NCBI RefSeq assembly: GCF_000383975.1
Contig: NZ_KB913017.1
Span: 2,345,527 to 2,409,526, forward strand
Reading direction: 5' to 3'
DNA length: 64,000 nucleotides
From: Natronorubrum tibetense GA33
Lineage (GTDB): Archaea; Halobacteriota; Halobacteria; Halobacteriales; Natrialbaceae
The position numbers and the translations under genes are program-made. This document shows positions 1 through 64,000 of this stretch, one piece after another. The notes beneath the pieces were generated by a model. It made no database searches. It was not told the DNA's origin and saw only the letters and a list, made by a program, of their open reading frames with translations. Position 1 is the stretch's first letter, and each line of letters opens with the position of its first letter.

Positions 1-79
1 CGTCGAACTGCTCGAGTCGATCCACGAGCGACTCGAGGCGGAAGAAATCGAACTGGCTCGCCTCGACGAACTGGTGTAA
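1..79 (+). CDS. C-terminal fragment of an unidentified protein
   Basis: Only the last 25 codons are in the window, read from base 2 to the TAA stop at 77-79. The peptide is rich in Leu and Glu and ends LARLDELV, with GC-rich third codon positions typical of the genes around it. It converges on the biotin carboxylase gene that follows. The fragment is too short to name; it could be the end of any small helical protein. Confidence 0.55.
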   Translation, partial: VELLESIHERLEAEEIELARLDELV

Positions 80-107
80 ACCGGAGGCGTGGCGACGCCC
101 CGGCGGG

Positions 108-1460
108 TCAGACCTCGTCCAGCCCCTCGAACTGCTCGTCGAGGTACTTCGTCGTGTGCTCGCTGTCGACGAACGCGTCGTCCTCGAGCACCGCGAGATG
201 GAACGGAATCGTCGTCGCGATCCCCTCGACATCGGTCTCCTCGAGGACCCGTTTACTTCGTTCGAGGATCTCCGTTCGATCCTGTGCGGTGACGATGAAC
301 TTCCCGACGAGCGAGTCGTAGAACGGGCTGATTCGATCGCCCTCGTTGACGCCGTCGTCGACGCGGACGCCCATCCCCGTCGGTGGCCGGTACGTCTCGA
401 GGGTGCCCGGGGTTGGCGAAAAGTCGTTGTACGGATCCTCGGCGTTGATGCGGAACTCTATCGCCGCTCCACGGGTCTCAACCTCGTCCTGCTCGAACGA
501 GAGTTCTTCGCCCGCGGCGACCCGGAACTGTTCTTTGACGATGTCGATGCCCGTCACGGCCTCGGTGACAGTGTGTTCGACCTGAATTCGGGCGTTGACC
601 TCGAGGAAGTAGAACTCGCCGTCCTCGTAGAGAAACTCGACGGTTCCGGCGTTGCTGTAGCCGGCTTCGGCGACGCCGGACCGTGCGGCTTCACACAGTT
701 CTTCCCGCGTCTCGTCGTCGAGCACCGGCGATGGCGTCTCCTCGATGAGTTTCTGCTGACGGCGCTGCACCGAGCAGTCCCGTTCGTAGAGGTGACGGAC
801 GTTCCCGTGCTGGTCGCCGATGACCTGCACCTCGATGTGGCGTGGGTTCTCGAGGAAGCGCTCGACGTAAACCGCGTCGTTGTCGAAGTACGCCTCGCCC
901 TCTCGTTTGGCGTTCGTGAACGCCTCCTCGGCTTCGCCGGGATTCTCGACGACTTTCAGCCCGCGACCGCCGCCGCCGCCGTCGGCCTTGATCGCGACGG
1001 GGTAGCCGTGCTCGTCGCCGAAGGCTTTCACTCGCGCGGGGTCGTCGATCGGCTCGTCGGTCCCGGGAACGATCGGGACGCCGGCCTCGTTCATGATGGC
1101 TCGAGCCTTCGTCTTCTCGCCGAAGTCGGCCATCGCGTCCGCCGGCGGCCCGATCCAGATGAACTCGGAGTCTTCGACGCGGCGGGCGAACGACTCGTTC
1201 TCCGCGAGGAAGCCGTAGCCGGGGTGAATCGCGTCGGCACCGGTCTCGGCCGCCGCCTCGAGCAGCGATTCCTGGTTGAGATAGCTCTTCCCGGCGACGG
1301 AGGAGCCGACGTGAGCGGCTTCGTCCGCGCGCCGGACGTGTTTGGCCGTCTCGTCGGCGTCGCTGTAGACGGCGACGGTGTCGATTCCGAGTTCGGTTGC
1401 CGCTTGCATTACGCGGACCGCGATTTCGCCTCGATTCGCAACGAGTACTTTGTTGATCAT
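108..1460 (-). CDS. accC: Biotin carboxylase subunit (AccC family)
   Basis: ATP-dependent carboxylation of biotin on a carrier protein; cytoplasmic. The 450 residues match the family length and show the N-terminal fold opening [12 protein letters not shown], the ATP-grasp glycine loop [11 protein letters not shown] near residue 160, and the substrate-loop motif [14 protein letters not shown] near residue 290. It is the last gene of a minus-strand set that starts at 3345, 17 bases after the KipA-like gene, so its likely partners are the KipI/KipA-like pair and the biotin carrier at 3532. No propionyl- or acetyl-CoA carboxyltransferase gene is present here, so the acceptor is probably not an acyl-CoA. 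Family assignment is firm; the substrate is inferred. Confidence 0.9.
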
Positions 1461-1477
1461 CTATTGGTAACTCCGCA

Positions 1478-2443
1478 CTACAGCGACTCCTGAATGTCCG
1501 CAAGCAGTTCGTCTCGCTCGCGACGGATCTCGAGTGCCTCCTCCACGTCGACCGCGTTGAAGTCGACGGTGCTGTGCGTTCGACACTGCGAGAGCGCACC
1601 GCGGTCGGGGCTGACGATCGTTCCAACGGTGGTGTAGCCGCCGCCGGTGACGGCGTCTCGCATCAGGATGATCGGCTGGCCGGCCATCTGGATGGAGCCG
1701 ACGGGGTAGCCGAGGTCGACAACGTTGGTGACGTCCGTCCCGGCACCGAACGGTTGCTCGCGCTCCTCGAACATCTCCCTGATATCGGGGCCCTCGAAGC
1801 GGTAGCCGACGCGGTCGGCTTCGTCGGAGACCTTCCAGTCCGCGTCGAGGAAGCGCTGTCGGCCCTCGTCGGTGAGCCGATAGTCACAGAGTCCCATCAC
1901 GACGTTGATCTCGTTCGTCGAGTAGTCCGGTCGGTCCGCCTCGTCGATCGAGTTCCCGATCACGTCGTCAATGTCTGCCGAGGGCTCCCCGATCGGCAGT
2001 TCGTCTCCCGCCTCGAGCGATCGGCCCTCGTGGCCGCCGATGCCGATCAGGGTGTACGTCGACCGACTCCCCATCACCGGCTCGATGTCGACGCCGCCGG
2101 CGACGGCGAGGTACGTTCGCGCGCCTTCCGTCGCGAACTCGAGACTGAGCGTATCGCCCGCGTCGGCCTGCACGGCCGTCCACGTCGGGACCGGTTCGTC
2201 CTCGAGTGTAGGCTCCATATCCGCGCCCGTAACGGCGAATACGGCGTCGTCCTCGAACTCGACGTCCGCGCCCATGTAGGTCATCTCGAGCGTCGCGTCG
2301 GATTCGTCGTTGCCGACGAGCCAGTTGCCCACTTTGTGGGCGAACTGGTCCATCGCGCCGGAGGGCGGCATCCCGATGTGGTAGTGGCCGTGGCGGCCGG
2401 TGTCCTGGACCGTCGTGACGAGTCCACCGTCGAGAATCCGCAT
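1478..2443 (-). CDS. KipA/PxpC-type (AHS2) carboxyltransferase-like protein
   Basis: This 321-residue protein belongs to the KipA/AHS2 family, found as 5-oxoprolinase subunit C and as one half of the carboxyltransferase region of urea carboxylase. Recognisable parts are the start MRILDGGLVTTVQDTGR, the MPPSGAMDQ segment, the TYLAVAGGVD segment and a C-terminal AGQPIILMRDAVTGGGY stretch. Its start overlaps the stop of the KipI-like gene and accC follows 17 bases downstream, so translation is probably coupled. The choice between a lactam-opening enzyme and a urea/guanidine-type carboxylase cannot be made from this sequence. Confidence 0.85.
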   Translation of the reverse strand: MRILDGGLVTTVQDTGRHGHYHIGMPPSGAMDQFAHKVGNWLVGNDESDATLEMTYMGADVEFEDDAVFAVTGADMEPTLEDEPVPTWTAVQADAGDTLSLEFATEGARTYLAVAGGVDIEPVMGSRSTYTLIGIGGHEGRSLEAGDELPIGEPSADIDDVIGNSIDEADRPDYSTNEINVVMGLCDYRLTDEGRQRFLDADWKVSDEADRVGYRFEGPDIREMFEEREQPFGAGTDVTNVVDLGYPVGSIQMAGQPIILMRDAVTGGGYTTVGTIVSPDRGALSQCRTHSTVDFNAVDVEEALEIRRERDELLADIQESL

Positions 2444-3345
2444 TACTCGAGCACCTCCAGAAGCTGCTCGTTGTAGCCGTCTGGGTCCTCGAAGAACGCT
2501 TGGGGCTCGAAGTCGACTCGATCGTAGTTGTACTCGTAGCTGCCGTCCTCCACTTCTTCGCGGATCGCGTCGTACTCCTCGCGGTCGATCTGGCGGAAGT
2601 TGAGGATGTCACCCGGGTTGGGGAGCACCATCGAGTCCTCGAACGCCGACAGCTCCTGGTCGACGTCGAGTACCTCGACGGGCGTTCGACCGTAGAGCTG
2701 GTAACCGCCCGCGCCGGGGACGGGGTAGATGGCGGTGAACGCACCGCCGAAGCCGATCGCTCGGCTCGGCGTCGCCGTCCGCGGCTGTTCGTACTTTGGC
2801 ACCTCGATCTGCTCGTCGCGGGGTACCATCTGGAAACAGAAGGGGAGTCCGGGAACGAAGCCGATCATCGTCACCATGTGCGGCGCACCCGAGTGATGAT
2901 CGATAAACGCCTCGACGGAGTCGAAGCCGTTGAGTTCTGCGGAGTATTCGAGGTCCGTCGCGTCCGGATCCTGGTGGCGCTCCCGGAAGTCCATCAGTGT
3001 GTCGTGAGTCCACGGATCGTCGTAGAAGACCGGGATATCGAACACGCGGGCCTCCCACTGGTAGTCGGAGACGTCGATCTCGTCCTCGAGCGATTTCAGT
3101 TCCTCGATCAGTTCGTCCGGATGCAACACGGCCGGATCGAACTGGATCAGGTAGGAGGCGTTCGACGGCGCGACCTCGACGAGCCCCTCGAGACTGTTCT
3201 GGCGGATCTCCTGCGTGATCGCCTGCGCCTTGAAGTTCGCATCGAAGCTCATCGCCTCGTCGAGTTCGACGAACACCCAGTCGTCCCCGCCGTACTCGTA
3301 CCGTGGTGACGGAAGCTCTTGCCTCGTTATCGTTTGTTCGCTCAT
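2443..3345 (-). CDS. KipI/PxpB-type (AHS1) protein
   Basis: KipI/AHS1 family, the usual partner of KipA/AHS2. The hallmark is IGFVPGLPFCF followed by PRTATPSRAIGFGG and the YPVPGAGGYQLYGRTPVEV segment near the C-terminus. At 300 residues it is longer than the roughly 220-residue bacterial PxpB; the extra material lies in the middle and at the acidic C-terminus. I start it at the ATG at 3345 because a TATA-like CTATAC lies about 40 bases upstream; a GTG at 3372 would add nine residues. It is the first gene of the set kipI-kipA-accC. Confidence 0.85.
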   Translation of the reverse strand: MSEQTITRQELPSPRYEYGGDDWVFVELDEAMSFDANFKAQAITQEIRQNSLEGLVEVAPSNASYLIQFDPAVLHPDELIEELKSLEDEIDVSDYQWEARVFDIPVFYDDPWTHDTLMDFRERHQDPDATDLEYSAELNGFDSVEAFIDHHSGAPHMVTMIGFVPGLPFCFQMVPRDEQIEVPKYEQPRTATPSRAIGFGGAFTAIYPVPGAGGYQLYGRTPVEVLDVDQELSAFEDSMVLPNPGDILNFRQIDREEYDAIREEVEDGSYEYNYDRVDFEPQAFFEDPDGYNEQLLEVLE

Positions 3346-3473
3346 CCTACGTTCAAAGAGAGCGGTTACCACTGTATAGATGCCGACTAGAGTCGGACGA
3401 GAAACGTACTAAAACAATTACATATGCCTGTAAACTATGGTGGTTGATGTGTTTACGATGATGTTCGAGGGGG

Positions 3474-3495
3474 TATAGGTTTGTCAAAACCTATA
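3474..3495. promoter_or_regulatory. Perfect inverted repeat in the divergent promoter region
   Basis: TATAGGTTT (3474-3482) and AAACCTATA (3487-3495) are exact reverse complements separated by GTCA. The site lies between the kipI start at 3345 and the biotin carrier start at 3532, 36 bases before the latter, where it would overlap the carrier gene's promoter. The 10-mer ATAGGTTTGT inside it recurs upstream of the molybdenum hydroxylase operon at 7700. It is probably an operator; the regulator is unknown. Confidence 0.6.
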
Positions 3496-3531
3496 TGCTC
3501 GGGCGCCTTATCCAATAGTAAGATTTCATAA

Positions 3532-3777
3532 ATGACGACAGAACACATCCAGTCACCGATGCCCGGCGTCTACTACACGCGTCCAGATCCGGACGACCCG
3601 ACGTTCGTCGACGAAGGCGACGAGGTTTCGGAGGGAGACGTCGTCGGATTGGTCGGCGTCATGAAGAACTTCCACGACATCACCGCTCCGGCGGACGGCA
3701 CGGTCACCGAGTTCGTCGCCGAGAACGAACAGGAAGTCGACGCCGGCGATGAGCTGCTCGTTCTCGAGATCAACTGA
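3532..3777 (+). CDS. accB: Minimal biotin carboxyl carrier protein
   Basis: An 81-residue stand-alone biotinyl domain. The biotin attachment loop reads VGVMKNFHDI, corresponding to the Ala-Met-Lys-Met/Leu loop of biotin carriers, with Lys about 35 residues before the C-terminus and a pair of domain-swapping hairpins around it (IQSPMPGVYY and ITAPADGTVTEF). There is no N-terminal extension. It is divergent from kipI-kipA-accC and shares the 187-base promoter region with them. Together the four genes supply every catalytic part of a urea-carboxylase-like enzyme on separate chains. A lipoyl function is less likely because the loop has MK rather than DK. Confidence 0.85.
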   Translation: MTTEHIQSPMPGVYYTRPDPDDPTFVDEGDEVSEGDVVGLVGVMKNFHDITAPADGTVTEFVAENEQEVDAGDELLVLEIN

Positions 3778-3868
3778 GTTCGCGTCGAGCCGTCCTCGCC
3801 TCCGAAACCGAACTGGGTCAGCGGTAGCCCTGTTCCGTCCCGGCTCGAGCGAAAGAGACGACGATCGG

Positions 3869-4741
3869 TTACTGACCGACGTCCAGCAGCTCATACAGCG
3901 CGCGCTCCGTGTCGATCGTCAGCAGGTGCTCGCGGTACTCGGCGCTTGCCTGTACGTCCGAGACGAACGCGTCGGCGTCTAGCGCGGTGCCCGACTCGGC
4001 GGCCGCCGTGGTGATCGTCTCCTCGCTCACTGCACTCCCCTCGAGTTCGTCCTCCACGGCCGACAGTCTCGTGGGGGTCGTCGTCGCACCCGTGACGGCG
4101 ACTCGCGCCGCCTCAATCGTCTCGTCATCAGTACGGAGCCAGACGCTGACGCCGACCATCGCGTAGCCCGAGAGGGGGTCTCGGCGCTTGTGGTAGCCGC
4201 TCACGGCATCGTTGTCGGTCGAAATTCGAACCGCAGTGACGATCTCGTCGTCGGCGACCGCCGTCTCGAACGGCCCCTCGAAGCAATCGGTGGCGTCGAT
4301 CGTTCGCTCGCCGTTCGAGCCACGAACCTCGAGGGTGCCCTCGAGCGCGAGGAGGGCGGCCGGCGGATCCGATCGCGGATCGCCGTGGGCGAGGTTGCCG
4401 CCGATCGTGCCGCCGTTCCGGACCGGCGGATCGCCCAACTCGGACGCGGCGTCGGCGAGCGCAGCCGCGTGTTCGCGGACGATTTCCGACTCGGAAATCT
4501 CGGCGTGGGTGGCGAGCGCCCCCACCGAGATGCCGTTCTCGTCGTCCAGTTCTTCGATCGCATCGAGCCCGCTCAACTGCCCGATGTCGACGAGCGCCGG
4601 CGGCGACTCGTCCCCGGTTTTCATCCGCGGCAGCAATCCGTGCGCGCCGGCGACCAGTTCGGCACCGTCGTGGTCGCCGAGGAGGTCGAGCGCCTCGTCC
4701 ACACTGTCGGCGCGGTAGTAGTCGAAGTCGTTCGTGTACAT
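3869..4741 (-). CDS. FAD-binding subunit of a molybdenum hydroxylase (CoxM family)
   Basis: 290 residues, the usual length for the medium subunit of CO dehydrogenase/xanthine dehydrogenase-type enzymes; it binds FAD and passes electrons onward. FAD-binding segments are visible as LVAGAHGLLPRMKTG near residue 30 and VRNGGTIGGNLAHGDPRSDPPAAL near residue 107. The start codon overlaps the stop of the large-subunit gene by one base (TGATG), so the two are translationally coupled. The order small-large-medium differs from the common medium-small-large coxMSL order. Confidence 0.88.
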   Translation of the reverse strand: MYTNDFDYYRADSVDEALDLLGDHDGAELVAGAHGLLPRMKTGDESPPALVDIGQLSGLDAIEELDDENGISVGALATHAEISESEIVREHAAALADAASELGDPPVRNGGTIGGNLAHGDPRSDPPAALLALEGTLEVRGSNGERTIDATDCFEGPFETAVADDEIVTAVRISTDNDAVSGYHKRRDPLSGYAMVGVSVWLRTDDETIEAARVAVTGATTTPTRLSAVEDELEGSAVSEETITTAAAESGTALDADAFVSDVQASAEYREHLLTIDTERALYELLDVGQ

Positions 4742-7128
4742 CAGTTATCACCCCCCGTGGCCCGCCAGACCGACTCCGGCGTGATCGGCATGTCGAGGTG
4801 GTCGATGCCGAACGGCTCGAGCGCGTCCGTGACGGCCGAGACGATCGTCGGCGCTGCCGCGATGGTCGCCGACTCGCCGACGCCTTTGACCCCGATCGGG
4901 TTGTGCGGACTCGGCGTCACCGTGTGGTCCGTCTCGTAGTCGGGCAACTGCGTCGCGTGCGGGACGACGTACTCGTCCATCCGACGGGTTCTGAGGTGGC
5001 CGTCGTCGTCGTAGGCTGCGCCTTCGTAGAGCGCAGCGCCGATCCCCTGTGCGATCCCGCCGTGGACCTGCCCTTCGACGATCATCGGGTTGATGATCTC
5101 GCCGCAGTCGTCGACCGCGACGTAGCGCTCGATTTCGATCTCGCCCGTCTCGGGGTCGACCTCGACGACGGCGACGTGCGTGCCGAAGGGGTAGGTGAAG
5201 TTCTCCGGATCGTAGAAGTTCGTCTCCTCGAGCCCCGGATCCATCCCCTCGGGCAGGTCGTGGCCGAGGTAGGCCTCGTGGGCGATCGTCTGAATGTGCA
5301 GCGAACGATCCGGCGCGCCGGCGACGTGGAACTCGCCGTCGTCGAACTCGATGTCGTCGACGCTGGTCTCGAGCTGGTGGGCCGCGATCCGACGGGCCTT
5401 CTCCCTGACCTCGCGTGCGCCGCGGGCGATGGAGCCGCCGCCGACCGAGGCGCTGCGGCTGCCGTAAGTGCCCATCCCCTGGGGAATTCGATCCGTGTCG
5501 CCTTCGACGACCGTGACGTCGTCAACGGAGACGCCGAGCTCCTCGGCCGCGACCTGGGCGTAGGTCGTCCGATGCCCCTGTCCCTGGTCGGCCGTTCCCG
5601 CGAGGACGGTTACCGATCCCGTCGAATCGAAGCGGACGATCGAACTCTCCCAGCCCCCGGCCTGCGCGCCGAGGTCACCCGCGAGTCCCGAAGGCGAGAG
5701 CCCGGCCGATTCGATGAAGCTGCCGATCCCGATGCCGATGTACCGATCCTCGTTTCGAAGCTCGCGCTGGCGCTCGCGCAGCGCCTCGTAGTCGACGTGC
5801 TCGAGCGCCAGATCCATCGCGCGCTCGTACTCGCCGCTGTCGTAGACCAGCGCAGCCGCCGATTCGTAGGGAAACTCGTCCGGTGGGACGAGGTTTCGCC
5901 GACGCAGTTCGGCCGGGTCCACCTCGAGTTCCCGCGCGGCGACGTCGACGAGCCGTTCGATCACGTAGATTCCCTCGGCCCGGCCCGCACCGCGGTAGGC
6001 GTCGACGGGGGTCGTGTTCGTGAACGCCCCGATGACGTGGCAGTGGATGGCCGGAATCGTGTACTGGCCGGAGAGGACGGTCGCATACAGATAGGAGGGT
6101 GTCGCCGTCCCGAACTGCGAGAGCTGTGCGCCGAGTCCGGCGTGGGTTTCCACTCGAACGCCGCGGATCGTTCCGTCGTCGTCGAGCGCGATTTCGCCGG
6201 TCGTCACGTGGTCCCGACCGTGACAGTCGGTCAGATAGCTCTCCGAGCGCGTCGCCTGCCACTTCACCGGCCGGCCGAGTTGCATCGAACACCAGGCCGT
6301 CACGGCCTCGTCCGGATAGTGGTAGATCTTGCTCCCGAAGCCGCCGCCGACCTCGGGGGCGATCACCTGAATCTTGTTCTCCGGCAGTCCGAGCGTCCCC
6401 GCCGAGAGCAGCATCCGGTGAAGATGGGGGTTCTGACTCGTCATCCAGAGCCGGAGCTTTCCCGTCGCCTCCTCCCAGTCGGCGAGGGCCGCTCGCGGCT
6501 CCATCGCGTTCGGGATGAGACGCGGCTGTCGGAGGTCGACGCTCGCGACCCGGTCGGCGTCGGCAAACGCCTCGTCGGTCGCGTCCGCGTCCCCGAGTTC
6601 GAAGTCGAAGGCCACGTTGTCCTCGGCCTCGTCGTGGACCGGCGGGACGTCGCGCTCGACGGCGTCGACCGGATCGGTGACGTGCTCGAGTTCCTCGTAC
6701 TCGACGTGGATGTGCTCGAGGGCGTCGTGAGCCGCGTGTCGGGTCTCCGCCACGACGGCGGCGACGGGGGTTCCCTCGTGGCGGACCTTATCTGTGGCGA
6801 GCATGCGGTACTGTGGTTGGACGAGTCCGGGGAGATCCCACGCGGTCAGGATCGTGTTCGGAACGCCGCTCTCGACGACGTCCTCGCCGGTGAACACCGC
6901 GAGTACGCCCTCCATCGCTTCCGCGTCACTGGTATCAATATTTTCGATACGCGCGTGGGCGTGGTCGGAGCGCCGGATCGCCAGGTGGGTCGTTCCGCGC
7001 AGGGAGATATCGTCGGTGTACTCCCCGGATCCGGTCAGCAGTGGAACGTCCTCGCCGCGTTCGATCGCGGCACCGAAGGCCCCGTTGCCGTCTGTGTCGG
7101 ACGCTCCACCCGTGTCCGCGTCGCTCAT
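4741..7128 (-). CDS. Molybdopterin-binding large subunit, xanthine dehydrogenase-like
   Basis: This 795-residue catalytic subunit of the xanthine oxidase family hydroxylates or oxidises a substrate at a Mo-pterin centre. Visible motifs are GGGFGSK at residues 261-267, AYRGAGR at 377-383 and GVKGVGES near the C-terminus, which supplies the catalytic Glu. AYRGAGR is the form II/xanthine-dehydrogenase-type active-site loop, not the AYxCSFR loop of true aerobic CO dehydrogenase, so CO oxidation is unlikely. It overlaps both neighbours, one base with the FAD subunit and four with the 2Fe-2S subunit. A purine, nicotinate-like heterocycle or aldehyde substrate is possible; nothing here decides. Confidence 0.9.
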   Translation of the reverse strand: MSDADTGGASDTDGNGAFGAAIERGEDVPLLTGSGEYTDDISLRGTTHLAIRRSDHAHARIENIDTSDAEAMEGVLAVFTGEDVVESGVPNTILTAWDLPGLVQPQYRMLATDKVRHEGTPVAAVVAETRHAAHDALEHIHVEYEELEHVTDPVDAVERDVPPVHDEAEDNVAFDFELGDADATDEAFADADRVASVDLRQPRLIPNAMEPRAALADWEEATGKLRLWMTSQNPHLHRMLLSAGTLGLPENKIQVIAPEVGGGFGSKIYHYPDEAVTAWCSMQLGRPVKWQATRSESYLTDCHGRDHVTTGEIALDDDGTIRGVRVETHAGLGAQLSQFGTATPSYLYATVLSGQYTIPAIHCHVIGAFTNTTPVDAYRGAGRAEGIYVIERLVDVAARELEVDPAELRRRNLVPPDEFPYESAAALVYDSGEYERAMDLALEHVDYEALRERQRELRNEDRYIGIGIGSFIESAGLSPSGLAGDLGAQAGGWESSIVRFDSTGSVTVLAGTADQGQGHRTTYAQVAAEELGVSVDDVTVVEGDTDRIPQGMGTYGSRSASVGGGSIARGAREVREKARRIAAHQLETSVDDIEFDDGEFHVAGAPDRSLHIQTIAHEAYLGHDLPEGMDPGLEETNFYDPENFTYPFGTHVAVVEVDPETGEIEIERYVAVDDCGEIINPMIVEGQVHGGIAQGIGAALYEGAAYDDDGHLRTRRMDEYVVPHATQLPDYETDHTVTPSPHNPIGVKGVGESATIAAAPTIVSAVTDALEPFGIDHLDMPITPESVWRATGGDN

Positions 7129-7604
7129 CGTTGCTCACCCAACTGGTCCGCCGTGGCCTCGATCGCGTCCACGATGTTCTGGTAGCCGGTACACCGACAG
7201 AGGTTCCCCTCGATGGCGTCCCGGATCTCCTCGCGCGACGGATCCTCGTTCTCCCGCAGGAACGTGTCGGCGGACATGAGCATCCCCGGCGTGCAGTAGC
7301 CACACTGGAGCCCGTGATTCTCTTGAAACTGCTCCTGCAGGGTCGAGAGATCGCCGTCGTCAGCGAGTCCTTCAACCGTCTCGATCTCCGCGCCGTCGGA
7401 TTGGACGGCAAACCGCGTACAGGATTTGATCGTTTCGCCGTCCACTCTGACGGTACAGGTGCCACACCGCCCGGTCTCACAGCCGACGTTCGCCCCGGTG
7501 TAGCCGAGTTGCTCTCGGAGCGCCGAAACGAGCAGCGTTCGTGGTTCGACCGTCAGTTCGTGGTGTGTGCCGTTGACTGTTACAGAAATGTTGTGTTCTG
7601 ACAT
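7125..7604 (-). CDS. 2Fe-2S subunit of the molybdenum hydroxylase (CoxS family)
   Basis: 159 residues with both clusters intact: Cys42, Cys47, Cys50 and Cys62 for the plant-type cluster, and Cys101, Cys104, Cys136 and Cys138 in the helical C-terminal domain (CGYCTPG and CRCTG). It carries electrons between the molybdenum and FAD subunits. It is the first gene of the operon and its stop overlaps the start of the large subunit by four bases. GGGAG lies a few bases before the ATG as a ribosome binding site. No maturation factor or XdhC-type gene lies in the window. Confidence 0.92.
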   Translation of the reverse strand: MSEHNISVTVNGTHHELTVEPRTLLVSALREQLGYTGANVGCETGRCGTCTVRVDGETIKSCTRFAVQSDGAEIETVEGLADDGDLSTLQEQFQENHGLQCGYCTPGMLMSADTFLRENEDPSREEIRDAIEGNLCRCTGYQNIVDAIEATADQLGEQR

Positions 7605-7699
7605 TATTACTCCCGGAGCGTCCGAGCGGCTCCGTCCCGAGTATTGTTTCCAACCCTCTTGTTAGAAACTCACACACTATGCACACCGCATCGAGGTAA

Positions 7700-7709
7700 A
7701 TAGGTTTGT
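7700..7709. promoter_or_regulatory. Copy of the 10-mer ATAGGTTTGT upstream of the hydroxylase operon
   Basis: ATAGGTTTGT lies 96 bases before the start of the 2Fe-2S subunit gene and is identical to 3475-3484, within the palindrome in front of the biotin carrier gene. Only one half-site is present here. The rest of the 292-base gap between the hydroxylase operon and the exporter at 7897 shows no gene. Shared control is inferred from the identity alone. Confidence 0.4.
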
Positions 7710-7896
7710 GACCGAAATCACCGCTTCTGACCGTCATAAACCCGGACATATCACTCCCAAATCTCGTCCCATCCGTGAGTTGTACCACTTGGAGTGCGGT
7801 CGACGGTGCGGACGACACCCGAACGGTCGGTCGCCGTCGACGGGCCGACAGCAGAGTGGTCGAGCCGACTGGGGCGGAGACGCTCCGCCGCTCCCG

Positions 7897-10512
7897 TTAG
7901 CCCGCTCGAGCGAGCACTCGCTCCCGGAGTACGAGCAGACACGGCAGGACGGTGAGGCAGGCGATGAACGCGAAGATGATACTCATCCCCGTCACCAATC
8001 CGAACCGCTGCAGCGGCGGTGCGAGCGCGAGCGCGAGGACGCCGAAGCCGGCCGCCGTCGTCGCTGCGCTGCCGAGGAGCGCGCCGCCGGTGCCCGTGAT
8101 CGTCGCGGCGAGGGTCTCCTCGAGCGACTCCCGCTCTTCTCGTTCCGCAATAAACCGCTCGCCGACGTGGATGCTGTAATCGACTCCGAGACCGATCGCG
8201 AGGCTGGTGATGACGGCCGTCTCGCTGTTGAACGGCAGATCGAGCAGCGCCATCGCGCCGAGCAGCCACGCGAGGGCGGCGACCACGGGCGCGAGCGTGA
8301 CCGCGCCCAGTGAGAGCGCACGGTGGCGAACCCAGTAGAGGACCGTCAGGAACGTCAGGATAACGACCAGTGTGATCGCAAAGGCCTGGACGAGCGTCTC
8401 GAGGAGGGCGTCTTGGACGACGGCGGTCGTCACGGGGCCGCCAGCCGCGACTGCGGTGACTGGCCCGTTGCTCTGGATCGCGGCCGCGAGGTCACGAGTG
8501 TCGTCGGCGACGGTCTGTGCGGCCGCGTCACCCTGGACGCTGACCAGCAGCCGGGACGTCTCGTAGCTCCCGTCGTCGGTCCGGTAGATTACCTCGGAGG
8601 CACGGTCCGAATCGACGTCGAATAACACGTCGTAGAAGCCGTCGACGTCCTCGTTTGGCAGGTCGTCGCCGGTCGTATCGCGCTCCTCGAGGGCGGCCGC
8701 GACGGTCTCGTTCTCGGCGGCGAGTTCGCGGATGACCGATGGCGGCCCCTCGATCGCTGCAGCGCCGCCCGGTCGAACGATGATCGTACTGTCGTCGCCG
8801 ACCCCGCTGATCGCGTCGTCCATCGCGACGAGCGCGTCGGGATCGGTCACGTCGCCACGTATCAGTATCTGTGTTTGACTCCCCTCTCCGCGTTCGGCGA
8901 AGTTCGCGCCGAGATAGGCGGCGTCGTCGCTGATCGTGTACGTGTCCGGCGCCAGCGGCCCGGGGAGGGACTTAGCCCACTCGGGGGCGTCTTCGGGGAG
9001 GAAATCGGCCTGATTGAATTCCGTATCGATCGTCGTCGCGCCGTAGGCGCCGCCGGTCGCAAGCAAGAATCCGATCAGCACGACCGCAAGCGGCGCGCGG
9101 CGAGCGAGCGCTACGAATCGCGAGAGGACGCGGTTGACGACGCTCGTGCCCGTTCCGAACGGCTGTTTCGCTCGATTTCGTCCGAACCGGTTCTCGAGCA
9201 CGTTGTCGACCTCGACCTTGAGCGCCGGGACGAGAACGGCGAAGGCGACGAACGTCGCGAGAATGCCGCCGGCGCTCAAGATTGCGAAGTCCTGAATCGC
9301 TGGCAGCGGACTGACCACGTTCGAGAGGAACCCGACGCCCGTCGAGACCGTCGCCGCCCCGAGCGCGAGGACGACGCCCGACAGTCCGAGCGTCATGCCG
9401 GCCCGCGTCCCGACGAGGCCGCCGTCCGACTCTCGTATGTGTTCCGTTTCCGTCCCGTTTCCCCCGTTCTCCGCCGCCAACGCTTCCGTCTCCTCGAGTT
9501 CCCCGGCTCTGGCCTCCCGATACCGCATCACGACGTGGAGCGCGTAGTCGATGCTCAGCCCGATCAGGAGGAAGGGGACGGCGATGAGCAGTTGACTCGA
9601 GGGGACCTCGAGCCAGCCCTGAATACCCGCGAGCCAGGCCATGACGACAGCGATGCCGAAGACCGCGATGAGTACGTCGACGATGTCCCGATACGTGACC
9701 GCGAGGACGCCGAGGACGAGCACGAGCGCGACGGGCGTGATGATCGCGAAGCTGTCGCCGACGGCGCTCGCGGAGGCCGCGTCCGTAACTCCCTGGCCGA
9801 AGAGGAACGCGTCGTCGAAGCGCTCATCGACCAGTCCGTCGATCGCGACCTGCGCGTCGTAGGCCGCCTGTGGCTCCTCGTCCGGGCCGCTGTCGTCGAT
9901 CTGGAAAATGAAGGTGATTCGCGACTCGGCCTCGGTCTCGCCCGGTTCGTAGCTGGTCGGGAGGAACTCGTAGGCGTCCTCACCGCCCTGGTCGCTGTCG
10001 GGATCGAGCACGTCCGCGAGCAGCGCCTCGACCTCCTCGTCCGAGCGCGACTCGAGCGCCTCGATCATCTCCTCGAGCGTGGGCTCGCTCGTGTCGGGCG
10101 GGCCGTTCGCCTCCGCGGCCCGATCCTCGAACACCGCGCCGGTCGCGACGATGTTCTCGAGCCCGACGAACCCTTGGTCGTCGAGCGTCGCGTTCAGGTC
10201 GTCGTCTTCGCGTACCTCTTGTTGGAGGTACAGCCCCTCGAGCAGCGAGTCGCGAGTCAGGACGTCACCGCCCTCGTCGCGGACGACGAGTTGGGCGACG
10301 ACACCGTCGTCGGTGCCGTAGGTTTCGTCGATCTCCGCTAAGGCCGCGGTTTCCTCGGAGTCGGTCTCGAAGTCGCCGATCTCGCCGTCCTCGCTCTCAC
10401 CGATCACCGCGCCGGCCGCGACGACGGCGGTGAGCAACAAGACCAGTACGACGACGAGGCGGCTGTGTGAGACGACGAAATCCGCATACCGCTTCCCCAG
10501 TCCTTCGCTCAT
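7897..10512 (-). CDS. RND-superfamily exporter (MMPL family)
   Basis: This 871-residue membrane protein has two repeated halves. Each half has one leading transmembrane helix, a large extracellular loop rich in Asp/Glu, and a cluster of five or so helices containing the conserved GLSIDYALHVVMRY (first half) and GLGVDYSIHVGERF (second half). These Asp residues are the usual proton-relay position of MMPL/HpnN-type transporters. Such proteins export lipids, isoprenoids or drugs using the proton gradient. No periplasmic adaptor is expected in archaea and none is present. It stands alone on its strand; substrate unknown. Confidence 0.85.
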   Translation of the reverse strand: MSEGLGKRYADFVVSHSRLVVVLVLLLTAVVAAGAVIGESEDGEIGDFETDSEETAALAEIDETYGTDDGVVAQLVVRDEGGDVLTRDSLLEGLYLQQEVREDDDLNATLDDQGFVGLENIVATGAVFEDRAAEANGPPDTSEPTLEEMIEALESRSDEEVEALLADVLDPDSDQGGEDAYEFLPTSYEPGETEAESRITFIFQIDDSGPDEEPQAAYDAQVAIDGLVDERFDDAFLFGQGVTDAASASAVGDSFAIITPVALVLVLGVLAVTYRDIVDVLIAVFGIAVVMAWLAGIQGWLEVPSSQLLIAVPFLLIGLSIDYALHVVMRYREARAGELEETEALAAENGGNGTETEHIRESDGGLVGTRAGMTLGLSGVVLALGAATVSTGVGFLSNVVSPLPAIQDFAILSAGGILATFVAFAVLVPALKVEVDNVLENRFGRNRAKQPFGTGTSVVNRVLSRFVALARRAPLAVVLIGFLLATGGAYGATTIDTEFNQADFLPEDAPEWAKSLPGPLAPDTYTISDDAAYLGANFAERGEGSQTQILIRGDVTDPDALVAMDDAISGVGDDSTIIVRPGGAAAIEGPPSVIRELAAENETVAAALEERDTTGDDLPNEDVDGFYDVLFDVDSDRASEVIYRTDDGSYETSRLLVSVQGDAAAQTVADDTRDLAAAIQSNGPVTAVAAGGPVTTAVVQDALLETLVQAFAITLVVILTFLTVLYWVRHRALSLGAVTLAPVVAALAWLLGAMALLDLPFNSETAVITSLAIGLGVDYSIHVGERFIAEREERESLEETLAATITGTGGALLGSAATTAAGFGVLALALAPPLQRFGLVTGMSIIFAFIACLTVLPCLLVLRERVLARAG

Positions 10513-10642
10513 TGGCTCTCCGCCCCGCTCCTTTCTTCACGCCACGCGACTCGGTGGCAACGTGGAACGACGGCCCGCAGTCTCGCAGTCATTGCAGCGT
10601 GTTCGGACCGGGAGAGCCATAGGGGTTCGGGTCGAAACCGAT

Positions 10643-10650
10643 GTTGTATA
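10643..10650 (+). promoter_or_regulatory. TATA box for the following gene
   Basis: TTGTATAA sits about 20 bases before the ATG at 10665 and directly overlaps an upstream in-frame ATG at 10641. This placement makes 10665 the better start and suggests a leaderless or nearly leaderless transcript. Confidence 0.45.
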
Positions 10651-10664
10651 ATCCGATACCGATT

Positions 10665-11300
10665 ATGAACACGGATACCGACCGCGAACGCGGCGTGCTC
10701 AGCCCGGCCGACCGAGCCTACCTGCTGGGCGACCGGGAGATGGGCCACGAGCAGTCGAAGCGAAACGCCGAAGCGCGCATCCGACGCCGGATTCACGCGG
10801 CCGTCGTCGATTTCGATCTTCTCCTCCACACGCTGCCCGAGAAGGACCGAAAGCAGGTGTTCGAGCGAACGACCACCGACGAGGCGTTTCTGGACGGACT
10901 CCGGGCGATGTTCGCCTTCGTCTACCTCGGAACCGAGCGGTACGGCGTCGGCTTCGAGGAGATCCTCATACCTGCCGTCAGAAGCTCCGAAGAGTACTTC
11001 GCCGCGACCGACCGGGACGAAACCGTCTCCGTCGACGTGCGTTTCGACGTCGAAACGACGGTCGAATCGTCGCTCGAGGGGATCACCGCGCGGCTGGACG
11101 CGGGCGACCCGGTGACGCCGCGAGAGCTGTTTTCGATCGTCATGCAGGGGACGTACGACGCGACCCAACACGACCGCATTCGCGTGATCAGCGTCGACGG
11201 CGACAAGAGCGGACCGTCGCTCGAGCGACTGGCGACCTACCTCGACGGCGACCTCGAGCGCGTTTCGGACGGGATCGCGGTTATTCGCCTGGGGGAGTAG
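10665..11300 (+). CDS. Haloarchaeal protein of unknown function
   Basis: A soluble 211-residue protein. The N-terminus reads LSPADRAYLLGDREMGHEQS followed by an Arg-rich stretch (NAEARIRRRI), a pattern seen in several uncharacterised haloarchaeal proteins. The rest is mixed helix and strand with no metal-binding or catalytic motif that I recognise. An in-frame ATG at 10641 overlaps the TATA box and was rejected as the start. The last 20 bases overlap, tail to tail, the end of the sensor-domain gene on the other strand. Confidence 0.7.
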   Translation: MNTDTDRERGVLSPADRAYLLGDREMGHEQSKRNAEARIRRRIHAAVVDFDLLLHTLPEKDRKQVFERTTTDEAFLDGLRAMFAFVYLGTERYGVGFEEILIPAVRSSEEYFAATDRDETVSVDVRFDVETTVESSLEGITARLDAGDPVTPRELFSIVMQGTYDATQHDRIRVISVDGDKSGPSLERLATYLDGDLERVSDGIAVIRLGE

Positions 11301-12099
11301 GGTCGTTCGCGGCTTCCGTCGGAGACTCGAGCCGCTGGACGACGACCGCGAAGGGATCGTAGCCGCCCTCGAGTGCGAGTCGCGCGAACCGGCTCCAGCC
11401 ACGAGCGAGCGCGTTGAGGACGTGGAACGTGCCGAAGAGTAGCACGAAACCGAGTACCGCGACCGCGAGCGCCTGTGAGAGTGTCGTGATCTCCCAGTAG
11501 CCGACGGTGAAGACGGCGTCGACGCTGACAAGGAGGTAGTCCCAACCGAGATGTAGCGTCTGGTGGATCTCGGGTGCGCGATCCGACATTGTGCCGACGT
11601 ACAGTCCCGGCTGGTCGTAGTAGAGCGGGACGGTGAGCATGGCAATCGCGGTCGACAAGCCGGTACCGACGAGCACGAACGAGACGACACCGAGCACGAA
11701 TTTCACGGGGAGATACAGCACCGACGTCCACGTCTTCCGGTGAGTCGCGAGCGACCGAATCTGCTTGGCGTGCGTGTCCCCGTCGGGGCTGGTCCGCGGC
11801 TCGATATCGACATCCAGCAGCGCGGCCGTCAGCCAGCGATCGAAGCCGGCGAGCGCGAGCGAGGCGACGACCACGGCGGCCAGTAGTGGAACCCCAACGA
11901 GGATAATCGAGAGTCCGATGCCGAGTGAAACCCCCGTCACGACGAACACGAAGTAGGCGATGCCCAGCGGAAAGGCGAGCAACAGATAGGTCAGATTCAG
12001 GTACGTCCGGCGCTGGAACGGCACCGCGACGAATCGCTTGAGTCCCGCCGCCGCTCGTCCGAGGTGGCCGTCGGTGAGTGTCGTCGCGGTGCGCGCCAT
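11281..12099 (-). CDS. Membrane protein with a putative sensor domain
   Basis: 272 residues with four clear transmembrane segments in two hairpins. The first pair, YLLLAFPLGIAYFVFVVTG and the following helix, matches the 'Sensor' domain found at the N-terminus of some bacterial and haloarchaeal kinases. Here it is free-standing, with no kinase, HTH or output domain. I choose the ATG at 12099 because TTTATTTTTT lies 23-32 bases upstream, the TATA position for a leaderless message; the longer frame from 12165 would put that box inside the gene. Ligand and partner are unknown. Confidence 0.75.
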   Translation of the reverse strand: MARTATTLTDGHLGRAAAGLKRFVAVPFQRRTYLNLTYLLLAFPLGIAYFVFVVTGVSLGIGLSIILVGVPLLAAVVVASLALAGFDRWLTAALLDVDIEPRTSPDGDTHAKQIRSLATHRKTWTSVLYLPVKFVLGVVSFVLVGTGLSTAIAMLTVPLYYDQPGLYVGTMSDRAPEIHQTLHLGWDYLLVSVDAVFTVGYWEITTLSQALAVAVLGFVLLFGTFHVLNALARGWSRFARLALEGGYDPFAVVVQRLESPTEAANDPTPPGE

Positions 12100-12121
12100 C
12101 CGGTCGTGAGTGCTCTCCGCG

Positions 12122-12131
12122 AAAAAATAAA
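12122..12131 (-). promoter_or_regulatory. TATA box of the sensor-domain gene
   Basis: On the minus strand the sequence reads TTTATTTTTT, 23-32 bases before the ATG at 12099. It is the most AT-rich run in the neighbourhood and it decides the start codon of that gene. Confidence 0.55.
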
Positions 12132-12192
12132 CGTTCGCCATCTGACGAAACGGGGTCGAATGCACCGCGACCCCCCGCCGTTCTCCTCGCGA

Positions 12193-13026
12193 TCATGACA
12201 GCGGCGACACGTCGACCCCACCTGTCGTCGTCTCGAGTTGCAGCGTCGGTCCGCCGTCGCCCAGCGTTCCTGTCACGAGGTCGTCCTCGCGCGTCTCGTC
12301 GGTCAACTCGAGGCCGGTGACGTCGACCCCGCCCGTGGTGGTACTCGCGTGGAGTTCGGCGTCGAGACCCGGATCGACGGTGGCGGAGACGCTGCCGGTC
12401 GTCGTGCTGATCGTCGTATCGCCGTCGATCGCGGGCACGTCGGTCTCGACCCTGCCCGTGGTCGTGTGGATGTCCGCGACCCCCTCGACGTCGCGGATCT
12501 CGACCTCGCCGGTACTCGACTGCACGCCGACTGTCCCGTCGACGTTCGAGACATCGATCTCTCCCGTCGTCGCCTCGATCGTCGGATCGCCCGTCACGTC
12601 CGCCACCTTGACGCGGCCGACGCTCGCCTCGATTCGCTCGACCGCCAGTGCCTCGGGGATCTCGAGATCGAGGTTCATCGTTGGCTGGCTCTCGAACCAG
12701 CCGACGCTGCCCGTCCACTCTGAGCGGATCTCGAGGGTATCGCCGTCGATTTCGGTTCGGAGTTCGAGCTCCTCGAGGTCGGTTCTGATCGAACTCGCCT
12801 GTTTCTCGATGTCGAGGGCGATGTCGTCGCGATCGGTACCGACAACCGTGATCTCGCCCACGCTGCCGAAGACCGCGAGTCGGTCCGCGTCCGCCGACGA
12901 GAGCGTTTCGTGGTCCTCGATCCGTCGACCAACTAGCGGTGTCATCCCGCTACAGCCTGCGAGTGCCGATAGCAGGCTCGCCCCTGCGGCCCCGAACAGC
13001 GTTCGTCTCGACGTCTGCGCGCTCAT
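12193..13026 (-). CDS. Tat lipoprotein with a DUF4097-type beta-repeat domain
   Basis: 277 residues. The N-terminus SRRTLFGAAGASLLSALAGC has a twin arginine and a lipobox with Cys25, so it is probably Tat-exported and lipid-anchored outside the cell. The rest is a string of short beta repeats in which Thr-Thr-Gly recurs about every 18-24 residues (ATTGEIDV, SSTGEVEI, TTTGRVET, TTTGSVSA, TTTGGVDV twice), the signature of the DUF4097 adhesin-like beta-helix. Its function is unknown in this family. The TTG ladder continues to the C-terminus, so the protein looks complete. Confidence 0.8.
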   Translation of the reverse strand: MSAQTSRRTLFGAAGASLLSALAGCSGMTPLVGRRIEDHETLSSADADRLAVFGSVGEITVVGTDRDDIALDIEKQASSIRTDLEELELRTEIDGDTLEIRSEWTGSVGWFESQPTMNLDLEIPEALAVERIEASVGRVKVADVTGDPTIEATTGEIDVSNVDGTVGVQSSTGEVEIRDVEGVADIHTTTGRVETDVPAIDGDTTISTTTGSVSATVDPGLDAELHASTTTGGVDVTGLELTDETREDDLVTGTLGDGGPTLQLETTTGGVDVSPLS

Positions 13027-13098
13027 AGTGTCATCCAGAACGTGATACCACGTTAACCCGATCGGTCGACTGTCGGCGGCCCAACCGGACCCCTATGC

Positions 13099-13106
13099 TT
13101 TTATTT
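13099..13106 (+). promoter_or_regulatory. TATA box for the valS transcript
   Basis: CTTTTATT is the only TATA-like run between the DUF4097 gene and valS. It predicts transcription starting near 13125-13130, which gives valS a leader of about 280 bases. That fits the good Shine-Dalgarno GGTGA in front of valS, which leaderless genes lack. Confidence 0.5.
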
Positions 13107-13112
13107 GAGAAT

Positions 13113-13137
13113 CGGGACAGTCGATTCGACTGTCCCG
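13113..13137. promoter_or_regulatory. Long palindrome at the predicted valS transcription start
   Basis: CGGGACAGTCGA (13113-13124) and TCGACTGTCCCG (13126-13137) are perfect reverse complements around a single T. The palindrome begins about 7 bases after the TATA box, the usual place for an archaeal repressor site; if transcribed it would form a 12-pair hairpin at the very 5' end of the message. Confidence 0.6.
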
Positions 13138-13193
13138 GAGCGGCCACGTTCGCGACGAAACACCTAACACCGTTCCCGGCAGTACAACCACGT

Positions 13194-13268
13194 ATGTCCG
13201 ACACCGTCACGAGTACGGCCGGCGCGCCCGACGGCCCGTCCGACGCCGTTTTCGTAGGGGCGATGTAG
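13194..13268 (+). CDS. Possible 24-codon leader peptide upstream of valS
   Basis: ATG to TAG with haloarchaeal codon use. The peptide ends DAVFVGAM, with two of its three Val residues near the end. It lies inside the predicted leader of valS, and its stop codon is in the 5' arm of the hairpin at 13256-13273. It could be a real small gene, an attenuator-like leader peptide, or chance. No Shine-Dalgarno is evident. Confidence 0.3.
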   Translation: MSDTVTSTAGAPDGPSDAVFVGAM

Positions 13269-13273
13269 CCCCT
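13256..13273 (+). promoter_or_regulatory. Hairpin overlapping the leader-peptide stop
   Basis: AGGGGC (13256-13261) and GCCCCT (13268-13273) pair perfectly around GATGTA. The stop codon of the 24-codon ORF spans 13266-13268, so a ribosome terminating there would melt the stem. No T-rich run follows, so it is not a simple intrinsic terminator. Confidence 0.4.
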
Positions 13274-13409
13274 CAGTACCCACCCCGTTTCGACGGATGT
13301 ATTGTCGGCGACCAGCATTCACCGAGCAACGACCGGTATCTCCAATGAACGACCACAGTTTCGACGACACGACGACGCACGGCCGACGCCCGAGACGGGC
13401 GGTGAGAGC

Positions 13410-16085
13410 ATGAGTACGGACGCGCCGGAGCAGGAGAGTGAGGACGTCCGAGACGGCGAGCCGAGCCTCGAGGGCGGATACGACCCCGAAGCGGTCGAGT
13501 CGCGCTGGCAACGGCGCTGGGTCGACGAAGACGTCTACGCTTACAACGGCGAGCCGGGACAGGACCCGAACACAACCTACGCCATCGACACGCCGCCGCC
13601 GACGGTCTCGGGCAGCCTGCACATGGGCCACCTCTACGGCTCGACGCTGCAGGACTTCGCCGCGCGCTTCCAGCGAATGGCCGACGGCGACGTCCTCTTT
13701 CCGTTCGGCTACGACGACAACGGGATCGCGAGCGAACGGCTAACCGAGGAAGAACTGGACATCCGCCACCAGGACTACGAGCGACGCGAGTTCCAGGAGC
13801 TTTGCCGTGAGGTCTGTGACGAGTACGAGGCTGAGTTTACGGAGAAGATGCAGGCGCTTGGTACCTCGATCGACTGGAACAACACCTACAAGACGATCGA
13901 ACCGCGCGTCCAGCGCATCTCCCAACTGTCGTTCCTCGACCTCTACGAGAAAGACCGCGAGTACCGCAAGAAGGCCCCCGCGATCTGGTGTCCCGAGTGC
14001 GAAACGGCCATCTCGCAGGTCGAGACCGAAGACGACGAGCGCCACTCCCACTTCAACGACATCGCGTTCGAACTCACCGGAGACGCACCCCGAGAGGAGT
14101 TCGTCATCTCGACGACCCGGCCCGAACTGATTCCGGCCTGTGTCTCCGTCTTCGTCCACCCCGACGACGAGGAGAACCAGGACCTGGTCGGCGAGACCGC
14201 CCGGATTCCGCTCTTCGGCCACGAGGTGCCGATCATCGAAGACGAGCGCGTCGACATGGAGAAAGGCAGCGGCGTCGTCATGTGCTGTACCTTTGGCGAC
14301 CAGAACGACATCGAGTGGTACCAGGCCCACGACCTCCCGCTGCGCGTCGCGATCGACGAATCCGCGACGATGACCGACCTCGCTGGTACCTACGAGGGGC
14401 TCTCCACGGAGGAGGCCCGCGAAGAGATCGTCGAGGATCTGGACGAGGAGGGTTACCTCCGCGACCGCTGGGAAATCTCCCACGCCGTCGGCGTCCACGA
14501 GCGCTGTGACACGCCCGTCGAGTACCGCGTCTCCAAGCAGTGGTACGTCGAAATTCTGGATCACAAGGAGGAGTACCTCGAGGCCGGCCGGGAGATGGAC
14601 TGGTACCCCGAGAAGATGTTCACCCGGTACAAACACTGGATCGAGGGCCTCGAGTGGGACTGGCTGATCTCCCGCCAGCGCGACTCGGGGATCCCGTTCC
14701 CGGTCTGGTACTGCGAGGAGTGTGACAACGAGATCATGGCCGAGCGCGAGGAGCTGCCCGTCGACCCGCTTTCGGATGAGCCACCGGTCGACGCCTGCCC
14801 CGAATGCGGGGCCGACAAGTTCGTTCCGGAGGAGGACGTCTTCGATACGTGGGCGACTTCCTCGCTGACTCCACTCATCAACGCGGGCTGGGACTGGGAC
14901 GCGGAGAACGAGGCGTTCTCCATGGACAACCCCGAACTCTACCCCTTCGATCTGCGCCCGCAGGGCCACGATATCATCTCGTTCTGGCTGTTCCACACCA
15001 TCGTCAAGTGTTACGAGCACACCGGCGAGGTGCCGTTCGACGCGACGCTGATCAACGGACACGTGTTAGACGAGAACCGCGAGAAGATGTCCAAATCGCG
15101 GGGGAACGTCGTCAAACCCGACGCGGTGCTCTCCGAGTACCCCGTCGACGCCGTCCGGTTCTGGGCCGCCAGCGCCGCTGTCGGCGACGACTTCCCGTAC
15201 CAGGAGAAGGACCTCACCGCCGGCGAGAAGCTCCTGCGCAAGCTCTGGAACGCCTCGAAGCTCGTCGACACCCTTGCTCCCGCCGAACCCGAGGAGCCGG
15301 CCGAACTTGAGGCGATCGACCGTTGGCTGCTCGCGGAACTCGATGACGCCGTCGAGACGCTGACCCACCACTTCGAGAACTACGAGTTCGCGAAGGCTCG
15401 CGACCGTCTCCGAACGTTCTTCTGGAACACGTTCTGTGACGACTACCTCGAGATCGCGAAGGGCCGCGAGGACAATCCCTCGACGCAGTACGCGCTTCGA
15501 ACTGCCCACCGCACGTTCCTCGAGCTGTGGGCGCCGTTCCTTCCCCACGTCACGGAGGAGATCTGGCAAGCGGTCTATGTCGACGATCCGACGACGAATC
15601 TGAACAGCATCCACACTCGCGACTGGCCCGCACCGCAGGGGTACGAGGCCGACCTCGAGGCCGGCGAGACCGCGATGGAGGTTATCTCGGCGCTTCGACG
15701 CTACAAGAGCCAGAATCAGTTGCCGCTGAACGAAGCGCTCGAGTCGGTGTCGGTCTACGGTCCGATCAAGGGCTTCGAGGACGCCATCCAGAACGTGATG
15801 CACGTCCAGGAGTTGACCGTCCTCGAGACCGAACCCGAAGTCACGACCGAGGTCGCGAAGATCGACCTCGACTACTCGACGCTCGGACCGAAGTTCGGCT
15901 CGAAGGTCGGCGAGATCGACGCCGGGATCGATAGCGGGGAGTACGAGATCGACGACGATGCGGACGTGTTGCGAGTCGCCGGCGAGGAACTCGAGGACGA
16001 CCTGTTCGATGTCGAACTCGAGCGCAGCTACTCGGGTGCTGGCGAGATGATCGAAACCGAGTCGGCAGTCGTCGTTCTCGAGTAA
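13410..16085 (+). CDS. valS: Valyl-tRNA synthetase
   Basis: Charges tRNA-Val with valine in the cytoplasm. The 891-residue class I synthetase shows the HIGH-type motif HMGH in TVSGSLHMGHLYG near residue 70, the KMSKS motif in NREKMSKSRGNVVKPD near residue 560, and an editing/CP1 region between them. Zinc-type Cys pairs CPECETA and CEECDNE/CPECGAD are also present. I start it at the ATG at 13410, preceded by GGTGA; a longer TTG frame from 13302 would run through a poorly conserved stretch. The predicted leader is unusually long. Confidence 0.95.
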   Translation: MSTDAPEQESEDVRDGEPSLEGGYDPEAVESRWQRRWVDEDVYAYNGEPGQDPNTTYAIDTPPPTVSGSLHMGHLYGSTLQDFAARFQRMADGDVLFPFGYDDNGIASERLTEEELDIRHQDYERREFQELCREVCDEYEAEFTEKMQALGTSIDWNNTYKTIEPRVQRISQLSFLDLYEKDREYRKKAPAIWCPECETAISQVETEDDERHSHFNDIAFELTGDAPREEFVISTTRPELIPACVSVFVHPDDEENQDLVGETARIPLFGHEVPIIEDERVDMEKGSGVVMCCTFGDQNDIEWYQAHDLPLRVAIDESATMTDLAGTYEGLSTEEAREEIVEDLDEEGYLRDRWEISHAVGVHERCDTPVEYRVSKQWYVEILDHKEEYLEAGREMDWYPEKMFTRYKHWIEGLEWDWLISRQRDSGIPFPVWYCEECDNEIMAEREELPVDPLSDEPPVDACPECGADKFVPEEDVFDTWATSSLTPLINAGWDWDAENEAFSMDNPELYPFDLRPQGHDIISFWLFHTIVKCYEHTGEVPFDATLINGHVLDENREKMSKSRGNVVKPDAVLSEYPVDAVRFWAASAAVGDDFPYQEKDLTAGEKLLRKLWNASKLVDTLAPAEPEEPAELEAIDRWLLAELDDAVETLTHHFENYEFAKARDRLRTFFWNTFCDDYLEIAKGREDNPSTQYALRTAHRTFLELWAPFLPHVTEEIWQAVYVDDPTTNLNSIHTRDWPAPQGYEADLEAGETAMEVISALRRYKSQNQLPLNEALESVSVYGPIKGFEDAIQNVMHVQELTVLETEPEVTTEVAKIDLDYSTLGPKFGSKVGEIDAGIDSGEYEIDDDADVLRVAGEELEDDLFDVELERSYSGAGEMIETESAVVVLE

Positions 16086-16367
16086 CGCCACGGCTCGTTA
16101 CCGGCTTCCGTTCTGCCGTATCGGCGTCCAAAAGCGTAGACTGAGTAATGACCTCTCTACTGGACACTCCACCTTCTACGTAGGTCACAATTCCAGATAG
16201 TAACGAAATTCCTGGGTGGAATAGTTTATTATACAAAACTTTCTGGAAAGTAGTACGATACAACAGAAAGATTATAACACCGTTCACCCATTCGGAAACT
16301 GTGCTCTGCTGAAGTCGCCGTTCGACGACAGGTCGTGAGCAGCCGTGTAAGCCGAGTACAGAGCACT

Positions 16368-16739
16368 ATGAAGACAGATACCTCGAACGTGAAATCTTCG
16401 AACAGCACCGCGTCCCTCTCCACGAACGCCGTCTTCGACATTCTACTCGAAGAACAGCGACGGGACGCGTTATCGTACCTCTCGCAGAAAGTTGGGGCGG
16501 TGTCGGTCGACGAACTCGTCGAAGGGATCGCCCACCGCAACGGCGACCTGACACCGGAACGACTCGAGGCAGTCTCGACTCGATTCCACCACGCCCACCT
16601 GCCGAAACTGATCGACGCAGCCGTCGTTCGATACGATCCGGCGGCGGAAACGATCGAGCGTCGCGACGCGGCTCGAATCCTCGATCCGTACCTCGAACTG
16701 GCCTCGCTCGAGGACGGACGACGGCCCCGGTCGGCCTAA
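16368..16739 (+). CDS. DUF7344 small helix-turn-helix protein
   Basis: 123 residues. The core VFDILLEEQRRDALSYLSQKVGAVSVDELVEGIA followed by RFHHAHLPKLIDAAVVRYD is the haloarchaeal DUF7344 winged-helix pattern: a short domain resembling ArsR-type regulators, with the DNA-binding helix and the wing. The N-terminus is Ser/Thr-rich. It is monocistronic and convergent with the following gene. The 282 bases before it are AT-rich (TTTATTATAC at 16226-16235, palindrome CTTTC-TG-GAAAG at 16239-16250) and hold no other gene. Confidence 0.8.
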   Translation: MKTDTSNVKSSNSTASLSTNAVFDILLEEQRRDALSYLSQKVGAVSVDELVEGIAHRNGDLTPERLEAVSTRFHHAHLPKLIDAAVVRYDPAAETIERRDAARILDPYLELASLEDGRRPRSA

Positions 16740-16754
16740 CGTCGCCTGGGGGAT

Positions 16755-17441
16755 TCAGGTCGTACGCGACGATTGGACCTTTTTGACGCAGGTCGCGAGC
16801 GCGAGAAAGAGCGCGAGCAGCGTAAACGTCACTTCGCCGGCGGCGACGACGCCGAGTGCATCGGCACCGAGATACATCGGTTCGTCTCGATCGACGGGGA
16901 TCGAGGTGTGGTGTGGATCGCCGACGATCGGAATAAAGTAGTCGACGACCAGGTTGCTCGCGTACCAGACGAGCGCGACGGCGACCGCCCAGACGGGGAA
17001 GTCGGTGATCCGGTGGAGGACGAACGCCTGGACGACCATCGCGAGGTGGCTCCAGAAGAGGAACTGGAACATCAGCGGATGCAGGTAGCCGTAGGCGTCG
17101 GAAAAGGCCAGCAGCGTGTACGGCGTCCAGAGCCCGAGAATGATGTTTCCGAAAAAGGCTAGCGACGTCAGCCACGGCTGTTCGTAGCCGAGTTTCCACG
17201 CGGCGATCGCGAGCGCGATGAACAGCGTCGCCATCGGGCTGTCGGGCACCCACGGCCACATCACCGCCGGCGTCTCGGCGAACTGCCCCGAATAGTACCA
17301 GAAGCCGAAGGCCGTCCCTGCGAGGTTGATCGCCACGACGAGCCACGCGAACCGGAGTCCGAGATCCTCGAGTCGCTTCGGAACGGGTGCGAGATACGTC
17401 GGCAACGGGTCACGGTCGGGCAGCCGGGTCGTCGCGGACAT
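16755..17441 (-). CDS. DUF1405 family membrane protein
   Basis: 228 residues with about six transmembrane helices. The segments LVVAINLAGTAFGFWYYSGQ and LYLHPLMFQFLFWSHLAMVVQAF-like helix pairs, and the C-terminal EVTFTLLALFLALATC, match the DUF1405 family of archaea and Firmicutes. The start at 17441 follows the family pattern and leaves a 130-base divergent promoter region shared with the acetoacetate-decarboxylase-like gene. Function unknown. Confidence 0.75.
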   Translation of the reverse strand: MSATTRLPDRDPLPTYLAPVPKRLEDLGLRFAWLVVAINLAGTAFGFWYYSGQFAETPAVMWPWVPDSPMATLFIALAIAAWKLGYEQPWLTSLAFFGNIILGLWTPYTLLAFSDAYGYLHPLMFQFLFWSHLAMVVQAFVLHRITDFPVWAVAVALVWYASNLVVDYFIPIVGDPHHTSIPVDRDEPMYLGADALGVVAAGEVTFTLLALFLALATCVKKVQSSRTT

Positions 17442-17571
17442 CGTTTCACCTATCGTGACGGTCGACAGTCGCAAAACAGTAGCGGTTGTCGGGTATCGAT
17501 CGTCGATACCGTCGCGATCGGTCGATCGCTCCACCCGAGCCACTATCCGGTATCGCGTCGTCACGTCCCGT

Positions 17572-18357
17572 ATGAACTGCGGGACCGACGATGGACCTCG
17601 AGTGACCCTCTCGACCGGCCACGAAATCGCCCTGCCGCTCGACCTCGAGTTCGCGCTCGGCGGCGTCACGGTCCCGGCTCGACGGGATCGACTCGAGGCG
17701 CTGTTGCCGGCCGATCTCTCGTCGCTGGCGATTGCACCGGGTATCGGCTGCGTGACGCTCGTCGGGATTCAGTACCACCGCGTCGGCGGCGGCGGAAACG
17801 ACGGCGAGGGAGCGAACGACGGCGAGACGGGTCTCGAGCCCTACGACGAGTTCGCGGTTATCGTCCCAGCCGTTCGCGGGAGTCGGACAACGCTCCCGTT
17901 CGCCCAGTTGATTGACGGCGAGGTCGGCGGCTACGTCCACTGGCTGCCGGTGACGACCGACGCGTCGGTCGCGCTTGGGCGCGAGATCTGGGGCTACCCG
18001 AAGGAACGAGCCGAGATCACGGTGACGGATGGGCCACGGGGGCTGCGCGCTGTCGTCGGTGATGGCGAAACCGGGATGTCGGCCGTCCGTCTCGAGGTCC
18101 CGCGTCCGCGAACGCGAGTCGCCACCCGCGATCGCGACTGGACGATGTGGAGTTACACGACACTGGACGGCGACCTGTTGCGGTCGCGGGCCCGGATTCG
18201 AGGGGAGATCGCCGTCGACTCGCCGGTGGGAACGTCGCTCGAGATCGGGTCCGAGCTGCGGGCGACGCTGGGCTGCTGGAATCGACCGCTCGCGCGTCTG
18301 TACGGTTCCCGTGCTCGAGCGCGGCTCCACGCGGGCGATTCGGTCGATGCGCTGTGA
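17572..18357 (+). CDS. Acetoacetate decarboxylase-like protein
   Basis: 261 residues of the acetoacetate decarboxylase fold. The diagnostic stretch is VALGREIWGYPKERAEI: the Lys in WGYPK is at the Schiff-base position of acetoacetate decarboxylase, but the second Lys that lowers its pKa in the true enzyme is Glu here. That argues for another reaction on a keto or enol substrate within this superfamily. A Gly/Asp/Asn-rich insert (GGGGNDGEGANDGE) sits near residue 60. Monocistronic, divergent from the DUF1405 gene. Confidence 0.7.
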   Translation: MNCGTDDGPRVTLSTGHEIALPLDLEFALGGVTVPARRDRLEALLPADLSSLAIAPGIGCVTLVGIQYHRVGGGGNDGEGANDGETGLEPYDEFAVIVPAVRGSRTTLPFAQLIDGEVGGYVHWLPVTTDASVALGREIWGYPKERAEITVTDGPRGLRAVVGDGETGMSAVRLEVPRPRTRVATRDRDWTMWSYTTLDGDLLRSRARIRGEIAVDSPVGTSLEIGSELRATLGCWNRPLARLYGSRARARLHAGDSVDAL

Positions 18358-18474
18358 CCCTACAGTCGGTTCCTCGCGAGTGATCGTGCCGATCCGTCTC
18401 GCAGCATCTCGGCTCGTCAACCAGTCGTATCCGGAACGGATACGCGTAAGTGTGGTGGCTCCTAACAGCGGAGT

Positions 18475-19386
18475 ATGACCGAAACGGAGACCGATCTCGA
18501 GGAGCTACGACGCGGGACCGACCTCGTCAAGCGCGGATTCGCCCGAATGCAAAAAGGCGGCGTCATCATGGACGTCGTCAATAAAGAGCAGGCTCGTATC
18601 GCCGAGGATGCCGGTGCCGTCGCCGTCATGTCCCTCGAGGCCGTCCCCGCGGATATCCGCAAGCGCGGCGGCGTCGCCCGGATGGCCGATCCCGCGGACG
18701 TCGAAGAGATCGTCGACGAAGTCTCGATTCCGGTGATGGGGAAGTCCCGTATCGGCCACACGAAGGAGGCTCAGATTCTCGAGGCCGTCGGCGTCGACAT
18801 GATCGACGAGTCCGAAGTGCTCACTCCCGCCGACGACGCCTACCACATCGACAAGCGTGACTTCACCGCCCCGTTCGTCTGCGGCGCTCGGAATCTCGGC
18901 GAGGCGCTCCGCCGCATCGACGAGGGCGCGGCGATGATCCGAACCAAGGGAGAGGCCGGCACTGGCGACGTCAATCAGGCCGTCCACCACCAGCGAACGA
19001 TCAAGGGCGCGATTCGCAAACTCGAGGGCATGAAACACGAGGAGCGCGAGGCCTACGCTCGCGAGATCGAAGCCCCTGCGGAACTGGTCCACGAAACCGC
19101 CGAGATGGGCCGCCTTCCGGTCGTCAACTTCGCGGCGGGCGGCATCGCGACGCCGGCCGATGCCGCGCTCATGATGCACCACGAGTGCGACGGCATCTTC
19201 GTCGGCAGCGGGATCTTCGGCGCGGAGAACCCCGTCGAGATGGGCGAGGCAATCGTCGAGGCGACGAACAACTGGGACGACCCCGAACGCCTCGCCGAGA
19301 TCTCGAAGAACCTCGGCAAGGGGATGAAAGGCGACGCGAACGCCGATCTCGACGAAGAAGAGAAACTCCAGGGTCGGGGCGTCTGA
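18475..19386 (+). CDS. pdxS: Pyridoxal 5'-phosphate synthase subunit PdxS
   Basis: Makes PLP from ribose 5-phosphate, glyceraldehyde 3-phosphate and the ammonia released by PdxT. The 303 residues fit the family. Conserved blocks include [38 protein letters not shown] and [19 protein letters not shown] with the imine-forming Lys, and later [11 protein letters not shown] with the second active-site Lys, then the phosphate-binding glycine segment [15 protein letters not shown]. pdxT is not adjacent in this window. Confidence 0.95.
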
Positions 19387-19480
19387 TCGGCCGTAGACGG
19401 GAAATAGCTGCTTTGGCGTCCCCTCTCTACGACCGTTCAGCAAGCACCTCCGTTTTTGCCGTACGCCGCCTGCGGTACGT

Positions 19481-20263
19481 ATGAGTCAGGCACCGTCTTT
19501 GACCACGTTCGAGCAGCTGTCCGAGACCCTCAAAACGGGAACCGCCCGGTTACTCGAGGAAACCACCAGCGACGAGTCGGACGAGACGTTGTCGGCGACG
19601 GCAGCAGAACTCTGGGACGTCGTCGAGGAAGTCGAGGACCTCTTCGGGACGATCGATCTCGAGAAGTTGCCGGACGTCGTCGAGGTGTCGGCGTTGCCGG
19701 ACCTCTTCGAGCTAGACGAACTCCCGGAGGCGATTCGTGAGAAGGATCCGGATATAGCGCTGGATCTCAGCACGATCCGGCACGTTATCCACCTCCGAGA
19801 GCTTTGGAACACCGTCGACCTCGTCGATTTTCAAAAAGAGCTGCGACAGCTCAAAGCCGAACTTGAGGACGTCGTCGCCCCCGACGCACTCGACTCCTCC
19901 GGCGACTCCGAGGCGGCTGCCGACGTCGGGTCGTTCGTCGACGACGTGAAAGCCGACGCGTCGGATGCAGCGCTCCAGCAGCAGGCGAAGAAGGCGGCGA
20001 AAACCGCCCGAAGAGGTGTTCTCGAGGGCCACTCGAAATTCGAAGACCTGTACGAGTCGAAACAGCGCGGTTCCGGCTACACCGGCCGACGGCCGGTCTC
20101 GAACAATCCGACGACGGTGTCGTTGGTTCCCGCCGGTCCGCTGCCGGCCAGCGTCTCCACGCGCGTGTCGACCGTCCCGAGCAACGTTCGCGGGGCGAAG
20201 GTCGATGCACTCCCGCGGATCTACGGCCGGCGCTGGAAGACGGCCCGCGGCTCGAAGCGGTGA
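19481..20263 (+). CDS. Uncharacterised haloarchaeal protein
   Basis: 260 residues, not recognised. The first 150 are acidic and helical, with a Leu/Glu/Asp-rich stretch (LWDVVEEVEDLFGTIDLEKLPDVV broken by Pro), suggesting a coiled region. The last 60 are basic, with several Arg/Lys and a Pro/Thr-rich linker before the end RRWKTARGSKR. No signal peptide or transmembrane segment. It follows pdxS by 95 bases on the same strand and may be cotranscribed, though no functional link is evident. Confidence 0.65.
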   Translation: MSQAPSLTTFEQLSETLKTGTARLLEETTSDESDETLSATAAELWDVVEEVEDLFGTIDLEKLPDVVEVSALPDLFELDELPEAIREKDPDIALDLSTIRHVIHLRELWNTVDLVDFQKELRQLKAELEDVVAPDALDSSGDSEAAADVGSFVDDVKADASDAALQQQAKKAAKTARRGVLEGHSKFEDLYESKQRGSGYTGRRPVSNNPTTVSLVPAGPLPASVSTRVSTVPSNVRGAKVDALPRIYGRRWKTARGSKR

Positions 20264-20283
20264 GCCGACGCGACCAGCGGGCC

Positions 20284-20634
20284 TCACCACCACGTACGCG
20301 GTGGCGGAACGAGCCCCACACCGACGAGTCCGAGAAACGCGAGGTACGTTATCGCTCCGCCACAGAACAGCGATAGCACCACGGTTGGCGCGATGGAAGC
20401 GCCGACGGCGACGACGAGCAACGCGACGATGACGGACAGTGCCTGTACCACGGGCCGTTCCCAGTACTCTCGAACGGTCGCGACGTCTCGAGCGGCGACG
20501 AGTTCGAACGCAATCGTGCCGAGTCCGCCGAGGGCGAGCGCGAGCGGCGACAGCGACGCGTCGACCAGAACGAATGCGATACCGACGGCGACGAGAACGA
20601 GTATCGTGAGTGCAGCGTCGGTTCGAGCTCCCAT
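20284..20634 (-). CDS. Small four-helix membrane protein
   Basis: 116 residues made almost entirely of four transmembrane helices (LTILVLVAVGIAFVLVDASL, then ALGGLGTIAFELV, then VQALSVIVALLVVAVGASI, then VVLSLFCGGAITYLAFLGL), ending PPPRTWW. It has no motif I can name. It sits 28 bases after thrB on the same strand, so it is probably cotranscribed. I start at ATG 20634 because the longer frame would run back into thrB coding sequence. Confidence 0.65.
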   Translation of the reverse strand: MGARTDAALTILVLVAVGIAFVLVDASLSPLALALGGLGTIAFELVAARDVATVREYWERPVVQALSVIVALLVVAVGASIAPTVVLSLFCGGAITYLAFLGLVGVGLVPPPRTWW

Positions 20635-20662
20635 CTGTGTCTGCTCGAGGTGACGGTGACAA

Positions 20663-21544
20663 TCAGTCCCGGTACAGCCGCGCACCCTCGCCGACGTGGG
20701 TCTGGTAGGCGCGGCAATCGATCCCGATGTCTTCGAACGCATCGACCATCGCACCGGCGATCTCCCGTTGATCCTGCTGGTGACAGACCGCGAGGATTCC
20801 CGGGCCGGCCCCGCTGACCGTGACGCCGGTCGCGCCCGCCTCGAGGGCCGCCTCGCGGACGTCGTCGTAGCCGTCGATCAGCGCGGTGCGCCGGGGCGTG
20901 ACGATGGCGTCGTTCATTCCGCGGCCGACGAGTTCGGGGTCGTTCCGGGTCATGCCGACGGTGAGCGTGGATGCGTTGCCGACGGTGTCGACGACGTCCT
21001 CGAGTGTGGCGGAGTCGGGGACGACGCCGCGCGCGTCGCGAGTCGATACCGACTGTTCGGGGAGGCAGGCCACGACGGGAATCTGCGCGTCGACCTGGGT
21101 GACATCGTCGTCGGTGACGACGGTAAAGCCGCCCAGCAGCGAGGGAGCGACGTTATCGGCGTGGGCTTCACCGGAGACGAGCGCCTCTCCTTCGGCGGCG
21201 ATCGGGACGAGTTCTTCTCGCGAGAGGCCGCGGTCGTAGAGCGCGTTGAGCGCGACGGCCGCCGCGGCCGCGCTCGCGGCCGACGAGCCGAGCCCTGATG
21301 AGGGCCTGACTCCCTTGTCGATCTTGATGTGGGCCGGTGCGTCGAGCGCGTCGGCAACGGCGCCGACGGTGTTCTGTTTCGGATCCTCCGGGATGTACTG
21401 GCTGCCGGCGCCGGTGATCGAGATTCGCGTTTCCGGCGCGCGTTCGACCCGAACCACGTCGGCGGGCGTCCCGAGGGCGACACCGAAGACGTCGAAGCCA
21501 CTCCCGAGGTTCGCACTCGTCGCCGGTGCCCGCACGGTGAGCAT
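20663..21544 (-). CDS. thrB: Homoserine kinase
   Basis: Phosphorylates homoserine on the way to threonine. The 293-residue GHMP kinase has the N-terminal RAPATSANLGSGFDVFG, the ATP loop PSSGLGSSAAS near residue 83, and the C-terminal GVTVSGAGPGILAV motif 3. The start at 21544 is preferred over one nine codons upstream because the TATA-like CCTTTTTG lies about 28 bases before it. Neither threonine synthase nor homoserine dehydrogenase is nearby. Confidence 0.92.
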   Translation of the reverse strand: MLTVRAPATSANLGSGFDVFGVALGTPADVVRVERAPETRISITGAGSQYIPEDPKQNTVGAVADALDAPAHIKIDKGVRPSSGLGSSAASAAAAAVALNALYDRGLSREELVPIAAEGEALVSGEAHADNVAPSLLGGFTVVTDDDVTQVDAQIPVVACLPEQSVSTRDARGVVPDSATLEDVVDTVGNASTLTVGMTRNDPELVGRGMNDAIVTPRRTALIDGYDDVREAALEAGATGVTVSGAGPGILAVCHQQDQREIAGAMVDAFEDIGIDCRAYQTHVGEGARLYRD

Positions 21545-21933
21545 GCCGATTGCTTCCGAGACTGCAGGCAAAAAGGTAGCGGACCGCGACGGCCCGATGG
21601 GCGATCGATCCCCCAGCGGGGCGACGGTCCAGTCGAACGGTTCGTTCGCGAGCGCGTCCGACGCTATCTACGACGCGTTCTCCCGTCCGCTGCTCGAGGC
21701 CCGGTTCGGCTCGTCCACACCCGCCGTCAGCGCGCCGTAGGTGCTCGAGAGAGGGCCGACCTGCGGAACGACTATCGCTGAGGCTCTGAAACGCCGCTCG
21801 ACGCGCTCTCCACTCGACAAGCGATCGTGAAAACAGCGAACACGGATTCCGGACGTCTTCGGCGGATCGCCGCCGGCAACTCCCACCGAGGGCGATCGGC
21901 TATCGCGGTTCGATTCGATTCGAGCGCGGACCG
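21545..21933. other. Gene-free stretch between thrB and the transducer gene
   Basis: These 389 bases lie between the thrB promoter and the end of the transducer gene. A 47-codon plus-strand ORF at 21598-21740 starts with ATG but has no ribosome binding site or recognisable sequence. I see no RNA gene and no repeat. Confidence 0.4.
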
Positions 21934-24900
21934 TTACTCGTCGTCCGTGTTCCCGAACGTGAACACGTCGTCGTCGTTTTCGACAGTGTCGTCCGCGTCG
22001 TCCTGGCTGCTGGTGTTTTCGACCTCGTCCTGATCGCCAGTGCTCTCGCCGTCGGTCGCTTCGGACCCTGCGTCGGTCTCGGGTTCGGTCTCCTCGACCG
22101 GTTCGAGCGGTTCTGCGATTTCGTCACCGAACTGTTCTGCACCGCTGTCTCCGAGCGGATCGGGAGCGTCTTCACCCGGCTCCGTAGCGTCGTCTCCGAG
22201 CGGATCGGTGCCGTCGTCAGCGGCTGGTTCGGGCTCCGACTCGGATGCCGGTTCGCCGGCCGCGTGGTCCGCGTCGGTCTCCTCGTCGATCCCGAGAATC
22301 TCTTCGGCACCGAGTTCGGTCGCGCCACCCGCCGTCTGATCGGCGTCGGTCGCCGATGGCTCTTGCTCGGTGTCAGCTGCTGTCGCCGGTTCGGCGTCGG
22401 TCTCGGCGGGCTCCGACTCGAGCGCGTTGGGGGCCGATCCCGGGCCGGCCGACGGCTCGCCACCGATCCCCGACTGGGCCGCCGTGTCGGTCGACTCGGT
22501 CTGGAACGTCTCGGTCGACCGCTCCGAATCCGATTCGGTCGGTTCAGCGGAGTCACCGGTCTCAGACTGGCTCGACTCGAGCGTGATCCCCTGGCCCTGG
22601 CTTCGTTCGTCCGTTGCCGTGTTAGCCCGCTCTGTGGACGCCTCGTCGTCGGTCTCGAGTCCAGGCAGGTCCGGATCGTCGTCCTCGTCGAAGTCCAGTT
22701 CGAGATCCGCGCGGTCGGCGTCGGTATCGAACCGGTCGAGCGCCTCGGAGAGCTCTGCGGCCTGTCCGGAAAGATTCGAGGCGGACTTCGTCACTTCGGT
22801 CAGTGCGGTGGTCTGCTCTTCGGCCGCCGCGGCAACGTTTTCGGCTTCGGAGGTGGTCTCCTCGGAGACCGTCGCGGCATCGTCGACCATCGCGACGACT
22901 TCCTGCGTCGAGGCGGCCTGCTCTTCGGTCGCCGCGGAGATCTCCTGGACACCGATGTTGGTCTCCTGTGCGAGGTCGGCGATCTCTTCGAGCGCCTTCA
23001 CGGCTTCTTCGACCTGTTCGCCGGCGTCTTCGATGTTCTCGCTGGTACCTGCGACTTCGTCGGCGGACTGTTCGGTCCGCTCGCGGATCGCCTCGAGGCG
23101 GTCTTCCGCCTCGTCGGCCGCTTCCGCGACGTCCTCGGAGAGGGCCTTGACCTCCTTTGCGACCACGGAGAAGCCTTCGTCGTCCTGTCCGCCCGCCGCG
23201 GAGCGAGAGGCTTCGATGTTGGCGTTCAGTGCCAGCATGTTTGTCTGGCGCGCGATCTCCGAAATCGTCGCGATCAGTTCGTCGATCTGCTGGACCTCCT
23301 CCTCGAGCCGGCGGATCTCGTCGACGGCACCGCCCGCTTCCGTCTCGATCTGGTTCATCGCAGCGATGGCCTCCTGGGCCGCCTGCTGACCCTTTTGGCC
23401 GGTGTCGACTGTCCGTTCCGCGATGTCTGCGACCTCGTTCGAAGAGGCGGCGATCTCTTCGGTCGTCGTCGAGAGGCCGCTCATCTCCTGGTTGACCGAC
23501 TGGAGCGACTCGTTCTGTCGCTCCGCACCGTCTGAGATCTCCTGGATCGATTCGGTGACCTGCTGGGAGGCGGATCGAACCTCTTCGCTCGAGGCGGTCA
23601 CCTGCTCGGAGGCGGTCGCGACGTCGGTTGCGAACCGGTTGAGTTCGGCCACCGTCCCCTCGATCTCCTCGAGCATCTGGTTGAACTCGTCGGCGATCTC
23701 CGCCATCGCCTCGTTATCGCTTTCGGCGTCCATCCGAGCGGTCAGATTACCGTCGGCGGCCGCCTCCATGACGTCGCTGTACTCGTCGGCTTTCTCCTCC
23801 AAGTGACCGTTAATCTCTTCCACCCGCTTGCGTTCGCGTTCGGCGTCCTCGCGGGCGGCTTCGGCCTCTTCGATCTGTTCGCGGAGGGCGACGCGCATCG
23901 AGTCGAACCCGTTGTACAGTCGGCCGATGTTGTCGACGCGTTTGGTTTCTAAGTCGACGTCGAGATCGCCCTCTTCCATCTTGCTCGCTTTGTCGGTGAG
24001 GCGGTCGATCGAGACGGCCGTGTTCCGTCCGAGTACGGCACCGATCAGGCCGATCATGAGCACGCCTGCGAGCGTCGCGTAGATACCCCAGTCGTTGACG
24101 GTGTTGACGAATCCGTACGCCTGACTCTCGGGTTCGTGGGTCACGACGACCCAGTCGGTCCCCAGTACGCGTGCCGAACTGACGACGTAGTCCTCGTCGT
24201 CGCTGAAGTCGTAGGCAGTGGTGTCGAAGCTCAGCGCGGATCCGGGAACCTGATGCGTTCCGGCGCCTTCGGTTCGTGCCGGCTCGACGATGGTGTCGGC
24301 GTTCTGGTCGCCGTAGGCGAGACCGAGCGTCTCGTGGTCTTCGCCGTAGCCCTTGTTGTCGGCCATGACGTTGTTATCACCGTCGACGACCATCGTTGTG
24401 ATCCCGTCGTCGTCGGCGAGGCGGTTCGCGTGCGCCTCGAGTTCCGCCGTGTAGACGATGGCCCTGTCGTCTTCGTTCGGAACCGACAGCACGTAGGTCA
24501 TCACGGTAACTTGCTCATCGCCGAGTTCGCGGTCGACGGTGTAGGCCTCGGAGACCCACGGAACGCCCTCCGTTTCGGCGGCTTCCTCGTAGGCTTCTGC
24601 AGGGACGCCGTCGATCTCGTCGACCGTCGTCGGCTCTTCGCCTCCGGTGTCGAGGTTCGTACTCGCGAGGACCGTCTCCTCGTCGGTGTCGACGTAACTT
24701 ATCGCGTGTGTGTCCGCGTCGAGGTGTTCCTCCCAGTCGAGGAACCGTTCTTCGATCGCGTCCGGTTCGTCACTGGCGACGACATCGGACCAAGCGATCA
24801 CCCCGATCGTATGCTCGTTTTGTTCGTTCCACATCTGCAGATTCTGTGCTTCCTGGCTGGCGAACGACGTGTGATCGTCCTGTACACGATCCTCCACCTG

Positions 24901-25032
24901 ATCCGTGATTCCAGCGGTCGCACCGAATCCGACCAGCCCAACCCCCAAACCGAGTATCAATAGCACGATCCCGAACTTGACCGCGTATCGACGGCGGATA
25001 GCTGATGGTACCAATCGTCGAAAGACGTCCAT
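21934..25032 (-). CDS. Methyl-accepting chemotaxis transducer with a long acidic tail
   Basis: This 1032-residue haloarchaeal transducer has TM1 at about 20-40, an extracellular Cache-like sensor domain at 41-310, TM2 at about 314-336, a HAMP domain at 337-390 with a second HAMP-like helix pair up to about 455, and the signalling coiled coil at about 460-765 with the conserved tip EIARQTNMLALNANIEASR at 592-610. Residues 770-1032 are an Asp/Glu/Ser/Thr/Ala tail with no counterpart in bacterial receptors; it ends DDVFTFGNTDDE. The gene is divergent from three substrate-binding lipoproteins, as in Halobacterium basT-basB, suggesting that it reads their ligand state. Confidence 0.9.
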   Translation of the reverse strand: MDVFRRLVPSAIRRRYAVKFGIVLLILGLGVGLVGFGATAGITDQVEDRVQDDHTSFASQEAQNLQMWNEQNEHTIGVIAWSDVVASDEPDAIEERFLDWEEHLDADTHAISYVDTDEETVLASTNLDTGGEEPTTVDEIDGVPAEAYEEAAETEGVPWVSEAYTVDRELGDEQVTVMTYVLSVPNEDDRAIVYTAELEAHANRLADDDGITTMVVDGDNNVMADNKGYGEDHETLGLAYGDQNADTIVEPARTEGAGTHQVPGSALSFDTTAYDFSDDEDYVVSSARVLGTDWVVVTHEPESQAYGFVNTVNDWGIYATLAGVLMIGLIGAVLGRNTAVSIDRLTDKASKMEEGDLDVDLETKRVDNIGRLYNGFDSMRVALREQIEEAEAAREDAERERKRVEEINGHLEEKADEYSDVMEAAADGNLTARMDAESDNEAMAEIADEFNQMLEEIEGTVAELNRFATDVATASEQVTASSEEVRSASQQVTESIQEISDGAERQNESLQSVNQEMSGLSTTTEEIAASSNEVADIAERTVDTGQKGQQAAQEAIAAMNQIETEAGGAVDEIRRLEEEVQQIDELIATISEIARQTNMLALNANIEASRSAAGGQDDEGFSVVAKEVKALSEDVAEAADEAEDRLEAIRERTEQSADEVAGTSENIEDAGEQVEEAVKALEEIADLAQETNIGVQEISAATEEQAASTQEVVAMVDDAATVSEETTSEAENVAAAAEEQTTALTEVTKSASNLSGQAAELSEALDRFDTDADRADLELDFDEDDDPDLPGLETDDEASTERANTATDERSQGQGITLESSQSETGDSAEPTESDSERSTETFQTESTDTAAQSGIGGEPSAGPGSAPNALESEPAETDAEPATAADTEQEPSATDADQTAGGATELGAEEILGIDEETDADHAAGEPASESEPEPAADDGTDPLGDDATEPGEDAPDPLGDSGAEQFGDEIAEPLEPVEETEPETDAGSEATDGESTGDQDEVENTSSQDDADDTVENDDDVFTFGNTDDE

Positions 25033-25089
25033 AGATACAGTAGGGGTGAGAGTGTCCCTACATAAATTGTCAGCCGCCGTTATCGGAGC

Positions 25090-25105
25090 TGATAATCAAT
25101 TATCA
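25090..25105. promoter_or_regulatory. 16-base palindrome between the divergent promoters
   Basis: TGATAAT (25090-25096) and ATTATCA (25099-25105) are perfect reverse complements around CA, 58 bases upstream of the transducer start. It is the most AT-rich symmetric site in the 275-base shared region and a candidate operator or divergent core promoter. Confidence 0.45.
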
Positions 25106-25123
25106 AAGTGGTATTTTCACCGG

Positions 25124-25165
25124 GGGGAGAGATAGCTCTCCATTCGGTCGAAAAACTCTCTCCCC
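25124..25165 (+). promoter_or_regulatory. Two mutually exclusive hairpins upstream of the first binding-protein gene
   Basis: GGAGAG (25126-25131) can pair with CTCTCC at 25136-25141 in a tight 6-pair hairpin, or GGGGAGAGA (25124-25132) can pair with TCTCTCCCC at 25157-25165 in a 9-pair stem. The two folds share the 5' arm, so only one can form. The 5' end of the transcript is not known. Confidence 0.35.
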
Positions 25166-25307
25166 GTGTTGAAATTTGTTCTGAGGCGGCGTATCCGGAA
25201 AGATCTTCCAATCAGTACGCTGTGTCGAAACTGCGTTCACGCCGTTCGACCGTTGTGAGATACTCTCCATAACTGTTAAGAAATGGAGGGCGGAATTTCA
25301 AACTAAC

Positions 25308-26633
25308 ATGACCGAAGAGAGGTGCAGGGATGCACGTACTTTGTCGACCGCGTCTTCTACACTGGAGCGCCGTACACTCCTCAAAGCGGCAGCGGGTGGA
25401 GCGGCCGGTGTCTCGGTGGCGGGGTGTCTCGATGCGTACGAAACCGTCGCCGGCTCGAGCGACGGCGAGGAACCGATCACGATCGGGATACTGACGCCGG
25501 ATCCGAACAGCGACTTCATCGGTCGATCGATCGAACACGGGGTCGAACTCGCCGTCGACCAGCTCAACGACGAGGATGGGATTCTCGGCCGAGAGATCGA
25601 GACTGTCGTCGGCGACACGAACGGCAGTCCGGTTGAGGCCCGCCGTCAGTACGATCGCCTCGTCCTCGAAGAAGGTGCAGACGTCACGATCGGTGTGTTC
25701 GCGACCGAAGCGCTGCAGGGGATTATCGACAAGATCGCCGAACAGGAGACGATCCACATCACGGCAGGCTCCGCAACGTCGTCCGTGAGCCAACTCGTCC
25801 ACGAACAGTACGACGACTACAAGTATCACTTCCGTGCCGGACCGGTCAACGACGTCACGCTGGGCGAGGTGCAACTCGACTTTCTGGACGAGATGGGGCC
25901 CGAAATCGGGTGGGACTCGGTCGCGATGCTGGCCGAAGACTACGCCTGGAACGACGGCGTGTGGGAGACGTTCGAGGAGAACTTGCCGACCGACACGACC
26001 GACGTGACGATGTGGGACCGGTACTCGCCGGCGACCAACGACTTCTCCGACATCTACGACGCCGTCGTGGAGTCGGGTGCGGACGCCGCCTACATTTCGA
26101 CCGCCCACACCGGAACGGACGCGATACTGGACTGGGCGATGGACCAGCGGGAGTTCGCCTTCGGCGGCATCCACGTTCCCATGCAACTGCCGGAGTACTA
26201 CGGCATGGTCGGCGGCGCCTGTCGGTACGGGGTCGGGTACGCCAGCGCGACGGCGACGAGCGAACTGACCGAGTACACCCAGCCGTTCGTCGACGACTAC
26301 GAGGCGTTCCACGACGGGACCACCCCGGTCTACACCGGTTACATCGCCTACGACGCGGTCAACCTGTTCGCCGAGGCGGTCGAGCGGGCCGACTCCCTCG
26401 ACAGCGACGTCCTCGTCGACGAACTCGAGGCCACCGAACACACCGGGACGACCGGAACGATCGAGTTCTACGATCGGGATCACCCGCACGCTCACGATGT
26501 CGTGTACGGCGAAGACAACGTCCACCCGGTCTTCTTCCAGTGGCGAGAGGACGGCGATGGAGAGGGAATTCAGGAGACGATCTGGCCCCGCGATCAGGCA
26601 ACCGCTGACTACGTCGACGCCAGCTGGTTGTAG
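25308..26633 (+). CDS. Tat lipoprotein, LivK/BasB-type substrate-binding protein 1
   Basis: 441 residues. ERRTLLKAAAGGAAGVSVAGC holds the twin arginine and lipobox Cys40, so the protein is exported folded and anchored outside. The body is a type I periplasmic-binding-protein fold of the branched-chain amino acid/amide family, opening ITIGILTPDPNSDFIGRS, with two lobes joined near VYTGYIAYDAVNLF. No ABC permease or ATPase gene lies within several kilobases on either side, but a chemotaxis transducer is divergent from it. The ligand is probably an amino acid, amide or small organic acid, judged by family only. GGAGGG lies 17 bases before the ATG. Confidence 0.85.
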   Translation: MTEERCRDARTLSTASSTLERRTLLKAAAGGAAGVSVAGCLDAYETVAGSSDGEEPITIGILTPDPNSDFIGRSIEHGVELAVDQLNDEDGILGREIETVVGDTNGSPVEARRQYDRLVLEEGADVTIGVFATEALQGIIDKIAEQETIHITAGSATSSVSQLVHEQYDDYKYHFRAGPVNDVTLGEVQLDFLDEMGPEIGWDSVAMLAEDYAWNDGVWETFEENLPTDTTDVTMWDRYSPATNDFSDIYDAVVESGADAAYISTAHTGTDAILDWAMDQREFAFGGIHVPMQLPEYYGMVGGACRYGVGYASATATSELTEYTQPFVDDYEAFHDGTTPVYTGYIAYDAVNLFAEAVERADSLDSDVLVDELEATEHTGTTGTIEFYDRDHPHAHDVVYGEDNVHPVFFQWREDGDGEGIQETIWPRDQATADYVDASWL

Positions 26634-27020
26634 GCGATCGATCGCCCCGTCTGCAGCCGGTTTTGGTGGCGGGGTTCGCTTCGGACGGCGACGGAGGTTT
26701 GCTTTGGATGGTGACGGAAGTTCGCTTTGGATGGTGACATCGAGGTGAGAGCGCAGTAGCCGCAAACGAACGACCGTTTCTCGATTCGGCGGCGACTCGA
26801 ACTGGCTCCGGTTTCGACTCGACCGGTACCGTCATTTCGATGCAGATTTGGCCACCCACATTCACATCGGAAATAATCTAATTAAACGAGAGTAAACCAA
26901 ACATACATTTCCTCGTATCCGGTAGTTGGCGTCGAAGCTCCACTGATTCTTCCGTATCGTTCCGTCCTGTACTATTTGCCCACAAACATTAAGGAACCAA
27001 GGAGATAACAACTGCATGGT
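26634..27020. other. Spacer between binding-protein genes 1 and 2
   Basis: 387 bases with no gene. They hold three tandem 23-base repeats (26674-26742), an AT-rich part, and the promoter of gene 2: ATTAAGG near 26990 and AAGGAGATAA just before the ATG. The same TTAAG-then-GGAG layout precedes gene 1 (GTTAAGAAATGGAGG), which suggests duplicated promoters. Confidence 0.5.
26674..26742. repeat. Three tandem 23-base imperfect repeats
   Basis: Units at 26674-26696, 26697-26719 and 26720-26742 follow GTTYGCTTYGGAYGGYGAC plus four bases. Units 2 and 3 are nearly identical; unit 1 differs mainly by C for T. They start 40 bases after the stop of binding-protein gene 1, in untranslated DNA. Confidence 0.75.
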
Positions 27021-28388
27021 ATGAATAAACGTGGGTGTCGTGGTGAGGGCGACTTCGGTTCGAACGGGCGACCCGGGTCGCTAGACCGACGGACGCTGCT
27101 CAAAGTGACTGCCGGCGGGACCGCAGGTGTCTCTCTCGCGGGCTGTCTCAGTTCCTACGAGTCCATTACCGGAGCCAGCGGCGACGAGGAGACGATCACG
27201 ATCGGGATGCTGGCTCCCGAACCCGAGAGCAACTTCGTCGGCCGGTCGATGGCTCAGGCAGCCGCGGTCGCCGTCGACGAACTCAACGAGAACGGCGGTA
27301 TCGACGGCAAGGAGGTCGAACTGGCCGTCGGCGATACGAACGGGAGCCCGCTCGAGGCCCGCCGGCAGTACCAGCGGCTCATCCTCGAGGAGGGTGCGGA
27401 CGTGACGGTTGGAACCTTCGCGAGCGAGGCGCTCGTCAACATCATGGACGACATCGCCGAGCAGGAGACCCTTCATCTCACCACCGGCTCGGCGACTCAG
27501 ATTGCAAGCCGGCGAGTGCACGAGGAGTACGACCGCTACAAGTATCACTTCAGGGTCGGGCCGACAAACGACGTCGACCTCGGTCGGGCACAGATCAACT
27601 TCATGAACGATGTCGCGACCGATATCGGCTGGGAGTCGATCGCGGTGCTCGCGGAGGATTATCCCTGGGCTGACGAACCGTGGCGCATCTATCAGGACCA
27701 GCTCGGCGACACCCCCGTCGATGTCGTGATGGAGGAGCGCTATCCGCCGGCGACGAACGATTTCTCGGAGATGTACGACGAGGTCGTCGAGGCGGGCGCC
27801 GACGCGGTGTTCATCTCGACCGCACACACGGGTACCGACGCGCTCCTCGACTGGTCGTACCCGAACCGCCCCGATCCCCAACCCCAGCCGCAGCCGTTCG
27901 CGTTCGGCGGGATCCACGTCCCGATGCAGTTGCCGACGTACTACGAGGACACGAACGGTGCGTGTCGGTACGGGCTGGGCTACTCGGCCGCGACGGAGGA
28001 GAGCGAAATCACCGAGGTGACGCCGCAGTTCATTGATCGCTATTACGACACGTTCGACTCCTACCCACAGGATATGGGCTACTACACGTACGATTCGGTC
28101 GCGCTGTTCGCCGAGGCCGTCGAGCGCACCGGGACGACGGAAACCGACGAACTGATCTCGGAACTCGAGGAAATCGAGTACACCGGTGCGACCGGAACCG
28201 TTGAGTTCTACGATACGGACCACGATCACGCGCACGACCGAGTGTACGACGAAACGGACGATACGACGGTTGGCATCTACTTCCAGTGGCAGGAAAACGA
28301 CGACGGCGAGGGCGTCAGAGAGGTCATCTGGCCCGAGTCGTACGCGACGAGCGAGTACGTAACGCCACCGTGGCTCGCAGACCGGTGA
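27021..28388 (+). CDS. Tat lipoprotein, LivK/BasB-type substrate-binding protein 2
   Basis: 455 residues, a paralogue of its neighbours. DRRTLLKVTAGGTAGVSLAGC gives the Tat signal with lipobox Cys42. The fold is the same (ITIGMLAPEPESNFVGRS; the FAFGGIHVPMQLP hinge). Unlike protein 1 it has an 8-residue insert before that hinge containing a Pro-Gln run (PNRPDPQPQPQP), which protein 3 also has. The ligand pocket sequence around LTTGSATQIASRRVHEE differs from protein 1 (ITAGSATSSVSQLVHEQ), so the three probably bind different or differently ranked ligands. No transporter genes are adjacent. Confidence 0.85.
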   Translation: MNKRGCRGEGDFGSNGRPGSLDRRTLLKVTAGGTAGVSLAGCLSSYESITGASGDEETITIGMLAPEPESNFVGRSMAQAAAVAVDELNENGGIDGKEVELAVGDTNGSPLEARRQYQRLILEEGADVTVGTFASEALVNIMDDIAEQETLHLTTGSATQIASRRVHEEYDRYKYHFRVGPTNDVDLGRAQINFMNDVATDIGWESIAVLAEDYPWADEPWRIYQDQLGDTPVDVVMEERYPPATNDFSEMYDEVVEAGADAVFISTAHTGTDALLDWSYPNRPDPQPQPQPFAFGGIHVPMQLPTYYEDTNGACRYGLGYSAATEESEITEVTPQFIDRYYDTFDSYPQDMGYYTYDSVALFAEAVERTGTTETDELISELEEIEYTGATGTVEFYDTDHDHAHDRVYDETDDTTVGIYFQWQENDDGEGVREVIWPESYATSEYVTPPWLADR

Positions 28389-28420
28389 CGAACGCTTCAT
28401 CGTTCACATAACTGCAAAGA

Positions 28421-28450
28421 AGAAGCCCACCCCTTTAGGAGTGGGAGGGG
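28421..28450. repeat. Solitary IS200/IS605-type right-end hairpin
   Basis: GAAGCCCACCCC-TTTA-GGAGTGGG forms an imperfect hairpin: CCCAC at 28426-28430 pairs with GTGGG at 28441-28445, with one mismatch inside. The sequence AAGCCCAC plus stem is the typical right end (and 3' end of the guide RNA) of haloarchaeal TnpB-carrying elements. No tnpB or tnpA is near, so this looks like a relic or a minimal non-autonomous copy in the spacer between binding-protein genes 2 and 3. Confidence 0.5.
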
Positions 28451-28579
28451 TCCGACACCGGTGCGTTCGTCGTCGGCCGAAATCCTTCGAGACTCGTGTT
28501 CCAGTAGCCACTCTCAAAAAATCAGTTCTGATAGTCGCTTGGCAACTATTATCATAGGTAGCTGTGAACGGAGTTCAAT

Positions 28580-29941
28580 ATGACCGGGCCCGAGGGCCAC
28601 GATACGGAGGACCGAACGCACTCGAGTGCGAGAGGAGGACGGCGACGACTGAATCGGCGGACCCTGCTCAGAACGACAGGAGGGACCATCGCCGGCGTCT
28701 CCTTCGCGGGCTGTCTCAGCTCTTACGAGACTATGGTCGGGAGCAGCGCCGAGGAGGAATCGGTGACGATCGGGGTATTGGCCCCGGATCCGGACAGCGA
28801 CTACATCGGTCAGTCGATCGTCCGAGCCGCGGAGGTCGCTGTCAGCGAACTCAACGAGAACGGCGGGATCGACGGCCAGGACGTCGATATGGTCGTCGGC
28901 GATACGAACGGGAGCCCGCTCGAGGCGCGTCGCCAGTACCAGCGACTCGTCCTCGAGGAAGGGGCCGACGTGACGGTCGGCGTCTTCGCGAGCGAGGCGC
29001 TCATGAACATCATGGGCGACATCGCCGAGCAGGAGACGATTCATCTCACCTCGGGCGCGGCGACGACGGCGGCCAGCAGACTCGTACACGAGGAGTACGA
29101 TCGGTACAAGTACCATTTCCGGGTCGGGCCGAACAACGACGCCGACCTCGGGCAGATGCAGATCGACCTCATCGACGACATGGGCCCGGACCTCGGCTGG
29201 GAGTCCGTTGCGCTCCTCGCGGAAGATTACCAGTGGACCGAACGGCCGTGGGAGGTCTATCAGGAACAACTCGGGGATACGGGCGTCGAAATCGCGATGG
29301 AAGAGCGGTATCCACCGGCGACGGACGACTTCTCGGAGCTCTACGACGAAGCCGAATCGGTGGGTGCCGACGCGGTATTCATCACGACGGCCCACACCGG
29401 GAACGAGGCGCTTCTAGACTGGTCGTACCCGAATCGACCCGACCCCGAGCCCCAGCCGCGACCGTTCGCGTTCGGCGGCATCCACGTCCCGATGCAGTTG
29501 CCGGCGTACTACGACATGGTTGGCGGGGCGTGTCGATACGGCGTCGGTCAAACCAGTGCGACGGCGACCAGTACGATCACCGAGAAGACCCAGCCGTTCG
29601 TCACGGCCTATCAGGACGCCTTCGACGGTTCGAACCCCGTCTACACGGGCTATCACACCTACGACGCGGTCATGCTGTTCGCCCACGCGGTCGAGGAATC
29701 GGGAACGCTCGATGCCGACGCCCTCGTCGGGACTATCGAGGACGCCTCGTTTACCGGTGCGGCCGGCACCGCGGAGTTCCACGATCGGAACCACGAGTTC
29801 ACACACGATCTCATCTATCGGAAGGAAGACACCCTCTACTTCCAGTGGCAGGAAAACGAAGACGGCGAGGGCGTCCAGGAGGTCGTCTGGCCCGAGGAAC
29901 AGGCCACCGCCGACTACGTAACGCCGCCGTGGCTCGCGTGA
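28580..29941 (+). CDS. Tat lipoprotein, LivK/BasB-type substrate-binding protein 3
   Basis: 453 residues and the closest paralogue of protein 2. The signal NRRTLLRTTGGTIAGVSFAGC has twin Arg and lipobox Cys45, after an unusually long N-region that includes an Arg cluster (GGRRRLNRR). It opens VTIGVLAPDPDSDYIGQS and shares the Pro-rich insert (PNRPDPEPQPRP) before the FAFGGIHVPMQLP hinge. CGGAG lies just before the ATG. It is third in the tandem set, 191 bases after protein 2, and is followed tail to tail by the polysaccharide deacetylase gene. Confidence 0.85.
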   Translation: MTGPEGHDTEDRTHSSARGGRRRLNRRTLLRTTGGTIAGVSFAGCLSSYETMVGSSAEEESVTIGVLAPDPDSDYIGQSIVRAAEVAVSELNENGGIDGQDVDMVVGDTNGSPLEARRQYQRLVLEEGADVTVGVFASEALMNIMGDIAEQETIHLTSGAATTAASRLVHEEYDRYKYHFRVGPNNDADLGQMQIDLIDDMGPDLGWESVALLAEDYQWTERPWEVYQEQLGDTGVEIAMEERYPPATDDFSELYDEAESVGADAVFITTAHTGNEALLDWSYPNRPDPEPQPRPFAFGGIHVPMQLPAYYDMVGGACRYGVGQTSATATSTITEKTQPFVTAYQDAFDGSNPVYTGYHTYDAVMLFAHAVEESGTLDADALVGTIEDASFTGAAGTAEFHDRNHEFTHDLIYRKEDTLYFQWQENEDGEGVQEVVWPEEQATADYVTPPWLA

Positions 29942-30044
29942 ACGCGCTGACCGTTTCGAACGCCTTCCATTACGCCGCCGAGACGGACCTGTACGCGGCA
30001 AGTGGGACGATATCGCGAAGCGACACTCCAACGCGAACCCGGCG

Positions 30045-31283
30045 TCAGAACAGGTAGCGTTCCTCGAGATCCTGCGGTAGAATAATCTCGATCTCACCGC
30101 TCGATTCGTACTCGTGGACCGTCTCGACTAGCGTTTCGAACGCCTCGAGATCCTCGCCCTCGAGGCGGTGGTAGAACATCGACGTGATGCCTCTCATCTC
30201 GGCCGTCCGCTCGAGCGCTCGCTCGACGCGCTCGACGTCGGGTTCGCCGATGCGGGAGGCCAGCCGCGTGTTCGTGGTGTATCCCTGGACGGGCCGCCCG
30301 CCGGCGAAGCCGATCGAGTGGTAGTCGTCGACGAGTTCGATCGTCGTTGCGTCGTACTGGCCGAACGGGTACGCGAAGTACTCGGCGTCGTCTTCGAACC
30401 CCTGATCGATGAGCCACTCCTTCCCGTCGCGGATCTCGGCTTCCTGCTCCGCCGCGCTGAGTTCGGGCAACCGCGGGTGACTCATGGTGTGATTCGCGAC
30501 GCACCAGCCGGCGTCGTGGAGTTCGTGGACTTCGTCGGTCGTCACCCGCGGATCCCCGCCGGCTTCACCGCGTTCGACGTAGTCGGGGTTGATGAACGTG
30601 ACCGCCGGATAGCCGTACTCCTCTAAGATCGGCAGCGCCTTCGTGTAGTCCGTCTTGTGAGCGTCGTCGAACTGGATCATCACCTTCCCCGTCTCCGGCC
30701 GGGGCGTGAAGTGGAAGTCGTCGAACCAGACCGTCCGCTCTTGGCCCTCGCCCGTGCTTATCTGAAGGTGTACCTCGTCGACGCTTCCCGCGTCGAACCC
30801 GTCGTCGACGTCTGTCACGCCGAAGTTGTACCGATCGAGCGGCAGATCGGGGGTGATCCCGCGCCGATACTCGATCGAGTTGCGTTCGCTGTCGACCAGT
30901 CGGAGCCACGGGACGACGAGGTTGTCCGACGCGACCGCGACGCCGGGAACGACGTCAGTCAATTCGCGAGACTCCGAGAACGTTTTTGCGAGTCTGGCAC
31001 TCCCTTCCGTCACCTCAAACCGAGCGCTCTGCGAGCCGATGAGCGCTCGGCTCTCGTCGGCCGTCAGCGTACCGCCAGTGACGTCCCAGACGTCGAGGTC
31101 TTCGAAGTCGTCGTCGGTTCCCGCGGCGTCGGGGTAGTCCCGCGACTCGTCACCGTTGCCGGTCGAGGTCGATCCGTCGTCGTCGCCGTTTCCCGAATTC
31201 GAGTCGAGAAACGTGGCGTCGGTACAGCCGGCGAGCCCAGCCGCTGCTGACGTTGCGACGGCGAGGTACGTTCGTCGGTTCAT
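30045..31283 (-). CDS. Extracellular polysaccharide deacetylase-family lipoprotein
   Basis: 412 residues. The N-terminus MNRRTYLAVATSAAAGLAGC is a Tat-like signal with lipobox Cys20, followed by an Asp/Gly/Ser-rich linker and a roughly 130-residue beta-sandwich-like segment. The C-terminal NodB-homology domain shows MIQFDDAHKTDY with the metal and catalytic Asp pair, and ANHTMSHPRLPEL with the two metal-binding His. It probably removes N-acetyl groups from a surface or extracellular glycan. No glycosyltransferases are adjacent. Confidence 0.85.
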   Translation of the reverse strand: MNRRTYLAVATSAAAGLAGCTDATFLDSNSGNGDDDGSTSTGNGDESRDYPDAAGTDDDFEDLDVWDVTGGTLTADESRALIGSQSARFEVTEGSARLAKTFSESRELTDVVPGVAVASDNLVVPWLRLVDSERNSIEYRRGITPDLPLDRYNFGVTDVDDGFDAGSVDEVHLQISTGEGQERTVWFDDFHFTPRPETGKVMIQFDDAHKTDYTKALPILEEYGYPAVTFINPDYVERGEAGGDPRVTTDEVHELHDAGWCVANHTMSHPRLPELSAAEQEAEIRDGKEWLIDQGFEDDAEYFAYPFGQYDATTIELVDDYHSIGFAGGRPVQGYTTNTRLASRIGEPDVERVERALERTAEMRGITSMFYHRLEGEDLEAFETLVETVHEYESSGEIEIILPQDLEERYLF

Positions 31284-31433
31284 TGACGAGAAAACAGATC
31301 AGCAATCACTATTGTTACGCAGCCGTTACTGTCACTCTCCGAAAAGAAACCAAAATCTAAACGGTTGTTCGGCGACCGTTCTACTCGCCGAGCGATCGGC
31401 CGAATGGCGTTTACAGCCGTCGTACGGGACGAT

Positions 31434-32027
31434 TCAGTCCTCGAGATCCTCGTCGCTGACTCCAACGGCCTTCGAGACGTCGGCGTCGTCGGGTTCAGCC
31501 TGTCCACCGACGATGAGTTCGCCGTCTTCGGTTTCGACGTAGACGTCGTCCGCGAACCCGCCCTCGGCGTGGGGATGCTCGGGGTCTTCGAGTCGTTCGG
31601 GCGTCGAAGGTGCCTCGGGAAGCCCCTCCGGCGGTGCGAACTGGCCGAGCGGGTCGTCGATCGTGATATCCCAGCGCCCGAAGAACTCCCCGTAGCGGTC
31701 GTGGTGGGCCTCGAGCTCATCGATCGGGATCTCCATCATCTCGGTCCAGCCGTGGTTGTAGAAGTCGAAGTTAGCCTGAATGTGGGTGATTTCGCGGGCC
31801 TCGGCCTCCGAGTACTCCTCCTGTAGCGCCTTCAGATAGCTATCCATCGTCGCGTCGAAGAGCGCGTCGAGTCGCTCCTTTCGCTCGTCTGCGTGCTCGG
31901 GGTCGGCTTTCCCGAGGAAGATCTTGGTGTGCATGCGAACCAGCCCCGACGTCGCGACCGAGCGAACGACCGGCGTCTCGAGAGCCTTGCGAGAAGCAAA
32001 GTGACGAACGTTTTGACGGAGTTTCAT
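31434..32027 (-). CDS. DUF6149 family protein
   Basis: 197 residues, soluble and acidic, of a haloarchaea-specific family. The N-terminal half is basic-helical (MKLRQNVRHFASRKALETPVVRS), the middle has the conserved-looking NFDFYNHGWTEMMEIP segment and a HHDRYGEFFGRWDI motif, and the end is acidic and probably disordered. Start at 32027: a longer frame exists, but this ATG begins the conserved part. Function unknown; the gene is monocistronic. Confidence 0.7.
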   Translation of the reverse strand: MKLRQNVRHFASRKALETPVVRSVATSGLVRMHTKIFLGKADPEHADERKERLDALFDATMDSYLKALQEEYSEAEAREITHIQANFDFYNHGWTEMMEIPIDELEAHHDRYGEFFGRWDITIDDPLGQFAPPEGLPEAPSTPERLEDPEHPHAEGGFADDVYVETEDGELIVGGQAEPDDADVSKAVGVSDEDLED

Positions 32028-32297
32028 ATCGCCGTCTACGGAGGGACACGTCAATAACGGTTTGGCTAACGACGTACCCCGGTCGGGTGACCGGCGGACG
32101 ACATTCGCCCGGTTCGGAACTGTCAAAAACAACGGCAAATCGTGCAATATTCAGAATTGGAACGGAGCCAGCGTCGTTTCGCTACCGACCGTTACAATAT
32201 TTGGAAGATAGATCACGATCGTTGTCTTCGATCAGGCAGCTGGACGAAATAGACGAGATAGCAACCCACTTTAACCCGCATTACGAACGTTCTGGAT

Positions 32298-33536
32298 ATG
32301 ACCCAGTACGTGATCATCGGTGACGGGATCTCGGGCAGCTCGGCTGCCGAGACCCTCCGGGAAGAAGACCCGGATGCGAAGATTACCGTCATCACCGATG
32401 AGGGGGAGCCACTGTACAATCGGATTCTCATCAAGGAACACGCGAAAGGAAAACTCCCCGAAGCCCCCATCTCGATCCACGAGGAAGAGTGGTACGAGGA
32501 ACGCGACATCGAACTCTCGCTCAACACGCACGTGACGAGCGTCGATACCGACGAAAACATCGTCCACACCCACGACAGCGGTGACATCCCCTACGATAAG
32601 CTGCTGGTCGCGACGGGCGGGACGCCGACGCAGTTGCCCGTCGACAACAGCGATGCCGACGGGATCCACCACTTCTGGACGTTCCAGGACGCACGCGGGA
32701 TCCGCGAGAGCGCCGAAGCGGCCGACGAAGCCGTCGTCGTCGGTGCCGGTCTCCTCGGTATCGACTTCGCCGCGGTCTGTGGTGCACAGGGTGTCGACGG
32801 CAAGTATCTGATGCGCGGCGATCGGTGGTGGCGCTACGCGCTCTCGGGTGAGGGTGCGGAGATCATGCACGAGGGAATGCGCGACGTCGGCGTCGAACCC
32901 GTCTTCGACAGCGGCGTCGACCACTTCGAAACCGACGACGACGGCGCCGTGACCGCGGCCGTCGATCCGAACGGCGAGCGTTACGACTGTGACTTTGCCG
33001 GCGTCGCCATCGGCCTGACGTTCAACACGGAGTTCCTCCGCGGAGCCGGTCTCGAGCAGGACAACGGCATCCTCGTCGACGAGTACATGCAGACCAACGT
33101 CGACGACATCTACGCGGCCGGCGACATCACGCGCTTCTACGACGTGTTGCTTGGCGAGCAGGCCCAGAACGGATCGTGGGGGTCGGCCAAAGAACAGGGC
33201 CGCGTCGCCGCGGTGAACATGGCGGCCGACGCCGAGGAAGAGGAGTTCCAGTGGGTCTCTTCGTACTCGATCACCCACTTCGACTTCCCGTTCCTTTCTT
33301 TCGGCCATCCCACCCTCGGCGACGAGCACGCCGAGCGCAAGTACAGCGACACCGAGTGGCGTCGCGTCGCGTTCAAGGACGGCAAGATCGTCGGCGGTGT
33401 CCTTATCGGGGACCTCTCGCCACAGAGCAAATTCAAACAGCTCATGCGCGAACAACGCGTCGTCTCCGATCAGGCCGAGGTCCTCCTCGAGAAACAGGTC
33501 GACCTCGATAACCTCGCGCCGGAACAGGAACAGTAA
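32298..33536 (+). CDS. FAD-dependent pyridine nucleotide oxidoreductase
   Basis: 412 residues of the two-dinucleotide-fold family that includes NADH oxidases, ferredoxin/rubredoxin reductases and the NirB N-terminus. The FAD motif GDGISGSSAAETL is at the N-terminus, the NAD(P) motif VVVGAGLLGIDFAAV is near residue 150, and VDDIYAAGDITRF is the second FAD contact near residue 275. There is no redox-active Cys pair, so it is not a disulfide reductase. The electron acceptor is unknown; no ferredoxin or nitrite reductase gene is adjacent. Confidence 0.85.
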   Translation: MTQYVIIGDGISGSSAAETLREEDPDAKITVITDEGEPLYNRILIKEHAKGKLPEAPISIHEEEWYEERDIELSLNTHVTSVDTDENIVHTHDSGDIPYDKLLVATGGTPTQLPVDNSDADGIHHFWTFQDARGIRESAEAADEAVVVGAGLLGIDFAAVCGAQGVDGKYLMRGDRWWRYALSGEGAEIMHEGMRDVGVEPVFDSGVDHFETDDDGAVTAAVDPNGERYDCDFAGVAIGLTFNTEFLRGAGLEQDNGILVDEYMQTNVDDIYAAGDITRFYDVLLGEQAQNGSWGSAKEQGRVAAVNMAADAEEEEFQWVSSYSITHFDFPFLSFGHPTLGDEHAERKYSDTEWRRVAFKDGKIVGGVLIGDLSPQSKFKQLMREQRVVSDQAEVLLEKQVDLDNLAPEQEQ

Positions 33537-33689
33537 TCTCGCGAGCGGTCGATCAACGCCGCCGATTGTCACCGATTTTCTCGCCCGGGTTCCCATCGAT
33601 ACTGTCCGAAGAGCGTTCGGTCTCCGCGTTGGCACTTCGTTTCACTGGTCTGTCCGCAACAGTTACATACTGAAAGACATTCGGTAACA

Positions 33690-33917
33690 ATGAACTTGGC
33701 CTCCAGTGAAATCCTCCGGCGATCGCGACACCTCGAGCGAGTCGAGTCAGTGACGGCTGAGGCGACCGTTCGTCACGTCGATCAACTCGATACGGAGACA
33801 CTGGACGCGTTTTATAGCGCACTGACGGCCGACCGGCCGGTTTCGGAGGCCGACGTCGACCTCGAGTCGGGTGAGGTGATCGTCTTCACCGACTACTACC
33901 GCGTCGCTCGCGCCTGA
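33690..33917 (+). CDS. Small haloarchaeal protein of unknown function
   Basis: 75 residues, acidic, ending VIVFTDYYRVARA. It lies 153 bases after the oxidoreductase with its own AT-rich upstream (CAGTTACATACTG). It has no signal, transmembrane segment or Cys motif. Codon use matches the neighbourhood. I do not recognise the family. Confidence 0.6.
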   Translation: MNLASSEILRRSRHLERVESVTAEATVRHVDQLDTETLDAFYSALTADRPVSEADVDLESGEVIVFTDYYRVARA

Positions 33918-34070
33918 TACGGACGAACGTACTGAGTCGGTGAATTCGTCGAACCCACTTCGTTAGATGGCCATTTCAGTGAGCTTTCCGCACACTACAA
34001 CTGCGTACTGTTCGATGTTCTCCAGTACATGACACTCAGATTATGCTGTCATCATAACTGCTTATGGAGC

Positions 34071-34088
34071 GAGGAGATGTCTCTCCTC
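34071..34088 (+). promoter_or_regulatory. Hairpin immediately before the DUF2270 start codon
   Basis: GAGGAGA (34071-34077) and TCTCCTC (34082-34088) pair perfectly around TGTC, two bases before the ATG at 34090. The 5' arm contains the only Shine-Dalgarno-like sequence, so the fold would hide it. If the CTTATGG at 34061-34067 is a TATA box the message is leaderless, and the palindrome would instead act in DNA. Confidence 0.45.
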
Positions 34089-34089
34089 T

Positions 34090-34806
34090 ATGACCGATTC
34101 GAGTAGCGACGAGTTCGACCCAACAGCGCCAGATCAACGGGAGATCGGCCGTGAAATGGTTGACGACAGTACGGGACTCGGTTCGGTGATGGCCCATGCC
34201 TATCGCGGAGAGATAGACCGAGTGGGGACGTGGCGGCAGCGCCTCGACGAGTCGACGACGTGGGCGGTGACGCTGATGGCAGCAATCTTGACGTGGGCGT
34301 TTTCGAGTCCCGATAACCCACACTATATCTTGCTGATCGGAGTCCTTATCGTCACCATCTTTCTGGGCATCGAAGCACGGCGGTACCGGGACTACGACGT
34401 CTTTCGCTCTCGTGCTCGAGTGATCCAAGAGAACCTGTTCGCAAACGCCCTCGATCCGTCCCAAGGCATTGAAAGTCACGACTGGCGAGCGGAACTGAGC
34501 AGGGACTATCGCAGGCCGACGCTGAAAGTCTCGGTATACGAAGCACTCGCAAACCGGCTCCGGCGTGTGTACCTTGCTCTGCTCAGTGTCCTCTTGGTCG
34601 CGTGGGTCTTCAGGATTACAGCGTTCGCGCCGCGCCAGGACTGGCTGACAACCGCTGGAATCGCTCGTATCCCCGGGATAGGTGTGGTTGCCGTTGTGGG
34701 TGTGTTCTACGTCGTACTGTTGGGCGTCACCTTCTGGCCCCACGAGCGCCATGCCAAGGGTGAATTCCGTGAAGGGGACCCGGACGACTGGAAAGAGAAC
34801 CGATAA
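34090..34806 (+). CDS. DUF2270 membrane protein
   Basis: 238 residues. The family core reads GSVMAHAYRGEIDRVGTWRQRLDESTTWAVTL, followed by four transmembrane helices in two pairs separated by a cytoplasmic-looking loop (RDYDVFRSRARVIQENLFANAL). The C-terminus is charged. Function unknown across archaea and bacteria. It lies just left of the mobile island and reads toward it. Confidence 0.8.
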   Translation: MTDSSSDEFDPTAPDQREIGREMVDDSTGLGSVMAHAYRGEIDRVGTWRQRLDESTTWAVTLMAAILTWAFSSPDNPHYILLIGVLIVTIFLGIEARRYRDYDVFRSRARVIQENLFANALDPSQGIESHDWRAELSRDYRRPTLKVSVYEALANRLRRVYLALLSVLLVAWVFRITAFAPRQDWLTTAGIARIPGIGVVAVVGVFYVVLLGVTFWPHERHAKGEFREGDPDDWKENR

Positions 34807-35103
34807 ATTCGTTCTCTGTATGCATCAACAGGGGTATTGAAGCTACCAGCTGAGAAGAGTTTCAACAATGCCCACTTTCCCTCTACTGATCACACCTCGG
34901 ATTTCGTTCGCTCTCTATGGGGCTGAATTTGTCGATCACTACATTTTTCGAGCTGTACACTTCCAAATTACTGCTGTTGACTACATGACCTGCTCAATAA
35001 CGAGGCGTCCAGAATCCTGGTTTTGTTGAAATCCTATTCTTCAGGTGTATTTTAGCGTGAAACGCACGCTCACTACACGTGCTTATTGTGTACTCTTTTA
35101 GTG
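34807..35103. other. AT-rich gene-free stretch left of the mobile island
   Basis: These 297 bases hold no supportable gene. The motif CCAGAATCCTG (35009-35019) followed by GTTGAAATCCT (35025-35035) recurs rearranged at 40550-40575 on the far side of the island. The stretch ends with the left copy of the island's target repeat. Confidence 0.5.
35095..35103. repeat. Left copy of the 9-base target duplication
   Basis: CTTTTAGTG directly abuts the outer end of the left IS copy. The identical 9-mer at 40301-40309 abuts the outer end of the right IS copy. Confidence 0.75.
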
Positions 35104-36037
35104 GGCCGTGTTTAGACGCTAGTAATATTGCCTCTATGTCGAGAATTCTAGGAAATGAAGCGAGCACAGGTGGATGTGCACTCCAAACTGGCCCGCTTCA
35201 CCGAACGATGCGTCGAATTGTCTCAAAAAGCTGTCGGAAGCGGTTCGAAAGAACCTCTCAGCAAAGGAAAAGATGGCTACGCCGACTGGGTGATCGTAGC
35301 GATCCACGGTCTTCGAGAATACCTCGATCACTCCTACCGACGGTTGCTAGACGTTCTTCGAGAAATGCCTGCTATTGTCGCCAAACTCGGTCTTTCACCG
35401 GATGAGCTGCCGGACCTCACCACCGTTTGTGCTCGAAAACAAGATCTCAAGATGCCCGTCTGGCGGATGCTGTTACAGCTGTCGGCGGAACTATTCGATA
35501 CCGGAGAGGTCCAAGCAATCGACTCAACCAGCATCGCTCATCGCTCGTCCAGCCATAACTACGCAAAGCGCGTTAAAGGAACGTTTGAGTCGGTTAAGAC
35601 CACTATTCTCGTAGACTGTTCTACGCGGGCTATTCTCGACGTACACTGCTCGGTGAACCTACCACATGACACGCAGATTGCGTGACAAGTCCTGAAAAGA
35701 AACCTGAACAACGTAGATACCGTCGTCGCTGACAAAGGGTTTGATTGGGATGAACTCCGGCAGATGCTGCGAAACGAGGGAATTAGACCGGTAATCAAGC
35801 ACCGTGAGTTCTACTCGCTCGACGCCGCACACAATGCTAGGATTGATGATGAAACCTACCATCAACGGTCTATCGCAGAATCGATATTTTTCGCACTGCG
35901 CAAACGTTTCGGTTCGACACTTAAGACAAGAACGTGGTTTGGACAGTTCCGAGAGCTCGTCCTTAAGTCCGCCGTGAAAAACATCGAACAATCGCTCAGG
36001 GCCTAAATCTGATGATATCGACCGTCTAAACAAGACC
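35104..36037 (+). mobile_element. Left IS5-like element with an inactivated transposase
   Basis: 934 bases. The ends are GGCCGTGTTTAGACG (left) and, inverted, GGTCTTGTTTAGACG (right), 13 of 15 identical. It carries one transposase frame broken by a single nonsense codon. The left end is the outer boundary of the composite; the right end cuts into a DUF1214 gene remnant. Confidence 0.75.
35155..36006 (+). pseudogene. IS5-family transposase with one nonsense mutation
   Basis: Reading straight through gives 283 residues that align end to end with the intact transposase at 39344-40204 at roughly half identity. The only lesion is TGA at 35683-35685, where the homologue has Trp in the block HDTQVGWQVL; here it reads HDTQIA-stop-QVL. 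Both halves stay in the same frame and keep the DDE elements (VQAIDST, VVADKGFDW, YHQRSIAESIF). The mutation is therefore recent or weakly selected. The transposase could still be supplied in trans by the right-hand element. Confidence 0.85.
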
Positions 36038-36126
36038 GCTGGCGCTATATCGTCCGACTCTACCGACCACGTGAAGAGGTTCTCGATGGAAGCTATCAGT
36101 TTCCCGAGGCCGAGCCGATCGAGTGA
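36037..36126 (+). pseudogene. C-terminal remnant of a DUF1254/DUF1214 protein
   Basis: Reading from the inner end of the left IS, the frame gives [18 protein letters not shown] followed by [11 protein letters not shown] and a TGA stop at 36124. LRLYWPKxEVLDGxW is the conserved C-terminus of DUF1214 proteins. The gene is cut exactly at the IS boundary. A central piece of the same type of gene lies at the other inner end, 39009-39263. Confidence 0.65.
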
Positions 36127-36236
36127 GACGGTCGTCCTCGGGGACGGATCTGTTTCAGCTGCGATCTCTCGAACCTCGCTGAGCCGTCCGAACGGATAAC
36201 GGCTCGAATCCGAGGCGGCCGGCGTGGCGTCTTCGG

Positions 36237-37967
36237 TCAGTCCTCCACGGCTGTTTCAGACGTTTCATGTGTCGAACCCTGGGGCGATTCGGAGCGGTCG
36301 GTTCGTTCGTCGGCTTCTGGTATCTCCCGTGGCAAGAACGTCGATGCGACGAGCAAGAGCAACACGACCAGTACGAGGAGGAGCAACGTCGCCCGCTGGG
36401 CGTCGAACATCGCAGCCTCGAAGATCTCCTCGAGCAACTGTTGTTGTGTCGGAGTGAGTCGGTCCAGAAACTGTTGTTGTGTGGCTTCGGTCGCCGTCTC
36501 CGCTGCGTCCTCGAGGGCGATCACCAGATCGTTTCGTTGCGACGCTGAAACGGTCACGTGTTCCGCTCGGAGGACCCCGTCGACGACGCTCCCGTAGAAC
36601 CGTCCGAGAAAATACGAGCCGACGACCGCTGTCCCCAGGGCGAATCCGATCGAACTGCTCACGTTCAGGACGGCGGATGCCTCGGGGGAGTCCGTGGTCG
36701 GGACAGCTGACATCGTCATATTGCCAATCTGTGCCACGATGAGTCCGACACCGGCCCCGTAAAGCGCCACTGGAAGAAGCATCCGGCCGATCGTCTGACC
36801 GGGACCCGTCTGCTCGTACAGTACCAGCAGTCCAGCGCCCATACACACGATGCCGACCTGGACGAGCGTCTTCGGTGAGATGTATTTCCGCCAGCCGGTC
36901 GTAAACGTCGCAAAGAGGATCGATGCGATGGAATACGGCAACAGCGCGAGTCCGGTTTCGAAAGCGGTGTACCCGAGTACTGCCTGGAGATAGACCGGGA
37001 AGATAAACATGAAGCCGGCCGAGACTATCGAGCGTATATTGTACGTTATAATGCCGGCTAAAAAAGGGCGGTTCGTCAGTACGTGTAGCGGAACGAGCGG
37101 CGACTTCCCGGCGCGTTCCAGTCGGTGTTCGTACTGAACGAGCGCGGCGAACGCGAGCAGTCCGACCCCGAGAAACCAGATCGCCGGCGACGTCCCGAAC
37201 GGATTGAACTGCATCTCGCCGACGACGAACGGCCGCCGTTCGACCAACCACCCGTACTTTCCGCTCAGGAGGAATCCAGCGACGAGCGACGTCGCACCGA
37301 CGATGGACAGTGCCGTCCCACCTTTATCCAGCGAACTGCGCGATTCCGACAGCGGGTTCGGAGTCACGTACTGAACGAAGAAGAGAATAATCCCCGCACC
37401 GAGGATTTGGAGAGAAAATCCCCAGCGCCAACTTGCGTACGTGGTTAGTGCCCCACCGATAATCGGTCCAAGAGTCGATCCAACCCCGTGAACGCCAGCC
37501 AGCAGGCCGAACGCCTTTGCCCGGTCATCGTCTTCGTAACTGACTGTCAATACAGTGAACGTCAGGGGAAATATCACAGCGGCCGCGGAACCCTGGACGA
37601 GTGACCAGCCGAGATAGAGGACCGTCGTGTTCCAGCTAATCGCCGCCACCAGCGTTCCGCCGGCGTAGACGGTCAGTGCGACTGCCATCACACGCCGAGG
37701 ACTACGCCGAGACGGCAGCGTACCGGCTGGGAGAATTAGCGCAGCTATCACCAGCGAGTAGAGTGAAACCGCCCCTTGAATCACGGTGACCGTGGTATCG
37801 AATTCGTCCACCATCGTGGGAATCGCCACGTTCATCAGGGAGGCGTTGACAACCACGATGAACGTTGTCAGACTCACGGCGATTGCCGGAGCCCAGTACT
37901 GTACCCTCGTCCGCAACTCCTTAGATATAGACGTATCCCCCTTTGAAGGAAACTCGTCCGGGGTCAT
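36237..37967 (-). CDS. MFS exporter, DHA2 (14-helix) family
   Basis: 576 residues with 14 predicted transmembrane helices, the EmrB/QacA-type drug:H+ antiporter layout. The antiporter motif C appears as GVHGVGSTLGPIIGGAL. The helix 2-3 loop motif A is degenerate (LPSRRSPRRVMAV). A charged extramembrane region precedes the final helix, and the C-terminus is Arg/Glu/Ser-rich. It lies inside the composite transposon as its main cargo, downstream of the GAP-family gene on the same strand. Possible role: export of a toxic or signalling compound. No TetR-type regulator is carried. Confidence 0.85.
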   Translation of the reverse strand: MTPDEFPSKGDTSISKELRTRVQYWAPAIAVSLTTFIVVVNASLMNVAIPTMVDEFDTTVTVIQGAVSLYSLVIAALILPAGTLPSRRSPRRVMAVALTVYAGGTLVAAISWNTTVLYLGWSLVQGSAAAVIFPLTFTVLTVSYEDDDRAKAFGLLAGVHGVGSTLGPIIGGALTTYASWRWGFSLQILGAGIILFFVQYVTPNPLSESRSSLDKGGTALSIVGATSLVAGFLLSGKYGWLVERRPFVVGEMQFNPFGTSPAIWFLGVGLLAFAALVQYEHRLERAGKSPLVPLHVLTNRPFLAGIITYNIRSIVSAGFMFIFPVYLQAVLGYTAFETGLALLPYSIASILFATFTTGWRKYISPKTLVQVGIVCMGAGLLVLYEQTGPGQTIGRMLLPVALYGAGVGLIVAQIGNMTMSAVPTTDSPEASAVLNVSSSIGFALGTAVVGSYFLGRFYGSVVDGVLRAEHVTVSASQRNDLVIALEDAAETATEATQQQFLDRLTPTQQQLLEEIFEAAMFDAQRATLLLLVLVVLLLLVASTFLPREIPEADERTDRSESPQGSTHETSETAVED

Positions 37968-38198
37968 AGAGTGGTCTCATGCTTTTGACCGCCAAATAAC
38001 CGGGATGTGGTCAGGTACGTCGATTGGTCAGCGACTGGCGAGACACCGAGTGTCTTTATACTACCAGCGAATGTGATCGAGAAGGCGAGATACACCCCCT
38101 CATCGTCAGAACGCTACTTTTCAGCCCCATCGAGGGTTCCTGTGGAGAGTCTCGTGAAGTGCCTGGAGAATTCTCCTCGAGCGCCTGAAAATAGAGGA

Positions 38199-38813
38199 TC
38201 ACCCGACGATGTTGTTGACAGTGATCACGACGAAGATGAGGATCACGATTTCGCTCACGATCCACGAGTGTGTGTTCATCCAGGTGCGAACCTTCGGAAG
38301 GAGCGTCTCCGCACGGTTACCGATCGTAACCAGGGCGAGCGATGGACCGGCCAGGAACAATAGCGTCAGTAAGACGAACCCGGCCGCGTACCACAGCGGA
38401 TCGCCGTGACTCGCGAGGTAGGTCCCGACGGTGATCGACGTGAGAATGTCGGTTGGAAAGAATCCCAATAGCAGGAATCCGAGTCGAAACGAGAACGTCG
38501 GGTTCGCAGTCTCGAGTTTGCCCATCCACGTCGGCGGCTCCGATTGCTCGCGCTTCAGGTAGACGTTCACCATCGCGGCAAGGAGAACGACGAGCACGAG
38601 CAGGTGCACCAGCCGATTCGACCCGCCCTGACGAACGCCACTGCCGAAATAATACGCGAGCGTGACGATGAGACTGATCGAGAGAGAGGCACCGAAGACG
38701 AACGCGGCTGAATTCCGTCGCCAGTCTTCGCTCGTGGCCAGAAAGATGGCGCTGAGGATTTGCGGCCCGCCGATCATGACGAATACCAAGGGGAGAACCA
38801 CCAGGAAGTTCAT
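38199..38813 (-). CDS. GAP-family membrane protein
   Basis: 204 residues with six hydrophobic segments. The features MNFLVVLPLVFVMIGGPQIL, the GFFPTDILTSITVGTYLA segment in the middle and a final helix ending VITVNNIVG fit the GAP/Sap family (PF11139), which in mycobacteria helps move glycolipids to the surface, and in broader terms the LysE-like fold. Second cargo gene of the composite transposon, 231 bases upstream of the MFS gene on the same strand. Confidence 0.65.
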   Translation of the reverse strand: MNFLVVLPLVFVMIGGPQILSAIFLATSEDWRRNSAAFVFGASLSISLIVTLAYYFGSGVRQGGSNRLVHLLVLVVLLAAMVNVYLKREQSEPPTWMGKLETANPTFSFRLGFLLLGFFPTDILTSITVGTYLASHGDPLWYAAGFVLLTLLFLAGPSLALVTIGNRAETLLPKVRTWMNTHSWIVSEIVILIFVVITVNNIVG

Positions 38814-39321
38814 CGGTCGAGGATTACACGCATGGTCGCGGCCTGTCCGTGGACACTCGAGATTGTCGGCTCACGGCTAGAACTGACGTCGATCGGAAAC
38901 CACGGTTCGAGTGTCGGTAGTTGATTATACTCATATGACTTTCGACCGAATACACTGCCCACCGACATTATAGCCCACTCCTGTGAGAGATCGTCGATAG
39001 CCAGAGTTGTTGCTGAAAATCAAGCGGATGAGGACACCGCTGACACGGTGCCGATCACGGCGAGTCAACGGTCGCCCGGAACGTTCGAGACACCCAACTG
39101 GGATCAGGAATCGCTCGAGGGAATCCGCAATGCGCTCATCACGGTCGGAGAGACGATTGACGACTCCCGGGGCGTGTGGGACGACGCCGCCGAAGGAGAG
39201 TACCTCGTGATGGTAACGGGCAGATTCGTGACAAGAATCGAAACAATCAGTGCTACTGAATAGTTAGTTCACGAGTTTCGACCTGAGATCAGCAGTTGTG
39301 GGGTGTTGAATAGATTCTCTA
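38814..39321. other. Right part of the transposon cargo without an intact gene
   Basis: 508 bases. The left half holds the presumed promoter of the GAP-family gene and AT-rich DNA with stops in all frames. The right half carries the DUF1254-like remnant at 39009-39263, followed by about 60 bases of non-coding DNA up to the inner end of the right IS. Confidence 0.5.
39009..39263 (+). pseudogene. Central remnant of a DUF1254/DUF1214 protein
   Basis: The frame reads ...FETPNWDQESLEGIRNALITVG followed by ETIDDSRGVWDDAAEGEY, which resembles the linker region of DUF1254/DUF1214 proteins (pattern PxxWDxxxLxxIRxxLxxLG). Upstream there are stops and no N-terminus; downstream the likeness ends at about 39205 and a TAG follows at 39261. 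It has the same orientation as the C-terminal remnant at 36037, but the two lie in reversed order across the cargo. Confidence 0.45.
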
Positions 39322-40300
39322 GGCCTTGTTTGAACGCGTGATCTTACGGGTGTGAGTCCTCGATGGCGCGTTCGATGTTTCGGACCGCGGATTTCATGAC
39401 AAGCTCACGGAATTGACCGAACCAGTTCCTCGACCAGAGTGTATCGCCGTATCTGCGCCGAAGACCGAAAAATACCGATTCAGCGTTCGAACGCTGGTGA
39501 TACGCTCGATCCTTGATGAGCAAATTTCTCGACCATCCCCGCATTCCAGGATCTCGCTGCGGGATCAGCGGTGTGACACTTTCCGCACGCAATCTCGTGC
39601 GAAGCTCCTCCCAGTCGTAGCCCTTATCGGCAGCGACAGTCGCCAACTTGTCGAGATTCCGCACTAACACCTGCCAGCCGACCTGTGTATCATGCGGTTG
39701 TTTCATCGAACAGTGTATGTCGAGAATCGCACTGGTTTTACAATCAATGAGCAGCGTCGTCTTCACCGCCTCGAACGTGTAGTCCGTCCGTTTTGCGTAG
39801 TGCTGGCTAGCTTGGACGCGATCAACACCGGTTGCGTCGATCGCCTGCACATCACCGAGATCATACAGTTCGGCGGACTGATCGAGAATCGCTCGCCACC
39901 GCTTCATTGGAATCGCCTGCTTTCGCGTACACACCGTCGAGAAGTGTGGGACCGTTTCAGGCGTCAATCCGAGTGATTTCGTCATTCTCGGCATCTCACG
40001 GAGGACGTCCATCAGCTTCCGGTACGGGTGGCCGAGATACTCTTTTAACCCCTGGACGGCGAGAATCACCCAGTCAGCGTAACCTTCTTCTCCCGGACGG
40101 TAGGCCGGAGCTGGCTGGCCAACGACGGCTTTTTGGGCGAGCGACACAACCTTCTCTGTGAAGCGGGAGGTCTTCGTGTGCACAACGAACCCATCCCGCT
40201 TCACTTCCTAGTAGATTTGGCATTTTCATCGAGCTACTAGCACGGCGATACGAATTCGATTGGCTCTACACTGCTGAAGTTTGAGCGTCTAAACAAGGCC
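39322..40300 (-). mobile_element. Right IS5-like element, intact
   Basis: 979 bases. The outer end (inverted) reads GGCCTTGTTTAGACGCTC; the inner end reads GGCCTTGTTTGAACGCG. It carries one full-length transposase gene. It is related to the left copy in ends and protein but diverged, so the two did not arise by a recent duplication. Confidence 0.8.
39344..40204 (-). CDS. IS5-family transposase
   Basis: 286 residues, intact. The DDE catalytic pieces are visible as VQAIDATG (first Asp, near residue 126), VAADKGYDW (second Asp, near residue 200) and YHQRSNAESVFFGLRRRYG (the Glu, near residue 245). The N-terminal part has a helical DNA-binding region ending YADWVILAVQGLKEYLG. It can probably mobilise both IS copies and the whole composite, since the ends are nearly the same. 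Confidence 0.9.
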   Translation of the reverse strand: MKRDGFVVHTKTSRFTEKVVSLAQKAVVGQPAPAYRPGEEGYADWVILAVQGLKEYLGHPYRKLMDVLREMPRMTKSLGLTPETVPHFSTVCTRKQAIPMKRWRAILDQSAELYDLGDVQAIDATGVDRVQASQHYAKRTDYTFEAVKTTLLIDCKTSAILDIHCSMKQPHDTQVGWQVLVRNLDKLATVAADKGYDWEELRTRLRAESVTPLIPQRDPGMRGWSRNLLIKDRAYHQRSNAESVFFGLRRRYGDTLWSRNWFGQFRELVMKSAVRNIERAIEDSHP

Positions 40301-40309
40301 CTTTTAGTG
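40301..40309. repeat. Right copy of the 9-base target duplication
   Basis: CTTTTAGTG follows directly after the outer end of the right IS and matches 35095-35103. It lies 21-29 bases before the ATG of the small membrane protein at 40330, where a TATA box would be for a leaderless gene. Confidence 0.75.
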
Positions 40310-40329
40310 TATCAAACGCACGAATAGCT

Positions 40330-40500
40330 ATGCTCTGGACGATATTGATCGGATTTCTGGTTGTCGTGATCGGAACGTATATCGGCGCAAGGATGGCGCT
40401 TCGGTCGTTCTTTGGTCGAGATTTCGTCGATCCCGAGACGGGTGAATTCACCCTGCCCGAGTCTGCTTTCGATGATTCGGTAAAGGAGAGCGATCGATAG
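40330..40500 (+). CDS. Small one-helix membrane protein (56 residues)
   Basis: ATG to TAG with a clear N-terminal transmembrane segment (LWTILIGFLVVVIGTYIGA) followed by a short basic turn (RMALRSFFGR) and an acidic tail. Codon use is genuine-looking. The insertion repeat of the composite transposon sits at its -21 to -29 position, so the island split this gene from its upstream DNA, although the repeat restores part of the promoter. Function unknown. Confidence 0.6.
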   Translation: MLWTILIGFLVVVIGTYIGARMALRSFFGRDFVDPETGEFTLPESAFDDSVKESDR

Positions 40501-40539
40501 GTACCGGTCATGTACTTACCGCAGAGGGTACCAAACCTA

Positions 40540-40749
40540 TCATGTTCTAAGGATTTCAACAGAGCCAGAATCCTGTATTCGCACATCGTACTGGTGGTCG
40601 TTGTGGTCCGTCAGATCTACACTAACAGCGCTGCCACCGTTGTTCTCGGTGACGAGCTGATCGAGTGCTGTTGGATCAACGTGGTCAATAATCCTTACAC
40701 CCGTATCGGCGTGGTACTGTCGGATGCACTCGGAGGTATATCGCTTCAA
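40540..40749 (-). CDS. Short HalOD1-like protein
   Basis: Reading from a TTG at 40749 gives 69 residues. The part VRIIDHVDPTALDQLV followed by VSVDLTDHNDHQYDVRIQDSGSVEI matches the Halobacterial output domain 1 pattern (VDPxALxxLF, then two beta strands ending GxVEV). The start is uncertain: no ATG is near, and upstream in-frame codons run into a possible TnpB relic. The sequence GTTGAAATCCT at its 3' end repeats a motif found left of the transposon. Confidence 0.4.
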   Translation of the reverse strand: MKRYTSECIRQYHADTGVRIIDHVDPTALDQLVTENNGGSAVSVDLTDHNDHQYDVRIQDSGSVEILRT

Positions 40750-40769
40750 AACAGCGTCTATAAACCCTC

Positions 40770-40990
40770 TAGAGGGGCTTTCCTTTTTTATAGAGAATCC
40801 TGCTTGGTGGCTGCTCTTTCCCGATAGACACATACGCTGTACCGACATCAATAGCTGCGGTAACTCCTTCGCCTGTACGTACCGTTACGGGTACAAAAAC
40901 TGCTACTAGATATCCATCTCGAGCAGGGTAAGTGATCAGTTTCGGCCCACCGTTCGAGCCCTTCGGTGACGTTTTCGCGATCCACTGGCT
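40770..40990 (-). pseudogene. Possible relic of a TnpB-type IS200/IS605 protein
   Basis: On the minus strand the frame holds ITYPARDGYLVAVFVPVTV followed by GVTAAIDVGTAYVSIG, which resembles the stretch leading into the first RuvC Asp of haloarchaeal TnpB (NTAAIDIGxNN). It ends at a TAG inside a hairpin, GCCCCTCTAGAGGG, reminiscent of such an element's right end. The rest of TnpB is absent. The match is short and could be chance. Confidence 0.25.
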
Positions 40991-41072
40991 GTCGTCGTGT
41001 CGATCGTTCACCGTCACCCAGTTAGTCGGCAGTATCGAAGCCGTTTTCCCCCGTGCGCGTCTTCACTCTCGT

Positions 41073-41483
41073 ATGAACGGCGGTAGCGACATGACCCTGG
41101 CGTTCGAACTCGAGGCGCTGAAAGAGCTCGCGTCGCCCGAGAGCGTCTTCGAAGACGCGAGGGGCTGGACCGAGTACATCGGCGTCGTCTCCGAGAAGCC
41201 CACCTACGTGGTGACGAACTTCACGCGCAAGAACCGCATCCGACAGGATTTCTTCTCGGGCCCGCGCGGCAAAGCCGAGAGCTTAGAAGGCGTCAAAGAT
41301 CAGTTCGATACCGATCGCTACGTCCTGATCGCTTCAAGCGAGGAAGACGAACAACTCGCCGAGGAGGTCGGCTGGGAGTATCTCGACGTCGAAGACGCGG
41401 CCGAGGCCGCTGACTGGATCGTCGCCTCGAGCGCCGAAGATGACGCGGACGACGCCGAACCGGTTCGCGACGACTGGCCGTAG
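41073..41483 (+). CDS. DUF7124 family haloarchaeal protein
   Basis: 136 residues, acidic. The body MTLAFELEALKELASPESVFEDARGWTEYIGVVSEKPTYVV with RQDFFSGPRGKAESLEGVKDQF is a compact alpha/beta domain shared by many haloarchaea, and the final 25 residues are a disordered acidic tail. Two ATGs are possible (41073 and 41091); the second begins the conserved domain directly. Function unknown. It is the first ordinary chromosomal gene to the right of the mobile region. Confidence 0.7.
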   Translation: MNGGSDMTLAFELEALKELASPESVFEDARGWTEYIGVVSEKPTYVVTNFTRKNRIRQDFFSGPRGKAESLEGVKDQFDTDRYVLIASSEEDEQLAEEVGWEYLDVEDAAEAADWIVASSAEDDADDAEPVRDDWP

Positions 41484-41597
41484 CTCGCCGACAGCGGCGA
41501 TTTCGAACCTCCTGTACGTCGGTTTCGATTTTCGCCCGCTCCGGGACCCGTATCTGAACGATTATCACTTTTCACAGCGTTCGGTGCGTATCGACCA

Positions 41598-42512
41598 ATG
41601 AGCCCTGCACTCGAGTCCCACGTCGACGATGATATGGTCGACGCGATCGGATCGCTCGGTAACCGCACGCGCCTCGAGATTCTGTTCGCGCTCGTCAAGC
41701 AGGAAGACGAGTGTCTGGAGCAGTGGGCGACGATGTCGTTTACGGAGCTGTACGAGGCTGTCGACCTCGAGAGCACGTCCCAGTTCTCCTATCACCTCGA
41801 TCGATTGACCGATACGTTCGTCGTCGAGACGCCCGACGGCTACCGGCTGACCTACGGCGGCGACAAACTCGTTCGGACGATTCTCTCGGGTGCCTACGAG
41901 AGTACTCCCTCTTTCGACGACGTCGAGGTGGACGGGGTCTGTGTGTTCTGTGAGACGTCTGCGCTCGTTGCGACGATGGATACGGAGCGGTTCGTCGTTC
42001 GGTGTGACGCCTGTGAGGCGACCCTGCTGAACGATATGCTTCCCCGGAGCCAGACCAGACACCGCTCGGCGGCAGCCATCGTCGACAGCGTCGGCACCCG
42101 GATCTGGAGTACGTACACGCTGGTCAGGGGTGGCGTCTGTCCGGAGTGTTACGGACCGATCGACACCGCCGTCGACAGCCACGAACCGGACACGGGTGAG
42201 TACGACGGGCGGCCGTTCTACGCGCTCTCGCATACGTGCCGGGAGTGCTGGCTCGCGATCCACATGCCGATCGAGGTGACCGCGGCGTTCCATCCTGCTG
42301 CCGTCGGCTTCTTCTGGGAGCACGGAATCTCCCTGCTGGAGTGTCCGCTCTGGGAGTTCTTCGAGTACATGGTGAGCGAGACGGTTTCGACGCAGGTCGA
42401 CAGCGTCGACCCGCTCGAGGTGACCGTCGAAATTACGCTCGAGGACGAGAGCCTCCACCTCGAAATCGACGACTCCTTCACCGCCATCCCTGAGCCGAGC
42501 AGCGGTGACTGA
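41598..42512 (+). CDS. ArsR-like regulator with a zinc-ribbon effector region (DUF7351)
   Basis: 304 residues. Residues 1-100 form a winged helix (VDAIGSLGNRTRLEILFALV, then FTELYEAVDLESTSQFSYHLDRL as recognition helix). The C-terminal half has four Cys pairs (CVFC, CDAC, CPEC, CREC), which probably bind one or two zinc ions. It is a transcription factor, probably sensing the cell state through the zinc region. An ABC transporter starts 156 bases downstream on the same strand and may be its target. Confidence 0.85.
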   Translation: MSPALESHVDDDMVDAIGSLGNRTRLEILFALVKQEDECLEQWATMSFTELYEAVDLESTSQFSYHLDRLTDTFVVETPDGYRLTYGGDKLVRTILSGAYESTPSFDDVEVDGVCVFCETSALVATMDTERFVVRCDACEATLLNDMLPRSQTRHRSAAAIVDSVGTRIWSTYTLVRGGVCPECYGPIDTAVDSHEPDTGEYDGRPFYALSHTCRECWLAIHMPIEVTAAFHPAAVGFFWEHGISLLECPLWEFFEYMVSETVSTQVDSVDPLEVTVEITLEDESLHLEIDDSFTAIPEPSSGD

Positions 42513-42560
42513 GTACGACGCTGACTGGCGGTCTCTCAAATGTCTTTGAGTTGCTCGACT

Positions 42561-42587
42561 GACAATATGTAATTCAAACGACAATAT
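42561..42587. promoter_or_regulatory. Direct repeats and TATA box before the ABC transporter operon
   Basis: GACAATAT occurs at 42561-42568 and again at 42580-42587, 19 bases apart start to start, about two helical turns. The second copy runs into TTTATCC, a TATA-like box. A small hairpin CTCAAA-TGTC-TTTGAG lies just upstream at 42535-42550. The operon's first gene is preceded by GGAGG seven bases before its ATG. Confidence 0.45.
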
Positions 42588-42667
42588 TTATCCCAGCCGG
42601 CTCGCATGAGTGTGTATGCGTTCCGATTTGCTGACCGATACCGCGGCGGCGCTCTGGAGGCTCGAGT

Positions 42668-43585
42668 ATGGCAGCGATTGAACTCGACGGGCTGACGAAA
42701 CACTTCGGTGACGTCGTCGCCGTCGACGACCTCGATCTCGTCGTCGAAGAGGGCGAAATCTTCGGATTCTTGGGTCCGAACGGCGCGGGCAAGTCGACGA
42801 CGATCGATATCCTGTTGGATTTCATCCGTCCGACCGCGGGCACCGCGACCGTGCTGGGCCACGACGCGCAGACGGAGGGTGAGATCGTTCGCAGTCGAAC
42901 CGGCGTGTTGCCGGACGCCTACCACGTCTACGACCGACTCACCGGCCGTCAGCACGTCGAGTTCGCCATCGAGATGAAAGGCGTCGACGACGACGCCGAG
43001 GCCCTGCTCGAACGGGTCCGGGTCGCCGACGCCGCGGACCGGAAAGCCGGCGGCTACTCGAAAGGGATGCGCCAGCGGATGGTCCTCGCGATGGCGCTCG
43101 TGGGCGATCCCGACCTGCTCGTGCTCGACGAGCCCTCGACGGGGCTAGATCCCAACGGCGCCCGCGAGATGCGCGAGATCATCCGCGAGGAGAACGAGCG
43201 CGGGACGACCGTCTTCTTCTCGAGTCACATCATGGAGCAGGTCGAGGCGGTCTGTGACCGCGTGGCGATCATCAACCGCGGCCGGCTGGTCGCCGTCGAC
43301 ACGATCGACGGACTCCGCGATTCGACGGAAACCGGCGAGACGCTGTACGTCTACGTTGCGGGACTCGACGAGCGCGTTCTCGAGTCCGTACAGGCCCTCG
43401 AGGGCGTCGGCAGCGCGTCGATCGACGACGGACGCCTGCGGGTGTCCGTCGACGGCGTCTCGAAGTTCGCCGTCCTGCACGCCATCGACGAGGTGGCCGC
43501 GGTTCAGGACTTCTCGGTCGTGGAATCGTCGCTCGAGGATCTGTTCGTCCGCTACACGAACGCGGGCCAGGAGGTCGAAGCGTGA
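42668..43585 (+). CDS. ABC transporter ATP-binding protein
   Basis: 305 residues. Walker A GPNGAGKST is at 37-45, the signature YSKGMRQRM at about 130, Walker B LLVLDEPSTGLDP at about 155, and the switch His in FFSSHIMEQVE. The C-terminal 80 residues form the extra domain typical of ABC-2 exporters (NatA/DrrA type). Its stop overlaps the permease start by four bases. The export substrate is unknown; the ArsR-like regulator just upstream suggests stress- or metal-linked control. Confidence 0.9.
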   Translation: MAAIELDGLTKHFGDVVAVDDLDLVVEEGEIFGFLGPNGAGKSTTIDILLDFIRPTAGTATVLGHDAQTEGEIVRSRTGVLPDAYHVYDRLTGRQHVEFAIEMKGVDDDAEALLERVRVADAADRKAGGYSKGMRQRMVLAMALVGDPDLLVLDEPSTGLDPNGAREMREIIREENERGTTVFFSSHIMEQVEAVCDRVAIINRGRLVAVDTIDGLRDSTETGETLYVYVAGLDERVLESVQALEGVGSASIDDGRLRVSVDGVSKFAVLHAIDEVAAVQDFSVVESSLEDLFVRYTNAGQEVEA

Positions 43586-44454
43586 CTTGTCTCACCGTCG
43601 CGAAGAAGGACTTCCGCGACGCCGTCCAGTCACGGGCGCTGTGGTCGCTTGTCGGCGTCTTCGTCGTTCTCTCGATCGTCTCCACGTACGCGTACGTCGA
43701 AGCCCCGGCGTTGTTGGGCTCGCAGGCGGAGGCGACGTTCGGCGGCCTGATCTTCTTCACGATCGGGCTCACCGGGTTGTTCGTTCCGCTGGCGGCGATC
43801 GTCGTCTGTTACAAATCCCTCGCGGGCGAGCGCGAACTCGGGAGCATCAAGCTCTTGCTCTCCCTGCCGACGACTCGCGGCCAGGTCTTCGTCGGAAAGG
43901 TGATCGGCCGAGCCGCCGTTCTCGCGTTCGGGCTCAGCGTCGGTCTCGTGGTCGGTATCGGCTTCGGCTCCGTCTTGCTGGGCGAGTTCGACGCTCTCGC
44001 CGTGCTGGTGTTCGTCCTCGTCACGCTCTCGTTCGCCGCGATCTACGCGGCGATCGTCGTCGGGATCTCGGCCACGACGGGATCGACCTCGCGAGCGACG
44101 ACGCTGGCTCTCGGCTTCTTCGTCGTCTTCGAGTTGCTCTGGGACGTGGTCCCGATGGGGATCCTCTACGTCGTCGAGGGCTTCTCGCTCCCGACGACGA
44201 TCCCCGATTGGGTGTACCCCGTGATGCAGCTCTCGCCCTCGTCGGCGTACTTCACGACGATCGTCGCCCTGTTGCCAGACCTCGCGGAGACGGTCGGTGC
44301 CGACCCGTCCGGATCCGGGGCCGGCGTCGAGGTGAGCGCCGCCGAGGCCGAACCGTTCTACGCGACCCCCGAGGTCGGCATCCTCGTCCTCGCCCTGTGG
44401 CTCGTCGTCCCGCTCGCCGTCGGCTACTACCGGTTCGACGCGGCCGACCTCTGA
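43582..44454 (+). CDS. ABC-2 type permease
   Basis: 290 residues with six transmembrane helices and a large extracellular loop between helices 5 and 6 (VEGFSLPTTIPDWVYPVMQLSPS region). The amphipathic N-terminus CLTVAKKDFRDAVQSRALWS and the YKSLAGERELGSIKLLLSLP coupling segment are typical of NosY/ABC-2 permeases. It is translationally coupled to the ATPase at 42668. Together they form one full exporter (two copies of each). Confidence 0.88.
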   Translation: MTCLTVAKKDFRDAVQSRALWSLVGVFVVLSIVSTYAYVEAPALLGSQAEATFGGLIFFTIGLTGLFVPLAAIVVCYKSLAGERELGSIKLLLSLPTTRGQVFVGKVIGRAAVLAFGLSVGLVVGIGFGSVLLGEFDALAVLVFVLVTLSFAAIYAAIVVGISATTGSTSRATTLALGFFVVFELLWDVVPMGILYVVEGFSLPTTIPDWVYPVMQLSPSSAYFTTIVALLPDLAETVGADPSGSGAGVEVSAAEAEPFYATPEVGILVLALWLVVPLAVGYYRFDAADL

Positions 44455-44520
44455 GATCTGGGCGTCGTCGATTTTCCTCGAGTCGTCGCGCTTATGCCCG
44501 GGCCGGCCGAAAGACGCCCA

Positions 44521-45057
44521 ATGGCAGAGCCCCGCGTCCCGGGTTCCGGCGGCGATCGAACGCTCGAACTTCCCTGTGGGAAGTCCCTCGATCCACACGA
44601 GATCGACCTCGGAATGCGTGAGTACTCCTGTAGCTGCGGCGACAGCCACGCCGTCGTCACCGACGTCCATCCCCCCTCTCGATTCTTCCCCGAGTCGCTC
44701 GTCGAGATTCTCCAGGAGACGATCGAACCCGCCGACGAGTTCGAGGAGTTCGGCACGCCCCACCTGCTGGGCGTCGTCATGGAGGAGTTCCCCGAAAAAG
44801 TCGCCACCTACGACGCGAGCGACGACGGTGCCGTCGGCTACGCGATGCTGTGGGTGACCGACTTCGACTCCCGTCGGCTCCACGAGATCATCGTCGAACT
44901 GGTCGTCGAACTCATGGACCACGCGATCAGCCACGCCGAAGACGACAACGCCGTCACCGACTTCGAGTCCCAGATGCTCGAGTTCGACGTGAGCGAGTTC
45001 GTCGAACAGTACCGTCTCCAGCGCGACTTCGAGAGCGAACACGACCGCGCACTGTAG
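44521..45057 (+). CDS. DUF5815 family protein
   Basis: 178 residues, haloarchaeal. The N-terminal 55 residues contain a single CSCG motif next to LPCGKSLDPHEIDLGMREYSC, which could bind metal with Cys18 and neighbours. The rest is helical and acidic (HEIIVELVVELMDHAISHAEDDNA). It follows the ABC operon by 66 bases but has its own upstream sequence. Function unknown. Confidence 0.75.
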   Translation: MAEPRVPGSGGDRTLELPCGKSLDPHEIDLGMREYSCSCGDSHAVVTDVHPPSRFFPESLVEILQETIEPADEFEEFGTPHLLGVVMEEFPEKVATYDASDDGAVGYAMLWVTDFDSRRLHEIIVELVVELMDHAISHAEDDNAVTDFESQMLEFDVSEFVEQYRLQRDFESEHDRAL

Positions 45058-45098
45058 GCTCGAGTATCCGACGAGTACGACCCGCGAACCGACGACCG

Positions 45099-47327
45099 TC
45101 AGCGACGGGTTTCGACGCCGCGGAACTCGAAGCGCGCGCCCCCGGCGTCGCTTTCGGCCACGGTGAGCGACCAGCCGTGTGAGTCAGCGATCCGGTCGAC
45201 GATCGCGAGTCCGAAGCCGGTCCCCTGGGTTGCCGTCGAGTAGCCGCTCTCGAGCACGCGCTCGCGCTCGTCGCTCGGGATTCCGGGGCCATCGTCCTCG
45301 ACGAAAAAGCCCTCCCCGTCGGGGAGGTCGCCGACCGTGACGGTGACGCCGACATCGATGGGTTCGCCCCCGTTAGCAGTCGGTTGCGCTCGTTGGTCGG
45401 GACGCGCCGTACCGTGCTCGACCGCATTTCGCATCAGGTTCTCTAACAGCCGTTCGAACCGGCGCGTGTCGACCCGGACAACGGCGTCCGTCGGGGTCTC
45501 GAGTCCGACGCCGTCCGTTTCGACGTATCGCCAGCACCGACGGGCGAACACCGCCAGCTCGATCGGCTCGCACTCTGCAATCGGTTTCTCTTCGCGTGCG
45601 AGCGTCAGGATATCGTCGATCAGCCCTTGCATCCGGTCGTGGGCCTTGGCGACGGTCTCGAGTCGGTCGTCATCGCGGTCTTCCAGCACCAGCGAGAGCT
45701 GTCCCTGGGCGACGGTCAACGGGTTTCGAAGGTCGTGGGAGACGACGTTGGCGAACGACTCCAGGCGCTCGTTCTGCCGTTTGAGCGTCCGCTCGCGCTC
45801 CTTGCGCTCGGTAATATCGCGGAGGACACCGACGGTTCCTCGGAACTCGCCGTCCTCCATCGGGAGGAGCGCGAGGTGGTTTTCGTTCGGCACCCGGTCG
45901 CCGTCTTTCGTGCGAAGCGTAATTTCGTAGGAGCCCCGTTCGCGGTCGTCGTCGGCCAACAGCTCCGCAATTATCGCTTCGCCGGTCCTGATATCGTCGT
46001 CGTCGATGACGAGCGAGACGTGTTCGCCGATCTGTTCCTCGGGTTTGTAGCCCGAGACCGTCCGATCGCAATCGATCGGCGGGACGACTTTGGTGAACCG
46101 ACCGTTGGCATCCAGCGTGTACACCTCATCGGGAATCGTCTCGAGAATCGTTTCGTACTGCTCGAGTTCCCACTCGCGTTCCTTCCGAGCGGTAATATCC
46201 CGGACGACACCGGCAGCACCGCGATACTCGCCGTCCTCGAGCGGGAGCAGGGAGACGTTGTCCTCACACTGAATCCGCGTTCCGTCGCTCGTTTCGACCG
46301 TGATCTCGTAGGTCTGCTGGCTCGGTCCCGACGCGCTGGTCAGGAGTTCCCGGATGACGTCAGTCCCGCGCTCGACGGACGGTTCGTCGAGCAGAAACGA
46401 GACGGGTTTCCCGACGATGTCGGCTTTCGCGTAGCCGGTTATCTCGGCGTAGGCGTCGTTGACGAACGCGTAGCGGCCGTCCGAATCGATCGTGTAGACC
46501 GGATCGCCGAGCGCCTCGACGATCGTCTCGTAGCGTTCCAGATCGCGCTTGCGATCCCTGTGATCCGTAACGTCTCGAAGGGTACAGATGAGTCCGTTCC
46601 GATCGGTCGTCGAGAGCGTGTGGTCGACGACGATCCGGCTGCCGTCCGCTCGAACGCCGGTCGACTCGTCGTGCCAGTACCCTTCCGCGCGTACCGTCGG
46701 GAGCACCTCTTCGTGTACGGTCGCGGCGTCCTCGTCGGTGTACAGGAGTTCCCAGTGCTCGCCGATCAACTCCGCGGGCTCGTAGCCGAAACACTCCGCG
46801 TACGCCCGGTTCACGTAGACGAACGTTCCGTCCGGATCGAGCAGACTGATCCCCTCCCGTGCGGTTTCGATCGCCCGACGCTGGCGTTCGTGGTGGCGCT
46901 GGGTGCGCGCCGTCTCGACCGCGTTGACGAGTCGGTTGGCGAGCACCGGAAACTCGCCGCTGGCGGTCTCCTTTTGTACGTAGTCCGTGACACCCGCCGC
47001 AATCGCGTCGCTGGCGAGCGCTTCCGACCCGGCGTCGGTACACAACACGAACGGCGCGCGCTCGTCCCGATCGCGAACGCGTTCAAGCAACGCGAGTCCG
47101 TCGATGTCGACCAGATCGTACTCCGAGACGAGACAGTCGATTCGATCGGTCTCGAGGCGCGCGAGCCCTTCCCGTGCGGTCGTCGCGATGGTCGTCTCGA
47201 ACCGGTCGTCTTCCCGCTCGAGTCCCTCGGCGAACTGCGCTGCAAACTCCGGGTCGTCGTCCACATGTAAAACGCGGATTCGCTCCGGCCGGCCGTCCGC
47301 GCGTGGTGAGTCACCGGTCGGTCTCAT
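45099..47327 (-). CDS. Sensor histidine kinase with a receiver-like domain and three PAS domains
   Basis: 742 residues. Domains in order: receiver-like 15-130, PAS 1 at 150-265, PAS 2 at 275-395, PAS 3 at 400-520, HisKA with the phosphorylated His in FANVVSHDLRNPLTVA near 535, then HATPase_c with N-box ENLMRNAVEHG and GDGPGIP/GTGFGLAIV. In the receiver the acidic pair (VDDDP) is kept, but the phospho-acceptor Asp is Glu (LVSEYDL). It has no transmembrane helix and is cytosolic. The start at ATG 47327 follows GGGGAG; earlier codons are poor. No dedicated response regulator is adjacent. Confidence 0.88.
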   Translation of the reverse strand: MRPTGDSPRADGRPERIRVLHVDDDPEFAAQFAEGLEREDDRFETTIATTAREGLARLETDRIDCLVSEYDLVDIDGLALLERVRDRDERAPFVLCTDAGSEALASDAIAAGVTDYVQKETASGEFPVLANRLVNAVETARTQRHHERQRRAIETAREGISLLDPDGTFVYVNRAYAECFGYEPAELIGEHWELLYTDEDAATVHEEVLPTVRAEGYWHDESTGVRADGSRIVVDHTLSTTDRNGLICTLRDVTDHRDRKRDLERYETIVEALGDPVYTIDSDGRYAFVNDAYAEITGYAKADIVGKPVSFLLDEPSVERGTDVIRELLTSASGPSQQTYEITVETSDGTRIQCEDNVSLLPLEDGEYRGAAGVVRDITARKEREWELEQYETILETIPDEVYTLDANGRFTKVVPPIDCDRTVSGYKPEEQIGEHVSLVIDDDDIRTGEAIIAELLADDDRERGSYEITLRTKDGDRVPNENHLALLPMEDGEFRGTVGVLRDITERKERERTLKRQNERLESFANVVSHDLRNPLTVAQGQLSLVLEDRDDDRLETVAKAHDRMQGLIDDILTLAREEKPIAECEPIELAVFARRCWRYVETDGVGLETPTDAVVRVDTRRFERLLENLMRNAVEHGTARPDQRAQPTANGGEPIDVGVTVTVGDLPDGEGFFVEDDGPGIPSDERERVLESGYSTATQGTGFGLAIVDRIADSHGWSLTVAESDAGGARFEFRGVETRR

Positions 47328-47497
47328 GGCTCCCCTTTTGCCAGTACGGAGAAATAGATTGGGTCCGCTCTCACGGACAGGCCGCGTTGTGATACTGCCT
47401 CCGGCGACTGAATCAATTGGAATCGGGCAGAATAAATCGGCCGAACAACTGCTGGATGAGTAACTGAACACCCGCTGGCGAACCGGCTGGACCGCCG

Positions 47498-50401
47498 CTA
47501 CGGCGTCCCGACCGAGATCGCTACCCGTAACCCGCCGCTCGCACTCTCCCCGAGCGAGATCGACCAGCCGTGGGCCTCGACGACCTCGGAGACGATCGCC
47601 AGTCCGAACCCGGTTCCCTCGGCCGCCGTGCTGTACCCCCACTCGAGGACGTCGTCGCGCTCGTCGGCCGGTATCCCCGGCCCGTCGTCCTCGATCGCGA
47701 ACCCGTCTGCGGTCGCGGTGACCGTCACCGTCACGTCGTCGCCGACGTGTTCGCGGGCGTTACGTAGAATGTTCTCGAAGAGCGCACGGAGTCGACTCTC
47801 GTCGCCGTCGACCGTCGGCAGCGAGCCGTCGCGGACCACCTCGAGTGTGGGATCGACCGCGCGGTGGGCCTGATCGAGAACGGCGTCGAGGTCGACTGCG
47901 ACCGTCTCGGTCAGCCGCTGGCTGCTCCGGGCGAGCGCGAGCACGTTCTCGACGAGTTCGTCCATCCGGTCGAGCGCCCACGCGATCTCCTCGAGGTGCT
48001 GTTCCCCGCCTTCGTCGACGTGAGCGTCGAGGTTCTCGAGGTGGCCCGCCGCGAGCGTGAGCGGGTTCCGAAGGTCGTGAGAGACCGTGCTCGCGAACGC
48101 CTCGAGGCGATCGTTCTGACGCTCGAGTTCGCGGCTTCGATCGGCGAGTTCGCTCTCGCGGGCGGCGCGGTCGAGGGCAGCCTCGGCGTTGGCAGCGAGA
48201 ATTCTAGCGAGCGTCAACGCCTCGGAATCCAGGCCGTTGACCGCGAGTGAACTCACGATGAAGATCCCGTGCTCGCCGAGAGGGATGTGGGCCTCGCTTC
48301 GGATCGGCGTCTCTGGGCTGCGAACGTTCGGTGCCCGACGGAGGTCGCCGTGGACGATCGCCTCGCCGGCTTCGTAGGCGTCCCAGGCGATACCGCCGCC
48401 GGATTCGATGTAGCCGACGGTGCCGAACAGTTTGCGAGCGCGGTCGCTCATCGCCGCGGGGACGAGCCCGCCGTTCGAGTCGTCGAGGGGTGTCGTCCCG
48501 TCCTCGGAAGCCGGTTCCCCAGTCGCGCGGTCGGGCGGCGATGCTGCGGCCGACCGCGTCGTGATATCCGACTGGTAGAGAAACACCGAGTTGAGGTCGA
48601 GATTGATCGCTTCGCTGGCGATGTCGGTCATAATACGTGCGATCTCGTCGCTTCCCGTCGCGGCCATCAACCGGCGCGTTCCGTCGTGTAGCTGCCGGAT
48701 TCGGCGCTCGTGTTCCTTCCGGGCCGTGATGTCGCGTATCGCGCCGACGCTGCCGAGCAACTGGCCGTCGTCGTCGAGCACCGGCGCGATGTTATCCTCG
48801 ATGTGACAGGTCGAGCCGTTCGGCGATTCGATGGTCGTTTCGATGGTACCGCTCCGTCGGTCGTCGCTGGCCTGCATCTCCTCTATGAGCGCCCACCGCT
48901 CCTCGAGTTCGGCCTCGGAGATGAACTCGGTGACGTGCTCGCCGACGATCGCGTCGCGGGGCTCGCCGAAGTAGTCGGCCATCGCCTCGTTGACGATCTC
49001 GACGTTCCCGGCCGCATCGAGGACGTACATCGAGTCGTCGACGGTTTCCACGAGCGTTCGGTATCGCTCGAGTTTCCGCTCGCGACGTTTCTGCTCGGTC
49101 GTGTCCGTGTAGATCGCGTACTCGTGGATCTCGCCGGCGATCTCGGTCGCAAAGCCGCGAAAGAGGAAGTCCCGGGGACCGTCGGTCGTACAGCGCTCGA
49201 CCTCGGCCGTAACGACGGACTCGAGACCGGCCGACTCGTAGACGTCGATCTCCTCGCTTCCCGCCGGGACGAGCAGTTCGTCGATGCCGTGCTCGTCGAG
49301 CGCGTCGCGATCGTACCCGAACAACTCCTCGAACGACGGGTTGACCGCGACGACGCGGACGCCGTCGGTACGGTTCAGCAGTAGTACCGCGTCGGGGACG
49401 CTTTCGAACAGTGCGGCGAAGCGGTCGCGTTCGTCTCGGCGCTCTCGCTCCGACTGGATCCGCGTGACCGTCGAGGCGACGGTCGCGGCGACGAGTTTGA
49501 CGATGCTGACCGCGTGGCCGTCGAACGCGTTCGGCGTCGTCGAAATCGTCTGCAGGACGGTGTCGCCGTTGACGGGAACGCTCACGACAGAGCGAACGTC
49601 GGCGGCGGTCGACTCGCCATCGCTGGCATACGTCTTCGGATCGATCACGCCGGTCGTATCGGTCCGGAGGGCTTGCTCGACCAGTCCCTCACACGTCGAT
49701 TCCTGAATGGCCGTCGTCCCGGCGTCCGTACCGGCGGCGACGACGGGTGCGAAGTCGGCGCTGATCCGGCTCGTGTCGGGATCGTCTCGCTCGACGAATA
49801 TCGCCGTCGCGTCGCTCTCGAGCAGCCGGTCGACGGCGTCGACCGCGAGTCGGTACGTCTCCTCGACCGTCGAACAGGACTCGAGCGCCCGAACGGCGTC
49901 GCGGACGTCCTCGAGATCGAGTCCGATCTCGTCGATCTGGTCTGCCCGCAGAATCGTTCGCAACTGTTCGCGGAGCCGATCGATCGAGTCGTCTCGCCCT
50001 TTCGGAACGTACCCCGAGAGCCCGGCCGTGATCGCGTCGCTCGCGAGTTTCTCGTCGCCGTCGGCGGTGTAGAGCACGATCGGGACGGTTGCGAGACCGG
50101 CCGCCCGGAGCGAGTCGTACAGCGAGAGCGCGTCGGTTTCCTCGAGGCGGTACTCGGTGACCACACACGCGTACTCGCTCGTCTCGTCGGCGAGCGCGTC
50201 GCGAAGGACCGCGGTCGTCGGCACTTCCTCGACCGTGAGCGTGCTGTCGTCCGCCTCGAGTGTCATCGCGGTCTGTGTTCGATCGGTGGGATCCGGATCG
50301 AGGTACAGAACGGGATCCAGCGCTGCGTCACCGCAACTCCCGGACTCTGGCATTTCGTCGTCTTCTATCAGTAACGGCGTCCTGATAAGATATTCGGCCA
50401 T
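47498..50401 (-). CDS. Sensor histidine kinase with degenerate receiver, GAF and PAS domains
   Basis: 967 residues. Order: degenerate receiver 25-145, GAF 175-320, PAS at 330-445, PAS at 450-570, second GAF about 580-740, HisKA with His in FASTVSHDLRNPLTLA near 765, HATPase_c with ENILRNAREHV and GTGFGLAIV. The receiver lacks both the acidic pair (LYLDPDP) and the acceptor Asp, which is Glu (VVTEYRL). An ATG at 50353 or GTG at 50410 are other possible starts. It is tandem to the kinase at 45099, with which it shares layout but not the GAF domains. Confidence 0.85.
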   Translation of the reverse strand: MAEYLIRTPLLIEDDEMPESGSCGDAALDPVLYLDPDPTDRTQTAMTLEADDSTLTVEEVPTTAVLRDALADETSEYACVVTEYRLEETDALSLYDSLRAAGLATVPIVLYTADGDEKLASDAITAGLSGYVPKGRDDSIDRLREQLRTILRADQIDEIGLDLEDVRDAVRALESCSTVEETYRLAVDAVDRLLESDATAIFVERDDPDTSRISADFAPVVAAGTDAGTTAIQESTCEGLVEQALRTDTTGVIDPKTYASDGESTAADVRSVVSVPVNGDTVLQTISTTPNAFDGHAVSIVKLVAATVASTVTRIQSERERRDERDRFAALFESVPDAVLLLNRTDGVRVVAVNPSFEELFGYDRDALDEHGIDELLVPAGSEEIDVYESAGLESVVTAEVERCTTDGPRDFLFRGFATEIAGEIHEYAIYTDTTEQKRRERKLERYRTLVETVDDSMYVLDAAGNVEIVNEAMADYFGEPRDAIVGEHVTEFISEAELEERWALIEEMQASDDRRSGTIETTIESPNGSTCHIEDNIAPVLDDDGQLLGSVGAIRDITARKEHERRIRQLHDGTRRLMAATGSDEIARIMTDIASEAINLDLNSVFLYQSDITTRSAAASPPDRATGEPASEDGTTPLDDSNGGLVPAAMSDRARKLFGTVGYIESGGGIAWDAYEAGEAIVHGDLRRAPNVRSPETPIRSEAHIPLGEHGIFIVSSLAVNGLDSEALTLARILAANAEAALDRAARESELADRSRELERQNDRLEAFASTVSHDLRNPLTLAAGHLENLDAHVDEGGEQHLEEIAWALDRMDELVENVLALARSSQRLTETVAVDLDAVLDQAHRAVDPTLEVVRDGSLPTVDGDESRLRALFENILRNAREHVGDDVTVTVTATADGFAIEDDGPGIPADERDDVLEWGYSTAAEGTGFGLAIVSEVVEAHGWSISLGESASGGLRVAISVGTP

Positions 50402-50521
50402 TTTCGACACCCGACGTAGTCGTCCGGAACTCGGGCCGGCGGACTCGTTGCACCAGTACAGCGGCGTGCGTACGGTTTCGCGAGGCTTCCGGTTTTTGCG
50501 CTGACAGATCGCACTCCAGTT

Positions 50522-50550
50522 CGAATTTCGAAAATCGATTTCGAGATTCG
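50522..50550. promoter_or_regulatory. Strong palindrome upstream of carB
   Basis: CGAATTTCGAAA (50522-50533) and TTTCGAGATTCG (50539-50550) are inverted repeats with 11 of 12 matches around ATCGA. It lies about 15 bases before a TATA-like GGCTTATTA (50564-50572) and 52 before the carB ATG, an upstream activator or repressor position. Probable site for a dimeric regulator of pyrimidine/arginine supply; regulator unidentified. Confidence 0.6.
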
Positions 50551-50602
50551 TACTGTATCGTGGGGCTTATTACGATGTGCGAACTCCGATTCGACAAGCA
50601 AA

Positions 50603-53833
<3,231 letters not shown>

Positions 53834-54020
53834 CGTCGGTTAGACCGACAATCGGCGGTCTTCGTTCGACGGAACGACCGGCAAAATGATTCGCCGTTTC
53901 TGATGCGTCTGAGTGTTGTTGTTACCGAACGGTTCCGCGGTCCGTATCGAAAACACCGCAGTCGGAGCCGACAGTCGACGATCATCGAAACAGACGACGG
54001 TCTGATCGCCCGTTCGACGT

Positions 54021-55679
54021 TCACTCGAGCGTGTACCAGTCGAACTCCTCGATCGCGAACAGATACGAGACGGGGGGTGCAAGGAGCCCGACGACGAGGA
54101 CGGTCCACGCGGAGATCGTGATGCCGCGAGCGGAGACCGCCAGTTCGGGGCCGGGCGTCCACGCCGTCACTGCCGTGAACAGGTCGGCGATCAGACCGGG
54201 CGCGTCGGCGTAGAGGACGGCGGCGGCGATCGCTGTAAGGATGATCGAAGCCGAGTAGACGATGAAGGCGGTTTTGCTCGGCATCACCGCCTCGCGGTTG
54301 TTCGTCACCTTGACGCTACCGTATCGGGGGAAGGCAGCGCCGACGCCGGTCGCGAGCGCCGGCGTCGCGACCGCGCCGACGGTGGTGGCGACGACCAGCG
54401 CAACGGTGTGCTCGAGCGAGAGCGGACTGAGCAGGCCGAGGGTGAGCGAGCCGAGGAGGGCGACCGGGCCGGCGACGAGCGCGCCGGCGACGACCAGTCC
54501 CGTGATCGCCTGTCGGCCGGCGAGGGGCGAGGCGACCACGGCGGGCAGCGCGCGCCCGAGATCGCCAAGCGGGTTGAGCGTGAACAGCGCGCCGGCGGCC
54601 CAGACGATGTACAGCGAGAGGATCACGGCGACGTGGGTCGGCACGGTTCCGGTTCGGGCGATCTCCTGGACGAACGCGATCGATCCCAGCAACGGATAAC
54701 CGACGTAGACCAGTCGGATCGGTGCCCGTTTCGTTCGGCGGATCGCGGTCGTCGCCACCGTCCGGATCGGTCGCGACAGACCGTACGACAGCAGTTTCGC
54801 GAGTCGATCCGACGAGTCCGTCACCGACTCCTCAGGCTCTTCGAACCGCGCGGGATCGGCGAACCAGTGTCGTCGCGCGGAGGCGATGCCGACGGCGACG
54901 GCGACCGCGCCGAGCCCCGCTGCGCCGAGCAGTGCCCCGAAGGCGGTGGCGCTCGAGGCCGCGACGTTTGGGACGCCGAGCAACAGGAGGTGGCCGGGCC
55001 AGCCGAGGGGACTGTCCTGGAGGGCGTAGAACAGTTGGTCGATGACCAGATTGAACCGTCCCGTGGCGATGGCACCGAAGTAGAGCACCCAGAACGCGAT
55101 GAAGATCACCATTCGGTACCGGGCGATCGGTTCGTAGACGATAACCAGATGGCGGACCCAGACACCGACCACGAAGCCGACGGGAACGGCGGTACAGAGG
55201 GCGAGGACGACCACGAGCGGCACGAGCAAAATTGGGAGTAGCGTCCCCGTTCCGGAGGCGAATGCGATCGAGAGGACGACGGCCGGTGGAAGGAGCCAGC
55301 TTCCGAACAGGAGTATCTCGGCACCGACGACGCCGACGACGACGTTCCGGAGCGGCGTCGAGGTGAGCAGAAAGGCCGGTTTATCGACGGTCGCGGCCGC
55401 CGTAAACGCCCGAATTCCCGCCATGAACACCAGAAACAGCCAGGCGACGGCGACGCCGCCGGTGACGAGTTCGGTCGCCGTCGTGGCCTCCGTCTGCGTG
55501 ACGCCGTCCGCGAACTGCTCGCCGAGCATCGGCAGCAGGTAGCCGCCGGCGACGACGATCGAACCGAACATGACCGCCGCGAGCAGCCCCATCATGAACA
55601 GCTTCGAGCGCTCGTTCGACACCGCTCGAACCGTGCGTCGAAACTCCGTCGTGGCGACGAGGAAGGGAACGCGCGACAT
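54021..55679 (-). CDS. ABC-2 type permease, large
   Basis: 552 residues with about 12-14 hydrophobic helices, i.e. an extended permease. The N-terminal VATTEFRRTVRAVSNERSKL is amphipathic as in ABC-2 proteins, the middle holds a cytoplasmic loop (ARRHWFADPARFEEPEESVTDSSDRLAKLL), and a second set of helices follows. It is divergent from the ABC ATPase at 55897, with 217 bases between the starts, and is its likely partner. Export substrate unknown. Confidence 0.8.
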   Translation of the reverse strand: MSRVPFLVATTEFRRTVRAVSNERSKLFMMGLLAAVMFGSIVVAGGYLLPMLGEQFADGVTQTEATTATELVTGGVAVAWLFLVFMAGIRAFTAAATVDKPAFLLTSTPLRNVVVGVVGAEILLFGSWLLPPAVVLSIAFASGTGTLLPILLVPLVVVLALCTAVPVGFVVGVWVRHLVIVYEPIARYRMVIFIAFWVLYFGAIATGRFNLVIDQLFYALQDSPLGWPGHLLLLGVPNVAASSATAFGALLGAAGLGAVAVAVGIASARRHWFADPARFEEPEESVTDSSDRLAKLLSYGLSRPIRTVATTAIRRTKRAPIRLVYVGYPLLGSIAFVQEIARTGTVPTHVAVILSLYIVWAAGALFTLNPLGDLGRALPAVVASPLAGRQAITGLVVAGALVAGPVALLGSLTLGLLSPLSLEHTVALVVATTVGAVATPALATGVGAAFPRYGSVKVTNNREAVMPSKTAFIVYSASIILTAIAAAVLYADAPGLIADLFTAVTAWTPGPELAVSARGITISAWTVLVVGLLAPPVSYLFAIEEFDWYTLE

Positions 55680-55866
55680 CAGCGAACATCACCGCAGCGG
55701 TGGCGACTGCACATCAGCGGGGAGGGACACGGTAGTTCGGGGACCATACTCGATAGCGCGTCATCCATCCAGTAAATCATTTGGATCCTGTCATTCGCGA
55801 GTCGATACCGTTCGACGGGCGCGTGGTAACCCGCTGGTGCCTCGAGCACCGTCGAATATGTCACAC

Positions 55867-55873
55867 ATTTACA
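55867..55873 (+). promoter_or_regulatory. TATA box of the ABC ATPase gene
   Basis: ATTTACA lies 24-30 bases before the ATG at 55897. This points to a leaderless transcript and rules out the longer in-frame ATG at 55858, which lies upstream of it. Confidence 0.45.
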
Positions 55874-55896
55874 TCGAGTGCGACGAAACGAGATGT

Positions 55897-56682
55897 ATGA
55901 GCCCCGCCGACGCCCCCGCGATCGAAACCGAGGCCCTCACGAAACGGTACGGCGAGACGACCGCCGTCGCCGGGCTGACGATGACCGTCGATCCGGGGAC
56001 GGTGTACGGCTTCCTCGGCCCCAACGGCGCGGGGAAGACGACGACGATGCGAATGCTGACGACGCTGACGAAACCGACCTCGGGGACGGCCCGGGTCGCC
56101 GGCCACTCGATCACCGACCGCGAGGCCGTCACGCCCCACATCGGCTATCTGCCCGAGGAACCGCCGATCTACGACGAGCTAACGGGACGCGAACAGCTCG
56201 AGTACGCCGCCGGGCTCCGAGACCTCCCCGACGCCGACGCCACCGAGCGCATCGAGTCGCTGCTCGAGCGGTTCGACCTTCTCGAGGATGCCGACAGGCG
56301 GATCGAGGGCTACTCGAAGGGAATGCGCCAGAAGGTCGGCGTCATCCAGGCCGTCCTCCACGAACCCGCCGTCGCCTTCCTCGACGAGCCGACGAGCGGG
56401 CTGGACCCCCGGGCCGCTCGAACCATGCGCGAGACCATCGCCGACCTCGCGGATCGGGAGATGACCATCTTCCTCTCGACGCACATCCTTCCCGTCGTCG
56501 ACGAACTGGCCGACGAGATCGGGGTGCTCCACGACGGCAAACTGGTCGCCCAGGGCGACCCCGAGACGCTGAAGTCCCGCGCCGAAACCGGCGAAGCGCG
56601 GAGTCTCGAGGAGGCGTTCCTCGAGGTCACGCAGGAGGCGTCGCCTCCCGAGGACGATACCGTCGAGCCGTCGATGGAGTGA
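55897..56682 (+). CDS. ABC transporter ATP-binding protein
   Basis: 261 residues. Walker A GPNGAGKTT, signature YSKGMRQKV, Walker B VAFLDEPTSGLDP and switch His in FLSTHILPVVDEL are all present. It lacks the long C-terminal extension of the ATPase at 42668 and ends in an acidic tail. The likely partner is the divergent permease at 54021. The lipoprotein gene at 56697 converges on it with 14 bases between stops. Confidence 0.9.
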   Translation: MSPADAPAIETEALTKRYGETTAVAGLTMTVDPGTVYGFLGPNGAGKTTTMRMLTTLTKPTSGTARVAGHSITDREAVTPHIGYLPEEPPIYDELTGREQLEYAAGLRDLPDADATERIESLLERFDLLEDADRRIEGYSKGMRQKVGVIQAVLHEPAVAFLDEPTSGLDPRAARTMRETIADLADREMTIFLSTHILPVVDELADEIGVLHDGKLVAQGDPETLKSRAETGEARSLEEAFLEVTQEASPPEDDTVEPSME

Positions 56683-56696
56683 CGATCGTCTCCAGC

Positions 56697-57533
56697 TCAC
56701 TCCTCGAGCGTGACGATTCCCTCGGTCGAGTTGAAGTGGATCCGACGATTCTCGCCGACGGTTAGACTCACGCGAGCGAACTCGAGGCCGTCGGACGGCC
56801 GTTCGACCTCGAGAACGGAGTGCCGAGAAGTCAGATCGGCGGTCCGTACGTACGGGTCGGTGTAGTAGCCGTGAAGTTGCGCGATACCGTCGTCGTTCTC
56901 GATGCGTGCCCAGCGGTGGTCGACCGAGCCGGAGCCGAAGCCGGACTCGACGAGCACCAGTACGGACTCGTCGAAATCGACGGCCCGTAGCCGGTCTCGC
57001 GTCTCGTCGTCCGCGTCTGCGTCGTCGAACACCGATTCGTACTCGTCTTCGTCACCTATCAGGCGAACTCGATACACCTCGCCGCTCGGTTTAGCGTCGG
57101 TGCTGAACACAGTATTTCGTATCGTGACGGCGGGTGTCAGGAGTCGCTCGAACTCGAGTGACGGCTCGGTCGCCATCTGATCCCCGAGGTACTCCTCGTT
57201 CCAGTCGTTGTCCTCCGGGTCGAACGGATCGTCCGGATCGTCCGGATCGTCCGGGTCTTCGGGTGGGTCCGGCCGCTCGATACCGTGGGACGGCTCGGTG
57301 ACCCGTGGGTCCTCTTCGATGGCCTCCTCGACCTCGTTTTCGTCGTCTTCATCGTCGTCACCGTCCGTCCCGTCGTCTTCGCCGTCGTCGGCACTCTCAC
57401 CTCCGTCGTCTCCATCGGTGTCGGCCCCCGGACTTGCGTCGTCAGCCGCCTGTTCGTCGAGACAGCCACCGAGAGCAGCAGTGGCGGAGGTGACGGAGAG
57501 TCCAGCGCCGACGAGGATCGTTCGGCGATTCAT
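56697..57533 (-). CDS. Lipoprotein with an Asp/Glu/Pro-rich linker
   Basis: 278 residues. MNRRTILVGAGLSVTSATAALGGC has a twin-arginine-like N-region and lipobox Cys24. Residues 25-110 are a very acidic, low-complexity linker (runs of Asp, then DPDD tripeptide repeats), and residues 115-278 form a compact beta-rich domain (LEFERLLTPAVTIRN, RAVDFDESVLVLVESGFGSGS). This lifts the folded domain away from the membrane through the cell wall. The function of the outer domain is not recognised. Confidence 0.75.
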   Translation of the reverse strand: MNRRTILVGAGLSVTSATAALGGCLDEQAADDASPGADTDGDDGGESADDGEDDGTDGDDDEDDENEVEEAIEEDPRVTEPSHGIERPDPPEDPDDPDDPDDPFDPEDNDWNEEYLGDQMATEPSLEFERLLTPAVTIRNTVFSTDAKPSGEVYRVRLIGDEDEYESVFDDADADDETRDRLRAVDFDESVLVLVESGFGSGSVDHRWARIENDDGIAQLHGYYTDPYVRTADLTSRHSVLEVERPSDGLEFARVSLTVGENRRIHFNSTEGIVTLEE

Positions 57534-57719
57534 ATCAACACGGCAGTACGTATTGGATAAATACTTTCCCCACAGTGTAGTGGTTATTTTAGTCGTCACC
57601 GAGGGGGGCCGAACGACCCCGCGAAGCGGACACGGTGACGGAGCGACAGAGACGGACGTCGGGAGCGAAGACGATGCCAAGTCCGACATTCCTAAGCGCG
57701 CGGACTCTGTGATTCGAGT

Positions 57720-60284
57720 ATGGAGTATTACGAGGCGGCGGACTTTTTATTCGATCTGCGGCGGTTCCGCCCGAAACCCGGGACGGGGTCGACGGCGCGG
57801 CTGCTCGCCCACCTCGAGAACCCTCACGAGACGGTCGATTTCGTCCAGATCGCCGGCTCCAACGGGAAGGGGAGCACGGCGCGGATGGTCGAACGGAGCC
57901 TCCGGGAGGCCGGGCTTTCGGTTGGCCTCTACACCTCGCCCCACCTCGAGGATCTTCGCGAACGCGTCCGCGTCGACGGCCGCAAGATCCCGCGGTCGGC
58001 GGTCCGTGACTACGTCGAGGCCGTCTACGAGTACATCACCGAGCGCGGGGCCGACGGCGAATCACCAACGTTCTTCGAGACGATGACCGCGATGGCCATC
58101 TGGCACTTCGGCCGCGAGGATGTCGACGTAGCCGTCCTCGAGGTCGGTATCGGCGGCAAGTACGACGCCACGAGCGTCGTCGATCCGATCGCAAGCGCCG
58201 TGACGAGCGTCACGCTCGAGCACACGGGCATCCTGGGCGACACCGAAGAAGAGATCGCCCGCGACAAGGCACACGTCGCCCCGACCGACGCGCCGCTGGT
58301 AACCGGCGTCTCCGGAGACGCACTCGAGGCGATTCAGGAGATTGCCGGTGACGTGGTGACCGTCGGTCGAGCGTCTACCGTACAGGACGACGAAGACGGC
58401 CCCGACGTTACCGCCGAGTACGGGGGACGGGCGAACCACACCGAAGCCGCCGTCGCCATCGAGCGCGACGGCTGGCGTCTCGAGACTAATATTCCCCTTC
58501 TCGGCACCCACCAGGCCGAAAACGCTGGTATCGCCGCCGTGCTCGCGAGACAGGTGACCGACATTGCGGACGACGACCTCGCACGCGGACTGCGGAGCGC
58601 CCACTGGCCCGGTCGCTTCGAGGTGATCAATACGGCACCGCTGGTGATTTTGGACGGCGCGCACAACCCCGGCGCCTGCGAGCAACTCGCGGAGACGCTC
58701 TCGACGTACGCCTACGACGACCTCCACCTCGTCTTCGGCGCGATGCACGACAAGGACCACCGCGAGATGGCCGCGACGCTGCCGACGCCCGATTCGGTAC
58801 GCGTCGCGGAACCGTCGCTCGATCGGGCTGAGGACCGAGACGTCCTCGCGACGGTGTTCGCGGACGCCGGCGTCGACGACGTTCGGACGAGCGAGAGCGT
58901 TCAGGACGCCCTCGAGACCGCACTCGCGGACGCCGGGAGCGACGACTGCGTGCTCGTGACCGGGTCGCTGTTCGCCGTCGCGGAGGCTCGCTCGCGCTGG
59001 ACCGCTGCCGGCGTGCCAAAGCGGATTCGGAACCTCGCGGACGCCAGTGACGCGCTCGCGAGGGCGAACGTCCCGCAAACTGAGAGTACCCAATCGCAAG
59101 CCGACGCCGTCCACCGCGTGGTCAAACTGACGGTCGACTCCGGTCAGGCGACCGCACTGAAGACCGAACTGGTTCGCCTCGGCGGCGAGTGTGCCGTCTC
59201 CGGGCTCCAGCAGCACGCCGAGGCTGTCGAGACGGTTCTGATGGGAACCGTCAGGCAGTTCGAGGCGCTCGTCGCGACCCTCGAGTCGGACGCGGACGGC
59301 CGCTCGAGCGGACTGGCGGACGTCGCTCGAGAGATCCGGGAGACCCTCGAACTCGATGCGGCGACTGCAGACGTAACCGCATCGGCCTCGAGTGCGTCGG
59401 GTTCGGTCGATGTGGACTCACGCGACGCGGGCGGAGACGGCACCGAATCGGCCGAAAACCGCGGCGACGACCGCTATCCGTGGCACGATCGCACTGCCGT
59501 GATGGGGATCCTGAACGTCACGCCGGACAGCTTCCACGACGGCGGCGAGTACGACGCGCTCGAGGACGCCCTCGCCCAGGCCGAGGCGATGATCGAGGCC
59601 GGCGTCGACGTGATCGATGTCGGCGGCGAGTCGACCCGTCCGGGTGCCGATCCCGTCTCGGTTCAGGAGGAAATCGATCGCGTCGTCCCCGTGATCGAAC
59701 GGATCGCGGATCTCGACGTCGAGATCTCCGTGGACACGCGCAAGGCCGCCGTCGCGGAGCCGGCACTCGAGGCCGGTGCCGACATCGTCAACGATGTCTC
59801 GGGGCTCGAGGATCCCGAGATGCGCTTCGTCGTGGCCGACCACGACGCGGGGCTCGTGGTGATGCACAGCATCGATGCGCCGGTCGTTCCGGATCGGGAC
59901 ATCGAGTACGACGACGTCGTCGAGGACGTGATCGACCAACTCTCCGAGCGCGTGCTGCTCGCCGAGAAGGCCGGAATCGACCGCGAGGATATCGTCGTCG
60001 ACCCTGGTATCGGGTTCGCCAAGTCCGCCCGCGAAAGCTTCGAGATCCTCGGTCGCCTCGACGAGTTCCGTGCGCTCGGCTGTCCGATCCTGTTCGGCCA
60101 CTCCCACAAGTCGATGTTCGATCACGTGGGCTCGGCGGCCGGCGAGCGCGGCCCAGCGACGGTCGCGGCGAGTGCGCTCGCAGCCGACCGCGGTGCGGAC
60201 ATCGTCCGCGTCCACGACGTGCCGGAGAACGTCGCCGCGGTTCGGACGGCGCTCGCAGCGCGCGATCCGGAACGGTTCGAGTGA
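57720..60284 (+). CDS. folCP: Bifunctional folylpolyglutamate synthase / dihydropteroate synthase
   Basis: 854 residues. N-terminal FolC domain 1-430: P-loop GSNGKGSTARMVE near 47, the Mur-ligase-like VLEVGIGGKYDATSVV near 145 and ILDGAHNPGACEQL near 305. C-terminal dihydropteroate synthase from residue 586: GILNVTPDSFHDGG, then IDVGGESTRPGA and FGHSHKSMF. The two are joined by about 130 residues (458-585) with a basic-acidic segment (VHRVVKLTVDSGQATALKTELVRLG split) of unknown role. This FolC-FolP fusion is known in haloarchaea. Start at 57720: ATG 20-odd bases after AT-rich DNA. Confidence 0.92.
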   Translation: MEYYEAADFLFDLRRFRPKPGTGSTARLLAHLENPHETVDFVQIAGSNGKGSTARMVERSLREAGLSVGLYTSPHLEDLRERVRVDGRKIPRSAVRDYVEAVYEYITERGADGESPTFFETMTAMAIWHFGREDVDVAVLEVGIGGKYDATSVVDPIASAVTSVTLEHTGILGDTEEEIARDKAHVAPTDAPLVTGVSGDALEAIQEIAGDVVTVGRASTVQDDEDGPDVTAEYGGRANHTEAAVAIERDGWRLETNIPLLGTHQAENAGIAAVLARQVTDIADDDLARGLRSAHWPGRFEVINTAPLVILDGAHNPGACEQLAETLSTYAYDDLHLVFGAMHDKDHREMAATLPTPDSVRVAEPSLDRAEDRDVLATVFADAGVDDVRTSESVQDALETALADAGSDDCVLVTGSLFAVAEARSRWTAAGVPKRIRNLADASDALARANVPQTESTQSQADAVHRVVKLTVDSGQATALKTELVRLGGECAVSGLQQHAEAVETVLMGTVRQFEALVATLESDADGRSSGLADVAREIRETLELDAATADVTASASSASGSVDVDSRDAGGDGTESAENRGDDRYPWHDRTAVMGILNVTPDSFHDGGEYDALEDALAQAEAMIEAGVDVIDVGGESTRPGADPVSVQEEIDRVVPVIERIADLDVEISVDTRKAAVAEPALEAGADIVNDVSGLEDPEMRFVVADHDAGLVVMHSIDAPVVPDRDIEYDDVVEDVIDQLSERVLLAEKAGIDREDIVVDPGIGFAKSARESFEILGRLDEFRALGCPILFGHSHKSMFDHVGSAAGERGPATVAASALAADRGADIVRVHDVPENVAAVRTALAARDPERFE

Positions 60285-60463
60285 TAACCGCTCGGCGATT
60301 CACCGACCGCGGCTCCACCTGGCTTTCAAACCAGGTAGTAAGGCAGATTCTCCGTGCCGCCGTGTGCGAAGCAGTTGACTGAGTGTTCAGGTGCCGGTCC
60401 AACCTTCAACCGTCCGGACGGAGTACTCCCACTGAGCGCAGCGTGCGCGAACGATTACAACTC

Positions 60464-61246
60464 ATGCCTGAGGAACACGATTCCGATCTGGCGGCGAACA
60501 TTCCGACGGAGAAACTCGAGGAGTACGACGTCGAAAAACCGGTCGAGACGGCCACGTCGATAGTCGACAACCCGAAACGCGTGTTGCTGCCATTGCTCGG
60601 CGGCGGCGCGTTGCTCCTGTCTGCCCTCCGCTCGCTCAAACGAGGGCAGTTCCGCGCGATACCCAAGGCGGCCGTCGGTGCCGGGCTGCTGAGCTACGGC
60701 CTCCGAAACCGGCGCTCGAGCGAGTCGCCCACCTTCGAACCGAGTACGGTCGAGATCGAGGAGGGGACCGCCGGGAAGGAGACATCGGACGAGGCCAGCG
60801 CCGCTGCTGAGCGCACCGATTCCGGGCGAGAGTCACAGATCGACGCGGAGGGGAACATTGACGAGTCGGCACAGCTCGGCGAGGAGGGAGAGACGGGCTC
60901 GAGGATCGAGTTCACCGATGACGCAGAGCAGGACGAGCCGCGAACGAAACCAGAACACGGCGGTGACGAGGAGGACCCCCGCCGCAGTACCGGCGACGAT
61001 GACGAGCCGGTCGAAGTCGACGTCTCCGATACGGCGATGGCCGAAGAAGTGGCCGAAGCGACCGGGCCCGACCCCGAGCAGGCACAGCCGTCCCAGACCG
61101 ACGCGACCGAACCCGAGGAAACGCCCGATGAGGACGCTTCGGAGATGAAAGTCGATCCGGACGAGGACGCCGACTCGACGAGCGACGAGTCGGAGGCCGA
61201 TGCAAGCGACGAAGACGACGAAACTGACGAAGACGACGACCGATAA
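60464..61246 (+). CDS. Acidic protein with one membrane segment, unknown function
   Basis: 260 residues. Residues 40-85 hold a hydrophobic stretch (VLLPLLGGGALLLSALRSLKRG and IPKAAVGAGLLSYGLR) resembling one or two short membrane or membrane-associated helices. The last 170 are very acidic and Ser/Thr-rich (nearly every residue is Asp, Glu, Ser, Thr or Ala) and are surely disordered. The ATG at 60464 follows a weak AT-rich box. The 179 bases before it, after folCP, show no gene. Confidence 0.6.
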   Translation: MPEEHDSDLAANIPTEKLEEYDVEKPVETATSIVDNPKRVLLPLLGGGALLLSALRSLKRGQFRAIPKAAVGAGLLSYGLRNRRSSESPTFEPSTVEIEEGTAGKETSDEASAAAERTDSGRESQIDAEGNIDESAQLGEEGETGSRIEFTDDAEQDEPRTKPEHGGDEEDPRRSTGDDDEPVEVDVSDTAMAEEVAEATGPDPEQAQPSQTDATEPEETPDEDASEMKVDPDEDADSTSDESEADASDEDDETDEDDDR

Positions 61247-61337
61247 CCCAGTACAGCTCCAACGGGACGCCGGCTTCTCGAGGCGACGCGCGAACGTTCG
61301 GGCGGCTCGAGCCTCTCGAACTGCTTGCTACTCCGAG

Positions 61338-61604
61338 CTAGGGGTTCCCTTCTCGACCCGCCTCCTCCTGGGCCGACTGCCAGCCGGAGAGCACGTATGC
61401 GGGCAGCGCGATGGCACCGACCACGAGCAGCGTGCCGGCGACGATCGTCCCGACGGTAACGTGGCGCGGATTCAGGGTCAGCGACGCCGGCAGACCGAAC
61501 TCGAAGAGCGTGAGGGCACCGAGAGCGGCGACGCTCGCGATGGCTACGGTGGCGATCACGAGCAGCAGGTTGGGAGAGTCGAGTCGCCGGGACTGCTCAT
61601 CCAT
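61338..61604 (-). CDS. Small membrane protein, unknown
   Basis: 88 residues with two transmembrane helices (LLLVIATVAIASVAALGALTL and VTVGTIVAGTLLVVGAIALPAYVL) and short basic/acidic ends. It is divergent from the aldo/keto reductase, with 191 bases between the starts. No recognised family. An alternative upstream ATG would add 11 residues. Confidence 0.6.
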   Translation of the reverse strand: MDEQSRRLDSPNLLLVIATVAIASVAALGALTLFEFGLPASLTLNPRHVTVGTIVAGTLLVVGAIALPAYVLSGWQSAQEEAGREGNP

Positions 61605-61795
61605 ACGATAGCTCGTTAGCGACCGTGCATGAGTCATTCGCCTCGCGGACCGAATCCGCGCCGCGGTCCGCTGCTGGAACTGATATCGAACCGGACCGAA
61701 CCTGTTCTGCCAGACTGAACTGGACCGAACACGTTCCCGTCCGCCCTGCGACGCGTTCCGCACGCAATAAGTCCCCTCGCTCCCAAGAGCCGTAC

Positions 61796-62890
61796 ATGCA
61801 ATACCAGGAACTCGGCGACTCCGGCGTCGAGGTCAGCGAAGTCGGCTTCGGCGCGTGGGTCGTCGGCACCGACTGGTGGGGCGACCGCTCAGAAGACGAC
61901 GCCCTCGAGATGGTTCGGTACGCTATCGACCAGGGAGTGACGTACATCGACACGGGCGACGTCTACGGCCACGGCCGCAGCGAGGAACTCATCGGCAAAG
62001 CGATTGCGGACGTCCGCGACGACGTGACGCTCGCCACCAAGGTGGGCTACGACTTCTACAACAACCCCCAGGCCGGCCACGGCGAGTTGCCCAAGGAGAT
62101 GGACCCCGACTATCTCCGAGACGCCGTCGAGCAGAGCCTCGAGCGACTCGACGTCGAGCAGATCGACGTACTCCAGCTCCACAACGCCAACGTCGAGGAG
62201 ATCACCCCCGACGTACTCGAGTTGCTCGACGAACTCGAGGAGGAGGGACTGGTCCGCGCGCGCGGGCTCGCGCTCGGCCCCTCGATCGGCTGGCTCGCGG
62301 AGGGCGACCTCGCCATCGAGAAGGAGTTCGACTCCCTGCAACTCGTCTGGAACGTCCTCGAACAGGAGGTGGGCAACCACTTCCTCGAGACGATCGAGCG
62401 GACGGGATCGTCGACCAGCCTGATCCCCCGTGTCCCTCACTCCTCAGGTATCCTCAACGAGCAGGTGACGCCCGAGACCGAACTCGAGGAGGGTGACCAC
62501 CGCGGCTTCCGACCCGACGCCTGGTACGAGACCGGCTGGGAGAAACTCGAGGCGTTGCGTTTCCTCGAGCGCGCGGAGCCACGGTCCGCGGATAGCTCGA
62601 GCGAAGCGAGCGGCCGTGAACGAACGATGGGGCAGGCCTCCATCGCGTGGCTCCTCTCCCACGACCCGGTCGCGTCCGTCACGCCGACGTTCCGGACGAC
62701 AGCCGATATCGACGAGTGGGCGGCCGCGAGCGACGTGCCGAAACTCTCCGACGAGGAGATGGCTCGCGTCGAAGAGCTGTACGAGAGCGACTTCGATATC
62801 GACCGCGACGATGGCATGGACTCGCTGCGCTCGTCGGTCGGCGGGGCGGACATCGAGTCGGCGGGGCTCGACAAGCTCGCGGCCGACTGA
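61796..62890 (+). CDS. Aldo/keto reductase
   Basis: 364 residues of the NADPH-dependent TIM-barrel family. The catalytic tetrad is visible: Asp and Tyr in YIDTGDVYGHGRSEEL, Lys in TLATKVGYDFYNN and His in VLQLHNANVEE. C-terminal NADP contacts are in ASIAWLLSHDPVASVTPTFRT. The ATG at 61796 gives the canonical start MQYQELGDSGVEVSEVGFG; any upstream extension lacks family similarity. The physiological carbonyl substrate is unknown. Monocistronic. Confidence 0.9.
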   Translation: MQYQELGDSGVEVSEVGFGAWVVGTDWWGDRSEDDALEMVRYAIDQGVTYIDTGDVYGHGRSEELIGKAIADVRDDVTLATKVGYDFYNNPQAGHGELPKEMDPDYLRDAVEQSLERLDVEQIDVLQLHNANVEEITPDVLELLDELEEEGLVRARGLALGPSIGWLAEGDLAIEKEFDSLQLVWNVLEQEVGNHFLETIERTGSSTSLIPRVPHSSGILNEQVTPETELEEGDHRGFRPDAWYETGWEKLEALRFLERAEPRSADSSSEASGRERTMGQASIAWLLSHDPVASVTPTFRTTADIDEWAAASDVPKLSDEEMARVEELYESDFDIDRDDGMDSLRSSVGGADIESAGLDKLAAD

Positions 62891-63097
62891 GGAATCCACG
62901 GAACAAAGGTAAGCAGATTTAACAATTCTATCAGGCTGTTTCATCTCTCGGTACTGTTCGCCTAGTCCGCCGTTAGATGGCTCATAAAGCCGTCTAGCCG
63001 ACAATTATTTTGGGAAATAATTTTTTGATATTTCCTGAAAACCCGAGATATTGTTCTGGGTGTTGATAACTATCTCTGGGTGGACTGTCAGTCGCGT

Positions 63098-64000
63098 ATG
63101 GTCGATCCGACCAACAGACGTGCGTTCCTGGGGGGTAGCGGACTGGCAATCGTCGGTCTCAGCGGCTGCCTCGGCAGGTACAGTACCGAATCGGAGACGG
63201 ATAGCTCGAACACCGAACCCGCCGACGGTGAAAATCATGATCGAACGCTCCAGTGGGGCAGACAGGGGGGCGAGCACGCGATGCAGGACTGTCCTGGGGA
63301 ACGAGGATACTGGAAGTGGGTACTCACGCCGGGTGGCCCGACCGCGATCGAAGCCGGTGCGGTGCTCACCGTCGAATTCGAGGATGGGGGCAGCGAAACG
63401 GTGGACGGATACTTCCCCGGGGGAGGGCAAGGAGCCGTTCACTTTGACGTTTTCAGGGACGATGGCGGAACCGTCGAGAGCGCGACCGTCGCGTTCAGTG
63501 GGGGTGGCAACAATGCCCTTCTGACGATCAGTGAAGGCTACTGCGTCGAAGGTCCAGAAGACCCAGAGGATCCGGAGGACCCCGAAGACCCAGAAGAACC
63601 GGAGGATCCCGAAGACCCAGAAGAACCGGAGGACCCCGAAGACCCGGAAGATCCCGAAGACCCAGAAGACCCGGAGGATCCCGAAGACCCGGAAGATCCC
63701 GAAGACCCCGAAGAACCGGAGGATCCCGAAGACCCAGAAGACCCGGGGGATCCCGAAGACCCAGAAGACCCGGAGGATCCCGAAGACCCCGAGGATCCAG
63801 AAGATCCGGAGGATCCCGAAGACCCAGAAGACCCGGGGGATCCCGAAGACCCAGAAGACCCGGAGGATCCCGAAGACCCAGAAGACCCGGAGGATCCCGA
63901 AGACCCAGAAGACCCGGAGGATCCCGAAGACCCCGAGGATCCAGAAGATCCGGACGAACCCACGAAGAAAGAACAAAAGAAGAAAGAAGCGAAGAAGAAC
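63098..64000 (+). CDS. Tat lipoprotein with a long Pro-Glu-Asp repeat domain (partial)
   Basis: 301 residues are inside the window and the frame is open at its end. NRRAFLGGSGLAIVGLSGC gives a Tat signal with lipobox Cys24. Residues 25-150 form a small domain with a Cys pair (CPGE near 69 and CVEG near 150). Residues 153-284 are 44 uninterrupted tripeptides, mostly PED with three PEE and two PGD, then PDEPTKKEQKKKEAKKN to the edge. The acidic repeat followed by a Lys-rich part is unusual for a haloarchaeal surface protein. It probably spans the S-layer. Confidence 0.85.
   Translation, partial: MVDPTNRRAFLGGSGLAIVGLSGCLGRYSTESETDSSNTEPADGENHDRTLQWGRQGGEHAMQDCPGERGYWKWVLTPGGPTAIEAGAVLTVEFEDGGSETVDGYFPGGGQGAVHFDVFRDDGGTVESATVAFSGGGNNALLTISEGYCVEGPEDPEDPEDPEDPEEPEDPEDPEEPEDPEDPEDPEDPEDPEDPEDPEDPEDPEEPEDPEDPEDPGDPEDPEDPEDPEDPEDPEDPEDPEDPEDPGDPEDPEDPEDPEDPEDPEDPEDPEDPEDPEDPEDPEDPDEPTKKEQKKKEAKKN
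63554..63949. repeat. Coding tandem repeat, 9-base unit within a 27-base period
   Basis: 396 bases made of 44 nine-base units coding Pro-Glu-Asp or close variants. The units are grouped by codon choice in threes (CCGGAGGAT, CCCGAAGAC, CCAGAAGAC), giving a 27-base higher-order period with GGATCC at regular intervals. Such arrays change length by slippage. Both antisense frames also lack stops here, but only the plus frame has a signal peptide and a start. Confidence 0.9.

Follow-up and report, generated by a model that had tools for sequence, protein, structure and literature searches.

The arrangement of two insertion sequences and their flanks makes it highly probable that Natronorubrum tibetense GA33 carries an IS5-type composite transposon of 5,197 bp that was inserted as one unit, with capture of a donor segment and synapsis of the outer ends as the proposed mechanism. 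The window (the whole 64-kb stretch of DNA that was analysed) holds this element at 35104-40300, where it consists of a left insertion sequence (LIS), cargo genes, and a right insertion sequence (RIS) in inverted orientation, so that two ISs of the same family enclose genes unrelated to either. Judged by sequence, two distinct IS5-family elements lie in inverted orientation around a 3.3-kb chromosomal segment. The sequence also shows that the whole block was inserted once, as a unit, just ahead of a small gene, with duplication of 9 bp, and that its inner junctions are relics of the donor locus. The first-pass annotation had placed the element at 35095-40309; the element itself was confirmed, while those limits take in both copies of the duplication. 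The main parts are as follows.

35095-35103, unstranded: left copy of the 9-bp target-site duplication, CTTTTAGTG, present as a single copy at the L212 empty site
35104-36037, forward strand: LIS, IS5-like, with outer end GGCCGTGTTTAGACGC and inner end GGTCTTGTTTAGACGG; limits set by standalone copies that carry 9-bp duplications
35155-36006, forward strand: LIS transposase gene with one in-frame TGA near 35683; intact homologue at L174:9398-10249
39322-40300, reverse strand: RIS, IS5-like, with inner end GGCCTTGTTTGAACGC and outer end GGCCTTGTTTAGACGC; boundaries from standalone copies with 9-bp duplications
39344-40204, reverse strand: intact RIS transposase, 286 aa, GTG start, IS5 family by NF033579
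40301-40309, unstranded: right copy of the target-site duplication, CTTTTAGTG, present as a single copy at the L212 empty site

The duplication is found at the outermost flanks of the block and has the length that each IS makes alone. As had been claimed, an exact 9-base repeat surrounds the 5.2 kb: CTTTTAGTG occurs exactly twice in the window, against 0.06 copies per window expected from shuffling, and none of 100 shuffles contained two. The chance of an exact 9-bp match at the outermost flanks is about 7e-6. No corresponding match is seen at the inner flanks, again in agreement with the earlier reading (2/9 positions agree for LIS and 3/9 for RIS), and these flanks belong to the donor. Standalone copies of the two ISs were collected from plasmid records and 125 genomes of the family, aligned at their ends, and cleared of duplicates. 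Exact 9-bp duplications were present at 14 of 22 standalone RIS sites and 7 of 13 standalone LIS sites, showing that 9 bp is the normal length for both.

LIS and RIS are related but clearly different elements. Their transposases, described earlier as about half identical, share 54% of residues (154/283 aligned, with the LIS stop read as X), and 631 of 873 aligned bases match between the two ISs (72%). The outer ends GGCCGTGTTTAGACGC and GGCCTTGTTTAGACGC are indeed 15/16 identical, as first noticed, while the outer and inner ends of each IS are less alike (13/16 for LIS and 14/16 for RIS). The RIS transposase scores 209.5 bits against NCBIfam NF033579, which has a cut-off of 140, and its D, D, and E residues are present in the alignment, as is the Y-x2-R-x3-E-x6-R pattern of the IS5 family, which includes the ISH1 and IS903 groups. 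RIS has a 93% identical copy at C1:3244272 of the same genome, and a copy of its transposase with 96% amino acid identity is found there. The LIS transposase is interrupted by a TGA at about 35683-35685, where an intact LIS copy at locus L174 has Trp. Because of this in-frame stop, the two LIS fragments score separately, at 95 and 63 bits. The duplications do not fit the ISH1 group, since ISH1 makes duplications of 8 bp (PMC7193027) and those made by LIS and RIS are 9 bp.

Uninterrupted copies of the target are present in related genomes. The flanks of the composite were joined through a single CTTTTAGTG and used as a query against 392 genomes of the order. At three loci from genomes of the same family but outside the genus of the window, the alignment with the joined flanks runs through the junction without a break: L211 (85% over 234 bp), L212 (83% over 233 bp), and L213 (79% over 214 bp). 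Each of these empty sites belongs to a homologue of the target gene in another genome (79-85% identity), and the alignment reaches just 12-26 bp beyond the duplication on its left side. The L212 site reads ACTCTTTTAGTGTGTCAAACG, with exactly one CTTTTAGTG, so the empty site proposed as a check was found; L211 and L213 carry CTTTTATTG and CTTATATTG in its place. LIS, RIS, and the cargo were all absent near the three sites. The observations named beforehand as contrary evidence, which were cargo without ISs at an orthologous locus and a lone IS with its own duplication, did not turn up. The continuous empty sites, the single outer duplication, and the lack of inner duplications together support the original proposal that the island moved as one piece. 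The composite was inserted just upstream of the start of the following gene.

40330-40500, forward strand: target gene, a small membrane-protein-like ORF of 56 aa, with uninterrupted homologous loci at L211, L212, and L213

The right CTTTTAGTG begins 29 bp before the start codon, and it may overlap the TATA region of this gene. A strictly orthologous empty site was sought in four relatives (G005, G002, G006, and G011), and in all four the whole 7.1-kb stretch is absent. Position 33917 or one nearby is joined to about 41023, with a spacer of about 25 bp in G005. Since these loci lack all of 33918-41022, they are uninformative about the single insertion step of the composite.

The composite lies within a region of layered insertions. 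The absence of 33918-41022 at the orthologous place in the four relatives shows that this is a variable insertion region. An enclosing element at 35019-40566 contains both the composite and the small gene; its 16-bp inverted ends are GGTTTTGTTGAAATCC and GGATTTCAACAGAGCC, and it is flanked by an 8-bp duplication, AGAATCCT (35011-35018 and 40567-40574). The nesting of the composite in this element, together with the relatives that lack the region, shows that the insertions are layered: a DUF2270 block, and beside it the small-gene element with the composite inside. Short copies of the end pair of the enclosing element occur elsewhere, including one of about 265 bp on contig C3 of the same genome. 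From its ends the enclosing element was considered IS6-like, and this assignment was dropped because similar ends are found on both sides of an IS5-like transposase gene at L006/L109. The DUF2270 block (33994-34821, about 830 bp) recurs in many other genera at 90-97% identity, where its edges are sharp and its flanks unrelated, and some genomes have more than one copy. It looks mobile, but neither ends nor a duplication were found for it. Searches of the region for tRNAs and Rfam families gave no matches.

LIS and RIS have preferred targets with common arms and different cores. RIS prefers TGnTGAATA-CATCCTCTG-TATTCAGCA and LIS prefers TGCTGAATA-CAGGGCGCG-TAT, and in both the middle nine bases are duplicated. 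The arms are common to both, and the 9-bp cores differ (CAGGGCGCG for LIS versus CATCCTCTG for RIS). Such target choice seems to be more selective than IS5-family elements usually show. The target of the composite itself falls in the top 0.08% of window positions on the LIS and RIS target profiles, a rank to which A+T content may contribute.

Both ISs favor a 27-bp palindrome, TGCTGAATA-N9-TATTCAGCA, that also occurs unoccupied. There are 36 unoccupied palindromes in 21 genomes (L179-L193 among them), compared with 1 for a reversed control; by core, 24 are CTCT-type (RIS-like) and 7 are GCGC-type (LIS-like). As 13 of the 15 that were inspected look intergenic, the palindrome resembles an archaeal REP-like repeat. 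At some occupied sites (L127, L046/L148, and L049/L155) the right core is approximately the reverse complement of the left core, with the palindromic arms unchanged, and at L127 the match is exact (CATCCTCTG and CAGAGGATG). One guess is that recombination took place between copies in oppositely oriented sites.

The cargo and its borders suggest that a chromosomal segment was captured at a donor locus. The first-pass annotation had described the cargo as an MFS exporter and a GAP-family protein, and Pfam matches bear this out; on these matches both are predicted to be export-like membrane proteins. The cargo genes and the donor relics are the following.

36038-36129, forward strand: 3' tail of a DUF1254/DUF1214 gene, donor relic beside the LIS inner end; DNA identity to G002 paralogue 2
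36237-37967, reverse strand: MFS exporter, DHA2/EmrB-like; PF07690, E=1.4e-40, with TIGR00711 below its cut-off
38199-38813, reverse strand: SfLAP/GAP-like membrane protein; PF11139, E=1.4e-18, above its cut-off
39053-39193, forward strand: middle fragment of a second DUF1254/DUF1214 paralogue, donor relic; DNA identity to G002 paralogue 1
39304-39321, forward strand: inner flank of RIS, TGTTGAATA-GATTCTCTA, a donor relic that is one half of the target RIS normally uses; half-site score

The fragment at 36038-36129 has 94% DNA identity to paralogue 2 of G002 (L086), and its homologue is DUF1214 by Pfam; the fragment at 39053-39193 has 88% identity to paralogue 1. In G002 the two paralogues are about 1.4 kb apart and in the same order as in the window, where the paralogue-2 tail is followed by the cargo and then by the middle of paralogue 1. 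Because the cargo is bounded by two paralogue fragments in the order of the relative, it appears that a chromosomal segment was captured. A circular permutation of one DUF1254 gene, with its tail to the left and its middle to the right of the cargo, was also considered and rejected, since the pieces best match different paralogues, and these are neighbors in G002 in the same order as the pieces. Of 127,964 window positions, none scores better as a RIS half-site than the inner flank of RIS, so this flank is the earlier home of RIS. The LIS inner flank, GCTGGCGCT-ATATC, has the GGCGC core in common with the LIS target and is a weak fit, within the top 3.6% of positions.

Similar cargo genes are found in other genomes. 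A member of the same genus as the window, G008, has DUF1254/DUF1214, SulP, and MFS genes (the last 88% identical to the cargo MFS gene), followed by further DUF1254 fragments. Other genomes carry the SfLAP gene, at 83-89% identity, with no accompanying MFS gene, and in Halostagnicola sp. A56 an SfLAP fragment follows the MFS gene. Where cargo genes occur without LIS and RIS, they do so at donor-type loci elsewhere rather than here, which fits capture and does not refute it. A search of the window's own genome found no other DUF1254/DUF1214 match. For this reason the block probably either came from a different strain or species or had a donor locus that has since been lost.

Independent insertion of two ISs beside resident genes, with a 9-bp match by chance, is extremely improbable as an explanation. 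Both ISs are common, and locus L174 (genome G144) shows that they can insert separately within a few kilobases of each other. There LIS and RIS are 4.1 kb apart in the same relative arrangement as in the window, and the interval holds CNNM and DUF2270 genes, a cargo unlike that of the window. L174 was considered as a second composite, but its two ISs each have a separate exact 9-bp duplication, CAAGGCGCG on both sides of LIS and CAGAGGATG on both sides of RIS, and on that ground it was rejected. The separate duplications and the different cargo indicate independent insertions in L174, making the window pattern the exception. In the window neither IS has its own duplication, the exact match is at the outermost flanks, where chance so rarely produces one, and the seamless, cargo-free empty sites already refute separate insertion. 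The DUF2270 block lies between LIS and RIS in L174, and the same gene adjoins the composite in the window; L174 is possibly a pre-composite arrangement. It is also very improbable that a lone IS at CTTTTAGTG had its interior replaced later by homologous exchange with a LIS-cargo-RIS locus elsewhere. Mismatched flanks on some IS copies (for example L127 and L133) suggest that flanks can be exchanged by recombination. However, the outer ends are those of LIS on the left and RIS on the right, so that on one side the exchange would have to occur between sequences with only 72% identity, and two crossovers are needed instead of one transposition.

Transposition of the whole block as one unit can be described by a short series of steps. 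The donor would have been a genome of the same family in which LIS entered one DUF1254/DUF1214 paralogue and RIS went into or next to a second one, leaving the MFS exporter and the SfLAP-family gene between the two ISs. The outermost LIS and RIS ends would have been synapsed by a transposase, most likely the intact RIS enzyme, and the whole block would then have moved to CTTTTAGTG. The end sequences make it likely that one transposase drove both ends by cross-recognition, and the RIS enzyme is favored because the outer ends are so alike and because it is the only intact enzyme. It is quite possible, though not the favored reading, that the block moved while LIS was intact, through the LIS transposase or both enzymes, with RIS not acting alone. 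The LIS gene is a single stop from an open frame, intact LIS relatives exist, and the stop, being a single change, could postdate the move. On the other hand, RIS now has the sole intact enzyme, and the LIS outer end is closer to the RIS outer end than to its own inner end. The genomes and plasmid collection were also searched for the same composite at other loci, a check suggested at the outset, and no second copy was found; repeated movement as a unit therefore lacks support.

Composite transposons are a known kind of element, and what is notable here is the mixed IS pair and the well-resolved history in an archaeon. Tn5 and Tn10 are classical composite transposons with inverted ISs. The composite resembles Tn5 in that one IS copy can be defective. 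ISApl1-mcr-1-ISApl1 is a composite named Tn6330 (PMC5821093). Like Tn5, Tn10, and Tn6330, the element has two ISs around unrelated genes, uses the outermost ends, and has one target duplication of the length made by the IS itself. It differs from all three in its distinct ISs and its haloarchaeal host. Insertion into repetitive extragenic palindromes is known for ISPpu9 (PMC8450116) and other REP-targeting ISs (PMC1525189). LIS and RIS similarly favor a mostly intergenic palindrome that is also found unoccupied, and differ in being an archaeal IS5-like pair with common arms and two cores. Within the searched literature, mainly papers outside subscription journals, no haloarchaeal composite of this kind is described; a possible ISH4 composite is mentioned in PMC7193027.

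Few composite transposons in the searchable archaeal literature can be followed through every step. In this case the donor context, the target, the duplication, and the empty site can all be seen together, providing a testable example of two diverged ISs with common ends. Transporter genes can move between haloarchaeal chromosomes in this way, and plasmids or viruses are not needed for the last step. A tentative generalization is that the ends of two haloarchaeal IS5-like lineages may be interchangeable, in which case a single intact transposase could mobilize any segment bounded by both, including one with a dead partner. With a shared 27-bp intergenic palindrome whose versions differ only in the 9-bp core, such pairs might form repeatedly and turn their chromosomal neighborhoods into mobile elements.
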